A DNA stretch of 47,658 nt from an uncultured Spirochaetaceae bacterium. GTDB lineage: Bacteria > Spirochaetota > Spirochaetia > Sphaerochaetales > Sphaerochaetaceae. Within the stretch, counting starts at the first letter, position 1, and each line of letters opens with the position of its first letter. Below, in pieces: positions 1 to 47,658 of this stretch. A program made the position numbers and the translations under genes. The stretch is from positions 1-47,658 of the forward strand of contig OMYY01000020.1 in NCBI GenBank assembly GCA_900315435.1, given 5' to 3'. The notes under the pieces were generated by a model. The model saw only the letters and a list, made by a program, of their open reading frames with translations. It was not told the origin of the DNA and searched no databases.

Positions 1-88
1 CGGGGCATCGCTGCCCCTCCCGCTCGACTTGCATGCTTAAGACGCGCCGCCAGCGTTCGTTCTGAGCCAGGATCGAACTCTCCGTCAT
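1..88 (-). rRNA. rrs: 16S ribosomal RNA, 5' end only (cut by window edge)
   Basis: The reverse complement contains the universal 27F-type segment AGAGTTCGATCCTGGCTCAG at 62-81, followed by the conserved GAACGCTGGCGGC and GCATGCAAGTCGAGCGG stretches. Aligning the 27F segment to E. coli position 8 puts the mature 5' end near 88. Only about 88 bases are present. The rest lies beyond the left edge, which suits a contig broken inside an rRNA operon. The sequence GCGTCTTAAGCATGCAAG after the GCTGGCGGC block resembles spirochaete 16S genes; this assignment is from memory, not from a search. Confidence 0.96.
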
Positions 89-360
89 TGCTTGTCCGGA
101 GGCCGAAGCCCCCGGAACGCAATCTACCTCAAATCCAACCAAGACCTTCCTCGAACTACCTCTCTGGCTGACATACTCAACCTTCATTCTCGTTCTTTGT
201 TCGGAATTGACTAGAAAACTCCTCACAAGTTTCCACTAACTCCCTTTCAACCAACGATATACATCATCGTCAAAAGGCTATCTTCTCTTCCCTTCATCTA
301 TAAACTGTCAAACAACCAGTCGCTCAAGCTTTCGTTAGCTCCCTGCGGCGTGCGATATGT
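89..360 (-). other. 16S rRNA leader, no gene
   Basis: About 270 bases lie between the predicted rRNA promoter and the mature 16S 5' end. No open reading frame or tRNA is visible. It is best read as the transcribed rRNA leader, which normally carries antitermination and processing signals. I could not identify these precisely. Confidence 0.6.
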
Positions 361-420
361 AACATACTAAAAAGCCCCTAAATCTGTCAATACCGCCCAT
401 CTTTTTTCTGAAAAAATTTT
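361..420 (-). promoter_or_regulatory. rRNA operon promoter with A/T-rich upstream element
   Basis: Read on the minus strand, a consensus -35 TTGACA (385-390) is followed 18 bases later by TATGTT (361-366). Immediately upstream, at about 400-420, are phased A and T tracts (AAAATTTTTTCAGAAAAAAG), resembling an UP element of strong rRNA promoters. The tracts overlap the stop codon of the preceding glpP gene, so the rRNA promoter abuts the end of that operon. Confidence 0.75.
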
Positions 421-992
421 TAAAGAGACCAAAGTTCACGTTTTGTGGTTGAAATTGCGCAGGAACCGCCCCGCAGGGCTTCCAGAATCTCTTTTTTTGT
501 CCGGATCAACCCGCCTGCAACCAAGGGGACCTCGCTGACCACATGGAGTTCATCAATGATTCCGGTCAAAAGTCCCGGCATCACCTCCAGAAAGTCAGGA
601 CGGAAATTTCGCAACTGGCTCTTGGTGTTCTCCAAGGCCATGGAATCGACGATGAAGGTACGCTGCCCGGCAATGAGACCAAGCTCATGGGCACGACGGA
701 CCAGAGGTTGTTTGGTGCTGATGATCCCATCGGCCTTGGTCTCATGCTTGATGTAGTCCACGGCCACAGGGTCACGGCCCAATCCCTCGACCAGATCGAC
801 ATGGACAATGGCCGTCTTTCCGGAAGCCTTGATCCGCTGCACCTCGCTGGCGATGGTAAGCAGGGATCCGTAAAGGATGAACACGATAGAACTGGAACTC
901 GACAAGGCGGCATCCAAAAGCTCGTCGCTCTTGACTGCCGCGACAATCGGGCTGCCAGCAAACATATCGAGAATTTCCTGCACGCGGCTCAC
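420..992 (-). CDS. glpP: Glycerol-3-phosphate-responsive antiterminator GlpP
   Basis: The 190-residue protein matches the G3P antiterminator family (Pfam G3P_antiterm) over its full length. It has the TIM-barrel-like HVDLVEGLGRD segment near residues 64-74, the ADGIISTK segment near 88-95 and the late VAGGLIRTKKEI segment. The family binds glycerol-3-phosphate and then leader RNA, preventing termination upstream of glycerol catabolic genes. The start overlaps the preceding hydrolase gene by 4 bases. GlpP is the last gene of the importer operon, so its supply would rise with uptake. A strong terminator hairpin in the glpA leader at 12143-12193 is the obvious candidate target in this window. 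Family assignment is secure; the target is inference. Confidence 0.9.
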   Translation of the reverse strand: MSRVQEILDMFAGSPIVAAVKSDELLDAALSSSSSIVFILYGSLLTIASEVQRIKASGKTAIVHVDLVEGLGRDPVAVDYIKHETKADGIISTKQPLVRRAHELGLIAGQRTFIVDSMALENTKSQLRNFRPDFLEVMPGLLTGIIDELHVVSEVPLVAGGLIRTKKEILEALRGGSCAISTTKRELWSL

Positions 993-1933
993 TGCTGTCC
1001 ACCTTTCTCCACCCAGCTATCATATTGGGTCTCCACAGCCAGATCGTGGTTCTTGCCCATCTCCACCTTCACCAACCCGTTGAAATTGGTATGGTAGAAG
1101 GTCGCCCCTCTCTTCAGATAGGATTTGTAGACACTCATGCTCCCCATGACGTCGTTCATCGCGACGACTACCGTGGGCCTGACCGCCTTGACCCAAGGAA
1201 GGATGTTGCTCGTATCGATGCCATGATGGTCTGCCTTGGCAAGGTCCGCCTTCAGCTTGTCCGGATGCTTTTCCAGAACCTCCTGCTCGCCACTTCGATA
1301 CAGGTCCCCCGCAAACAGGGCGACCGAATCCCCATAGGTGATGCGCAGCACCATCGAGCTGTTGTTGATGAAGGCGGTGTCCAACTGCCCGGACGGAGGG
1401 TTGATGTCTCCTTGGGCAGGTCCCAGCACCTCGACATGGACCTGGCCACCCAAATCGAACGCATCTCCATCCGCGAGGTACCCGAGGGGAATCCGTTTCT
1501 TCTCGACCGTATCAGCGAAGGCCTGGGTATATCGGGTATGGTACTCCAGGCGCGTCCGGAAGACCTGCCCGATATCGACGGCGTCGGCAACCTCCGGAAA
1601 GGCGCCGAGGTGATCGATATGGGGATGGGAATTGACAAACACATCAATCCTTGTCAGTCCAAGAGCATGAAGCAGATCGACCACGTCCCGCCCTGAAGCC
1701 GGGTGCCCGCAGTCAATCAGCATGGTCGCCCCATCGGGCGCTACCACCAAGGTGGCGTCACCACTCTTGTCCGGACTATCCTTCGGAACGTCGAGGTCGA
1801 TGAAATAGAAGACAACCTTTCCATCGGTCGCGGAGCTCCTGGTCAAGTCTGCATACCGGTCCACCTCCGCGGTGGCACCCCAAAGGGCGCCGCAGAGAAG
1901 CAGGAGCAACAGGACAAGCGGATGGCGACGCAT
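989..1933 (-). CDS. Secreted metallo-beta-lactamase-fold hydrolase (ComEC-like domain)
   Basis: The 314-residue protein begins with a clear signal peptide (Leu-rich core, cleavage probably after Ala-Thr-Ala near residue 22). An MBL-fold domain follows. Metal-binding signatures are NSHPHIDHLGAF (HxHxDH type, near 100-110), FAGDLYRSGE and KADHHG. This pattern is typical of stand-alone relatives of the ComEC/Rec2 C-terminal domain, some of which act on nucleic acids or phosphodiesters. It follows the glycerophosphodiesterase gene by 3 bases and overlaps glpP by 4, so all three are co-translated. Context suggests a role with phosphate esters, but the substrate cannot be read from the sequence. 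Confidence 0.75.
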   Translation of the reverse strand: MRRHPLVLLLLLLCGALWGATAEVDRYADLTRSSATDGKVVFYFIDLDVPKDSPDKSGDATLVVAPDGATMLIDCGHPASGRDVVDLLHALGLTRIDVFVNSHPHIDHLGAFPEVADAVDIGQVFRTRLEYHTRYTQAFADTVEKKRIPLGYLADGDAFDLGGQVHVEVLGPAQGDINPPSGQLDTAFINNSSMVLRITYGDSVALFAGDLYRSGEQEVLEKHPDKLKADLAKADHHGIDTSNILPWVKAVRPTVVVAMNDVMGSMSVYKSYLKRGATFYHTNFNGLVKVEMGKNHDLAVETQYDSWVEKGGQQ

Positions 1934-1936
1934 AGG

Positions 1937-2671
1937 TTACAGTCCCAGTCCGCGCACGTAGGCACGGCATACTGTCGGGAAGTTGGTGATCACCCCTCGC
2001 ACGCCCCAGCGCTGGAGCTTCTCAAGTTCGCACATTCCGTTGACCGTCCAGACATTCATCAGGATCCCATGGTCGTGGATTTCCTTGACCTTCTCGTCGT
2101 CCAAGGCCTCGTAGCTCGGGTGATAGAACTCGAAGCCGAACTTCTTGCAGTAGAAACCGGCATTGACGATGCCATTCTTTCCCACAAGCGCGCCAACCGG
2201 TATTTCCGGGCAAATCTGTTTGGCGTTGACCAGAGAAAGGTGGTTGAACGAGCTGAACATCACCTTCCCCACCAACTGGTATTTCTCCAGAATATCGATT
2301 GTCTTCTGCTCGATATCAGGATAGTAGACGATTCCCGTCTTCAGCTCGATGTTGGTCACCACCGGCTGTCCGGACGCCCACTCGCAGTATTCCTCGAACG
2401 AAGGAATGCGCTGGGAGGAAAACTGGCCGTTCCCTGCCTTGGATGCGTCCAGTTTCTGAATCTCCTTCAAGGTATAGTCGCGCACATTGCCCACGCCGTC
2501 GGTCGTACGGTCGACCCTCTCGTCGTGGATCACCACCACCTGGTGGTCTTTGGTCAGCTGGACATCCAGCTCGATCTCGTCAGTCTTCGCCTCGACCGCC
2601 TTCTGGAAAGAAAGCATCGTGTTTTCGGGGTAGCAACCGCTGTATCCCCGATGAGCGACAATCGTCATCAT
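1937..2671 (-). CDS. ugpQ: Glycerophosphodiester phosphodiesterase
   Basis: The 244-residue protein has the GDPD signatures: IVAHRGYSGCYPENT at the N-terminus (catalytic His and Arg, then Glu-Asn), EIELDVQLTKD (metal-binding Glu and Asp) and VIHDERVDRTTDG. It hydrolyses glycerophosphodiesters to sn-glycerol-3-phosphate and an alcohol. There is no signal peptide, so it is cytoplasmic like UgpQ rather than periplasmic GlpQ. Two ATG codons are adjacent; a GAGGTG Shine-Dalgarno sits about 8 bases upstream. It lies 22 bases after the second permease gene, which marks the importer as a glycerophosphodiester/G3P system. Confidence 0.92.
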   Translation of the reverse strand: MMTIVAHRGYSGCYPENTMLSFQKAVEAKTDEIELDVQLTKDHQVVVIHDERVDRTTDGVGNVRDYTLKEIQKLDASKAGNGQFSSQRIPSFEEYCEWASGQPVVTNIELKTGIVYYPDIEQKTIDILEKYQLVGKVMFSSFNHLSLVNAKQICPEIPVGALVGKNGIVNAGFYCKKFGFEFYHPSYEALDDEKVKEIHDHGILMNVWTVNGMCELEKLQRWGVRGVITNFPTVCRAYVRGLGL

Positions 2672-2693
2672 GATTCCACACCTCGATTGCAGC

Positions 2694-3572
2694 TTATTTC
2701 ATCGCTGCCTTGCTATAGCCCGTAAGCATATACTTTTGGAAGATAAAAAACACTATCACCACCGGCAAAATCGCCATGACCGCGCCTGCCATGATCTCGT
2801 GGTTGTTCATCGTGTCCTGACCGGCGAACGTCTCCTTCAGCTTGGCAAGGCCGACGGTAAGCACCCGGTGGCTCTCCTCCTTGGCGATGATCTTTGGCCA
2901 GAAATAGTTGTTCCAGCCGCTGGTGAAGGTCACCAACGTGACGGTGAACAACGTCGACTTACACATCGGAGTCAGGATCTTGACGATGATGCCGACCTTT
3001 CCCACCCCGTCGATCTTTGCCGCGTCGATGTAGCTGTCATCAATAGCCATGAAGGATTGGCGAAGCATGAAGATATAGTAGGGGCTGACCGCGCTGGGCA
3101 GGATCAGGCCGAGATAGGTGTCGGTCAGGTGGAGCCGGGCGAACATGATGTAGATGGGGATGAAGGTGACCTGGATGGGAATCATCAGGGCGCCAAGCAC
3201 CACCAGGAACAAGGTGTTCTTGTACCGGAACTCTCCCTTGGAGAACCCATAGGCGGCGAAGATGCCGGTGACGATCTCGCCGAACATGATGCCGGCGGTC
3301 ATGATGATCGTGTTCAGATAGTATTTGCCGAAGTTGACCTTCTGCATCACGTGCAGATAGTTCTCGAAATGGAACTCATGCGGCCAGAAGGTCGGAATCA
3401 GCCGGAGCACCTCGTCCTGACTCTTCACGCTGCTGATCAGCATCCAATAGAGAGGAAAGAGCGCCACCAAGGTGACGACAATCGCCATCACATACTGGAG
3501 CACGGTGAAAAAACGCCTCCTGCGGATGGCGCGGATTTCCAATTCATGCAGTGATTCTGTTCTCTTGTTCAT
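2694..3572 (-). CDS. ugpE: ABC transporter permease, UgpE/MalG type
   Basis: A six-helix inner-membrane permease of the binding-protein-dependent family. The first membrane segment is preceded by a charged Arg-rich N-terminus. The EAA loop is near residues 190-210 (DAAKIDGVGKVGI). The start is taken at ATG 3572, which has an AAAGGA ribosome site. A longer frame to 3599 has no support. It pairs with the upstream permease to form the channel of a glycerol-phosphate or sugar importer. The name rests on family and on the linked glycerophosphodiesterase; a sugar substrate cannot be excluded. No ATPase gene is present in the operon. Confidence 0.85.
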   Translation of the reverse strand: MNKRTESLHELEIRAIRRRRFFTVLQYVMAIVVTLVALFPLYWMLISSVKSQDEVLRLIPTFWPHEFHFENYLHVMQKVNFGKYYLNTIIMTAGIMFGEIVTGIFAAYGFSKGEFRYKNTLFLVVLGALMIPIQVTFIPIYIMFARLHLTDTYLGLILPSAVSPYYIFMLRQSFMAIDDSYIDAAKIDGVGKVGIIVKILTPMCKSTLFTVTLVTFTSGWNNYFWPKIIAKEESHRVLTVGLAKLKETFAGQDTMNNHEIMAGAVMAILPVVIVFFIFQKYMLTGYSKAAMK

Positions 3573-3588
3573 ATTTCCTTTCCACCCC

Positions 3589-4488
3589 TCAGGACTCATA
3601 ATTTACCCTGCCACGGCTGATACGCATGGTGGCGGCAGTGCACAAGAGCAGCAACAGGAAAAAGGCAAGCGCCATCGTCGCCGCGCGGTCCATGCGGAAA
3701 TCCACCATGGCGTACTGGTAGATCTTGTAGACGAACACTTCGGTCGACCGGTATGGTCCGCCACCGGTCAAGATATCGATGCTCTGGAAAACCTTCATCG
3801 AGGAGAGGAACGTGGTCACAAAGAGGAAGAGCGTGGTCGGGGTGAGAAGCGGCAGGGTAATCAGGCGCAGACTCTGCCAGTAGGTGGCTCCGTCCAGCTC
3901 GGCAGCCTCGTAGTAGTCCTTGCTGATGGCGCGCATGGCGGCCAAATAGATGATCATGCCGTAGCCGATGGCCCGCCAGCCGGTGAGCATCAGGACGCTG
4001 AGCATGGCCGTGTGGCTGTCCTGCAGCCAGTCGACCGGCCTAAAACCCATCCGGGTAAGGAAATAGTTGAAAACGCCGTACTGGGTGTTCAGCATCCACA
4101 GGAAAACCACTGCCGCGCTGCTCATGGCGACATACTTCGGCATGAAGACGACCGCACGCATGACACTGTAGCCGTGATGTTCCGTATTGAAAATCAACGC
4201 GAGGACCAAACCGCCAAACAGGGTGATCAGGATCTCACCGCAGGAGTAGATGATCGTCGCCTTCAGAGAATTCAGAAGATATTTGGTTCCAGATCCGGTG
4301 AAAAGCCATTTCCAGTTCTTGAAGCCCACATATTTATAGGAGTCGTTCAGCAGGTTCCAGTTGGTGAAGCTGATCTGGATGAGCCTCACAATCGGCCAGT
4401 AGGTAAAAACAAGAATCAGAACCAAAGCGGGGACGGTGCACCCGAAATCCTTCAGATGGTCAAGCGTCCGGGGTTTGATTGATTTCAT
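3589..4488 (-). CDS. ugpA: ABC transporter permease, UgpA/MalF type
   Basis: A permease of about 299 residues with six predicted membrane helices and the EAA motif YYEAAELDGATYWQ. The start at ATG 4488 has an AAGGAGAT site five bases upstream. The open frame continues to 4563 but crosses the intercistronic hairpin, so the longer start is rejected. It is the first permease after the binding-protein gene and the partner of the one ending at 2694. The pair belongs to the CUT1 (carbohydrate uptake 1) group, which also includes the glycerol-3-phosphate importer UgpBAEC. Confidence 0.85.
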   Translation of the reverse strand: MKSIKPRTLDHLKDFGCTVPALVLILVFTYWPIVRLIQISFTNWNLLNDSYKYVGFKNWKWLFTGSGTKYLLNSLKATIIYSCGEILITLFGGLVLALIFNTEHHGYSVMRAVVFMPKYVAMSSAAVVFLWMLNTQYGVFNYFLTRMGFRPVDWLQDSHTAMLSVLMLTGWRAIGYGMIIYLAAMRAISKDYYEAAELDGATYWQSLRLITLPLLTPTTLFLFVTTFLSSMKVFQSIDILTGGGPYRSTEVFVYKIYQYAMVDFRMDRAATMALAFFLLLLLCTAATMRISRGRVNYES

Positions 4489-4527
4489 AAGGAATCTCCT
4501 TGTCGTCAAAGCACACAACGTATACAA

Positions 4528-4557
4528 GAGGGGTACCAACAAGCGCTGGTACCCCTC
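4528..4557 (-). repeat. Intercistronic hairpin between binding protein and permease
   Basis: A perfect 11-bp inverted repeat, GAGGGGTACCA at 4528-4538 and its complement at 4547-4557, encloses an 8-base loop. It lies between the stop of the solute-binding-protein gene (4571) and the start of the first permease (4488). No long T run follows on the minus strand. It is better read as a partial terminator or 3'-end stabiliser that keeps binding-protein mRNA in excess over permease mRNA. Confidence 0.7.
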
Positions 4558-4570
4558 GGGCAATCACCTC

Positions 4571-5905
4571 TTACTGCAGACTGTCTTCAAGAGCCTCGTT
4601 GATCTCCTCCGCCATCTGGTCGATGTTCTTATCCACGGGCTTTCCCTCGTTGTAGAACTGGGAGAGATAGCTCATCCAGATGGATGCAAGCTGGTTCCAA
4701 CCGGGATGCTGGATGCGCGGATAGATGTTGTCCAGGTTGTCGAAGATGCACTTGAACGCCGGTTTCTTGGCAAGGAACGCCTTGCCCTCTTCGGTCTCGA
4801 GCACGCTCTTGCGGGTCGGCATGTACCCGGTACCCTCAGCCCACTTCATGTTGACTTCCTTGCTGCACAGATAGGAAAGGAACTGCCAGGCGGCATTCTT
4901 GGTCTGCTGGTCGTTCTTGGCCGGAATCAGCAAGACGCATCCGCCGATTTCCTGCTTGCGGGTATCGGATGCGGGGAACCATGCCATGCCGACCTCGAAG
5001 TCCTTGCATCGGTCAACATAGGTGTTGTACAGCGAGCTGGTATGCAGGACGCTGAAAGCCTTCTGCTCGATAAAGGCCTGGCGCATGTTGGCGGAAGCGC
5101 CCTTGCCGGTGGCAAAGTATGCCTGTCCCTTCTTCATCCAGCCTCCGATCGCCTTGGTGGTCGCCACGGCGGCGGGACCGTTCAAGTCGGTGGTCTTCCG
5201 GTCAGGATTGATGATGTTGACGCCGTTGTTCAGGAAGAAGGTCTCGAAATACCACTGGTCCCATCCGGGAACGACGGTGCCCCATACCTTCGTCGAGCCG
5301 TCGGCGTTATACTCGGTGACCTTCTCAAGGAAGGAATCCATATCCTTGAAATACGTAGGAATGGTGATGCCCTTCGCGTCGGCCATCGTCTTGTTGTAGT
5401 ACATGATCTGCGTGGAAATCAGGAACGGGAGGGAAACCTGCTTGTCCTCGTACGACGAGGCCTTGATCATACCTTCACCGAAGTCATCGATGTCGAATCC
5501 GGTTGCCTTGATGTAGGGATTCAGGTCCTCGCACAGGCCGGCCGCGCCATACTGGGCGACGTAGGGAGTGTTGGCGACGACCAGAGCGGGAAGCCCCTGC
5601 CCGGCGGCCTGGGCCGCGACCAGCGTCTCGTTGACAGTGCTGTAATTGCCGATATATTCGGCCTTGACCTTGATCTTGTCCTGTTTGGTGTTGAAGTTGT
5701 TGACAATCTCGTCGATCAGCGGCTGGTATTGGTTCTCCAGCGCATGCCACCAGGTAATCTCAATCGGCGCGGTCACTTCGTACTTGCTTGCGTCGTTCGC
5801 GGCGGCCTTGGGAGCGGCTTCCTTGCCACCTTGGGCGAACAAACCACCAGCGACCATGCTCGTAGCCAAAAAGGCAAGCATACTCCGTCTCATCAACTGT
5901 TTCAT
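4571..5905 (-). CDS. ugpB: ABC transporter solute-binding protein, UgpB-like
   Basis: A 444-residue family 1 extracellular solute-binding protein. The signal peptide starts with Lys/Arg-rich residues and ends around GGLFAQGGKEAAP, with no lipobox cysteine. Mature features include the ITWWHALENQYQPLIDEIV opening, typical of UgpB and sugar-binding proteins, and AKKPAFKCIFDNL/QHPGWNQ near the C-terminus. The start at 5905 has AGGAGG six bases upstream. The longer open frame to 6139 runs through the promoter region and is rejected. It is the first gene of the importer operon and is transcribed divergently from the LacI regulator. Binding of glycerol-3-phosphate or glycerophosphodiesters is inferred from ugpQ. 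Confidence 0.87.
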   Translation of the reverse strand: MKQLMRRSMLAFLATSMVAGGLFAQGGKEAAPKAAANDASKYEVTAPIEITWWHALENQYQPLIDEIVNNFNTKQDKIKVKAEYIGNYSTVNETLVAAQAAGQGLPALVVANTPYVAQYGAAGLCEDLNPYIKATGFDIDDFGEGMIKASSYEDKQVSLPFLISTQIMYYNKTMADAKGITIPTYFKDMDSFLEKVTEYNADGSTKVWGTVVPGWDQWYFETFFLNNGVNIINPDRKTTDLNGPAAVATTKAIGGWMKKGQAYFATGKGASANMRQAFIEQKAFSVLHTSSLYNTYVDRCKDFEVGMAWFPASDTRKQEIGGCVLLIPAKNDQQTKNAAWQFLSYLCSKEVNMKWAEGTGYMPTRKSVLETEEGKAFLAKKPAFKCIFDNLDNIYPRIQHPGWNQLASIWMSYLSQFYNEGKPVDKNIDQMAEEINEALEDSLQ

Positions 5906-5946
5906 ATTCCCTCCTTTTGGAAATTTCAACAATATTAACTTACGTC

Positions 5947-5986
5947 CATGCATGTGTAGGTTATGCGTGAAAATGGATGATGTCAA
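5947..5986 (-). promoter_or_regulatory. Promoter of the ugp-like operon
   Basis: On the minus strand a perfect -35 TTGACA (5981-5986) is followed after 17 bases by a weak -10, TAACCT (5958-5963). Just downstream, near the predicted start of transcription, is the 8-bp palindrome CATGCATG (5947-5954), a possible operator for the divergent LacI protein. On the other side of the divergent region TTCCTTGC occurs twice in direct orientation (6021-6028 and 6034-6041). The operator is a guess; no LacI-type CG-centred palindrome is obvious. Confidence 0.5.
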
Positions 5987-6071
5987 TTTATTTTTGCGAT
6001 TAGAGGCATCATAATGTGTATTCCTTGCATAATTTCCTTGCTTTTTTAAGTAAAAATTGTTTAATGGAAGT

Positions 6072-7103
6072 ATGAGGAAACGACCAACCCTTTCGATGAT
6101 TTCGGAACAAACCGGGCTTTCCACTGCCGCCGTCAGCATGATTCTCAGCGGGAAGCAGGCCCATCGGTTCTCCCAAGAGTCAGTCGACCGGGTCTGGGAA
6201 TGCGCACGCGAAATAGGCTATGAGAACAGGAACGCCAAGCGCAATATCGTCCTTATCGTCTGCCCGTCGGTCATCAACCCGTACTATGCCACGCTGTTGC
6301 AAGGCATCGAGCTGAAGGCCCAGGAAGCGGGCTTCTGCACGCTGATCTGCAACACCTACTGGGACCTGCGCAGGGAAAAGGCAATCGTCGACATCGTAGC
6401 CGACCCCCGTATCTGCGGGACGATTTTCGCCATGGCGCCCCAACAACCGGAAATCGCCGCCAAAATCGCCAGGAAACTGCCGCTGGTCGTTGTCGCCGAC
6501 AAGGGCACGGCACCAAAGCTGGATACCGTAGAGGTGAGCAACTTCGACGCGGGCAAGCTGATGGGACGCCATCTGCTCTCCCTGGGGCACACCCATATCG
6601 CATACCTCTCCACCAGTCTGAACAGGCAGCATTCCAGCAGGCTCCTTCGTCTGGAAGGACTCAGGAATGTCTATCAGGGGAAAGGCGTCATCGAGTTGCT
6701 CACCAAGGACATCGACTCCAGCAGGGAGCTCTCCACCGTCGAAATCGAGCATACTACAGGCATGCAGCTGGCACATGAGCTTCTGGAGGCTCATCCCGAG
6801 GTGACCGCCGTGGTGGCGGTCAACGACATGGTCGGATATGGGGTGATGGACGGCCTGGCCCAAGAGGGCAAGCGCATCCCGCAAGACTACAGCGTCGCCG
6901 GTTTCGACAACATCTACCCCTCGCAGTTCCATGGGGTTGACCTGACAACGGTGGACCACTACATCAACCTGCGCGGACAATGCGCATTCCAGCTGCTCAA
7001 ACGGAAACTGGACGGGGCATCGGACCTGGCTGTCACCCACATGGAATTCCAGAACAAGCTGATTGTCAGACAGACGACCGCAGCTCCAAGACCGCACCTC
7101 TGA
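6072..7103 (+). CDS. LacI-family transcriptional regulator
   Basis: A 343-residue regulator. The N-terminal helix-turn-helix is TLSMISEQTGLSTAAVSMIL (residues 6-25), followed by a LacI hinge and a type I periplasmic-binding-like sensor from about residue 58. The sensor shows NPYYATLLQGIE, GRHLLSLGHTHIAYL and VAVNDMVGYGVMDGL. It is divergent from the ugp-like operon, 166 bases from ugpB, and most likely controls it in response to the imported solute. A TTG start at 6057 in frame is also possible; neither start has a strong ribosome site. Its 3' end overlaps the convergent DUF624 gene by 38 bases. Confidence 0.9.
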   Translation: MRKRPTLSMISEQTGLSTAAVSMILSGKQAHRFSQESVDRVWECAREIGYENRNAKRNIVLIVCPSVINPYYATLLQGIELKAQEAGFCTLICNTYWDLRREKAIVDIVADPRICGTIFAMAPQQPEIAAKIARKLPLVVVADKGTAPKLDTVEVSNFDAGKLMGRHLLSLGHTHIAYLSTSLNRQHSSRLLRLEGLRNVYQGKGVIELLTKDIDSSRELSTVEIEHTTGMQLAHELLEAHPEVTAVVAVNDMVGYGVMDGLAQEGKRIPQDYSVAGFDNIYPSQFHGVDLTTVDHYINLRGQCAFQLLKRKLDGASDLAVTHMEFQNKLIVRQTTAAPRPHL

Positions 7104-7689
7104 GCACCATCGACTGCAAAAACAGGGAGAGGGCGAACCAGACGAAGAAAAGGACCGGCAGCCACCAGGTCGCCAGCACCGTCCCGGCCAGCAAAGCGAT
7201 GGAAAGCAACGTCCGCACCGGATATCTGGCAGCCATCGCCAGCGCGTCCCGCACCGCCTTCCCTGCTCCAATGCGGAAGGAAGCCAGCAGGGCATACGAC
7301 CAGACCACTTCGCAAGCGAACAGGAAGACCAGGCAGAGCGCCAGACTATACAACGGAAGCCGGACACAGCCAGGAACCGTCATCCGCCCCACCGCGTACA
7401 GATTCAGATAGAGGATTCCTCCGGCCAGAAGGGTCGCAAGCCACAGGAGGGTGGCGGGAAGAAAGGACCGGGCGAATTCCCGAAAAAACGACCGAAGCGC
7501 ATACCCCTCCGTGCCATCGGCCTGTTTCAGGGTATAGGAAAGCAGGCTGACCGTGGCAGCGCCGCAGGTAAGGACAGGAAGGGAGCAGACCAGCCAGAGG
7601 ATGGCAAGCACGCAGACATCGAAGACCTTGTCCCAAAACACCCAGAAGCTGTTCTCCGGGTCGAACATTCCCTGCCAGTCCATCGCCAT
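7066..7689 (-). CDS. YesL-like DUF624 membrane protein
   Basis: A 207-residue membrane protein with four to five hydrophobic segments (about residues 22-45, 74-98, 110-135, 155-190). It has the family opening in which FWVFWDKVFDVCVLAILWL precedes an LP-x-T-CGA sequence. DUF624 proteins usually sit beside CUT1 sugar importers and have no established biochemical role. It has a GGGGAG ribosome site six bases before ATG 7689. It is divergent from the next gene by only 29 bases and overlaps the LacI gene tail. Association with the nearby glycerol-phosphate importer is inferred from the general DUF624 context. Confidence 0.75.
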   Translation of the reverse strand: MAMDWQGMFDPENSFWVFWDKVFDVCVLAILWLVCSLPVLTCGAATVSLLSYTLKQADGTEGYALRSFFREFARSFLPATLLWLATLLAGGILYLNLYAVGRMTVPGCVRLPLYSLALCLVFLFACEVVWSYALLASFRIGAGKAVRDALAMAARYPVRTLLSIALLAGTVLATWWLPVLFFVWFALSLFLQSMVLRGAVLELRSSV

Positions 7690-7718
7690 TTTCTCCCCTT
7701 TGCCGTATACTGACGCCT

Positions 7719-8267
7719 ATGCGGAAACTCGGAAAACTCCTGCTCTTGCTGCTCGCCCTGGTTCTGACTGCCGACGCCGTCTGGCAGGTGGCCCACCCGG
7801 TCTTCCTGCAAGGCTTCTTCACCAACGACGACTACAACCTCTTCCCTGCCGACGCCATCGAGAAGGAGTATTCCCGCCTGGTCCGAAAGCGCATCAACTT
7901 CGAGGACAGCCTCTACATCGTCTTCGGTTCCTCGGACCAGTTGGTGACCGCCTCGACCAGCAAGATCATGGCCTACCTAGCGGCCAAGGAGCTGGACTTC
8001 GTCGTCTCGACCAAAGAGGTGCTGGAGCACTACGAGGCCGGCCTTTCCATGGTGGACCTCCAGACACTCGTACCGGAACTCTCCCCCTACTTCGTCTACC
8101 GGAAGCAAAGCGACGGCACAGAAAAGGCCGTGGCCTTGGAGATGGGCCAGAGCCGGTTCGTCCAAGGCCGGCATCCTGAAAAACCCTATTACCTCTTCAT
8201 CCCCCGCAACTCGATCCGCACCGAGGCGGCCAGGGATTTCATCAGGTGGGCGTTTCAGGAAAGGTAA
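7719..8267 (+). CDS. Exported protein of unknown function
   Basis: I do not recognise this 182-residue protein. It has a signal peptide or single membrane anchor (LGKLLLLLLALVLTADAVW), then a soluble domain with DFVVSTKEVLEHYEAGLSMV and a C-terminal IPRNSIRTEAARDFIRWAF. The latter resembles the final helices of periplasmic binding proteins. It may be an accessory or reduced binding protein linked to the divergent YesL-like gene. Its end overlaps the convergent HAD phosphatase gene by 13 bases. Codon use is like its neighbours, which supports it being real. Confidence 0.65.
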   Translation: MRKLGKLLLLLLALVLTADAVWQVAHPVFLQGFFTNDDYNLFPADAIEKEYSRLVRKRINFEDSLYIVFGSSDQLVTASTSKIMAYLAAKELDFVVSTKEVLEHYEAGLSMVDLQTLVPELSPYFVYRKQSDGTEKAVALEMGQSRFVQGRHPEKPYYLFIPRNSIRTEAARDFIRWAFQER

Positions 8268-9058
8268 CCGGCGATTTCCCCCAGATCCTGGAAGATTCCA
8301 TCAGGTTTCGTCGTGCTTTCGGCCACCGTCTGCATCGTCGCCTCGCCGGAAAGGACGAGGAGCCCGATGGCCCCGTTATCCACCCCGGTCGCCACATCGG
8401 TATAAATGCGGTCCCCGACAAAAGCGATTTCCTCACGCTTCCATCCCGTCCTGCGGACCACCATGTCGACCGTCTCGCGGTGCGGTTTTCCGGTCACCCG
8501 CGGGTGCGCCCCACCTCCGACGGACTTGTCGATCAGGGCGCAGAAGGAGCCCACATCGGGAATGAAACCTCCCTCTACCGGACAGTTGATATCCAGATGG
8601 GTGGCAAGATAGACAGCCCCGTGACGGATGAAATCGCAGGCCTTGACCAGCTTCTGGTAGGTCAAGGTCTGGTCGAATCCCACCACCACGACCTCGGCAT
8701 CGTCCTCCACCAGGCGGATATCCGCCTCGCGGAAACTTTCCTCCAACGCAGGGGTTCCCAACAGGTAGACCCTCGCATCGGGATAGTTCGCATGCAGGAA
8801 CTCGATCATCACATCCCCGCTGGTCATGATCTGGCGGGGTGTGATGGGACAACCCATGCCGGCAAGCCGGTCAATGTAGACCCTCGGGCTGCGAGAGGAG
8901 TTATTGGTGAAGAAGATGAAGTCGCGCCCCGTCTCCTCCACCTTCCGCAGGAACCCCATGCTGCCAGGCAAGAGCCGATCTCCAAGGTAGAAGGTACCGT
9001 CCATGTCAAGGACGAAATGGCGACACCTTGCGATGAGGGATTTCTTATCTTGCAGCAT
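8255..9058 (-). CDS. HAD-IIA family phosphatase (NagD/AraL-like)
   Basis: A 267-residue HAD-superfamily IIA hydrolase. Motif I is VLDMDGTFYLGDRLLPG near residues 16-32, motif II is FFTNNSSRS near 49-57, and the C-terminal motif is FVGDRIYTDVATG near 215-227. Members dephosphorylate sugar phosphates, glycerol phosphates or nucleotides. Its start overlaps the end of the DUF1667 gene by 14 bases and an AAGGAA site lies six bases upstream, so it is the last gene of the glpA operon. In that setting a glycerol-phosphate or dihydroxyacetone-phosphate phosphatase role is plausible, but substrate is not readable here. Confidence 0.85.
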   Translation of the reverse strand: MLQDKKSLIARCRHFVLDMDGTFYLGDRLLPGSMGFLRKVEETGRDFIFFTNNSSRSPRVYIDRLAGMGCPITPRQIMTSGDVMIEFLHANYPDARVYLLGTPALEESFREADIRLVEDDAEVVVVGFDQTLTYQKLVKACDFIRHGAVYLATHLDINCPVEGGFIPDVGSFCALIDKSVGGGAHPRVTGKPHRETVDMVVRRTGWKREEIAFVGDRIYTDVATGVDNGAIGLLVLSGEATMQTVAESTTKPDGIFQDLGEIAGYLS

Positions 9059-9419
9059 GGACGTTCCTTGTCGCGACCACGTCTACTCCTGTACCACAAA
9101 TATCGTGGATCAGGACGTCGCCAATCTTCAGCGGCGCCTTTGCGCTTGCCTTGTGGATCTCCTGCATGATTTCGAAAATCATCGATTTGGGGATGTCGTG
9201 CTGCGTCTTGCAGGAAACACGTACGGCATCTCCTCCGGTGACCGGAATCGAGCTGGTGACAATACGGGTCGGGTTGGTCACCTCCTTGCGGGCATAGATG
9301 TCGCCCGTCTTGCAGGAGTTGCCCGTAACGGAGACGACTTGTTTCTTCTCGTCGTCAAATTCCACCGTAATCTGGCAGCCGAGCGGGCAGCCGATACAGG
9401 TCAATTCTTTCGTACTCAT
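9045..9419 (-). CDS. DUF1667 cysteine-cluster protein of the GlpA system
   Basis: A 124-residue protein opening with LTCIGCPLGCQITVEFD, a Cys-x2-Cys-x3-Cys arrangement, with another Cys in VTGNSCKTGD. DUF1667 proteins are found beside GlpA-like dehydrogenases and the FAD/NAD oxidoreductase encoded just upstream, and are thought to be a small redox component replacing GlpB/GlpC. That role is inferred from gene association. The start at 9419 lies two bases after the oxidoreductase stop, with GGAGAA upstream. The longer frame to 9548 only reads through the neighbour and is rejected. Confidence 0.85.
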   Translation of the reverse strand: MSTKELTCIGCPLGCQITVEFDDEKKQVVSVTGNSCKTGDIYARKEVTNPTRIVTSSIPVTGGDAVRVSCKTQHDIPKSMIFEIMQEIHKASAKAPLKIGDVLIHDICGTGVDVVATRNVHAAR

Positions 9420-9421
9420 CT

Positions 9422-10675
9422 TCAGTTCTCCTCGGTCTTGACCGTAATGGTCTTGACCCCCTCGTGTCCGACAAAGCTCTTTTTGGTCAGCAGCACCTGC
9501 TGCATCTCTCCAGGAGCCATCACCTTCTTCTTCAGACGGGTCACGCATGTATCGTCATAATAGACACAGACCGAGCGTCCCTGGAACACCCCGGTGACGC
9601 GGAAGCGGACCGTGACCATGTCGGCCATGGTGGCGATGTCGATGGTCTGGGGAACGGTGTAGCGGACGCCATCCTGGGCTACCAACGGAATCTCGTGCTT
9701 GGGTTTGGCGCCGTTTTGCACATACAGCGCCGCATTCTTGCCGGCCAGCGTCGCCTCCTCGGAGACGTAGTCGACCAGATCATGGACATGCAGCACGTTG
9801 CCACAGGCAAAAATGCCCTCTTGGCTCGTTTCCAGCGTGTCGTCGACGACCGGTCCATTGGTCACCGGGCTGATCGAGACGCCGGCGGAGCGGGAGAGTT
9901 CGTTCTCAGGCAGCAATCCGACGGAAAGAAGCAAGGTGTCGCACTCATAGTGCTCCTCGGTTCCCTTGACAGGCTTGTGGTCCGGGCCGACCTCGGCGAT
10001 CGTGATGCCGGTCACCCGCTCCTTGCCCTCGATGTCGACCACGGTATGGCTCAGCTTCAAAGGAATGCCATAGTCGTTCAGACACTGGACGATATTGCGC
10101 TTCAAACCGCCAGAATAGGGCATCAGTTCGGCAACCACCTCGACCTTGGCGCCTTCCAACGTCATGCGGCGGGCCATAATCAGGCCGATATCCCCGCTTC
10201 CGAGGATGACCACCTTGCTGCCGACCTTGTATCCCTCGATGTTCATCAGCCTCTGGGCGGTACCGGCGGAATAGATGCCAGCCGGGCGGTAACCGGGAAT
10301 GTTCAGGGCGCCACGGGGACGTTCACGACAACCCATGGCAAGGATGATGGCACCCGCCTCGACGGTGACCATGCCCTCCTCGCGGTTGATGTAGGTGACC
10401 CTATGGGGCTGGACGTCCAAGACCATGCTGTTGGTCTTGTAGGGAATGCCAAGTTCCAGCACCTGGTCGATGAACCGCTGCGCATACTCCGGTCCGGTGA
10501 GTTCCTCCTTGAAGGTATGCAGGCCGAAGCCGTTGTGGATGCATTGGTTCAGGATGCCTCCAAGGGACTCGGAACGCTCCAGAATCAGGATATCCCCGAC
10601 CCCCTGCTTGCGCGCGGAGACGGCGGCCGCCAGTCCTGCGGGACCACCGCCGATAATCACGATGTCATGTCTCAT
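9422..10675 (-). CDS. FAD/NAD(P)-dependent oxidoreductase, GlpA partner
   Basis: A flavoprotein of about 417 residues. It has an FAD-binding GxGxxG (IVIIGGGPAGLAAAVSARKQG at the N-terminus), a second dinucleotide fold (VVILGSGDIGLIMARRM near 155-171) and the FACGNVLHVHDLVDYVSEE closing motif of pyridine-nucleotide-disulfide oxidoreductases. The redox-active CxxC is absent. It probably passes electrons from glycerol-3-phosphate oxidation to NAD or another carrier together with the DUF1667 protein. The start ATG at 10675 overlaps the glpA stop (ATGA) and has AAGGGGGC upstream. The longer frame to 10816 is rejected. Confidence 0.88.
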   Translation of the reverse strand: MRHDIVIIGGGPAGLAAAVSARKQGVGDILILERSESLGGILNQCIHNGFGLHTFKEELTGPEYAQRFIDQVLELGIPYKTNSMVLDVQPHRVTYINREEGMVTVEAGAIILAMGCRERPRGALNIPGYRPAGIYSAGTAQRLMNIEGYKVGSKVVILGSGDIGLIMARRMTLEGAKVEVVAELMPYSGGLKRNIVQCLNDYGIPLKLSHTVVDIEGKERVTGITIAEVGPDHKPVKGTEEHYECDTLLLSVGLLPENELSRSAGVSISPVTNGPVVDDTLETSQEGIFACGNVLHVHDLVDYVSEEATLAGKNAALYVQNGAKPKHEIPLVAQDGVRYTVPQTIDIATMADMVTVRFRVTGVFQGRSVCVYYDDTCVTRLKKKVMAPGEMQQVLLTKKSFVGHEGVKTITVKTEEN

Positions 10676-12111
10676 TTGTTCGCCCCCTTGATCAGCTCGC
10701 TGCCCTTCTGGTTCTTGCAGACCTCTTCCATCCGCATCTTCCGGTACTTGCACAGCAGTTCCATGGTGCGTGGCGTGCAGAAGCCCGCCTGGCAACGGCC
10801 CATGCCGGCACGACAACGTCTCTTGACGCCGTCCATGCTGACCGCGCCGAGCGGACGCGTGATGGCGTCGATGATCTCACCCTCGCTGATCTGCTCGCAC
10901 CGGCAGACAATCGTGCCGTACTCCGGGTGTTCCTTGATCAGCCGGGTCCGCTCCTCGGGCTTCATGTCGCGGGTTTTGAGGATTCCTTTGCGGGTGGCGA
11001 CCCAGCGCTCCTTTTTCGGTGCCTTGGCCTTTTCCTCAATCATCCGGGCGACATAGTCGCCAATGGCCGGACTACAGGAAAGTCCCGGACTCTCGATACC
11101 GGCGACGTCGAAGAAACCGGGAGCCCCGTCAGCCTCGCCGATGATGAAGTCGTCTCCAACTTCGTGGGCACGCAACCCGCTGAAACTGGTGATCACTTTT
11201 CTCAACGGGAGCTTGCCGTCCTTGACGGAAAGAGCGGCCTTGGCGGCCACGTCATCCAGGTCGATGGCGTAGGTGCGGGTGTCTTCCTTGTCGCTGTCGG
11301 CCACCGAAGTCGGTCCAATCAGCAGGTTTCCGTGGATGGTCGGGGTGACCAGGACGCCTTTGCCTGCCTTGGTCGGCAGCTGGAAGACGGTATGGCTGAC
11401 GAAGTCGCCGACTTCCTTGTCCAGCAGCATGTAGTTGCCGCGGCGTGCGACGATCTTGATGGGTTTTTCACAGACCATGTTGTGGAGTTTGTCCGCATAG
11501 ATGCCAGCGGCGTTGACCACGTAGGTCGCGCTCAGGCTCTTGCCGCCCTTCAGGTCGACTTTCCAGCCACCATCAATCCGTCCGATATGCTCCACCTCGC
11601 TGTTGAAGCGGAACTCCACGCCATTCTCATAGGCGTTCTCTGCCAAGGCGATGGTAAGGCCGAAGGGGCAGACGATTCCGCCAGTCGGGCAGAGCAGTGC
11701 GGCGACAATGTTCTGGGAAAGGTTCGGCTCCAAGGCACGGACCTCGTCACCGGAGAGGATCTTCATGTCGGGAACGCCGTTGGCGATACCCCGGTCGTAC
11801 AGTTCCTGGAGCTTGGGCTTGTCAGCCTCGTCGAAGCAGACGATCAGCGACCCATTCTGCTTGAAGTCGATGTCAAGATCCTTGGCAAGCTGGGGCATCA
11901 TCCGCGACCCTTCAATGTTCAGTTTTGCCTTCAGCGTGCCAGGAACCGGGTCGTAGCCTGCATGGACAATGGCGCTGTTTGCCTTGCTCGTGCCGCTGCA
12001 CACGTCCTCGTCCTTCTCCAACAGGGCGATTCTCAGGTCGTAACGGGACAAGCTACGGGCAATCGAACACCCCGTCACGCCTCCGCCGATGACCAGTACA
12101 TCATAATCCAT
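10672..12111 (-). CDS. glpA: Glycerol-3-phosphate dehydrogenase, GlpA-type, with BFD-like [2Fe-2S] domain
   Basis: A 479-residue FAD-dependent dehydrogenase. The dinucleotide-binding VLVIGGGVTGCSIARSLSRY is at the N-terminus, followed by EKDEDVCSGTSKANSAIVH, characteristic of the DAO/GlpA family. A C-terminal cysteine motif runs from IVCRCEQISEGEII to RRCRAGMGRCQ, the BFD-like iron-sulfur domain. It oxidises sn-glycerol-3-phosphate to dihydroxyacetone phosphate. The start at 12111 has AAAGGAGGA about 10 bases upstream. A longer frame to 12162 would run through the leader terminator and is rejected. It is first in the operon glpA / oxidoreductase / DUF1667 / HAD. Confidence 0.9.
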   Translation of the reverse strand: MDYDVLVIGGGVTGCSIARSLSRYDLRIALLEKDEDVCSGTSKANSAIVHAGYDPVPGTLKAKLNIEGSRMMPQLAKDLDIDFKQNGSLIVCFDEADKPKLQELYDRGIANGVPDMKILSGDEVRALEPNLSQNIVAALLCPTGGIVCPFGLTIALAENAYENGVEFRFNSEVEHIGRIDGGWKVDLKGGKSLSATYVVNAAGIYADKLHNMVCEKPIKIVARRGNYMLLDKEVGDFVSHTVFQLPTKAGKGVLVTPTIHGNLLIGPTSVADSDKEDTRTYAIDLDDVAAKAALSVKDGKLPLRKVITSFSGLRAHEVGDDFIIGEADGAPGFFDVAGIESPGLSCSPAIGDYVARMIEEKAKAPKKERWVATRKGILKTRDMKPEERTRLIKEHPEYGTIVCRCEQISEGEIIDAITRPLGAVSMDGVKRRCRAGMGRCQAGFCTPRTMELLCKYRKMRMEEVCKNQKGSELIKGANK

Positions 12112-12142
12112 CTTTCGGAATCCTCCTTTCTCCTGGAGACAT

Positions 12143-12193
12143 ACAAAAAGAACAAGACACACCTATCCCTCCCGGATACGCGTGCCCTGTTCT
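12143..12193 (-). terminator. Leader (conditional) terminator upstream of glpA
   Basis: In the minus-strand RNA, AGAACAGGGCACGC pairs with GGUGUGUCUUGUUCU-type sequence: 14 pairs including G-U wobbles. A single G-G mismatch follows, then a five-pair inner stem TATCC/GGATA closing a GGGAG loop, then a run of U. The hairpin spans 12149-12193 and the T run 12143-12149. It sits between the predicted promoter and the glpA ribosome site, about 30 bases before the start codon. That position only makes sense for attenuation. GlpP, encoded at 420-992, is the expected antiterminator. Confidence 0.8.
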
Positions 12194-12225
12194 CTTTTCT
12201 CTCGGGCGAATGTACTTTTCGTCCT

Positions 12226-12254
12226 ATCCTATCATGGCTTTTGGGTGTGCGCAA
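12226..12254 (-). promoter_or_regulatory. Predicted glpA operon promoter
   Basis: On the minus strand TTGCGC (12249-12254) is followed, after exactly 17 bases, by TAGGAT (12226-12231), a 3/6 and 4/6 match to sigma-70 hexamers. Transcription would begin near 12219 and give a leader of about 100 bases that contains the conditional terminator. The -35 is weak, consistent with an inducible gene, but the assignment is tentative. Confidence 0.45.
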
Positions 12255-12289
12255 CAGTGATGTTTCGTGAAAAACGGTGAAGTCCTCTT

Positions 12290-13027
12290 ATGGGCACGTT
12301 GGAAAATCCGGTATGTTGGGGGCATGAAAAAGCATGTTTCTACGGAATTGACCTGGTTCTGGTTCTCGGGTTCCTGACAGTGTTCAGCAAGAACGCCATA
12401 TCGTTGATGTATCACGAGGTAGCAGGCCTAGGCCTGCTCGTCCTCTGCCTGGTACATCTTGCCATGCATGCCTCCTGGGTCCGCTCGGTTTTCTCACGCC
12501 TGTTCCGGAGAGGAGTGAGCGCAAAGGTCCGATGCATGGTTTTTGTCGATGTCGCCCTCGTGCTCGTGACCCTCCTCCTTCTGGTCTCCGGAGTGATGGC
12601 CAGCAAGAAGCTCTTTCCCCATGATGGCGGGAAATTCATGATCCCCGTCCACTTCTTTGCCGCGGCGCTTTTCCTGATTCTGGTCGGCCTGCACCTCGGC
12701 TTGCACATCGAGCGCATCTGCAAGCCCGCCAGGCTTTCCAAAGGAACGTGGCGTGGCCTTTGCGTCCTGCTGGCCGCATTGGTCGTCCTTTCCATCTTCG
12801 TCATGGCCACAAGTTCCTTCAAGACATGGATCAGCGTTCCTTTTGGCCAGGCTGCAACCCGCGTCCATGGAGCCGTGAATCCGCAAAGGAGGATGGCGCA
12901 GGGCTTTTCCTTCGCCCGTTTCTGCATGGTCGCCGGCACCACGCTCGCCATCATGGCGGGCTGGGCTTCGCTTGCGGCGCTTCCTGTCCTCCACCATGCA
13001 CGCAGTGTGTCCAGGAGAAGGGCGTAG
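12290..13027 (+). CDS. DUF4405-like multi-helix membrane protein, possible b-haem protein
   Basis: A 245-residue protein with about five hydrophobic segments. Two internal repeats each carry spaced histidines in a membrane helix: YHEVAGLGLLVLCLVHLAMH (near 42-61) and VHFFAAALFLILVGLHLGLH (near 123-142). This is the DUF4405 arrangement, likened to cytochrome b561-type haem ligation. It is divergent from glpA and starts at ATG 12290 with a weak GGTGA site. Electron transfer is plausible from the histidines but not shown. No partner gene is adjacent. Confidence 0.6.
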   Translation: MGTLENPVCWGHEKACFYGIDLVLVLGFLTVFSKNAISLMYHEVAGLGLLVLCLVHLAMHASWVRSVFSRLFRRGVSAKVRCMVFVDVALVLVTLLLLVSGVMASKKLFPHDGGKFMIPVHFFAAALFLILVGLHLGLHIERICKPARLSKGTWRGLCVLLAALVVLSIFVMATSSFKTWISVPFGQAATRVHGAVNPQRRMAQGFSFARFCMVAGTTLAIMAGWASLAALPVLHHARSVSRRRA

Positions 13028-13036
13028 GTTCTTCCC

Positions 13037-13204
13037 CTACTTCGCTTCCTCTCCCTTTTCCATGGCCTTGCGGTATTCGGTGATGCGCTTCCCTGTCCAT
13101 ACCGCAAAGGCCCTTAGCCGGCTGTCCAGTCGCCTCCCGGAATACCGTCCTTTCCTTGCACCTGGACACCAATCGGTTCCCAAATCCCTCACCATGTGCC
13201 ACAT
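13037..13204 (-). CDS. Small basic hypothetical protein (55 aa)
   Basis: A short frame of 55 codons starts at ATG 13204 and ends at TAG 13037, nine bases from the end of the convergent membrane-protein gene. The C-terminal half (LRAFAVWTGKRITEYRKAME) looks like a natural amphipathic helix with plausible codon use. The whole protein is strongly basic. There is no good ribosome site. It could be a genuine small protein or chance. I do not recognise a family. Confidence 0.35.
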   Translation of the reverse strand: MWHMVRDLGTDWCPGARKGRYSGRRLDSRLRAFAVWTGKRITEYRKAMEKGEEAK

Positions 13205-13313
13205 CAAGGGAAAACTTTTTCAGACGTTTGGGTGAGAAAAGTACGAGAAAACCATGTGGAAAGTGTGATTTTCCTGTGGAAAACCCTCCGCGGAATGATA
13301 CACTTGTCGTAAT

Positions 13314-15143
13314 ATGTCAAAAACAGCCCGGTTTTCGTCCAAGCGCCTGAAGAATGAACTGCACGAGGCTTTCACCACGCCCTACAACATCATGACGTTG
13401 GTGGCGATCGTCCTGTTGTCCTATCTGATTTTGTTCCCGCTGGTCGAGATGATCGCCAGTTCCTTCACGTTGGCAAAGGTAGATGTAAAGGCGGTAAAGG
13501 GCAGCCACGCCGGGCAATTCACGTTTTACTATTGGCAACGCATCTTCCACAGCATGATCGCCAAGAACATGTTCTACATCCCGCTGGCACATTCGCTGGT
13601 CATCGCGGGTTGCACCAGCATGCTGTGCATCGTCCTTGGCAGTTCCTTTGCCTGGTTGATGGTACGCAGCGATATCCCGCACAAGAAATTCTTCAGCCTG
13701 ATGCTGATCGTCCCCTACATGCTCCCCTCATGGGCCATCGCTCTTTCCTGGAACACCATTTTCCGGAATACACGCGTCGGCGGCACCCCGGGCTTCTTCG
13801 CCTATCTGGGAGTCCCTATTCCCGACTGGCTCAGCTACGGCGCGGTCCCCATCATCCTGGTGCTCTCGCTCCACTATTATTCGTATTCCTATCTGCTCGT
13901 TTCCGCCGCCTTGAAGTCCATCAACAGCGAGGTCGAGGAGATGGGCGAGCTCATCGGCGCGAGCAAGTGGCAGATCGTCAGGAAAATCACCCTGCCGCTC
14001 GTGCTTCCCGCCATTCTTTCGGCTCTGATCCTCACCTTCAGCAAGGCGATCGGCACCTACAGCGTTCCTTCCATGCTCGGCCTGAAAGTCAATTACTACA
14101 CGATCAGCACGATGATCCACAGCACGGTCAACAGCGCGCAGGCAGGCCTGGGCTTCTCCATCAGCCTGATGCTGATCTCCATCAGCGCCATCTTCATCTT
14201 CGTCAACCAGAAGGTAATCGGCCATCGCAAGAGTTACGTCACCATGAACGGCAAGGGTACCCGCAGCAACCCCATTCCACTGGGAAAGGCACGAACCCCC
14301 ATCCTGGTCCTGCTCCATCTCTTTGTCGCGCTCATGGTGGTCTTCCCGTTGGTGCTGATGTGCTACCAGACCTTGATGCTGAAGGTTGGCGACTATTCTT
14401 TACAGAACCTAACCCTCCACTACTGGCTGGGCAAGGGCCGCGGAGACATCTATGAGGGCCTCGACGGAATCCTGAGAGACCGCAAGTTCCTCAGTTTCCT
14501 GTGGAACACGCTGAAACTGGTTTTCCTGACCAGCATCTTCGCCAGCATCATCGGACAGCTGATCGGCTACATCAACGCCCGTGGCCGCAACTTGAAAAGC
14601 GGTCAGTTCGTCGAACAAGTGGCTTTCATTCCCTATCTGATTCCCTCGATCGCTTTTGGAGCCATGTACCTTTCCATGTTCTCCAAGGGTGTGAAAATCG
14701 GACCGCTCACGATTGTCCCGCCCCTGTACGGTTCTTTCGTCCTGCTGGTCCTGGTCAGCGTCGTCAAGCACCTGCCCTTCGCCAGCCGGAGCGGTACGGC
14801 ATGCATGCTGCAGATCGGTACCGACCTTGAAGAGGCCGGCCAGATTGCCGGGGCTTCGTTCGTCAAACGTTTCTCCCATATCGTATTTCCTCTCGCGAAA
14901 AATGGCTTCATGAGCGGATTCATGTTGATTTTCATCAGCATCATGAAGGAGCTGGACCTGATTGTCCTGCTGATGAGCCCCAAACAGGGAACCCTTTCCT
15001 ATTTGGCCTACTGGTATTCCACCGAGGGTTGGACCCAGCCATCCAACTGTATCGCCATCGTGATGTTCATCCTGGTCTTCCTCACGCACTGGCTCTCAAA
15101 TAAGTTGTTCAAGACCGATTTGGCTGGCGGACTGGGAGGTTGA
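13314..15143 (+). CDS. ABC transporter permease, fused two-domain FbpB/AfuB type
   Basis: A 609-residue permease with two tandem binding-protein-dependent transport domains, each of about six helices (roughly 25-300 and 325-600). EAA-type loops are EEMGELIGASKWQIVRKITL (near 205-224) and LEEAGQIAGASFVKRFSHI (near 505-523). Fused permeases of this sort belong to the iron(III)/2-aminoethylphosphonate/spermidine-related group. It is the first gene of a permease, ATPase, binding-protein operon; the ATPase ribosome site lies in its last codons. Iron(III) is the best guess from the full gene set. No Fur-type box was found upstream. Confidence 0.85.
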   Translation: MSKTARFSSKRLKNELHEAFTTPYNIMTLVAIVLLSYLILFPLVEMIASSFTLAKVDVKAVKGSHAGQFTFYYWQRIFHSMIAKNMFYIPLAHSLVIAGCTSMLCIVLGSSFAWLMVRSDIPHKKFFSLMLIVPYMLPSWAIALSWNTIFRNTRVGGTPGFFAYLGVPIPDWLSYGAVPIILVLSLHYYSYSYLLVSAALKSINSEVEEMGELIGASKWQIVRKITLPLVLPAILSALILTFSKAIGTYSVPSMLGLKVNYYTISTMIHSTVNSAQAGLGFSISLMLISISAIFIFVNQKVIGHRKSYVTMNGKGTRSNPIPLGKARTPILVLLHLFVALMVVFPLVLMCYQTLMLKVGDYSLQNLTLHYWLGKGRGDIYEGLDGILRDRKFLSFLWNTLKLVFLTSIFASIIGQLIGYINARGRNLKSGQFVEQVAFIPYLIPSIAFGAMYLSMFSKGVKIGPLTIVPPLYGSFVLLVLVSVVKHLPFASRSGTACMLQIGTDLEEAGQIAGASFVKRFSHIVFPLAKNGFMSGFMLIFISIMKELDLIVLLMSPKQGTLSYLAYWYSTEGWTQPSNCIAIVMFILVFLTHWLSNKLFKTDLAGGLGG

Positions 15144-15148
15144 GCGCC

Positions 15149-16258
15149 ATGAGTGAGATTCTACTGAACCACATCGACAAGTATTACGGAAACAATCATG
15201 TGTTGAAGGATGTCAACCTGACTGTCCAGGACGGAGATTTCCTTACCCTGCTCGGGCCCTCGGGCTGTGGCAAGACCACCATGCTCCGCATTTTGGCGGG
15301 ACTCGAGAAACCGCAACAGGGAACCATCACGATCGACGGCGAAAAGGTGGTCGACGCCAGCGAAGCCTTCTTTCTTCCCCCCTCGAAGCGAGGACTGAAC
15401 CTGGTCTTCCAGTCCTATGCCTTGTGGCCCCACATGACGGTGTATGACAACATCGCCTTCGTCCTCTCGGTGGCGAAAACCCCGAAGGAGCAGATTCCCG
15501 GCATGGTCCAGGAAGCACTGGAGAAGATGCAGATCGGCGAGTTCGCGAAACGCTATCCCAGCGAGCTTTCCGGAGGGCAACAACAGCGGGTTGCCATCGC
15601 GCGCTCGATCGTCAACCGCCCGAGACTGCTTTTACTGGACGAGCCACTGTCCAATCTGGACGCGAAGCTGCGCATCGACATGCGCGGAGAGCTGAAAAGG
15701 CTGCACAAGGACCTGGGCACCACGGTGGTCTACGTCACCCACGACCAGGTCGAGGCGCTTACCATGTCGACCCGGATCGCCGTCTTCTTCAAAGGGGTGC
15801 TGACCCAGGTGGATACTCCGGTCAACCTGTACCAGAACCCGGCGACCATGGAAGTGGCGGACTTCATCGGCAACCCGAAGATCAATTTCATCAAGGCGGA
15901 TGGGGAGGCTCAGGGACAGAGTCTGGTGACCGACAGCCCCTTGGGAAGACTGGTATTCGAGAAGCACTACCATGGCCCGCAGGGAACCGTCGACTGCACC
16001 CTTGGCATTCGTCCGGAGATGCTCCGCATAGATCCCTCTGGCCCGATCGAGGGCTCCGTCCTCTCCAGCCAGCCGGCGGGAAGCGAGAGCCTCATCCAAG
16101 TCCAGGTCAAGGGGCAGGTACTCCTGGTCAAGTGCATCGGACTGGCGACCTACAACCAAGGCGAAACGGTCCGCCTTTCCATCGACCCCGATTTCGTCAA
16201 TGTCTATGACACCAAGGAAGGTGTCCTGATCAAGCATTCCGCGGCTGCGCTACGCTGA
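15149..16258 (+). CDS. ABC transporter ATP-binding protein, FbpC/PotA type
   Basis: A 369-residue ATPase. The Walker A is [19 protein letters not shown] (near 33-51), the signature is [15 protein letters not shown], the Walker B is [16 protein letters not shown] and the switch His is in [11 protein letters not shown]-terminal TOBE-like regulatory domain covers roughly 270-369. The ATG at 15149 has GGGAGG nine bases upstream. A TTG at 15140 is less likely. It energises the importer encoded on both sides and is the only transport ATPase in the window. Whether it also serves the two sugar-type importers is unknown; those usually use an MsmX/UgpC-type ATPase. Confidence 0.9.
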
Positions 16259-16281
16259 CCGCCGGAGATAAGGAGGATTGC

Positions 16282-17484
16282 ATGAATAAACGATTGCTTG
16301 CGCTGACTACCCTGCTCGCCTTGGCCACGGGCCTGTTCGCAGGTGGAGCCAAAGAAGCCGCCCCTGCTGCCGCCGAGACGGGAACCGATACGGTCTCCGC
16401 CGAAGAGCAGTGGGCTATCGACAACGGTTTGTACGAAGACGAGACAATGGACGCATTGTACGAGAAGGCCAAGGCGGAGACAGGAAGCATGGTGGTCTAC
16501 ACCATCTCCAGCCGTACCGAAAAGGCCGCCAAGGAGTTCATGTCCGAATACCCTGGTTTGGACGTCACCGTCTACAACATCTCCAGCGACGAACTGAAGG
16601 AAAAGTTCCAGAGAGAGTACGAGGCAGGCATCGCGGGAGCTGACCTGATCCACTCCAAGGAGGTGCTCGGAGACTACAAGGTCGATTTCTTCGACACCGG
16701 CATTCTCCACAACTACATGCCCGATTCCATCTACGGGAACGTGAACAAGCGCTTCAAGTCGATGACCCCATTCATCATCGAAGCCCTGACCTGGTTCTAC
16801 AACACCGAAAGCGGCAAGCCGCTGAAGAACTGGTGGGAGCTGACCGATCCGAAGAACAAGGGCAAGTTCGTCCTGCAGGACGCCGCAGACAATACCGCAT
16901 ACCTTGCGGTCTACACGCTGTTCACCCAGCACCCCGAGGACATGGCCAAGGCCTACAAGGACTACTACGGCAAGGATATCGTCCTGGACAAGGACGAGCC
17001 CAACGCCGGATTCGCCTTCATCAAACGCATGGAAGCCAACAGCCCGATCAACGCAGACCGCAGCGACGAGGTGGTCCAGCTGGTCGGAACCAAAGGCCAG
17101 GCAGACCCTCCGGTCGGCTACGCATCTTCCGTCAAAGTCCGCAAGGGAGAAGAGAACAACTGGGCCCTCGCCTATAATCAGGATGTCGAGCCTTCCAGCG
17201 GCATGTACGTGCTGAACTTCTTCGGCATCGTCAATGGGTGCAAACACCCCAACATCGCGAAGATGTTCATCCGCTATCTGATGGGCGGCGACGACGGCAA
17301 AGGCAAGGGATACACCCGCTTCGGGACGACTGGTACCTGGTCTGTCAGACCTGAGTGCCCGCCCTCGAAAGGCAACGCCCCGCTCGACGAAGCGCTCTCC
17401 AAATACTACACCCCGGACTACAACTACATTTACGAGCACTACATTGAAGTCCGCGACTACTATATCGCCCATCTGAAGAGATAA
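16282..17484 (+). CDS. ABC transporter solute-binding protein, FbpA-like (iron type)
   Basis: A 400-residue exported binding protein. The signal peptide ends at GLFAGGAKEAAP without a lipobox cysteine. The mature part opens with a linker, then SMVVYTISSRTEKAAKEF, the first strand-helix of FbpA/AfuA-like proteins. It continues with LTWFYNTESGKPLKNWWELT and two consecutive tyrosines near the C-terminal region of the kind used in ferric-ion binding. Phosphonate- and phosphoglycerate-type relatives share the fold, so iron is probable rather than certain. A GGAGG site lies 24 bases after the ATPase stop. A strong hairpin follows the gene. Confidence 0.82.
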   Translation: MNKRLLALTTLLALATGLFAGGAKEAAPAAAETGTDTVSAEEQWAIDNGLYEDETMDALYEKAKAETGSMVVYTISSRTEKAAKEFMSEYPGLDVTVYNISSDELKEKFQREYEAGIAGADLIHSKEVLGDYKVDFFDTGILHNYMPDSIYGNVNKRFKSMTPFIIEALTWFYNTESGKPLKNWWELTDPKNKGKFVLQDAADNTAYLAVYTLFTQHPEDMAKAYKDYYGKDIVLDKDEPNAGFAFIKRMEANSPINADRSDEVVQLVGTKGQADPPVGYASSVKVRKGEENNWALAYNQDVEPSSGMYVLNFFGIVNGCKHPNIAKMFIRYLMGGDDGKGKGYTRFGTTGTWSVRPECPPSKGNAPLDEALSKYYTPDYNYIYEHYIEVRDYYIAHLKR

Positions 17485-17497
17485 TGGAGCGAGAAAA

Positions 17498-17538
17498 CCA
17501 CTGACGGGACTGTCTGCATCCAGGCAGTCCCGTTGTGG
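17498..17538. terminator. Convergent hairpin terminator
   Basis: The stem ACGGGACTGTCTG (17504-17516) and CAGGCAGTCCCGT (17521-17533) makes 13 pairs with one wobble and a four-base CATC loop; flanking CCAC/GTGG extends it. It lies between the binding-protein gene and the convergent MBL gene. T content downstream is modest on both strands, with TTTTC on the minus side, so it may end both transcripts. Confidence 0.65.
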
Positions 17539-17573
17539 TAATCTATGACGTTTCTCCAACAGGAAAACGGACC

Positions 17574-18260
17574 CTAGCAGGAGGCTACCGAGAAGCCTTT
17601 CGCGCGCAAAAGGCCGATAGCTTCCCGATCGGGAAGATGGACGGCGTAATACCGCTTTCGCTCTTCAAAAGGAATCTTCTCTTCCATTCGCCCGAGATAC
17701 CCATGAGCAGAAGAGGCTTTGGTCGTGGTATCCTGATAAACTCTTTTAATCTCGCCTTTCAGAAAGGCCGCCAGCACGGCATCCGGGATATCGGCGGCGT
17801 CGCCACTTACATAGAAGCCCAAATCCCGAAACCAGTACCCGTAACACTGCATATCGGATGCATGAGCAACATGGTAAGGCTCAATGGATAGACACCAATC
17901 CGCAGGCACTTGGTCGTACAATCGATAGAACGAACGGTCGATACCCACAATATCCAGGAACGAGCGAAGCCTTACGAGATCAGGATAGTAGATTTCCACT
18001 TGTTGATGGGACACAAGCGCGGCGTATGAGCAAAGAGTTCCCAAACTCCCCACATGGTCACAATGTGTGTGTGTAATCACTACAAGGATGCGGCGAGCTT
18101 CTGTAAATGCTTCAATAGTAAGCAATTTCTCGAAGACGGATTCTCCGCAATCAATCAGGACAAAATTTTTGTTCCAGAGGAACCACATACTGGTGTTTCC
18201 CAGCTCTGGGGCAAAAGCTCCCCCTATCCCAAGAAAATGAATTGCTGTCAAATTGTTCAT
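17574..18260 (-). CDS. MBL-fold metallohydrolase (RNase Z-like branch)
   Basis: A 228-residue cytoplasmic MBL protein with FLGIGGAFAPELGNTSMW at the start, the metal motif VVITHTHCDHVGSLGTL (near 62-78), later PYHVAHASDMQCYGYWF, YVSGDAADIPD and a final HLPD. It lacks a signal peptide. Its start overlaps the permease stop (ATGA), so it is co-translated with the transporter. Relatives include RNase Z-like and other hydrolases. The substrate is unknown, but linkage suggests processing of the imported compound. It is not closely similar to the secreted MBL protein ending at 989. Confidence 0.8.
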   Translation of the reverse strand: MNNLTAIHFLGIGGAFAPELGNTSMWFLWNKNFVLIDCGESVFEKLLTIEAFTEARRILVVITHTHCDHVGSLGTLCSYAALVSHQQVEIYYPDLVRLRSFLDIVGIDRSFYRLYDQVPADWCLSIEPYHVAHASDMQCYGYWFRDLGFYVSGDAADIPDAVLAAFLKGEIKRVYQDTTTKASSAHGYLGRMEEKIPFEERKRYYAVHLPDREAIGLLRAKGFSVASC

Positions 18261-19072
18261 TTGATCCCCGAGGAGACGAAGCTCTCAATAAACTGTCTCT
18301 GAAAGACAAGGAAAAGAACGACAAGCGGTGCGCTGATGATGAAGGTGGCGGCACAGACGTTGGTCCATTGCAAGACAGCCTCCTTGCTCTTCGCGAACAA
18401 GGCCAAACCGACTGTGAGGGTCCGATTCTCGACCGAGTTGGTGACAACGAGCGGCCACAAGAAATTGTTCCAATGGTAGCTCACGGAAACCAACGCGAAG
18501 GAAATGTATGCGGTCTTCGCATTCGGAACGAACACATGACGGATTACCTGGGCGGTGTTGCATCCATCGATGATGGCTGCGTCTGTCAAAGCGCGAGGAA
18601 TCGTCTTGAAATGCTGGCGAAGCAGGAAAGTGCCCATCGCAGAACCAAGAAACGGCAACATGATGGCGAGCTTCGTATCCGTCAATCCGAGATCGGATAT
18701 CGTCATGAAATTCGGAATAATCAGGATATCGTTGGGAATGATGATTTGCACGAAGATAATCAGGAATACCAGCTTCTCCCCTTTGAAATGAAGCGTCGCG
18801 AGGGCATACGCCGCCATGGTGATGGTGACGAATTGAATCGCGTACGTGCAGACGACGATGGTGATTGTGTTCAGGTAATACCGTCCGAAGGGAACCTGTC
18901 CCCAGACGTAGGCAATATTGCCAAAGGTCCAGCCTGTGTGTGGAAACACTTGCATGACAAAGGAGGCCTTGGTGAAAGCGGTAAGCACCATCCAAATCAG
19001 TGGAACCAGCCACAAGAAAGCGACAATGCCACCCAAAAGATAAAACGCAACATGAAACTTCTTCCGTGCCAT
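18257..19072 (-). CDS. Sugar-type ABC transporter permease, MalG/UgpE group
   Basis: A 271-residue permease with six predicted helices. The EAA loop is TDAAIIDGCNTAQVIRHV. The C-terminus FQRQFIESFVSSGIK is typical of CUT1 second permeases. ATG at 19072 is preceded by AAGGGGTGA. The gene starts 10 bases after the first permease's stop and overlaps the MBL gene by 4. Substrate is not determinable; no linked glycosidase or kinase is present. Confidence 0.88.
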   Translation of the reverse strand: MARKKFHVAFYLLGGIVAFLWLVPLIWMVLTAFTKASFVMQVFPHTGWTFGNIAYVWGQVPFGRYYLNTITIVVCTYAIQFVTITMAAYALATLHFKGEKLVFLIIFVQIIIPNDILIIPNFMTISDLGLTDTKLAIMLPFLGSAMGTFLLRQHFKTIPRALTDAAIIDGCNTAQVIRHVFVPNAKTAYISFALVSVSYHWNNFLWPLVVTNSVENRTLTVGLALFAKSKEAVLQWTNVCAATFIISAPLVVLFLVFQRQFIESFVSSGIK

Positions 19073-19082
19073 ACGTCACCCC

Positions 19083-19982
19083 TTAATTGTAGTAGATGCG
19101 CTTGTCACTGTTGAGGAATTGTCCCATAGAGATGACGAGCATGATGAGAAGCATGACGACCGTGAGTGTCGCAGCTTTGGCTTGGTCGAAGAAAATGAAA
19201 CCCTGTTGGTAGATATAGTAGAGCAACAACGTGCTGGCGTTATTTGGCGCACCCTCAGTCATGATGACAATGTGGTCGACCAGCTTCAGGCTGTCGGTCA
19301 AAGCAGTAATCGAGACAAACAGCGTGGTCGGGGCAAGCAAGGGAAAGGTGATGGACCGGAATGTCCGGGTGGGAGAAGCGCCATCAAGAAGCGCCGCCTC
19401 GAAAAGTTCGTGGTCAAGATTCTGCAAACCGGAAAGGAAGAAAATCATCAGGTAGCCAGCTTCCCTCCACACGTACATCGCAGCCATGGCGGGCAATACG
19501 TATTTTTTGTTGGAGAGCACTCCGAGCGGCTTTCCTCCGCATTTCATGAGCAATTGGTCGAACATGCCTGTTTCCGGCATGTACATGAACAGCCAGATGG
19601 AAGCAATCGCAATCATCGGCATCACGACCGGATAGAAGAAACTTGTCCGGAACAGGCCAATACCTCTGCGGTACTTCTTGTTCACGAACATGGCGAACGC
19701 CAAACCAAGCACAAAGGCTGGAACCACCGTCAGGATTGAAAAATAAAGCGTGTTGCGCATAATCTTCCAAAATAGGGCGTTGGTAGCAAAATATGTGTAG
19801 TTCTCTAACCCGATGAACTGGGGTGTACGCATGCCAAGTTCGAAAGCGGTGAAGCTCAAGCCAACACTTCGGATGATCGGCCAAATAGTGAACAACACCA
19901 TAAAGAACAGAGTTGGAGCAAGCAGAAGCCACGCAAGCAACGTTTGGTTCATCTGCCGCCTTGATGTACGTTTGAAAAACAT
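19083..19982 (-). CDS. Sugar-type ABC transporter permease, MalF/UgpA group
   Basis: A 299-residue permease with six helices and the EAA loop ELFEAALLDGASPTRTFRSI. It has the QTLLAWLLLAPTLFFMVLFT opening helix of CUT1 first permeases. An AGAGGT ribosome site precedes ATG 19982. It is separated from the binding-protein gene by a strong hairpin at 20005-20038. It forms the channel with the next gene. Confidence 0.88.
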   Translation of the reverse strand: MFFKRTSRRQMNQTLLAWLLLAPTLFFMVLFTIWPIIRSVGLSFTAFELGMRTPQFIGLENYTYFATNALFWKIMRNTLYFSILTVVPAFVLGLAFAMFVNKKYRRGIGLFRTSFFYPVVMPMIAIASIWLFMYMPETGMFDQLLMKCGGKPLGVLSNKKYVLPAMAAMYVWREAGYLMIFFLSGLQNLDHELFEAALLDGASPTRTFRSITFPLLAPTTLFVSITALTDSLKLVDHIVIMTEGAPNNASTLLLYYIYQQGFIFFDQAKAATLTVVMLLIMLVISMGQFLNSDKRIYYN

Positions 19983-20004
19983 TCGATACCTCTTGAGATT
20001 TCAC

Positions 20005-20038
20005 AAAGTGGGTGGCACCAAAAAGAGCCACCCACTTT
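20005..20038 (-). repeat. Intercistronic hairpin between binding protein and permease
   Basis: AAAGTGGGTGGC (20005-20016) and its perfect complement (20027-20038) form a 12-bp stem with a 10-base A/T-rich loop. On the minus strand the stem is followed by TTTGTGAAATC, only a weak T run. The position, just after the binding-protein stop and before the first permease, matches the hairpin at 4528-4557 in the other importer. A partial terminator or mRNA stabiliser is the likely role. Confidence 0.75.
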
Positions 20039-20052
20039 CATCCGACAACGTC

Positions 20053-21381
20053 TTACTTGAATTTCTTCAACGTGTCATCGGCCTCTTTCTGAGCGTCTTT
20101 CAAAGCTTGGGCAGGAGTCTTCTCCCCCGTGATGGCAGCCTGAATCGCATCGTTCAGAATGCGCCACATCTTGGTGGAGTCGTAGCTTGTAAGTTCCGGT
20201 TTGCTGATGGGAATCTGCTCGTATGCGACTTTTGCCTGCGGAAGATTCTCGTAGTACGCCTTCATCTGCGGCAATTCCAACGCAGACTTGCGGGTCACCA
20301 CATAACCGGTGTCGATACTCCATTGGGCAGTTCGCTCGGCAGTGGTTGCGAACTTGATGAACTCCCATGCCTTCTGCTGGCGTTCTTTCGAGATTCCCTT
20401 GGAGATATAGAAGTTGCCGCCACCAGTTGGAGCTGCCATACGCTTGTTGCCTGGCAGGAAGCAGGTACCGAAATCGAAGGAAGCATTCTTGCTGATGTTG
20501 CCAAGGTTGCCGGTGGTATGGTAGATCATCGCCACCTTGCCCGAGAGGAATTGGCCAGGAAGATCGGTCCATTGGACAATACCAGGTTGCATGCATTTGT
20601 ACTTGTTCTGGAGATCGCACCAGAATTGCAATGCCTCCACGTTTTCCGGCGTATCGAAGTAAATCGACTTGCCATCATCGCTCATCAGGTTCTCTCCGTT
20701 CTTGGAATTTTGCAAGCAGAAGCCCGTGAACTGCCACTGTGCGGAGCCGCTGTTCAGGGCGATGCCCACGCCGTAGCGCTCAACGTTGCCGTCAGCTCCG
20801 ACTTTTGTCAGCTTCTGCGCGTAGTCGGCAAGCTCCGCCCAAGATTTTGGCGGTTGCTCCGGATCCAAGCCCACCTCCCGGAACGCATCCTTGTTGTAGA
20901 ACATGATTTCGGTGCTTCTCTGGAAAGGAATACTGATGATGTGGCCATCTACATAAGAATCCTCCATGAATCCGGAAAGGAAATCGTCGATGTATGCCTT
21001 GCCCTCAGCTCCATCCGCCGCAATGAAATCATCCAAGGGAACCACCGCGTCTTGCACGTACATGGAAAAGCGTTGGGTAGCCAAGGAAATGAAGAGATCT
21101 GGAGGGTTCTTTCCTTGAATCGAACTCTGGATTTTGACAACCGTATCGTCATAGTTGCCGGTATAGACCGGTTTCACAGTCGCTTCCGGGTGTTCCGCGT
21201 TCCAATCGTTGCAAATCTTATCAACGTACTTGGTTACCGCACCTCCGACATTCACCGGGAAGAAGAAAGTCAACTCCATAGGCTTGTTCTTCGCCGAAGT
21301 TGCTTCTGACGAACCATTCGCAAACACCGATGAAACCGCTAAACATAGCAAGAACATGCTTGCAAGTAGTTTTTTCCTCAT
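20053..21381 (-). CDS. Sugar-type ABC transporter solute-binding protein
   Basis: A 442-residue family 1 solute-binding protein. The signal peptide (MRKKLLASMFLLCLAVSSVF) ends near Ala-Asn-Gly, with no lipobox. Mature features include the MELTFFFPVNVGG opening, a late RMAAPTGGGNFYISKG, and QKAWEFIKFATTAERTAQWS followed by TGYVVTRKSA, the family C-terminal signature. A GAGGAGA site lies six bases before ATG 21381. It is first in its operon, under the promoter with tandem LacI operators. Its fold is the same as the C-terminal half of the regulator encoded just upstream. Confidence 0.9.
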   Translation of the reverse strand: MRKKLLASMFLLCLAVSSVFANGSSEATSAKNKPMELTFFFPVNVGGAVTKYVDKICNDWNAEHPEATVKPVYTGNYDDTVVKIQSSIQGKNPPDLFISLATQRFSMYVQDAVVPLDDFIAADGAEGKAYIDDFLSGFMEDSYVDGHIISIPFQRSTEIMFYNKDAFREVGLDPEQPPKSWAELADYAQKLTKVGADGNVERYGVGIALNSGSAQWQFTGFCLQNSKNGENLMSDDGKSIYFDTPENVEALQFWCDLQNKYKCMQPGIVQWTDLPGQFLSGKVAMIYHTTGNLGNISKNASFDFGTCFLPGNKRMAAPTGGGNFYISKGISKERQQKAWEFIKFATTAERTAQWSIDTGYVVTRKSALELPQMKAYYENLPQAKVAYEQIPISKPELTSYDSTKMWRILNDAIQAAITGEKTPAQALKDAQKEADDTLKKFK

Positions 21382-21415
21382 AGAACTCTCCTCTTGTTCC
21401 TATTTTGATAATTTG

Positions 21416-21443
21416 ATTATATCTTCAATTTGAAACGTGTCAA
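21416..21443 (-). promoter_or_regulatory. Consensus promoter of the second ABC operon
   Basis: On the minus strand a perfect TTGACA (21438-21443) and a perfect TATAAT (21416-21421) are separated by 16 bases. This would be a very strong promoter if unregulated. The -35 lies inside an operator, so repression by competition is expected. Transcription would start near 21409, leaving a short leader before the binding-protein gene. Confidence 0.85.
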
Positions 21444-21455
21444 TGAAACGTTTCA
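21431..21455. promoter_or_regulatory. Tandem LacI-type operators
   Basis: TGAAACGTGTCA (21431-21442) and the perfect palindrome TGAAACGTTTCA (21444-21455) lie side by side with one base between. Both have the CG-centred symmetry of LacI/GalR operators. The first covers the -35 hexamer. The neighbouring LacI-SBP fusion gene is the obvious source of the binding protein. Two adjacent sites suggest two dimers on nearly the same face, or a choice between sites. Confidence 0.82.
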
Positions 21456-21532
21456 ATCTTTGAGCGCGAAAGAAGAACACCATTCCTCGCTTCAAAGAAG
21501 CAGGACTTCAGAACCTCTTGATAAACAGAGAC

Positions 21533-23716
21533 TTACAGATTGGTGAACTCCTCAGTATGGGCAAGATAGTACCGTTGCAATTCTTCCAAGGCGGTAGCAG
21601 GGTCCTTTCCTTGGTACCAACAGGCGCGGACTTCTTTCCCGATGAGAGAAAGAAGTCTGTGGTCGTTGAACGGCCTGCTGGGATGAGAAGGCGTCCGGTA
21701 GGCGTGATAGGAGAAGATACCTTCCTTGACCAAAGGCATCCAAGGATATGTGTCAATCACCTCGTAGTTCGTAAGCGTCTCACGCACAATCGGGTTGCCT
21801 CCGAACATAGCCAGGCTGGATGCAACCGGCTCTCGTACAATCCAGGAAATGAACTGGAGCGCAGCCTCCGGATAGCGGCATTGGTTCTGGACGCCGAGAG
21901 CCCCCCCTCCAAACAAGGGATTTGCCCCTGGAATCGCGGAAAACCCAACCCTGTTCGACACCAAGTTGCTGAACGAGGGAACAAAATTGGTGAACACCAT
22001 GGTCATTGCCACTTGCCCTGAGGCAAAAAGGTGGGCGGCTTCGTTCCACCATGTCACCGGTGTCCCACAACTCTCCTTCTCTGCGAGGAGATCGACAAGC
22101 GCCTGTCTCGCAATTGGGCTGTCGAGTCTCGGCTCCCCCCCCTTCTGGAAAAGGTAATCCGTATAGCTGAAATAGCGGGTCAGAAACTCCGTGCCAGCAA
22201 GAATCGGCTCTCCTTCTTCGCCAAGGCCTACCGTGGAGCCGTAAGGTACCGGAGACATAGGATTGATGGTCCGGGTGAAAAACCGAGAAATCCTGTGGAA
22301 CTGAGCCATATCGGTAGGCACTTCCAGCTTCTCGCAGTTTTGCTCCTGGTACAACGCCCGGTAGGTTGGATTCTCAAACAGGTCTTTCCGATAGAACAAC
22401 AGTTGGATTGATGGGGAGGTAGGAACCGCATACCTTCGTCCATCGGCAATCGAGTGAGTTCTCTCCAGACCGTCAATCAAGTTGCCGAACACCCCGGAAA
22501 CATCAAAATCAATTGTATCAAGCGGCTTGAAAATCCTCATGCCATCCCAACTAAGCATATCCGCTCCGACACGGAGGATATCGTATTGCCCGGTCTCCTC
22601 CGGAGAGGCGAGCACCCGGTTGATTTCCTTGTAACCCGCAATAACCACATTGATAGCAATGTTGGTGGCGCAGGAGTACATATGGGCAAGCCGCTTTACC
22701 GCATATGCGGGTGGACTGTCCAGCAGAAGCATGGAAATCCGCTCCGGGCTCTTGGAACGCAAGGGACCAATCGAGCTTCGCCAGTGACGGAATCCAGCAT
22801 TCGACAAGATGATGGAACTTTCGGTCTGTTCCTGCACGTTCCGGATGACTTGCTCGGCTGCCCGATGTCCAAGACACCGGTAGTCAAGCTCGTACTTGGT
22901 GAAATCCTTCTCAGGAATCGTGTAGAGCGAGGATAAAGTGAAAAAGTGGGGATGCAGGTCAGGATAAAACCCCTTCTGAAGGTCCCGACACGCCTGGGCA
23001 ATGCCCATTCGGGTCGTCACGATATGGTCTGGGGCATCTCCATCAAACAGGCCTAGCAACTGGAACTTCTTTCCGTAAGGAGTGATAGAATAGGTTGTCA
23101 CCCGCATGGATTCAGGAACCGCGCCGAACAAACCATGCGCGAATTCCGTGTCATTGGTCGCCAACTCCTCGACCACAAGCGCCACACGCTTCGCCCCACT
23201 GCCACGTAGCTGCAAGCCCATGTCGGCACCAGCTTTCTCATAGTCGAACCCGATAAAACCTGACCCGCCTTTCCGCTCAACGAAAAGGATGTTGTGGGTG
23301 TCGAACCCAAGAGTCCGATAGATGATGCCCGCATCCTGTCCGAGGGAGGTGAAAGACACAATCCCTACAACAACCAGTGAACGGAACTGTCGGATGAGTT
23401 CTCTCTCCAGATCAGGATTATCCTGCGAATAGGCAACAAACGCCTCATACCCCATTACCCTCGCTTGGTTTGAGAACGAGGTGACAAAGTCAATGTACTG
23501 GATATCGGTATTGTTGGGAACAATCACGGCAATTGTCTTGCTCTGTCCTTTGCGAAGGAGCTTCGCATTCTCGTTGATGGCATAGCCGAGTTGCCGTGCG
23601 GCATCCTGGACAAGCAAGATCTTGCCGCTACTGACGTTTCCTTTCCCGTTCAATACGTTGGAAACAGTCCCTTGAGAGACTCCAGCAAGTTTCGCGATAT
23701 CCTTGATTGTCGCCAT
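21533..23716 (-). CDS. LacI-type regulator fused to a full solute-binding-protein domain
   Basis: A 727-residue protein with three parts. Residues 1-55 are a LacI helix-turn-helix (ATIKDIAKLAGVSQGTVSNV). Residues 58-318 are a LacI type I sensor (TIAVIVPNNTDIQYIDFV; SIILSNAGF). Residues about 326-727 are a complete family 1 ABC solute-binding domain without signal peptide (ILRVGADMLSWDGMRIFKPL; AAHLFASGQVAMTMVF; EAALQFISWIVREP; a final helix EELQRYYLAHTEE). It should be cytoplasmic. It lies directly upstream of the importer it likely controls through the tandem operators. The start is taken at 23716, because the frame upstream to 23839 precedes the HTH and lacks a site. Two ligand pockets in one repressor is unusual. 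Confidence 0.9.
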   Translation of the reverse strand: MATIKDIAKLAGVSQGTVSNVLNGKGNVSSGKILLVQDAARQLGYAINENAKLLRKGQSKTIAVIVPNNTDIQYIDFVTSFSNQARVMGYEAFVAYSQDNPDLERELIRQFRSLVVVGIVSFTSLGQDAGIIYRTLGFDTHNILFVERKGGSGFIGFDYEKAGADMGLQLRGSGAKRVALVVEELATNDTEFAHGLFGAVPESMRVTTYSITPYGKKFQLLGLFDGDAPDHIVTTRMGIAQACRDLQKGFYPDLHPHFFTLSSLYTIPEKDFTKYELDYRCLGHRAAEQVIRNVQEQTESSIILSNAGFRHWRSSIGPLRSKSPERISMLLLDSPPAYAVKRLAHMYSCATNIAINVVIAGYKEINRVLASPEETGQYDILRVGADMLSWDGMRIFKPLDTIDFDVSGVFGNLIDGLERTHSIADGRRYAVPTSPSIQLLFYRKDLFENPTYRALYQEQNCEKLEVPTDMAQFHRISRFFTRTINPMSPVPYGSTVGLGEEGEPILAGTEFLTRYFSYTDYLFQKGGEPRLDSPIARQALVDLLAEKESCGTPVTWWNEAAHLFASGQVAMTMVFTNFVPSFSNLVSNRVGFSAIPGANPLFGGGALGVQNQCRYPEAALQFISWIVREPVASSLAMFGGNPIVRETLTNYEVIDTYPWMPLVKEGIFSYHAYRTPSHPSRPFNDHRLLSLIGKEVRACWYQGKDPATALEELQRYYLAHTEEFTNL

Positions 23717-23723
23717 ATTCGCT

Positions 23724-23729
23724 ACTATA
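23724..23729 (-). promoter_or_regulatory. Possible -10 for a leaderless regulator mRNA
   Basis: TATAGT on the minus strand (23724-23729) is seven bases from the ATG at 23716. There is no Shine-Dalgarno in between. Transcription from this -10 would start at or next to the A of the start codon. The -35 region is poor (CTTCTT about 17 bases upstream). Leaderless translation is therefore possible but unproven. Confidence 0.35.
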
Positions 23730-23777
23730 TCATGCTTTTCCCCGAAAAGAAGAAGAATATATTCTGAAGGAAATTGA

Positions 23778-24314
23778 TCAACCCCTAGTCGGAACGAGCA
23801 CCAACTCGTACATGCCATACGGGTAGCTCTTGCGGTCACACAGACGGCGCATCACCGTCTCGCAGAAGCGGAACCCGCTCTGGGCTACCAGATGCTGCAG
23901 GGGGATGTCGCTTTTCAGGACGTCGTAGCGCAGCACCTTGATTCCCTGCCGATGGACCCGGCGGGCTGCTTGGACCAAGAGTTCCCGTCCCTGCCCCAAC
24001 GATTGGTACTTGGGGAGGATGGCCAGACAATGGATGATGCCGACATGCGCTTCATCCATCGCCAATGACCAATGGACCTGCCTGAACTCCGGGTGAGGCT
24101 CGTGGTTGATGACTACCGAACCGACCAGCTCGTCATTCCAGAAGCCGACGAACAACTGTCCGTGGGCAATCGAATGCTCCAGAAACGCAGTCTGCACTGG
24201 CTCCATCAGGCATTCCGGTTTACAGAGCAGCAGATGGCTGTCTTTTTCCACCGTCTGGTACAAACGGACCACCGAATCAAGGTCCTCGGTCCGCGCCAAC
24301 CGTATCGTGAACAT
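23778..24314 (-). CDS. GNAT-family N-acetyltransferase
   Basis: A 178-residue GCN5-related acetyltransferase. FTIRLARTEDLDSVVRLYQT opens the fold. The acetyl-CoA region is IIHCLAILPKYQSLGQGREL near 95-114 (Q-x-x-G-x-G type), with a C-terminal strand LVAQSGFRFCE. The substrate is unknown. ATG 24314 overlaps the stop of the Crp/Fnr gene by one base and has GGAGG eight bases upstream. A GTG at 24317 is an alternative. It is co-transcribed with the regulator, and its relation to nitrosative stress, if any, is unclear. Confidence 0.85.
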   Translation of the reverse strand: MFTIRLARTEDLDSVVRLYQTVEKDSHLLLCKPECLMEPVQTAFLEHSIAHGQLFVGFWNDELVGSVVINHEPHPEFRQVHWSLAMDEAHVGIIHCLAILPKYQSLGQGRELLVQAARRVHRQGIKVLRYDVLKSDIPLQHLVAQSGFRFCETVMRRLCDRKSYPYGMYELVLVPTRG

Positions 24315-24985
24315 CACTCCACCTCCAACAGATGGAAGTGCTGCTTGTCGAACGTCAGCATCCCCTCGTCGCGCAGTTTCCCCAGACAGGCGCTCATGGC
24401 GCTTCGCTCCACTCCAAGATAGTCGGCAAGTTCCTGCCGGTTGAAGGGAATGTCAAAGACCGCGCTATGGGCCTTCCTCGATTCCATCGAAAGGTAGGAG
24501 AGCAATTTGTCCCGGGTGGTACGCTGGCCCATGTGGGTCACCTTCTCATTGAAACGGATGTTCTTGTTGGAAAGCACATGGATCAGGTTGGCGACCAAAG
24601 TGCGCCACACCTTCTCGTCCAGCGAACCTTGCTGGAGCAGGCGGTGGCAGTCCAACCAATAGACGACACAGCCGCTGTCCGCGACCACGTTGACCGCAAG
24701 CGGCCGTTGGGGCCGACTACAGGCAAACGACTCGGCAAAAATCAGCCCCGCGGAGATACGTCCCATCAAATTCCGGTTTCCCCAGAAATCGTTCTGTTCT
24801 ATGAAAATGGTACCATCGACGACAATACCGAACTTGTCGGTCCGCTCCCCTTCCCGCAGCAACACCTCGCCTCTCGCATAGCGTGCCAGCTGGGCGCCTT
24901 GGGCTTCCAGGATGAGGGAAATGGTATGCTCGTCGAATCCCATGAAGAGCGGAGCGCGCGCCAATATGGAAAGAAAATCTGCCAT
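24314..24985 (-). CDS. Crp/Fnr-family regulator (HcpR-like)
   Basis: A 223-residue regulator with an N-terminal cyclic-nucleotide-binding fold (LLREGERTDKFGIVVDGTIF near 42-61) and a C-terminal winged helix (FNRQELADYLGVERSAMSAC near 180-199). The four-cysteine iron-sulfur set of FNR is not present at the N-terminus. This leaves nitric-oxide sensing through haem, as in HcpR-type proteins, as a possibility. It is divergent from the ferredoxin-hcp operon and has AAAGGA before ATG 24985. A palindromic site lies in the shared intergenic region. Confidence 0.88.
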   Translation of the reverse strand: MADFLSILARAPLFMGFDEHTISLILEAQGAQLARYARGEVLLREGERTDKFGIVVDGTIFIEQNDFWGNRNLMGRISAGLIFAESFACSRPQRPLAVNVVADSGCVVYWLDCHRLLQQGSLDEKVWRTLVANLIHVLSNKNIRFNEKVTHMGQRTTRDKLLSYLSMESRKAHSAVFDIPFNRQELADYLGVERSAMSACLGKLRDEGMLTFDKQHFHLLEVE

Positions 24986-24995
24986 TTTTATCCTT

Positions 24996-25011
24996 TGTTG
25001 GTTTTCCAACA
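24996..25011. promoter_or_regulatory. Palindromic Crp/Fnr-type operator between regulator and hcp operon
   Basis: TGTTGG-TTTT-CCAACA is a perfect 6+6 inverted repeat with a four-base spacer, the geometry of an FNR-class site. It is centred at 25003.5. A GATAGT -10-like hexamer at 25028-25033 would place the hcp operon start near 25041, about 37-41 bases from the centre, the distance used for class II activation. It also overlaps the leader of the regulator gene, allowing autoregulation. Confidence 0.6.
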
Positions 25012-25068
25012 GCATTTCAGTCCCAAGGATAGTAGACTCGGCGGTGTACGTAAAGAGGGAGCTAGGAT

Positions 25069-25695
25069 ATGAGAAGAACGATTGTCTCCATCAATCAGGA
25101 ACTTTGCAATGGTTGCGGCGCCTGCGCCAGCGCCTGCCACGAAAACGCCATCGAGATGGGTTCAGATGGCAAGGCGCATCTGACGAGCGACCACTACTGC
25201 GACGGCATGGGCGATTGCCTTCCTGCCTGCCCCACTGGCGCCATCACCATCACTGTCCGCGAGGCGGAAGCCTATGACGAAGAGGCGGTCAAGGCGCACA
25301 AGCGCCAGATGGTTCCGGCAACAAGCGAACTCGCCCAGTGGCCGGTGCAGATAAAGCTGATGCAGCCGAACAACCCGGCCCTGCAGGGGGCTGACCTTCT
25401 TGTCGCCGCCACCTGCACCCCCTTTGCCTATCCTACGTTCCACCAGGACTTCATCAAGGGACATGCGGTCCTGGTCGGATGTCCGAAGCTGGACGACGAG
25501 GATTACAGCCTGAAGCTGGGCGCCATCCTCAAGGCGAATGACATCAGGAGCATCTCTCTGGTGCGCATGGAGGTTCCCTGCTGTGGGGGCATGACCTATT
25601 TCCTCCAGAAGGCGATCGCCCTGAGCGGCAAGCCTCTTTCTCTCAGAGTCATCACGATTTCCACCGAAGGCAAGGTGCTTTCGGACGAGCAATAA
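25069..25695 (+). CDS. Two-cluster 4Fe-4S ferredoxin-like protein of the hcp operon
   Basis: A 208-residue protein with two [4Fe-4S] motifs: CNGCGACASACHENAIE (near 13-29) and CDGMGDCLPACPTGAI (near 44-59). A C-terminal domain of unknown fold follows, with CTPFAYPTFH, LVGCPKLDDEDY and VPCCGGMTYFLQKA, the last possibly binding another metal. Proteins of this layout are regularly encoded beside hybrid-cluster protein and likely donate its electrons. It starts with GGAGCTAGG upstream of ATG 25069 and precedes hcp by 28 bases. Confidence 0.88.
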   Translation: MRRTIVSINQELCNGCGACASACHENAIEMGSDGKAHLTSDHYCDGMGDCLPACPTGAITITVREAEAYDEEAVKAHKRQMVPATSELAQWPVQIKLMQPNNPALQGADLLVAATCTPFAYPTFHQDFIKGHAVLVGCPKLDDEDYSLKLGAILKANDIRSISLVRMEVPCCGGMTYFLQKAIALSGKPLSLRVITISTEGKVLSDEQ

Positions 25696-25723
25696 CGAAA
25701 ACCAAAACAAGGAGAACTACAAC

Positions 25724-27319
25724 ATGGATACAGCGATGTTTTGTTACCAGTGCGAGCAGACGGCCCTTTGCAAGGGTTGCACGAAGAGCGGCGTATGCGG
25801 CAAGAAGCCAGAGGTCGCAGGCCTGCAGGACAAACTGATTGGAGCCCTCGTCGGACTCTCCAGAGCCCTGAGCGGCAACTCCCCGGACAAGACCACCAGC
25901 AAGCTGATGCTTGAGGGTCTGTTCATGACCATCACCAACGCCAACTTCGATGGCGAGGCGATCGAGAAGATGATCGAGCTGGTCCACCAGGACAAAGTCC
26001 GCATCGGTGGCGAGGACTGCGGTACTTGCGGCACCAAGTGTGGCAGAATGGACGACTACAATCTGGAGAAACTCTGGGACGACAACGAGGACATCCGCTC
26101 CTTGAAGAGCCTGATCCTGTTCGGCATCAAGGGCATGGCGGCCTACGCCTACCACGCGTTGATGCTGGGACTCGAGGACGAGGATGTCAACAAGTTCTTT
26201 GCCGAAGCGCTCTTTGCCATCGGGGAAGACTACGGCCAGGACACCCTGCTTCCCCTCGTGCTGAAGGTCGGCGAGGTCAACCTGAAGTGCATGGCCCTGC
26301 TGGACAAGGCGAACACCTCCACCTATGGGAACCCTGTCCCGGTCACTGTGCCCCTGACTATCGAGAAGGGTCCCTTCATCGTGGTCACCGGCCATGACCT
26401 GAAGGACCTCGAGCTGCTTCTGAAGCAGACTGAGGGCAAGGGCATCAACATCTATACCCATGGAGAGATGCTGCCGGCCCATGGCTATCCGCTCTTGAAG
26501 AAATACCCCCACCTGAAAGGCAATTTCGGAACCGCTTGGCAGAACCAGCAGAAGGAGTTCGACAACATTCCCGCTCCAATCCTTTTCACCACCAACTGCC
26601 TGATGCCGCCAAGGGCAAGCTACAGCGACCGCGTCTTCACCACGGAAGTAGTCGGGTTCCCCGGAGAGGTCCATATCGGCCCTGAGAAGGATTTCACCCC
26701 GGTGATCCGGAAAGCTCTGGAACTGGGCGGCTATCCGGAAGACCACAAGATGACGGGAATCAACGGAGGTTCCACGGTGATGACCGGCTTCAGCCACAGC
26801 TTCATCCTGCAGAACGCCCCTGCGGTCGTCGAGGCTGTCAAAGCTGGCAAGATCAGCCACTTCTTCCTTGTTGCCGGTTGTGATGGCGCGAAGCCGGGAC
26901 GCAACTACTACACCGAGTTCGTCAAGCAGACCCCGAAGGATTCCATCGTCCTGACCTTGGCCTGCGGCAAATACCGGTTCAACGACCTGGATCTGGGTAC
27001 TGTCGCCGGACTTCCCCGCTTGATGGACATGGGCCAGTGCAACGATGCCTATGGCGCCGTACAGGTGGCCGTCGCCTTGAGCAAGGCCTTCGGCTGCAGT
27101 GTCAACGAGCTTCCGCTCTCCTTCATCATCTCCTGGTACGAGCAGAAAGCCGTCTGTGTCCTGCTTACCCTGTTGTACCTGGGCATCAAGCATATCAAGC
27201 TCGGACCTAGTCTTCCCGCCTTCCTTTCGAAGAACGTGCTGGACTATCTGGTGAAGCACTATCAGATCGCCCCGATCACCACCCCAGAGGAAGACCTCAA
27301 GGAGTGCCTGCATGCATGA
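25724..27319 (+). CDS. hcp: Hybrid-cluster protein (hydroxylamine / NO reductase)
   Basis: A 531-residue Hcp. The N-terminal cysteine motif FCYQCEQTALCKGCTKSGVC (residues 6-25) binds the cubane cluster. Hybrid-cluster ligands appear around EDCGTCGTKCGRMDD, TTNCLMPP, VAGCDGAKPG and LACGKYRFND. It reduces nitric oxide or hydroxylamine in the cytoplasm during nitrosative stress. AAGGAG lies eight bases before the ATG. It overlaps the DUF488 gene by 8 bases and is probably under the adjacent Crp/Fnr regulator. Confidence 0.96.
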   Translation: MDTAMFCYQCEQTALCKGCTKSGVCGKKPEVAGLQDKLIGALVGLSRALSGNSPDKTTSKLMLEGLFMTITNANFDGEAIEKMIELVHQDKVRIGGEDCGTCGTKCGRMDDYNLEKLWDDNEDIRSLKSLILFGIKGMAAYAYHALMLGLEDEDVNKFFAEALFAIGEDYGQDTLLPLVLKVGEVNLKCMALLDKANTSTYGNPVPVTVPLTIEKGPFIVVTGHDLKDLELLLKQTEGKGINIYTHGEMLPAHGYPLLKKYPHLKGNFGTAWQNQQKEFDNIPAPILFTTNCLMPPRASYSDRVFTTEVVGFPGEVHIGPEKDFTPVIRKALELGGYPEDHKMTGINGGSTVMTGFSHSFILQNAPAVVEAVKAGKISHFFLVAGCDGAKPGRNYYTEFVKQTPKDSIVLTLACGKYRFNDLDLGTVAGLPRLMDMGQCNDAYGAVQVAVALSKAFGCSVNELPLSFIISWYEQKAVCVLLTLLYLGIKHIKLGPSLPAFLSKNVLDYLVKHYQIAPITTPEEDLKECLHA

Positions 27320-27662
27320 GCTCAAGGTGAAACGGGTGTATCAGGAATCGGATGCCGCTGACGGCATCCGGATCCTGGTGGACCGCATGTGGCCCCGTGG
27401 CATTTCCAAGGACCGCATGGATGCCTGGATCAAGAGCGTGGCTCCCTCCTCCGAACTGAGAAAACACTTCCATGACGGAACCCTCTCCTTCGAGCAATTC
27501 AAGGAGAAGATGGTCAAGGAGCTGGAAGCCAGCGATACGGCTCAGGCGTTCAAGCTCAAGGTCAGGGAGGTTCTGCACAAAAGCGATGTGACGCTGCTCT
27601 TCGCGGCAAAGGACGAGGAGCACAACAACGCGGTCGTGCTGAAGGGATGGATTCTTGGTTGA
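27312..27662 (+). CDS. DUF488 (YeaO-like) protein
   Basis: A 116-residue DUF488 protein with the typical RILVDRMWPRGISKDRMDAW (near 19-38) and LLFAAKDEEHNNAVVLKGWI toward the end. The family is small, cytoplasmic and of unsettled function. Members are often found near stress genes. Its start lies inside the last codons of hcp, so translation is coupled, and it ends at a strong terminator. Confidence 0.9.
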   Translation: MHELKVKRVYQESDAADGIRILVDRMWPRGISKDRMDAWIKSVAPSSELRKHFHDGTLSFEQFKEKMVKELEASDTAQAFKLKVREVLHKSDVTLLFAAKDEEHNNAVVLKGWILG

Positions 27663-27663
27663 C

Positions 27664-27685
27664 AACGGGGCTTCGGCCCCGTTTT
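27664..27685 (+). terminator. Intrinsic terminator of the hcp operon
   Basis: AACGGGGC, a TTCG tetraloop, then GCCCCGTT and a short T run: an eight-pair, very stable rho-independent terminator two bases after the DUF488 stop. The A run on its left could also serve the convergent ATPase gene. Confidence 0.92.
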
Positions 27686-27691
27686 GTGTCC

Positions 27692-28894
27692 CTAGCACCC
27701 CATATGCTCTTGAGGATTGAACACGTAAGGTGCCGTACGTGGCGTAAACAGCGCGTCGCTCTTCTTCCAGTTCACAAACCGCATTCCACTGAAGGAAGGA
27801 ACATCATCACCTGCATAGATGACGGTATGTTGCTGGTCGCAGTCTGGGGTCACCGAAGCGAAATAGTCCATATTCGCACAGTAATCGGCCCGCAAGGCCA
27901 TTCCACTTTTGATTTCAAACGGACGGATGGTTTGTCCATCCTGCAAGATCAGATCAACTTCCTTTCCTCGTTTGTTTCGGGAAAAATGCAGAAAACGTTC
28001 CGTCCTGTTGAGATAGGCCATCTTATAGGCTTCAGAAACAATCATGGTCTCAAACAACGGTCCCAACAGGCGGTCATTACCAAGCAAATCGGGGGTCATG
28101 ATTCCAAGCAGACCACACACCAGACCCGTATCGCAAAAATACACCTTCGGCGTCTGAGTCAGGACTTTTTCACGGTTTCCTGAATAGGGAGTCAGCATAT
28201 GGATCAAATGCGACCTGGCAAGAATTGCCATCCAGCTTTTGATTGTCGGACTACTGACTCCAGTCATGTCGCCCAACTCACGATAATCCAACAATCCCCC
28301 GGTACGTCCGGCAAGCAATTGCATGAACGTCGCGAAACGATCCAAGTCCTTCACTCCTTCACTAGCCACATCTTTCTCAAGATACAAACTGATGTAATCC
28401 TGGTAATACGCGTATGGACTCGTCGTTTCGGACACCACGGCAGGCAACCCCCCAACCAACAACTGGCTATTCCTGTCCAAGACATATCCACCCGATGCAA
28501 GTTCATCCAAAGACAAAGGAAACAGCCAGACCAAACCTGTCCGTCCTACGAGGCTCTGGACCAATGCGATCTGCCGGCTGCCTGTCAGCACATATTGACC
28601 TTTTTTCCCTCGTGCAACACTTCGCGCCTGTATGGTAGGAATCAATTCCGGGACATTCTGGATTTCATCGAGGATGACTGGTTCCGGATACCTCAGGAAA
28701 AAAGCATCCGGGTCATGTCTGGCGAGTGTCTGAGGGCCATGTTGCTCGAGGTTGACATAGGTGAACGACGGGCACACATGTCTGACCATGGTGGTTTTTC
28801 CCGCCTGTCGAGGACCATACACGGTCACTGCAGGGTACCGCTGGAGAGTTTCCAGCACTTTTTGCTCACAGGAACGGGTGATATATCTTTCCAT
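27692..28894 (-). CDS. AAA-14/DUF4143 family ATPase
   Basis: A 400-residue ATPase. Walker A is VYGPRQAGKTTMVRH (near 25-39), Walker B is EPVILDEIQNVP (near 71-82) and the sensor TGSRQ is near 105. The DUF4143 C-terminal domain carries KVYFCDTGLVCGLLG and the nuclease-like KRGKEVDLIL, ending in FEIKSG. Such genes are common in anaerobes in many copies; their role is not settled, with defence or toxin-antitoxin links suggested. No clear ribosome site precedes ATG 28894. The open frame extends to 29371 but that part shows no family similarity. A broken relative lies at 29689-30972. Confidence 0.88.
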   Translation of the reverse strand: MERYITRSCEQKVLETLQRYPAVTVYGPRQAGKTTMVRHVCPSFTYVNLEQHGPQTLARHDPDAFFLRYPEPVILDEIQNVPELIPTIQARSVARGKKGQYVLTGSRQIALVQSLVGRTGLVWLFPLSLDELASGGYVLDRNSQLLVGGLPAVVSETTSPYAYYQDYISLYLEKDVASEGVKDLDRFATFMQLLAGRTGGLLDYRELGDMTGVSSPTIKSWMAILARSHLIHMLTPYSGNREKVLTQTPKVYFCDTGLVCGLLGIMTPDLLGNDRLLGPLFETMIVSEAYKMAYLNRTERFLHFSRNKRGKEVDLILQDGQTIRPFEIKSGMALRADYCANMDYFASVTPDCDQQHTVIYAGDDVPSFSGMRFVNWKKSDALFTPRTAPYVFNPQEHMGC

Positions 28895-29688
28895 AACAAA
28901 ATAGTGCAAAATAATAAAGTACGGATTTACATTTCTGCAGCAGTATCGTGCAAAAACAAGAGAGGGAATACCAAAACTCAGAATCAAGCAGAACCCTTTC
29001 AGACGTGCCCTGATGGAATCTTCGACCTCGTCGCGTTTCTTCTCACGCTCGGATTTCTCGACGGTCTCAACCACAGTCCGGGTTACGGAATCGACGGCGG
29101 CATGCAGGTATACCATGCCGGACATACAAGAAAAGGCGTTTCCCCACATCCTTACCTGCCGTATTAGTTCTGCGACTGCCTTCTTGCCATGTATTTCTGA
29201 TATATGCTGACAGAGCCATAGGTTATTCCCGAGCTGACAAGGAACACCACCATGTGCACCAAAAGGTTGCCCTCGTCTCCGCTCTGGATACGCAGCAATC
29301 CGTCTGCAATCAGACCAATCACAAGACTCCCAATCAAACGTGTTTTGTGCATGGCATATAGTGTAAGGCATCGTCCTTTGGTGTGCCAGGGAAAAGAACG
29401 CAGGTCAGAACCTGGGGTCTTGGCACATGCACAGCTTCGCAAGCGGTACATACATCCCGACAGACCCGCGGCTCCACATCATCATGATACAGTCACGCAT
29501 GCATCGGAGCATCGAGACCGGGTCATCAATTCCAGAGCTGATTCCGGGAGCTGTAAGCAATGTCTGCGACAGGGTCCTGGAAAACGTATGGTCCCGCCCT
29601 ACACTTCTGCCCGGTCCGTTTTCGTTCTGAAGCGAAAAGGACTGCTTCACATCCTGTATGCTTTTTATTGAAAAACGTCTACCATATA
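28895..29688. other. Gene-poor interval between two DUF4143 loci
   Basis: About 800 bases with no secure gene. A short minus-strand frame at 29164-29352 could encode a 62-residue protein with two hydrophobic segments (LIGSLVIGLIADGLL and LVHMVVFLVSSGITYGSVSI), but it has no ribosome site. The minus-strand frame continuous with the ATPase gene contains a charged stretch followed by a hydrophobic one, again without a start signal. The interval is probably decayed or foreign sequence. Confidence 0.4.
29164..29352 (-). CDS. Possible small two-helix membrane protein (62 aa)
   Basis: An ATG at 29352 opens a frame with two membrane-like segments and a basic C-terminal tail (YQKYMARRQSQN). The hydrophobic pattern is more orderly than expected by chance. 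There is no Shine-Dalgarno and no recognisable family, and the longer frame to 29451 is not protein-like. Treat as uncertain. Confidence 0.25.
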   Translation of the reverse strand: MHKTRLIGSLVIGLIADGLLRIQSGDEGNLLVHMVVFLVSSGITYGSVSIYQKYMARRQSQN

Positions 29689-30972
29689 TCAGACATCTTT
29701 CAATAGAAAATCTGGGATGGACATGATGCGGATTCCACTTTCCGTGCAATGGGTCGGAACGTCTTGATCGACCAGAATATATTTTGGAAAACCATCCCGA
29801 ATATGGAGCAAGGATGCCATTTCCTGTTCTTTTTTCCCAGAATCATCCAGACCTTCCGCCACCTGGATATACATCTTCTTCTCAGAATCGTGCACGACAA
29901 AATCGGATTCCATGTGTTTCGTTGCCAGTTTCCCAGCTGCATTTTTCACTCTCGCCTGCGCTCGTCCCACATCAACGCTGTATCCCCGGGAGGCCAGCTC
30001 GTTGTACACCGCGTTCTCCAATAACCGCGGGCGATCGAACTGGCGGTAATTCAGGCGGGCGTTCCTGAGTCCGAGACCAGAGAAGTAGTGTTTCCGCTGT
30101 CCCGATAGATAGTCTTTTCCCCTGATGTCAAAACGCTTCGCAGTCTGGAACAAGAATGCATCTTCCATATACCGGACATACTCGGCAACAGTGTTCCGGG
30201 AAACTCCGGAGACACCCTCCGCCTGGAATTTCTCCGCGATATTGGCCGGGTTGACAAAGGACCCTGCCGACGAAGCGAGGAACCATTCCCGAGGTCCTCG
30301 GTATGGCGGACGTCGTGCCTTTCCATGATGTCCGTCAAGAACGTTTTCTCGAAAAGGCCTTTGAGATACTTCCCTCTTCCCTGGCCGCTTGGAACATTCA
30401 GCACCAACGGCATGCCCCCGTGGAGCAGATATTCCTGGAATGCCGGACGCCGCCCTCCCTGCCATGCGCTGGCAAACCCAGAGGATACACACGGACTTCG
30501 TCGCCACGCCCCGGAAGTTCGTCATGCTATCCGAGCTCAGCATATGGGAGTTGCTGCCCGTGATATACAAGTCGCATTTTCCCATCAGGCCAAGGACCGT
30601 ATCATAAAAGGCAAGCGCGTTTTCCGGGAATCTGACGCTTTCCGCCAAAAAGCCGTCGGGGATCGTAGTGCTGCATTGAATCTCATCGATGATGACGCAA
30701 CACCGCCCTTCCGCCCTCGCAATCCGGTCGCGCAGGTACCGATCGAGAAGGACAGGGGTCCGATACGCCGCATTCTCATTGCTGTCGAGCGCAAGATAGA
30801 GGAGATTCTTCTCGCCGATTCCCTAAGACAAAAGCCAAATCCGGTACAGTTCGTTCGGCAGATAGGTTCTCCCGCACCGTCTTAGCCCGGTGACCATCTT
30901 GCCCAATCCGTTGTCTTTGTTGCCAATCAGCTGGTTCAAATATCGATTCCTCTGTATCCGCACCCTCGCCAT
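29689..30972 (-). pseudogene. Broken DUF4143 ATPase
   Basis: Conserved blocks of a DUF4143 ATPase can be followed across frames. The N-terminus (KMVTGLRRCGRTYLPNEL, with the Walker A lysine replaced by Arg) is near 30890. An in-frame TAG lies at 30823-30825, then CCVIIDEIQ and CDLYITGSNSHML continue in the same frame. Frame changes occur near 30510 (RGDEVRVYPL), near 30477 (FQEYLLHGGMPLVLNV) and near 30290. The C-terminal nuclease-like part, including HMESDFVVHDSEKKMYIQV, reads to the stop at 29689. One nonsense codon and at least three frameshifts show it is not functional. A start near ATG 30972 is assumed. Confidence 0.85.
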
Positions 30973-31345
30973 CCTATGGAAAAACATGTGCAATAATTCA
31001 TGATGTTTTCTTAAAATGGTACAGCAATCTCCTTCCGACCCAACCTGTACGCTTCTGGTCCTTGGATTCCAGGCAACAGGCACTGATCACGTTGATCATC
31101 AGCCCACGAGAGGATGATGGATTGATGGACGGTGTAGGGAAGATGGGAAGCGCGCTGGAAACAGAAATACCTGTTAAGCCAAAATGGCATGCAAACCCTG
31201 CCCCTCCTCTGAGAGGCATCGTTTTCCCCTCACGGGAGGACCTGCTCGCCGCCATCTATAGGAGATTTCCTTGCCATCAGGCAGACGCACATCCCCCATG
31301 CGAAGGACGCAGGGGGATGGTGGTAGAATCAGATAGCTCGTGTTC
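30973..31345. other. Intergenic stretch with a strong hairpin
   Basis: No supported gene. At 31290-31319, CATCCCCC pairs with GGGGGATG, then an unpaired A, then TGCG pairs with CGCA around an AAGGA loop. It lies 27 bases after the stop of the sugar-kinase gene and probably ends that minus-strand transcript, though no T run follows. A plus-strand frame from 31062 is not convincing. Confidence 0.5.
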
Positions 31346-32419
31346 TCAGCGCAGAACCCGTCCGCTTCCGCGCGGCCCCTTCTTCAGCAAGGCGAGCACT
31401 TCGTCCTTGGTCGTGTAGTTGCAGTCGCCTTTGATGGTGTGGGCAAGGCAGGAGCAGGCAAGCGTGTACTCGAGCACGTACTGCAGGTCGTCCTTGATCT
31501 CCGGATCCTTCAGGGCGTAGACGAGACCGGCGCTGAAAGCATCCCCGACACCGATCGGGTCGACGATGTCATTGATGTGCCAAGGGGCGTATGTGCCGTC
31601 CACCAGCGGTCCGACATACTGCTTGTCGTTCTTGACATCATAGAGGATGCCACCCCAAGTATCGATATTGGCCGACGGCATGTCACGAAGAATCGTGGCG
31701 ATCAGCTTCAGGTTCGGGTACCGCCCGACCATCGTCTTGCAGAAATCGGGGTTGTGCTCGATCGAGTCGTTGGTATAGACACCGACGGTATCCGAGTCCT
31801 CGATGTTACCGATCAGCACATCGGCATAGGGCAGGATTTGGGCGCACACCTCCTGGGCAAGCTGCTTCTGTCCTTTCGAGGGATCCCACAGCCAGAGTTT
31901 CTGGCGATAGTTCATGTCGAAGGAAACGGTCAGTCCCATCTTCTTGGCCCGCTTGACGGCGTCAATGGTCACCTCGGCGGTATCCCGCGTGATAGCCGGG
32001 GAGATGCCGGAACAATGGAACCAATCGGCACCCTCCAGAATTTTCTCCCAGTCGTAGTCGCTGGGCCTGGAGTGGCTGAACACCGAGTCCTCGCGGTCAT
32101 AGATCACCTTGCTGGCACGCTGGTCGGCGCCACCCTCGACGTAGTAGGCACCCATACGGCCACGTTCCGAGCGGACGACCTCGCTGTCGTCGACACCGAT
32201 GCCACGCAGCATGGACAGGCAGCACTCCGCCACGTCGTTCTTCGGAAGTTTCGTGACAAATTTCGACGGACAACCCTGCAGGGCAAGAGACTCGGCAACG
32301 TTGCTTTCGCTTCCCGCGAACGTAATCGTGGCGTCACCCGGCCATGACTGGCGGATTTTCTGAACTCCGGGGGTTGTGATGCGGACCATGATTTCGCCAA
32401 AAGAAACCGTGTATTTCAT
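31346..32419 (-). CDS. PfkB-family sugar kinase (KdgK-like)
   Basis: A 357-residue ribokinase-family kinase. The N-terminal GDATITFAGSESNVAESLAL contains the substrate-binding Gly-rich motif. The C-terminal catalytic motif is DPIGVGDAFSAGLVY (near 292-306), a variant of the usual DTxGAGD with Pro and Val. Overall similarity is closest to 2-keto-3-deoxygluconate kinases, which make KDPG; fructokinase-like activity is an alternative. It follows pgsA by 10 bases, with a GAGGTGA site overlapping the pgsA stop. No other pectin or hexuronate genes are near. Confidence 0.8.
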   Translation of the reverse strand: MKYTVSFGEIMVRITTPGVQKIRQSWPGDATITFAGSESNVAESLALQGCPSKFVTKLPKNDVAECCLSMLRGIGVDDSEVVRSERGRMGAYYVEGGADQRASKVIYDREDSVFSHSRPSDYDWEKILEGADWFHCSGISPAITRDTAEVTIDAVKRAKKMGLTVSFDMNYRQKLWLWDPSKGQKQLAQEVCAQILPYADVLIGNIEDSDTVGVYTNDSIEHNPDFCKTMVGRYPNLKLIATILRDMPSANIDTWGGILYDVKNDKQYVGPLVDGTYAPWHINDIVDPIGVGDAFSAGLVYALKDPEIKDDLQYVLEYTLACSCLAHTIKGDCNYTTKDEVLALLKKGPRGSGRVLR

Positions 32420-32429
32420 TGTAGTAATT

Positions 32430-33023
32430 TCACCTCGTCATCTGAGAAAGACTCCCGTCACGGATAATGAGACGGATATAGTTCAGGAAAGAAACCACGC
32501 TGGCGATTGCGGAGAGCACGAAAACCACCTGCATGCAGGCATAGAAGGGTGAGAGCCGACTCACATCCATCATACTCGCCAAAAACAGGTAGAGGATGCC
32601 GAGCACGCCACCCACCGCGTAGGTGACCGTCTTGCTTTTGCCCCACATGTTTGCCGGCATCACATGGCCTTGGCTGACCATCAGCAACCTGACAAAGAGA
32701 ATCGCGAACTCGCGGTACATGATCACGACAAAGACCCAGCTGGGCATGATGCCGCTCATCATGAAGCAGACGAAATAGGTCAGGTGGGAAAGGGTGTCCC
32801 CAAACGGGTCCATCACCTTCCCCAAGTCGGTGACCAAGTGACAGCGCCGGGCGATCTTCCCGTCCAGCAGGTCGGTCAGCTCAATCGCCACGAACAGGAT
32901 GAGACAGGCGATGCTGGAGAACATCGTGACCTGAGGCCCCACCCAATAGCGCAGGTTGAACATGATGAAGAACAGGGGCGCCATGACCAGGCGGCCTACC
33001 GTCAGTTTGTTGGGGAGCGTCAT
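32430..33023 (-). CDS. pgsA: CDP-diacylglycerol-glycerol-3-phosphate phosphatidyltransferase
   Basis: A 197-residue membrane enzyme with four to five helices and the CDP-alcohol phosphotransferase signature D-G-x2-A-R-x8-G-x3-D-x3-D (in DLLDGKIARRCHLVTDLGKV followed by MDPFGD, near 52-78). It makes phosphatidylglycerol phosphate from CDP-diacylglycerol and G3P. The start is set at ATG 33023, eight bases from AAGGAG; a GTG at 33029 is too close. It lies two bases after the carboxypeptidase stop. Phosphatidylinositol or other CDP-alcohol synthases share the motif, so the acceptor is likely but not certain. Confidence 0.83.
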   Translation of the reverse strand: MTLPNKLTVGRLVMAPLFFIMFNLRYWVGPQVTMFSSIACLILFVAIELTDLLDGKIARRCHLVTDLGKVMDPFGDTLSHLTYFVCFMMSGIMPSWVFVVIMYREFAILFVRLLMVSQGHVMPANMWGKSKTVTYAVGGVLGILYLFLASMMDVSRLSPFYACMQVVFVLSAIASVVSFLNYIRLIIRDGSLSQMTR

Positions 33024-33025
33024 AA

Positions 33026-34528
33026 TCACATCTCCTTGTACTTGGTTTCAAGGTATCGGGTGAAACTGGTAGCGTCAAGCGCTTTTCCGCTCACCGTCTT
33101 GATCAGCGTGGCGGGGTCGAGCCCCATGCCGTATTGCCACACATGCTCGCCCAGCCACCGGACAATCGGCTGCCACTGCCCGCTTGCCAGGATACGGTCG
33201 GTGTCGAGCTCCCCTCGGAGCGCATCCCAGATTTGCGCGCCATACAGGTTGCCCAAGGCGTAGGAAGGGAAATAGCCGATGGAACCACCTGCCCAATGGA
33301 CATCCTGCAGACAGCCGAGGGCGTCGTCAGTGGGACGAATGCCCAACAGTTGCTCGCTGAGCTTGTTCCAGGCTTCAGGCACCTCATCCACGGAAAGACT
33401 CCCTTTCACCAGCTGCTTCTCGATTTCGTACCGCAACATGATGTGCAGCACATAGCAGACCTCATCGCTGTTGGTGCGGATACAGCCCGGCTGCACCTTG
33501 TTGACCGCCCGGTAGAACTGGTCGAAGCCGATCCCCTCGAGTTGCGTGGCAAACCGCTTTTGAAACGAAGGCCACAGCGCAAGCAGGAAGGGACGGCTAC
33601 GTCCGATGATGTTCTCCCAAAGGCGAGACTGGCTCTCGTGCAGCGCGTAGCTGGCGCCACCGGCGATGGTGGTTCCCTTCTGCCTGCCCGTCGAGGCCCA
33701 CTGCTCATACAGCGCATGACCGCTTTCGTGGACCGTGCTGTAGAAGGAGTCCATGACACTGGGATCCGTATAGCGGGTGGTGATGCGCACATCCTCTTCT
33801 CCGAGGGTCGAGGTAAAGGGATGGGCGCTCGTCCCCACCAAGCCACGGCTGAAGTCGAATCCCATCGCCTCCATCACCTCCCGCTGCAAGGCCTGCTGCG
33901 CCTCGACAGGATAGGTTTTCCGAAGGAAGGAATCGTCGATGGCAGGAGCATGGGCAATGATGTCGCGGACAGGTTCCAGCAAGGGAGCGAACAGCGCGTC
34001 GATCCAAGCTTCACTCGCCCCCTCCTCGTAGTCGTCCAACAACACGTCGTACAACCCCTGGCCCGGCTTCCGGCAACAGGAGGCACGTTCCTTCTGCAGG
34101 TCGAGGATACGCTGGAACGTCGGAGCGAACAGCTTCCAATCCTTCTTGCTGCGGGCCTCAAGCCAAACCGTATACCCCTTGGTAGTCTCCTCGCTGATGG
34201 CAGCGACGAGGGAGGAAGGGACTACATGGGCCTTGCGGTACTCCTGGCCACGCAGGCGGATGATCGCACGCAGGAAAGGATCCGAAGCATCTCCCCCAGG
34301 ATTGGCCTCGCTCGCCCCCACCGCCTCCAGGATCTCCCCCATCAAGGGCGAGGTAGCCAACTCGTGCATCCCGCTCTTGATGTATCCCATCTGACGGCCA
34401 CGCTCGTCACTCGCCTTGGCCGGAGCGTAGAGCTCCTGGTCCCATTCCAATATGGCGCCGATATGGCCGAGCAGGGTAATCTCCCGGTCAATCGCCTCAA
34501 TCTGTCTGTAAGCCTCTTCTTTCCGCAT
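33026..34528 (-). CDS. M32 family metallocarboxypeptidase (Taq type)
   Basis: A 500-residue M32 carboxypeptidase of normal length. Family motifs are HPF (236-238), DxRxT (246-250), the zinc motif HESGH (267-271) and LQDVHWAGGSIGYFPSYALG near 405-425. It releases C-terminal residues from peptides in the cytoplasm. The start at 34528 follows GGGGG. The frame to 34702 has no homology. It is first in the operon with pgsA and the sugar kinase. The operon's functional logic is not obvious. Confidence 0.93.
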   Translation of the reverse strand: MRKEEAYRQIEAIDREITLLGHIGAILEWDQELYAPAKASDERGRQMGYIKSGMHELATSPLMGEILEAVGASEANPGGDASDPFLRAIIRLRGQEYRKAHVVPSSLVAAISEETTKGYTVWLEARSKKDWKLFAPTFQRILDLQKERASCCRKPGQGLYDVLLDDYEEGASEAWIDALFAPLLEPVRDIIAHAPAIDDSFLRKTYPVEAQQALQREVMEAMGFDFSRGLVGTSAHPFTSTLGEEDVRITTRYTDPSVMDSFYSTVHESGHALYEQWASTGRQKGTTIAGGASYALHESQSRLWENIIGRSRPFLLALWPSFQKRFATQLEGIGFDQFYRAVNKVQPGCIRTNSDEVCYVLHIMLRYEIEKQLVKGSLSVDEVPEAWNKLSEQLLGIRPTDDALGCLQDVHWAGGSIGYFPSYALGNLYGAQIWDALRGELDTDRILASGQWQPIVRWLGEHVWQYGMGLDPATLIKTVSGKALDATSFTRYLETKYKEM

Positions 34529-34664
34529 GGCCCCCATTGTAGGCGGTTGCGCGCCGGAGGAACACCCCCGGCGGAAGGTTTTCCATGCAAAGGGGCAGGA
34601 GACCGGTTGACCCAAGAACGCACAGCGCGGTGAAGTGTTCTCCTTTGGTCTCCCGGAACAGGAA

Positions 34665-34694
34665 ACCACCCCATGCCATGAGGCACAGGGTGGT
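34665..34694 (-). terminator. Terminator of thrS
   Basis: In the minus-strand RNA, ACCACCCUGUGCC pairs with GGCAUGGGGUGGU (13 pairs, two G-U) around a UCAU loop, then UU. The two G-U pairs become C-A mismatches on the other strand, so the hairpin is specific to the thrS direction. It lies 25 bases after the thrS stop. Confidence 0.85.
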
Positions 34695-34718
34695 CTCTTC
34701 ACTTACGCAGGGAGCAGG

Positions 34719-36497
34719 TTACTGCAAGTCCGCGGGAACCTCGTCGATCAGGTTGAGCGAATATTCCTCGTTCATCTTCTTGCAGATCTTGAGGAACGTA
34801 TCCAGCGGCAGGTTCTGCATGCGCTTCTGCGTGCCACGGATGTTGACGCTGACGGTGCGGTTCTGCACCTCCTGGTCGCCGATGATGACCGTATAGGGGT
34901 CCTTCATCGTCTTGAACTGCTTGATCTTCTCCTTCATGTTGCGGTCGGTGTAATCGGCCTCGACACGGATGCGGTTCTTCCACAGCAGGTCATAGACCTC
35001 CTTGGCGTACGCATTGTGCTCCGGACGGATCGGCACCAGGCCAACCTGGAACGGGTTGAGCCAGAAGGGGAAATCACCCTTGAAGTTCTCGATCAGAATG
35101 CCGATGAAACGCTCCAGGGACCCGAAGATGGCGCGGTGGATCATGACCGGCATCTTCTGGCTTCCATCCTTGGCCACATACTTCATGTTGAAGTTCAGCG
35201 GAAGCTGGAAGTCCAGCTGGATCGTGCCCATCTGCCACTCGCGGCCAAGACAATCACGCATCTTCAAATCGATCTTCGGCCCATAGAAGGCACCGTCACC
35301 CTCGTTGATCTCGAAGTTGCCCTCGCCGTACTTCTTGGCAAGAATCGCCTTCAGGTCCTTCTCTGCCTGGTCCCAGACCTTGATGTCGCCCATGTAGTCG
35401 GCAGGTCTGGTGGAAAGCTCGGCCTTGTAGGTCAGACCGAACGTACCGTAAATCTGCTCGGCGATATCCATGATGTCGCTGATCTCGTCACCAATCTGTT
35501 CCTCGGACAGCAGGATATGGGCATCGTCCTGGTGGAACATCTGCACGCGGAACAAGCCGTTGAGCGTGCCGCTCTTCTCCTTGCGATGCACCGGATCAAC
35601 CTGGCTGATCCGAAGCGGCAGTTCCTTGTACGAGCGCAGCGAATGCATGTAGACCTTGATCGCGTTGGGGCAGTTCATCGGCTTCAGGCCGTAGATGTTG
35701 TTCTTGTCCTCCTCGACCAGGAACATGTTGTCCTTGTAGTGGGCCCAGTGGCCGCTCGTCTCCCACAACTGCTTGGAATTGAGCACAGGAGCGGAAATCT
35801 CGTTGTAACCGTGCTGCTCGTGGATGCGTCTCCAGAAGTCCAGCAGGGCATTGTAGCTCTTCAGGCCGCGGGGCAGGAAGTAAGGCATGCCCGGGGCAGT
35901 CTCGTCGAACATGAAGATGCCAAGCTCGGGGCCGATCTTCTTATGGTCTCGCTCCATAGCCTCGCGGATCAGGTTCAGATGGTCCTTCAGCTGCTTCTGG
36001 TCAGGGAAGGCGTAGCAGTAGATCCTCTGCAACTGGTCGTTCTTCTCGTCGCCCCTCCAGTAGGCGCCGGCGACGCTCTTGATCTTGAAGGCGGCGCCGA
36101 GCAGTTCCTGGCTATTGGAGACATGCGGTCCCCTGCAGAGGTCGACGAAATCGTCTCCCGTATAGTAGACGGAAATCGTCTCGTCCGCGGGAAGGTCCTT
36201 GATCAGCTCAACCTTGTACTTCTGGTCGGCAAAAATCTTCAGCGCCTCTTCCTTGGAGACGACCTTGCGCGTCCAGTTCTCCTTGCGCTTGAGAATCTCG
36301 TGCATCTTGTCCTCGATGGCCTTGAAATCATCGGTGGTCACAGGACGGGGCAGCTGGAAATCGTAGTAGAATCCATCATCAATCTGGGGTCCGATGGCAA
36401 TCTGGACGTGCTCGCGTCCGAAAATCTCCATCACGGCTTTTGCCATCACATGGGACAGTGAATGGCGGTATACCTGCAAATACGCTTCTTTATCCAT
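34719..36497 (-). CDS. thrS: Threonyl-tRNA synthetase, lacking the N-terminal TGS domain
   Basis: A 592-residue class II synthetase. The editing domain starts almost at once (HSLSHVMAK, HxxxH near 12-16; DLCRGPHVSNS near 109-119). The catalytic core has PMNCPNAIKVYMHSL and VQMFHQDDAHI, with zinc ligands Cys, His and a later His. Motif 3 is IHRAIFGSLERFIGI, and the anticodon domain fills the C-terminus. Relative to the roughly 640-residue E. coli enzyme, the leading TGS domain is missing, which I recall as common in spirochaetes. Expression is under the T-box at 36500-36790. Confidence 0.97.
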   Translation of the reverse strand: MDKEAYLQVYRHSLSHVMAKAVMEIFGREHVQIAIGPQIDDGFYYDFQLPRPVTTDDFKAIEDKMHEILKRKENWTRKVVSKEEALKIFADQKYKVELIKDLPADETISVYYTGDDFVDLCRGPHVSNSQELLGAAFKIKSVAGAYWRGDEKNDQLQRIYCYAFPDQKQLKDHLNLIREAMERDHKKIGPELGIFMFDETAPGMPYFLPRGLKSYNALLDFWRRIHEQHGYNEISAPVLNSKQLWETSGHWAHYKDNMFLVEEDKNNIYGLKPMNCPNAIKVYMHSLRSYKELPLRISQVDPVHRKEKSGTLNGLFRVQMFHQDDAHILLSEEQIGDEISDIMDIAEQIYGTFGLTYKAELSTRPADYMGDIKVWDQAEKDLKAILAKKYGEGNFEINEGDGAFYGPKIDLKMRDCLGREWQMGTIQLDFQLPLNFNMKYVAKDGSQKMPVMIHRAIFGSLERFIGILIENFKGDFPFWLNPFQVGLVPIRPEHNAYAKEVYDLLWKNRIRVEADYTDRNMKEKIKQFKTMKDPYTVIIGDQEVQNRTVSVNIRGTQKRMQNLPLDTFLKICKKMNEEYSLNLIDEVPADLQ

Positions 36498-36499
36498 TT

Positions 36500-36790
36500 T
36501 GCGTCTCCTTCAAGCATAGAAAAAAGCCTTCATGCCTGCGTCACTGCAACAGGCATCAGCCGTATTGCAAGGACGAAAGCATCAAGGCTTCCGCGGTTCC
36601 ACCCTGCTTCTCTCTGGGAGAGCACTCATGTCTGGCCACTACGCAGGTCGTCTCGATCCAACTACTGGTTGCCGTTCGAAGGATGACTCGGAAGGGGTTT
36701 TCACCGGATACCCGCCAAAGCCCTCTCAACCAATGGAGCCTCTCTCTGTGGTGGCACATCCGACTACTCGTCTTCGTCTCAGTCGTTGTC
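36500..36790 (-). promoter_or_regulatory. T-box riboswitch controlling thrS
   Basis: The minus-strand leader has the T-box landmarks in order. Stem I has GACGAGTAGTCGG, CAGAGAGAGGCTCC and GGTTGAGAGGG motifs. A specifier region GGTGAAAACCCC is compatible with an ACC threonine codon. The antiterminator core AGGGTGGAACCGCGG is at 36591-36605. A terminator pairs AAGCCTTGATGC (36579-36590) with GCATGAAGGCTT (36524-36535) before a run of T (36520-36525). Uncharged tRNA-Thr would stabilise the antiterminator and allow thrS transcription. Exact specifier placement needs a structural model. Confidence 0.92.
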
Positions 36791-36793
36791 TGA

Positions 36794-36822
36794 ACAATGC
36801 ACTTGTTTCCCAAATAAGTCAA
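36794..36822 (-). promoter_or_regulatory. thrS promoter
   Basis: TTGACT (36817-36822) and CATTGT (36794-36799) on the minus strand with a 17-base spacer. Transcription would begin near 36787, just before stem I of the T-box. The -10 is weak (3/6). Confidence 0.55.
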
Positions 36823-36860
36823 GAGGGACCACCAGGTCCTTGCATCACAAGCAAAAAGCT

Positions 36861-37322
36861 TCAGGAAAGGTGGGCGGTGACCACCTGGGCCGCCTTCTCC
36901 AGCAGAGAGGCGTCCTCCCCTGTGAAGCGTCCAAGGCTGGTCGAGTCCAGATCCAGGACGCCAATCAGGGTTCCGTCCACCATCAGAGGAACGACCATCT
37001 CGCTCCGGCTGGCCGAGTCGCAGGCGATATGGCCGGGAAACTGGTGCACATCAGGCACCACGATCGTCCGCTCCCTGACAGCAGCCGTCCCGCAGACCCC
37101 TTTGCCCAGAGCGATCTTCGTACAGGCGACCTTGCCTTGAAAAGGACCCAGGTAGAGGTGTCCGCCCCGACGCAGGTAGAAACCCACCCAGCTGACGTCG
37201 GGCAACCGCTCAAAGAGGTAGGCGCTGGCATTGGACAGCACCGTCATCATACGAAACGGGTCTCCCTCCCCGCCCGAAAGCAAGGAAGAGAGACCAGCGA
37301 GAAACGAGTCGCGACCGGTCAT
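36861..37322 (-). CDS. msrC: Free methionine-(R)-sulfoxide reductase (GAF domain)
   Basis: A 153-residue single GAF-domain protein. It has the fRMsr catalytic pattern: FQGKVACTKIALGKGVCGTA (near 61-80, two cysteines), then GHIACDSASRSEMVVPL (near 107-123, third cysteine). This matches the E. coli YebR arrangement. It reduces free methionine-R-sulfoxide using thioredoxin. ATG 37322 overlaps the hydrogenase stop (ATGA), so it is co-translated with the hydrogenase. The frame extending to 37748 merely reads through that gene. An oxidative-repair enzyme in a hydrogenase operon is a notable pairing. Confidence 0.92.
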   Translation of the reverse strand: MTGRDSFLAGLSSLLSGGEGDPFRMMTVLSNASAYLFERLPDVSWVGFYLRRGGHLYLGPFQGKVACTKIALGKGVCGTAAVRERTIVVPDVHQFPGHIACDSASRSEMVVPLMVDGTLIGVLDLDSTSLGRFTGEDASLLEKAAQVVTAHLS

Positions 37323-38767
37323 TTCGTCATCGACTTGACCGGAGTCGCAGCCTTGTTGCCGCCACGCAGCCTGAGAGCCACCTGCGGCTTGACGATGCAG
37401 CCGGGACCGCCGATACAGCCGCCCTCGCAACACATTACCTCGATGATGTCGGCATCCGGCTTGCGCTTTTCCCAGACCTTCATCAAGGTATAGACCTTCT
37501 TGTCCACACCGTTGAGGTCCATCACCTTCGGCTCGGGACCATGGTATCGGCGCATGACACTGGAGATGACACCATTGGAGACGGCGAATCCGCGACAGTC
37601 GCTGAACGTCTTGTCGTCGCCCAAATCTGCCGGCTGCATCTCGCGGACATCGATATCCTTGGCCATGAAGATGGCCGCCAGCTCGCTGAAGGTGATCACG
37701 CCGTCGACGTTCGGGTCTCTGGCAGCCTCGATCTTCTTCGCGAAGCAAGGACCGATGAAGACCGAGAAGGCTCCGGGATTCTCCTTGCGGACGATTTCAC
37801 CGGTGTATGCCATCGGAGTCTTCGCGTCGCTCCGTCTGCCACGCATATAGGGAAGCAGCTTGTTACCGATTTCCAGGTAGGCGGAACAACAGCTGGTGGT
37901 CATCCACTCGCCCTTCGCCATCCGCTCCTCAAGCTCCTTGGCCTCGTTGATGCTCGTCACTTCCGCTCCACGGGACACCTCGACGACACGGGAGAAACCG
38001 ACCTTCAGCAGAGCGGCGACAATCTGGGCCAGTGTACCCGGGAACTGTCCCTCGATCGCGGGAGCGATCATGGCGACGACCGGCTGGTCGCTGGCAAGCC
38101 TTTTCAGGACGGGGAACAGGCCACTGCGCTCGACGATGGCGCCGAACGGACAGGAACTGGCGCAGCGGCCACAGGAAATGCAGTGCTTGTGGTCGATCTC
38201 CACGTACCCCTTCTCGTTTTTCTTCACACAGCCGACGGGGCAGGCAGCCTCGCAGGGAACAGGAATATGGATGATCGCCGTATAAGGGCAGACCTCCTTG
38301 CACTTGCCGCAACGGACGCAGCGGTCCGTGTTGATGTGGGCCTTGCCGGTGGTAAAATCAATCGCGTCACGCGGACAGTTGGCAGTACAAGGACGGGCGA
38401 AACAACCACGGCACTGGTCGGTGACACGATACTGCTCTGGAGGGCATCCATAGCAACCGGTGCTGATGGTGGTCAACATCGGGGCGGCGGGCTGGTCCTT
38501 CTCCAGCACCTCCTTCACATAGGCGGAAAGGGGTTTCATCTCGTCATCGAAGCGCTCGATGTCGATGCCCATCATCGCCATGATGCGGTAGCGGAGCATG
38601 GCTCGTTCCTTGTAGATGCAACAGCGGTTCGGAACACGGTCCTTGGGAATGATGACCACAGGAATCTTGTCGACATCCTCGACAAGCGTACCTTTGAAGA
38701 ACGACTTGATGACCTCGGTCTCAAGCCTACGTTTCATGAATGTGAACTGGTTGTTGATCTCAAGCAT
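37319..38767 (-). CDS. Monomeric FeFe hydrogenase, group B-like
   Basis: A 482-residue iron-sulfur protein. Several [4Fe-4S] motifs lie at 105-131, 150-160, 172-180 and 196-206. The H-cluster signatures are TSCCSAY (291-297, Ser in place of the usual Pro of TSCCP), GPCFAKKIEA (339-348) and EVMCCEGGCIGGPG (443-456, fitting ExMxCxxGC). This suggests a catalytic or group B enzyme of H2 metabolism; turnover direction is unknown. Its start overlaps the ferredoxin gene by 8 bases (GGAGG site). It is downstream of the sensory-type hydrogenase and phosphatase. Confidence 0.85.
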   Translation of the reverse strand: MLEINNQFTFMKRRLETEVIKSFFKGTLVEDVDKIPVVIIPKDRVPNRCCIYKERAMLRYRIMAMMGIDIERFDDEMKPLSAYVKEVLEKDQPAAPMLTTISTGCYGCPPEQYRVTDQCRGCFARPCTANCPRDAIDFTTGKAHINTDRCVRCGKCKEVCPYTAIIHIPVPCEAACPVGCVKKNEKGYVEIDHKHCISCGRCASSCPFGAIVERSGLFPVLKRLASDQPVVAMIAPAIEGQFPGTLAQIVAALLKVGFSRVVEVSRGAEVTSINEAKELEERMAKGEWMTTSCCSAYLEIGNKLLPYMRGRRSDAKTPMAYTGEIVRKENPGAFSVFIGPCFAKKIEAARDPNVDGVITFSELAAIFMAKDIDVREMQPADLGDDKTFSDCRGFAVSNGVISSVMRRYHGPEPKVMDLNGVDKKVYTLMKVWEKRKPDADIIEVMCCEGGCIGGPGCIVKPQVALRLRGGNKAATPVKSMTK

Positions 38768-39035
38768 TCACGGCCTCCGACAGCAACTTGATGAAACGAT
38801 CCTGCGTCACGTTGCCGTATACCTTGCCGTCTATGGAAACATACGGGGGCTTGTCGTTCTCGCCAGCGGCGACATGCTTGCACACGTCCAGGCAGGAAGA
38901 GCCCTCAATCTCACAACGCTCGACAATCTCAGGATCGAGGAAGTCGTTGTACAACAACAGATCCGCTCCTCCCTGCACGAAACAGGCAGTCCCGACGCAG
39001 ATCTTCACGTCCACTTTCTTTTTCTGCATAGCCAT
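38760..39035 (-). CDS. Thioredoxin-like [2Fe-2S] ferredoxin
   Basis: A 91-residue NuoE/HydC-like ferredoxin with VKICVGTACFVQGG (Cys-x4-Cys) and, further on, GSSCLDVCKH (Cys-x3-Cys). It probably carries electrons to or from the hydrogenase encoded next. The start at 39035 has AAGGAAAG; a second ATG lies two codons on. It is one of two such proteins in the operon. Confidence 0.9.
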   Translation of the reverse strand: MAMQKKKVDVKICVGTACFVQGGADLLLYNDFLDPEIVERCEIEGSSCLDVCKHVAAGENDKPPYVSIDGKVYGNVTQDRFIKLLSEAVNA

Positions 39036-39049
39036 CTTTCCTTCCCCCG

Positions 39050-40243
39050 TCAGATATACTCCAGCGAGGTTTCCTTCAAATACATATCTTCCAAATCCTT
39101 GCGGATTCTGGCAACCATCGTCCGTCTGATTCCGATTTCCGCCGGAATGTTCGGGTCCTGGTGGGCCTCGTTGATCTTCGTGCCGACAATGAACGAAACC
39201 TGGTCGCTGTCCAGCAAAAGGCGGACAAACCGCTTGACGGCGTCGTCGGGAAGCTGGTCCCTCGGCGTCCTCTGTTCCAGCACCTTCGCCACCTTGCTCA
39301 ACGTCAGCATACCTTCCGTCACCAAATCGACACCCTCCATGGAGCTCATGGGGGGGACGTCCTTGCTCCAGTGGGTCATGTCCACTTTCAACGGCGCGTG
39401 GAAGAGCCGGCTGACAATCAGGGCGGTAGTACCGCCACTGACAATCTTCTTTCCTTGGAAGGAACGGATCTTCTCCCCAAGAATCTCGTCGCTCTCCTTG
39501 CTGAACGGGGGCCCGGTCACCACCAAGGTCCGTCTCGGCTTGCGCACGTAGACCACAGCGCACGTTATATCATCCTTTGACGACAGTCCGTCAAGGTTAT
39601 ATGCGTGCTGGACGATTGCTTTCGCCAGGTCATGGCTGGCGATATCGGGATCTTTTGCGATCTGGTCCTTGGCGAAGGCTCGCACTCCCGACAAACGCCA
39701 TCCCAAGGGGAGGGCGCTGCCCATGCCGCTCTGCGTCACTCCGTCGCTGAACATGATCAGACGGTCCCCATAGCCCATCGGGAACGAGGAACGCTTGACG
39801 ATCTCCTGCTTGAAGGCCCCAGGCCGTTTCAGGTCGATGTTCTCCCTGTCCCAGACAATCTCCTCGCTATCGTGGAAGCGCAGGGCGCTGGGATTGTCGT
39901 ACTCGACGAGCGAGACCTGGATATCCTTCATGGACGGAAACCGGATGTCGGCGATCGTGAAGGTCGAATAGCTGATCTTCCTCTCCTTGCAGACCGGCAA
40001 CGTGTTCATGATGATCTTGGCGCTGTTGTTCAGGTCCATGCCGCCAAAGGAGAGCTTGTGGGCCATATGGGCGGTCAGGGACGCGAGCACATTGGCCTTC
40101 ACCCCGCTGCCCAGCCCATCGCTCAAAGTCGCGACAATCTGGTGGCTTCCCGGGTTTTTGGAAAGCAGGAAGACGTCGCCACCGATCTTCTGGTCGTGCT
40201 TGTAGATCTGATAATAGTCCACATCGATGAAGATATCGTTCAT
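39050..40243 (-). CDS. SpoIIE/PP2C-type phosphatase of the hydrogenase operon
   Basis: A 397-residue protein. Residues 1-235 form a SpoIIE-type PPM phosphatase with metal Asp in ATLSDGLGSGVKAN (near 38-51), MFSDGVTQSG (near 164-173) and a final KDDITCAVV. The C-terminal 160 residues form a second domain (RRTLVVTGPPFSKESDEILG; GGTTALIVSRLF) with no recognised enzyme motif. Phosphatases of this kind are encoded next to PAS-containing group C FeFe hydrogenases and are thought to carry out their signal. The gene overlaps the hydrogenase stop by 4 bases. Confidence 0.88.
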   Translation of the reverse strand: MNDIFIDVDYYQIYKHDQKIGGDVFLLSKNPGSHQIVATLSDGLGSGVKANVLASLTAHMAHKLSFGGMDLNNSAKIIMNTLPVCKERKISYSTFTIADIRFPSMKDIQVSLVEYDNPSALRFHDSEEIVWDRENIDLKRPGAFKQEIVKRSSFPMGYGDRLIMFSDGVTQSGMGSALPLGWRLSGVRAFAKDQIAKDPDIASHDLAKAIVQHAYNLDGLSSKDDITCAVVYVRKPRRTLVVTGPPFSKESDEILGEKIRSFQGKKIVSGGTTALIVSRLFHAPLKVDMTHWSKDVPPMSSMEGVDLVTEGMLTLSKVAKVLEQRTPRDQLPDDAVKRFVRLLLDSDQVSFIVGTKINEAHQDPNIPAEIGIRRTMVARIRKDLEDMYLKETSLEYI

Positions 40244-42060
40244 GTCAGGTCCTGTCCGTCATCCTTCGAAAAGCCATTGGCGTCGTCATTCTGCGTGGAA
40301 GGCACCTTGAACGCGTCAATCAGGCTGTTGAGCATGATCTCGGTGTCCGCGGCGTTCTCGCCAAGGAGGCTGGCGATCTGCTGGACGGTATTCAGGCTTT
40401 TCTGGATGACATCCTCCGCCTTCTTGACCACCGTCTCACGACGCACGGTGGGGCTCGTCACATCCTCGAACAGCGCGCCGACCAGTTGCTGGCTGCTGAC
40501 CGTGAAGAAGGTCACCCGCAGGAACTTGTCCTTGTAGTGCAGGCGGTACTGGTTGGTTTTCCCTTCGGCGTCGAACTGCTCGGTGAACTTCTCATGGAAC
40601 GGGACGAACTGCTCCAAGGGAAGGCCCTTCATCATGTTCAGCGCCTGTTCGTCCGGCTCGAAGCCAAGCTCCCCGAACAAGTCGAGGAAACCTGCGTTGC
40701 AGTCGTGGATCTTCAGCGAGTCGTCGACGATGACGACCCCCATAGGAATGGTACGGAGCAGCACATCCATCTTGCTCTGGGCCGCCTTGCGCATGTTGGT
40801 CACGCACATTTCCGGCTCCGCCATCCCGTTCAAGTAGGCAATCGCCATCTCCCTGCAGCTGTTATAGCCACACCCGCCACAGTTCAGCTCGTCCGCCTTG
40901 CTCTTCTTGCCAAGCTCCTTCAGGGCGCGGAGTATCTCGTCCTCACTGTGGGTCTCATAGACCGGCGCGACATCGACCATCTCTTCCTCACGGACACGGC
41001 CGGCGGGCTCCAAAACGCCATACCCCTCCTTGAGCAGCAACTGGATGAAATCCTCGGGCGGGACGAAGGTCTTGCCTGTAGAGACGCGTTTGGCGCTGAA
41101 CTGCTGCATCGCGCCCTTGCGGTCGGCAGGCGAGCAATCCTTGCGGGTACCCGGTCCGTTGATGCAACCACCCTCGCAGGTCAGCAACTCGAGGAAGGTC
41201 TCGCTTCCCGGACCACCTTCATCCAGATGGCGCAGGGCGCCAAGAACCTGGTCGGCCCCGGAAAGGGCAACCCCTTTCGTCTGCATCGGGTCCCTGCCCC
41301 AGGAAAGACTGGCGATCATGCCGCCCTCGACCGGGTAGAAGGTGCTTGCCCCTGCCTTGCATGGCATAAAAGGAGGCACGTCCTTCACCTCGACCTTGTC
41401 CAGACTGATGCCCTCCTCGCCCAACCACTGGCGAAGCTCGCCGAAGGTCAGGGCGAAGTCCGGGTACCCCGGACTCTGGTCGGCCTCGACCTTCTTGGCG
41501 ATGCAGGGTCCGATGAAGACGATGCCGATGTCGTTCCCATACAAATGCCTCAGGTAGGCGCTCTGGCACTGCAGTGGAGAGGGAATCGGAAGCAGGCGTT
41601 TCACGTCATTGGGAAAGTACTTGTGCACAAGCTGGACCACCGATGGACAAGCGGTGGAGATATAGGGACAGCTGCCGCCATGGGCCTTGGAGATTTCCTC
41701 GACAGAAGCGTTGACCAAAGCCGCCCCGATGGCGGTCTCGCTGACCCCGCAGAACCCCAGCCGCATCAACGCGCACAGCAGCTGGTCTCCCTTGCCGGGA
41801 AACTCGGAGACGAACGAAGGGGCAAGGGCGACAATCACGCGGCTCTTGTCCTTCATGAACTGTTTGACGCGAGCGACGTCATTGCGGACCTTCTTCGCGT
41901 GAGAAGGACATACGCCCACGCACTTGCCGCAAAAAATGCAACGATCCTTCAGCACGACGGCAGAGCCTTCATTCACCTGAATCGCTTTGACCGGGCAGCC
42001 ACGGACACACTTGTAGCAATCCCGGCACTCGGTCAGCTCCGTGTAGATTGGGTAAATCAC
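40240..42060 (-). CDS. Sensory-type FeFe hydrogenase with PAS domain (HydS, group C)
   Basis: A 606-residue protein. Two [4Fe-4S] motifs lie at 12-22 and 41-51. A hydrogenase core has STACPSVVQ (135-143, TACP rather than TSCCP), GPCIAKKVEA (184-193) and LLTCEGGCINGPG (292-304). A further cluster motif uses C394, C397, C402 and C419, and a PAS domain spans about 430-540. The H-domain with altered first motif, the extra cluster and the PAS domain together define putative H2-sensing group C enzymes. The start is GTG 42060, overlapping the preceding stop, with GGGGAGG very close. Output probably goes to the SpoIIE-type phosphatase downstream. Confidence 0.9.
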   Translation of the reverse strand: MIYPIYTELTECRDCYKCVRGCPVKAIQVNEGSAVVLKDRCIFCGKCVGVCPSHAKKVRNDVARVKQFMKDKSRVIVALAPSFVSEFPGKGDQLLCALMRLGFCGVSETAIGAALVNASVEEISKAHGGSCPYISTACPSVVQLVHKYFPNDVKRLLPIPSPLQCQSAYLRHLYGNDIGIVFIGPCIAKKVEADQSPGYPDFALTFGELRQWLGEEGISLDKVEVKDVPPFMPCKAGASTFYPVEGGMIASLSWGRDPMQTKGVALSGADQVLGALRHLDEGGPGSETFLELLTCEGGCINGPGTRKDCSPADRKGAMQQFSAKRVSTGKTFVPPEDFIQLLLKEGYGVLEPAGRVREEEMVDVAPVYETHSEDEILRALKELGKKSKADELNCGGCGYNSCREMAIAYLNGMAEPEMCVTNMRKAAQSKMDVLLRTIPMGVVIVDDSLKIHDCNAGFLDLFGELGFEPDEQALNMMKGLPLEQFVPFHEKFTEQFDAEGKTNQYRLHYKDKFLRVTFFTVSSQQLVGALFEDVTSPTVRRETVVKKAEDVIQKSLNTVQQIASLLGENAADTEIMLNSLIDAFKVPSTQNDDANGFSKDDGQDLT

Positions 42061-42317
42061 GCCTCCCCTCTCCTCTTGGCAAGCGCCTTCTCAAGCAGGT
42101 CGGTGACCACGTCGCTGTCGACGTGCTGGTACCGCACCCCGTCAATCGACAAGTTCGGCCCGTCCGAGCAAGCGTTCAGGCACAAATGGCCCTCGAACTC
42201 CACCTCATCCTCCAGGTGGTGCTCCTGAATATATGACTCCAAGTTCATCAGAGCCTGCGAGTTCCCCCTTGCGAAGCAAGAGCTTCCCATACAGAGCTCT
42301 ACCTTAATCTTATCCAT
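42057..42317 (-). CDS. Thioredoxin-like [2Fe-2S] ferredoxin, first gene of hydrogenase operon
   Basis: An 86-residue ferredoxin with VELCMGSSCFARG (Cys-x4-Cys) and HLCLNACSDG (Cys-x3-Cys). It is related to the one at 38760-39035 but differs in sequence, so the two may serve different hydrogenases. ATG 42317 has AAGGAAG upstream. Its stop overlaps the GTG start of the next gene by 4 bases. Confidence 0.9.
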   Translation of the reverse strand: MDKIKVELCMGSSCFARGNSQALMNLESYIQEHHLEDEVEFEGHLCLNACSDGPNLSIDGVRYQHVDSDVVTDLLEKALAKRRGEA

Positions 42318-42339
42318 GGTTCTTCCTTTTGTATGGAAT

Positions 42340-42368
42340 AAGATACACCTCGTGGCGAGACAAGTCAA
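42340..42368 (-). promoter_or_regulatory. Hydrogenase operon promoter
   Basis: TTGACT (42363-42368) and TATCTT (42340-42345) on the minus strand with a 17-base spacer. Transcription would start near 42333, leaving about 15 leader bases. No clear Rex-type palindrome was found. The 42369-42536 stretch upstream is A/T-rich and has no gene. Confidence 0.75.
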
Positions 42369-42536
42369 ATTATATGAAGGAATTATTTCATCGTCCTGCA
42401 CATTGAGCGGCAATAAAAACACATAAGTTCCGTGTTAATATGTTTCGTAGTATTTTATTGATTGCCATAGGTACATAAACTGCCAAAAGTTCTCATCACC
42501 GTACAACAAGAAACCATTCGGCGGAACAGGAAAGAT

Positions 42537-43367
42537 TCAAGAATGCGACAGGGCATGACGTACGGCGAGCAAGGTTTCATGAGCGGTGCTCGCTCCGGTA
42601 GCAAGCCCCACCTTCTGGAAATGGCGCATCTCGTCGGTCACGTCCTTTTCGCTCTCGATGGAGTAGACGGCCAGAGAGGGGTTTGTCTGCCTGGCCAAGG
42701 AGGCGAGCGCCTGGGTGTTTGCCGAGTTGCGGCCGCCGATGACAATCAGGGCATCACATTTGCCTGCCAGGTCCACCACCGCCTTTCTGCGGGCTGTCGA
42801 AGCGGGACAGATCTGGTTGACAAACACCACTCGGAAAGGTCGCAGCGCCTCTTGGATTTCCTGCCATTTTTCCTCTTCGAATGTGGTCTGGACAAAGGCG
42901 GCATAGGAACCATCCCTTGCAAGAGAGACCACATCTGCCGGCGAGGAAAGCAGGATCGGATGGATACCATCGATCCCCATCATCGAATTGACCTCGGCAT
43001 GGCCCCTCTCTCCGATGACAAGGATATGGTGGTCAGACGCGTATTTCCGGATCAGAGCAAGGTTGCGGGTCACCACCGGGCAGGTGGCGTCTACCAGGGA
43101 ATATCCCGCGGCAAGGAATTCCCTCCTTTCCTCGTCGGTCATGCCATGGGCACGGACAACCAGCACGCCCCCTTTCCCCTCGGAGGGAGCATTGATGGCG
43201 ACAAGGCCGCGCCTCTCGAACTCGTCAGTCACAATCCTGTTGTGGATCAACTGGCCGAGGCTATAGACCGGACGGTCGTGGACGGACCTCAACTGTTCGT
43301 CCGCCAGTTTCAGAGCGCGCTTTACCCCACCGCAATACTCAAGCACAGAAGAAAGGATGATTTGCAT
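42537..43367 (-). CDS. ispH: 4-hydroxy-3-methylbut-2-enyl diphosphate reductase
   Basis: A 276-residue IspH. The three cluster cysteines are visible: C12 (LEYCGGVKRA), C96 (VDATCPVV) and C187 (NQICPAST). Other landmarks are VVRAHGM near 70-76, GHAEVNSMMG (the usual GHPEV with Ala for Pro) near 122-131, and SANTQALASLA. It makes IPP and DMAPP at the last step of the MEP pathway. It stands alone between the hydrogenase and sec operons. Confidence 0.95.
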   Translation of the reverse strand: MQIILSSVLEYCGGVKRALKLADEQLRSVHDRPVYSLGQLIHNRIVTDEFERRGLVAINAPSEGKGGVLVVRAHGMTDEERREFLAAGYSLVDATCPVVTRNLALIRKYASDHHILVIGERGHAEVNSMMGIDGIHPILLSSPADVVSLARDGSYAAFVQTTFEEEKWQEIQEALRPFRVVFVNQICPASTARRKAVVDLAGKCDALIVIGGRNSANTQALASLARQTNPSLAVYSIESEKDVTDEMRHFQKVGLATGASTAHETLLAVRHALSHS

Positions 43368-43722
43368 GCGCCCATTTTACCGGAAATCAGCGGCAAGAAC
43401 CACTGGAGATGAAAGATATCGCCGGACAAAGTCGTTTTCCCCATACACCAACCACCCAATTTGCCTGGCAAGCTGTAGACGCGGGAAAAGACATTCCGTC
43501 CCTACTCCCGTATCGGGGATACCTTTCCCAAACTGATTGTCGAAGAGGGCCAGACAAAACCCTGGAGGACCAAAGAAGGCATTCTGGACTTTCTGTTGGA
43601 CTAACGCTGGCTGGATATCCTGTAATACCAGCTCGACGCTTTGCTGGATTCCATCCATTGGGAATTTTTGACAGAGATGTCAGAAATTTTCAGCATCGGC
43701 AAGGACTGCTGGATTGGCACAC
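43368..43722. other. Intergenic stretch, no supported gene
   Basis: About 355 bases. Frames on both strands reach 90-200 codons but none has a ribosome site or family features. On the plus strand near 43575-43725 a frame broken by two TAA codons reads RWLDIL, then YQLDALLDSIHWEFLTEMSE and IFSIGKDCWIG, which looks protein-like and may be a decayed gene end. Not identifiable. Confidence 0.4.
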
Positions 43723-43750
43723 AAAAACCGCCCGGAACACATCCGGGCGG
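43723..43750 (-). terminator. Terminator of the yajC-secD-secF operon
   Basis: On the minus strand CCGCCCGG, a seven-base loop, CCGGGCGG and then TTTTT make a textbook rho-independent terminator 20 bases after the secF stop. Confidence 0.95.
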
Positions 43751-43770
43751 CATGAGCAAATCACCGGGAC

Positions 43771-44967
43771 TCACTGGGCGGAAGCAGCCTTTTGGGCGGC
43801 TTTCTTCTCCTGTGCCTTGGTGATCCAGACCAGGAAGACCGGTGCCAGCATATTGCTGCTGAAGGTACCGACAACCAGGCCGAAAATCATCTCGATGGCA
43901 AAGAGCTTGATATCTCCCGTCGCAAGGATGGCGAGAGGGGCGATGGCAATCAGGGTCGTGACCGTGCTGAACAACGTACGAGTCCAGCTCTGCGTCACGG
44001 AACTGTCGATCTGGACCTCAAGCGAGTTCTCCGGATAGAGCTTCGCGTTCTCGCGGACACGGTCGAAAATGACGATCGTGTTGTTCAGGGAATACCCAAT
44101 CAGGGTCAGGACCGCGGCGACCGTGGTGCTGGACACCTCGAAGCGCATCAACGCGATGAAGCTCAGCATCAAGAGCACGTCGTGGCACAGGGCCAGGATG
44201 GAACTGATCGCATAGGCGAAACGGAACCGGATCCAAATATAGCAGAGAATCAAGACCAATGCGGCAAGCACGGAAAGAACAGATCCACGAATCAAAGAAG
44301 AGGAATACTTCGGTCCGACGAAATCGCTCTGCAACACGACGACATTGTTCTTGCCGAACGCCGCGTCAAGCGCAGAACCGATCTCGCTCGTCTTGCTCTG
44401 CTGGGTCTCGCCACCGCTCAAAGCCGTGCGGATCTGGAAGACCTGGTCGGCAGCGGCGCCAACAGTCTGGATTCTCACACCAGGCATCCCGTTCAGGGCC
44501 TGACGGACCTGCTCGATAGTGATGTTGCTCCCCTTGGCGAAGTTGACGACAGTCGGCTCCTCGGTAAGGATAGCCGGGAAGCCATACCCGGAAAGGACGG
44601 CGCCAGTTGCCAGCGAACCATCAAACACCTGGGTGGTGACACCCTCGGTCTGGTTCAGCGCGGCGGCGAGGTCCTGCACGGTCGGGTACTGGGTGGCAGG
44701 GTACGTAATGGTCTTCACACCATCATCCCCTCGCAACTCGAGGGAGAGGCTGCCGCCAACGACGGAAAGCCGTGCGGTCTTGCCACCAGTGTAAGCGACA
44801 GCCAGTCCGCTCGGAGCGACCTGGACACGAAGCCCAAGACCACTCTCGAAGTCGATACCGCGGTTGAAACCATGGAAGACGACCATGCTGATGATGCCGA
44901 TGGCAAGACAGATGCAGGCCAGAGCGCAGCTCAGCTTGCGATTCTTATACACCTGAATAGTCTTCAT
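43771..44967 (-). CDS. secF: Protein translocase subunit SecF, enlarged periplasmic domain
   Basis: A 398-residue SecF. One membrane helix at 12-32, then GIDFESGLGLRVQV (the conserved GxDFxGG region, altered), then a long external region to about residue 230. Five helices close the protein, with TVAAVLTLIGYSLNNTIVIF and DRVRENAKLYPENSLEVQID typical of SecF. E. coli SecF is about 320 residues; the extra length is in the first external domain. It works with SecD to complete protein export using the ion gradient. ATG overlaps the secD stop. Confidence 0.95.
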   Translation of the reverse strand: MKTIQVYKNRKLSCALACICLAIGIISMVVFHGFNRGIDFESGLGLRVQVAPSGLAVAYTGGKTARLSVVGGSLSLELRGDDGVKTITYPATQYPTVQDLAAALNQTEGVTTQVFDGSLATGAVLSGYGFPAILTEEPTVVNFAKGSNITIEQVRQALNGMPGVRIQTVGAAADQVFQIRTALSGGETQQSKTSEIGSALDAAFGKNNVVVLQSDFVGPKYSSSLIRGSVLSVLAALVLILCYIWIRFRFAYAISSILALCHDVLLMLSFIALMRFEVSSTTVAAVLTLIGYSLNNTIVIFDRVRENAKLYPENSLEVQIDSSVTQSWTRTLFSTVTTLIAIAPLAILATGDIKLFAIEMIFGLVVGTFSSNMLAPVFLVWITKAQEKKAAQKAASAQ

Positions 44968-46694
44968 TTGCTCTTCCTCCAGCTGATGTTCAGCTTGCCC
45001 TTCGGGTTATCCGTCACGGCGGCGTCCATGATCAGGTGCGTCACGAACAACGAAGTGAACACACTGCTGATGATACCGACGCAGAGCGTGTTGGCGAATC
45101 CCTTCACGGCAGAAGAACCGAGGAAGGAAAGAACGAGACCTGCGATGATCGTGGTGACGTTCGCGTCCATGATGGTCCAGAAGGCCTTTCCATAACCGGC
45201 ATTCACAGCGGCCTTGTCGCTCTTCCCGGCGCGAAGCTCTTCCTTGATACGCTCGTTGATGATGACGTTCGAGTCGACCGCCATGCCGAGGGTCAGGACC
45301 AGACCAGCGACGCTGGAGAGCGTCACGGTGAATCCGAACGAGGTAAGCAGGGCGAGCATGATCACCAGGTTGAAGACCAGCGCGAGATCGGCGACCAAAC
45401 CGGAAACCTTGTACTCGGCAATCATGAACAGGATGATCAGGCCGATACCGATGAGCAGGGCGAACATGGCCGCATGGACCGCGTCGTCGCCAAGAGTGGC
45501 GCCCACGCTCTGCTGGCTGGCAACGGTCAGGTTGATCGGCAGGGCGGCCGTCTTCAGGACGATAGCCAGGTCATCAGCCTCTTTCTGGCTGAAACCGCTG
45601 ATCTGGACGGAAGAACGGATGGCCTCGTTGATCGTCGCCATAGCCTTGACGTTGCCGTCCATGACAACCGCCAAGGTGTTGCCGACATTGGCACTGGTGA
45701 GCTTGTAGAACAAGTCACCACCCGTGCTGTCAAGCTGGAAGTTGACCACCGGCCTCCCGGTGATGCCGTCAGTGCTGGTGGTGGCGCTTTCAAGGTGCTC
45801 GCCATCCAACGCCACTTCCGAGTTCAGCACGACAAAGCGCTGCAACTCGTCGATGCCATATTCGTCATTGACATAATATCCAGTGGCCACCTTGCCGGCA
45901 GGCAGGAAGCTGGGCTGGCGGATCGAGCCATCATCGTTGAAGGCTTCGGTCGGGTGCTCCGCAAAGTACTGCTGCAACTGGGTGGTCAGGTCGGTGTCCA
46001 CCATCTGGAACGTCAAGGAACCCTTTCCGCGGAGGAAGGAGTTGATGCGCTCCGGATCCGAGGCGCCGGGAACCTCGATCGCGATCTGGTCGCTGCCCTG
46101 CAGCCGGATTTCCGGCTCGCTGACGCCGAACTGGTCGATACGGGTTTTCAGAATCTCGATATCCTCATTGACCAAGCTGGTCACCTGGGAGGACGAGGGA
46201 GTGATGCCGGTTCTCTCGGTATACCCTTCGACGTCGGCATCAAGCAAGACGCTCATGCCTCCCTGGAGGTCCAGACCAAGCTGGAGGGCCTTGCCACTGA
46301 GCTTCTTCAGACCAGTCAGCTCGCTGCGGTAGTGGTCCTCGATGGCATCCAGCAGGTCCTTCTCCGTGTAGAAGCCACGCAGCAACGTGGAGACGGTCCA
46401 CTTCGACGGGACGCTCTCCTTGCTTGCCTTGTAGGTCGCCTTGGCTGCGCCCTTCAGATATCCGAACTCGCTCGGGACATCCGCATCCGGATTGCCCTTC
46501 ACGAGATCCAACAACGCACGCGCGTCGCGGGAAGCTTGGCCACGTGCATACTCTCTGATCTGTACGTTGGATCCTGTTGCGAGATCCTTGGTTGTCTGGG
46601 GCACAAACCCGTACCACTTCACCGTGGGATACAGGAAGATACCGCACAGGACAACCACGAGCAGTACGATGATCAGACGATTCCGTTTTTTCAT
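44964..46694 (-). CDS. secD: Protein translocase subunit SecD
   Basis: A 576-residue SecD. A membrane helix at the N-terminus is followed by the conserved LQLGLDLQGGMSVLLDADVE near 135-155. The large P1 region contains ILKTRIDQFGVSEPEIRLQG. The C-terminal membrane domain has LTLGMAVDSNVIINERIKEE. GGAGAG precedes the ATG. It partners SecF and YajC in the operon. Confidence 0.97.
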   Translation of the reverse strand: MKKRNRLIIVLLVVVLCGIFLYPTVKWYGFVPQTTKDLATGSNVQIREYARGQASRDARALLDLVKGNPDADVPSEFGYLKGAAKATYKASKESVPSKWTVSTLLRGFYTEKDLLDAIEDHYRSELTGLKKLSGKALQLGLDLQGGMSVLLDADVEGYTERTGITPSSSQVTSLVNEDIEILKTRIDQFGVSEPEIRLQGSDQIAIEVPGASDPERINSFLRGKGSLTFQMVDTDLTTQLQQYFAEHPTEAFNDDGSIRQPSFLPAGKVATGYYVNDEYGIDELQRFVVLNSEVALDGEHLESATTSTDGITGRPVVNFQLDSTGGDLFYKLTSANVGNTLAVVMDGNVKAMATINEAIRSSVQISGFSQKEADDLAIVLKTAALPINLTVASQQSVGATLGDDAVHAAMFALLIGIGLIILFMIAEYKVSGLVADLALVFNLVIMLALLTSFGFTVTLSSVAGLVLTLGMAVDSNVIINERIKEELRAGKSDKAAVNAGYGKAFWTIMDANVTTIIAGLVLSFLGSSAVKGFANTLCVGIISSVFTSLFVTHLIMDAAVTDNPKGKLNISWRKSK

Positions 46695-46726
46695 GATACT
46701 CTCCGATTGTCTGTAGAATAGACGAG

Positions 46727-47131
46727 TTAATTTTCTTTCTTGGGTTCTTCAGCGACGGGCTGTTCGGTCTTCGGCTCGCTCTTCACTTCAGCCTTCTTCT
46801 CGGCCTTCGGGTTGGAAGCCACCTCTTTCTTGTTCAAGACCTGGCTGATCGCGTTCTTGGAGAACTCGATACGGGTGTTGTCGTCGACCTTGACGATGAC
46901 GCTGGATTCCTTGACCGCAACGACGGTTCCATGGATTCCTCCGATGGAGACGACCTTGTCGCCCTTCTTCATGGCACTCAGCATCGCCTGAGTCTCTTTA
47001 TCACGTTTTCTCTGGGGACGGATCATCAGGAAGTAGAAAATCAGAATGATCAGCACGAATGTGATCATCGTGGTGGCCATGCTTCCCGTGGAAGAACCAG
47101 CCGCGTCGGCACTCATCATAAAATTCAGCAT
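46727..47131 (-). CDS. yajC: Preprotein translocase subunit YajC
   Basis: A 134-residue YajC. One membrane helix (TTMITFVLIILIFYFLMI, near 20-37) is followed by RPQRKRDKE and GDKVVSIGGIHGTVVAV, both family landmarks. A charged Lys/Glu-rich tail follows (about residues 104-134), longer than usual. The start at 47131 has AGAGGA; the frame to 47176 has none. It is the first gene of the sec operon. Confidence 0.95.
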   Translation of the reverse strand: MLNFMMSADAAGSSTGSMATTMITFVLIILIFYFLMIRPQRKRDKETQAMLSAMKKGDKVVSIGGIHGTVVAVKESSVIVKVDDNTRIEFSKNAISQVLNKKEVASNPKAEKKAEVKSEPKTEQPVAEEPKKEN

Positions 47132-47191
47132 GTTTTCCTCTTTCTCAGATGGACGAAATGGACGGAATTCGCCCACTACGCCCTATTTTCC

Positions 47192-47232
47192 AAGTACCGA
47201 ACAAAGTACCACGAGTAAAGTACTCCAGTCAA
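47192..47232 (-). promoter_or_regulatory. yajC promoter region with three AAGTAC repeats
   Basis: A TTGACT -35 on the minus strand (47227-47232) is followed by TACTTT after 18 bases. AAGTAC occurs at 47192-47197, 47204-47209 and 47218-47223 (steps of 14 and 12), covering the -10 and start region. They could be binding sites for a regulator or coincidence. Confidence 0.4.
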
Positions 47233-47425
47233 GTTTGCATGCATTTTGGCAAGATTTTCTTCTCAACATTTACATCTTTGGTAAAAGCAGTCTGCATTTA
47301 GACTTATGGTAAAATATGATTCATCTACGTAAACGTAAAACGACAAAGACGAGAGTATTCACAGAAGACAAAACGAAGAAAGCGTCGCCCCTTAGAAGGA
47401 AAAATTATAGATGTTGGTAAAGAAG

Positions 47426-47563
47426 TCATCCTTCCTTATAAGTGGAAACGACTCCCTGAATGGCATCGATATCGTCCAAAGAATTCTTCTCGAACATTAC
47501 CAAATCAGCATATTTTCCTACCTCGAGTGTGCCCGTAATACATCGCTTGCGGTCTTGGTTGCA
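47426..47563 (-). pseudogene. C-terminal remnant of an amidohydrolase
   Basis: A minus-strand frame ending at TGA 47426 reads ITGTLEVGKYADLVMFEKNS followed by LDDIDAIQGVVSTYKEG. This is the standard C-terminal signature of amidohydrolase family 3 and related imidase-like enzymes. Upstream of about 47563 the frame loses family character and meets a TGA near 47630. Either the gene is truncated by rearrangement, or the contig edge joins unrelated sequence. No start is present. Confidence 0.7.
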
Positions 47564-47658
47564 TTTTGCGCCGCCCGGCGGTCGCTGATGCGTTACCAGC
47601 GGTCGGACGGCGTGCCAGCGGTCGGGCCCCGGTCAGGCCTTCTCGCCAGTTGTGATTG
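47564..47658. repeat. GC-rich window edge with repeated CCAGCGGTCGG
   Basis: The last 95 bases are much more GC-rich than the preceding 300. CCAGCGGTCGG occurs at 47596-47606 and 47615-47625, with a related CGGTCG near 47577-47582. No gene is recognisable. The abrupt change beside a truncated gene suggests a repeat element end or an assembly artefact. Confidence 0.45.

Follow-up and report, generated by a model that had tools for sequence, protein, structure and literature searches.

LacI-type regulators fused to a solute-binding domain: a cross-phylum family with a predicted operator on the -35 box and a putative role in phosphodiester sensing

In Bacillus subtilis, Btr (YbbB) is an AraC-type activator with a FeuA-like domain, a solute-binding protein (SBP) of the iron-siderophore type. 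The E. coli protein SgrR and DsvR, its homologue in Vibrio cholerae, are one-component regulators with a cytoplasmic C-terminal solute-binding domain (PMC13060122). The window analysed here, a stretch of 47,658 nucleotides from an uncultured Spirochaetaceae bacterium, encodes a member of a family of one-component regulators of the kind known from SgrR, with a captured solute-binding domain that is joined in this case to a LacI-type regulator. A full-text literature search, which covered subscription papers in part, returned no prior description of the LacI–SBP architecture, and the family appears to be widespread and without earlier description.

The regulator gene lies on the minus strand and runs from a start codon at 23716 to a stop at 21533–21535 with no internal stops. 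An alternative upstream GTG would give a protein of 768 residues, but in the alignment the initial Met of the relatives coincides with the ATG at 23716. The gene and its domains are as follows.

21533 to 23716, minus strand: regulator gene, LacI–SBP fusion, 727 residues (open frame, Pfam, relatives)
23546 to 23716, minus strand: LacI helix-turn-helix (HTH) and hinge helix, residues 1–57 (PF00356, 47.6 bits)
22727 to 23545, minus strand: type I (LacI/periplasmic-binding) core, residues 58–330 (profile match to LacI structures)
21536 to 22726, minus strand: cytoplasmic CUT1-type solute-binding domain, residues 331–727 (PF13416, 53 bits; profile match to 5iai)

Pfam places the N-terminal LacI HTH at residues 3–46 (cut-off 27) and SBP_bac_8 at residues 344–650 (cut-off 27), and the match to Peripla_BP_1 at residues 60–180 stays below threshold (13 bits against 22.2); the type I core that follows the hinge is recognised by family profile, Pfam alone being insufficient. 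A profile of six family members matches LacI-type crystal structures over residues ~2–319 (E 1e-37 to 1e-42) and CUT1 SBP structures over residues 346–727 (E 3e-34), and a profile of the C-terminal domain from the window-like clade A (see below) covers positions 5–387 of the 393 in PDB 5iai (E 3e-33). Judged by homology, the family 1 / CUT1 fold is complete over ~380 residues and retains the general SBP motifs (GG loop, F..G..AM); the hinge residues A51 and L54 are kept in clades A and B, and the HTH residues are likewise conserved. Folds were assigned by sequence profiles because both AlphaFold2 models, a single-sequence run of the full regulator (pLDDT 33) and a run of the SBP domain with one relative (pLDDT 35), were unusable. 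A preliminary description of this DNA had proposed an uninterrupted fusion with a boundary near residues 318–320 and an SBP fold thereafter. The open frame, Pfam and structure-profile matches bear out the fusion, the domain search finds the SBP fold both as PF13416 above cut-off and as CUT1 structure matches, and the boundary was right to within ~15 residues. A frame or sequencing artefact joining two separate genes, which would have undone that proposal, is excluded by the identical layout in 47 other full-length relatives. The N-terminus is a DNA-binding domain, rather than the signal peptide by which a binding protein would be exported to deliver solute to a permease, and the importer is served by a separate SBP.

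Including the window copy, we found 48 full-length LacI–SBP fusions, all with the same layout. The source genome itself holds a second full-length copy (C42:63015-65183), and the suggested search for this architecture in other genomes turned it up elsewhere in the Spirochaetota, in Clostridia, on 48 E. coli plasmid records and in Proteus and Rhizobium. It is present in 34 of 397 sampled genomes (~9%) of the family of Candidatus Enterocloster and in 9 of 391 sampled genomes of its class, and a 6-kb segment that spans the plasmid copy and the genes around it is at least 80% present in 46 of 5,426 E. coli genomes. NCBI's name for the copies from E. coli and Rhizobium is ‘extracellular solute-binding protein’, a label that hides a transcription factor family of gut Clostridia, spirochaetes and E. 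coli plasmids. Two matches (L152, L153; MT836780.1, MT837991.1) come from unverified faecal records labelled ‘Bacteriophage sp.’, where the fusion is found with a GDPD or a phosphonate-type SBP. They are probably mislabelled bacterial DNA, and we rejected a phage origin of the fusion given the importer or GDPD genes on these contigs.

The fused domain had been proposed to be a copy of the neighbouring importer's own receptor. This idea fails in a tree of 80 SBP sequences, where all 48 fused domains form one clade with a support of 1.0, the sole other tip inside it being a truncated version of the window's own regulator, and where the importer's protein (20053–21381) is placed separately, outside that clade, with the SBPs of loci L013, L072 and L073. 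Over 307 residues, the fused domain of the window and the neighbouring SBP share 21% identity. As the fused domains are one clade far from that receptor, a duplication of it is ruled out. The importer SBPs of L072 and L073 are 80–81% identical to the window's while the L072 regulator is only 29% identical, and therefore regulator and importer must either have undergone exchange or have diverged separately. Within the fusion, the two halves co-evolve (r = 0.92 over 1,128 pairs, uncorrected for shared ancestry), which fits a single fusion event. The window regulator thus has what unites this unnamed LacI–SBP family: HTH, core and CUT1-type SBP, with the SBP in one clade.

The importer beside the regulator (18257–21381, minus strand) does have its own binding protein, as had been stated. 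These genes lie downstream of the regulator on the same strand.

20053 to 21381, minus strand: the importer's own UgpB-like SBP, 442 residues (PF13416, 156 bits; UgpB 4aq4, E 4.5e-48)
19083 to 19982, minus strand: Ugp-type ABC permease, UgpA-like (PF00528; best NCBIfam match UgpA, E 6.3e-37)
18257 to 19072, minus strand: Ugp-type ABC permease, UgpE-like (PF00528; best NCBIfam match UgpE, E 1.6e-35)
17574 to 18260, minus strand: MBL-fold hydrolase (RNase Z / cyclic phosphodiesterase-like) with the metal motif HTHCDH (PF12706, 31.7 bits; motif)

No ATPase gene occurs in this SBP–permease–permease–MBL array, and MBL relatives of the window's hydrolase also adjoin other fusion regulators. A second importer, of the phosphonate-type class, lies at 13311–17484 on the plus strand (double permease, ATPase at 15140–16258, SBP at 16282–17484) and converges on the MBL gene, with a hairpin at ~17508–17533 that resembles a shared terminator. 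On the other side, at 24314–27319, a Crp-like regulator is divergent from genes for a protein resembling ferredoxin and one resembling the hybrid cluster protein (Hcp), possibly a nitrosative-stress unit.

A tree of the 48 full-length proteins separates a window-like clade A (n=21) from the remainder, which we call clade B (n=27), the division being made by eye on a midpoint-rooted tree. A GDPD and/or an HxHxDH MBL hydrolase lies within ~8 kb of the regulator at 18 of 21 clade-A loci and at none of the 27 clade-B loci, these counts being lower bounds, since some genes escape both the greedy ORF picking and tblastn. A phosphodiesterase (GDPD or MBL) is the constant partner of clade-A regulators, and the importers beside them are of three unrelated types: a Ugp-type ABC (the window, L013, L072, L073, L079, L086, L087 and others), a phosphonate-type ABC with SBP, ATPase and double permease (the window's own paralogue L016, and L017, L075, L080, L081, L084, L085, L093) and a nucleoside-symporter MFS. 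Some close relatives adjoin importers with a different SBP type or without any SBP. In E. coli and Proteus the context is an MFS protein of the nucleoside H+ symporter type, accompanied by MgtC and an MBL enzyme; on the E. coli plasmid (L070:5848-11175) the regulator, encoded at L070:9001-11175, is divergent from an operon of a PhnP-like MBL gene, a nucleoside-permease-like MFS and MgtC. These neighbours rule out an Eit-type iron system, which we had considered for E. coli. Genes of the MgtC/SapB family recur beside clade-A regulators (L013, L070, L071, L079, L080, L081, L084–L087). Many clade-B members lie near an ABC ATPase of ~500 residues, which we read, judging from its size, as belonging to a CUT2 sugar importer.

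One congener record (L014) lacks 5.25 kb, so that window position 23135 is joined to 17886 (L014:8580-8585) at a 3-bp CAT repeat, with loss of the regulator from residue 195 on, of the importer and of the beginning of the MBL gene. That the regulator's sensor half, importer and part of the MBL gene went together is expected if they form one unit, though the gap could also be an assembly error of this metagenome-assembled genome.

Five loci (the window, L013, L016, L017, L080) first revealed palindromes centred on CG, upstream of importer or GDPD genes. The window has two such predicted operators, which abut at 21430–21456; operator 1 overlaps the promoter of the importer genes, an arrangement typical of the LacI/GalR family.

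21443 to 21456, minus strand: operator 2, TTGAAACGTTTCAT, abutting operator 1 (motif scans)
21430 to 21443, minus strand: operator 1, TTGACACGTTTCAA, its first six bases being the -35 box (motif scans)
21416 to 21421, minus strand: -10 box TATAAT, 16 bp from the -35 box in operator 1 (sequence, spacing)

Among the 21 clade-A loci the pattern TTGAMACGTKTCAA has 5 exact and 8 one-mismatch sites, compared to 0.1 expected for both together, and at up to one mismatch there are none in the 27 clade-B loci. When read in the direction of the target gene, nearly all predicted sites start with TTGACA and are followed at 16–17 bp by a TATAAT-like box, and the shared operator TTGACACGTNYCAA thus overlays a consensus -35 upstream of importer or phosphodiesterase genes. 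Exact TTGACACGTNYCAA is found 15 times in 16 genomes, in all 15 cases at fusion-regulator loci, a count that is not fully independent because the motif was refined on some of those loci; its reversed control has no match in the same genomes. For these ~61 Mb (summed from rounded sizes), we estimate that three to four exact sites would arise by chance with uniform bases. Independent sites are those at loci beyond the first five and on contig L152, which was not used in deriving the motif and has an exact site immediately before a GDPD gene that is transcribed divergently. On the E. coli plasmid the predicted operator TTGACACGTTCCAA lies at the MBL promoter (L070:8726). The motif scan gave no recognisable operator in L074 and L075, its sole match in L071 is inside the regulator gene, and in the window none was found before the regulator gene itself. 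An operator-like site with an altered core, TTGAAACGGATCAA, lies away from both fusion loci of the source genome (G000:C44:99891-99904) and is probably due to chance. The recurrence across phyla of an operator overlapping the promoter supports the proposal that the adjacent importer is controlled from within the cytoplasm by a LacI-type regulator whose sensor is an SBP, and the predicted operator makes the regulon of the family readable from sequence.

Which of the two ligand-binding folds would sense the solute is indicated by their conservation. Three hallmarks of the LacI core, the R of R..G[FY], the D of ND..A and the D of G[FY]D, which we take to be effector contacts in LacI and PurR, are present in 11, 11 and 8 of 13 standalone LacI proteins and in 0, 0 and 1 of the 48 fusions, so that the canonical effector-contact residues of the LacI/GalR family are gone from practically all members. 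Mean pairwise identity within clade A is 0.664 for the HTH, 0.343 for the SBP and 0.243 for the core, which is the least conserved segment, and all 120 clade-A pairs show higher conservation in the SBP than in the core. These results weaken the dual-input control put forward in the preliminary description, in which the core binds a second ligand, the SBP binds the imported solute and expression needs both. That both domains are kept and co-evolve in 48 of 48 members, and that the core still matches LacI structures by profile, speaks for it; however, the lost effector contacts and the lower conservation of the core make it unlikely, and the gene neighbourhood suggests one substrate pathway. The core is probably no longer a sensor, though it could still bind an unusual ligand despite the lost contacts.

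The residues of the SBP domain give a different picture. All clade-A proteins have R382, E458, W557 and N577, positions at which clade B mostly has other residues, and R382 is seen in 0 of 27 clade-B proteins and in 1 of 31 standalone SBPs; an invariant arginine here would suit an anionic ligand. Two residues further on, position 384 is Asp in 47 of 48 fusions (the 20 other clade-A proteins and 27/27 in clade B) and Gly in the window regulator. In our alignment this Asp corresponds to what is presumably a ligand-contacting residue of the trehalose/maltose-binding protein. The Gly, together with the divergence of the window domain from the importer's SBP, speaks for a domain that has become an oligomerisation or protein-docking module and binds no solute, with regulation by some other signal. 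We find this slightly less credible again than dual input, since the domain is complete with its SBP motifs and the four clade-specific residues track the gene neighbourhood, as those of a ligand pocket would.

The account that we consider the most probable, with reasonable though far from full confidence, is a one-component repressor in the cytoplasm that detects an imported phosphodiester through its SBP domain and thereupon leaves the promoter. As long as ligand is absent, a dimer of the LacI type would sit on the palindrome that includes the -35 box of the importer or phosphodiesterase promoter and block RNA polymerase. Once solute enters the cell the SBP domain would close on it, the LacI core, now mainly a scaffold for dimerisation and relay, would change shape, and the DNA would be released and the operon transcribed; the phosphodiesterase would in turn degrade the inducer and reset the switch. 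A ligand-dependent activator or a co-repressed regulator is very improbable, for although LacI-family members working with a co-repressor exist (PurR), an operator on a near-consensus -35 followed by a near-consensus -10 marks a strong promoter suited to blocking and needing no help, and co-repression would hardly be expected of an importer whose neighbour is a degradative phosphodiesterase.

For this inducible repressor, the ligand in the window-like clade is probably a phosphodiester or a related organophosphate, as suggested by the gene neighbours and the one clade-specific residue set. The genes around these regulators suggest that phosphodiesters are taken up and broken down by gut bacteria, and they offer a candidate class of ligands for importers and MBL/GDPD enzymes that are as yet uncharacterised. 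The broader evolutionary reading is evenly balanced in our view: a type II transport receptor would have been captured once in a LacI repressor and have taken over sensing, leaving the type I core as a scaffold, and the resulting family would reach across phyla, one of its clades being specialised in sensing phosphodiesters, with an operator conserved on the -35 box and a pairing with unrelated importers.

Compared to known systems, the window importer is closest to UgpB/A/E and is followed by a putative phosphodiesterase, as in the Ugp system, but its array has no ATPase gene, an MBL-fold enzyme in place of GDPD, and a LacI–SBP regulator. With LacI/GalR repressors such as LacI, PurR, CcpA and RbsR the fusion shares the HTH and hinge helix, the predicted central-CG palindromic operator and the type I core; unlike them it has ~400 extra residues of type II SBP (~730 residues compared to their ~340) and a core without the usual effector-contact residues. 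Btr resembles the fusion in that an intracellular SBP-like domain reports the solute of the adjacent importer, and differs in its AraC HTH, its iron-siderophore-type SBP and its action as an activator. SgrR and DsvR have SBP_bac_5, no LacI core and other neighbouring genes, whereas the window regulator has no Pfam match to SBP_bac_5, its SBP being of the SBP_bac_8/SBP_bac_1 type; like them, it is a one-component regulator with a cytoplasmic C-terminal solute-binding domain. The family also provides a natural example of a sensor swap, in which a repressor with a sensor of its own was joined to a transport receptor.
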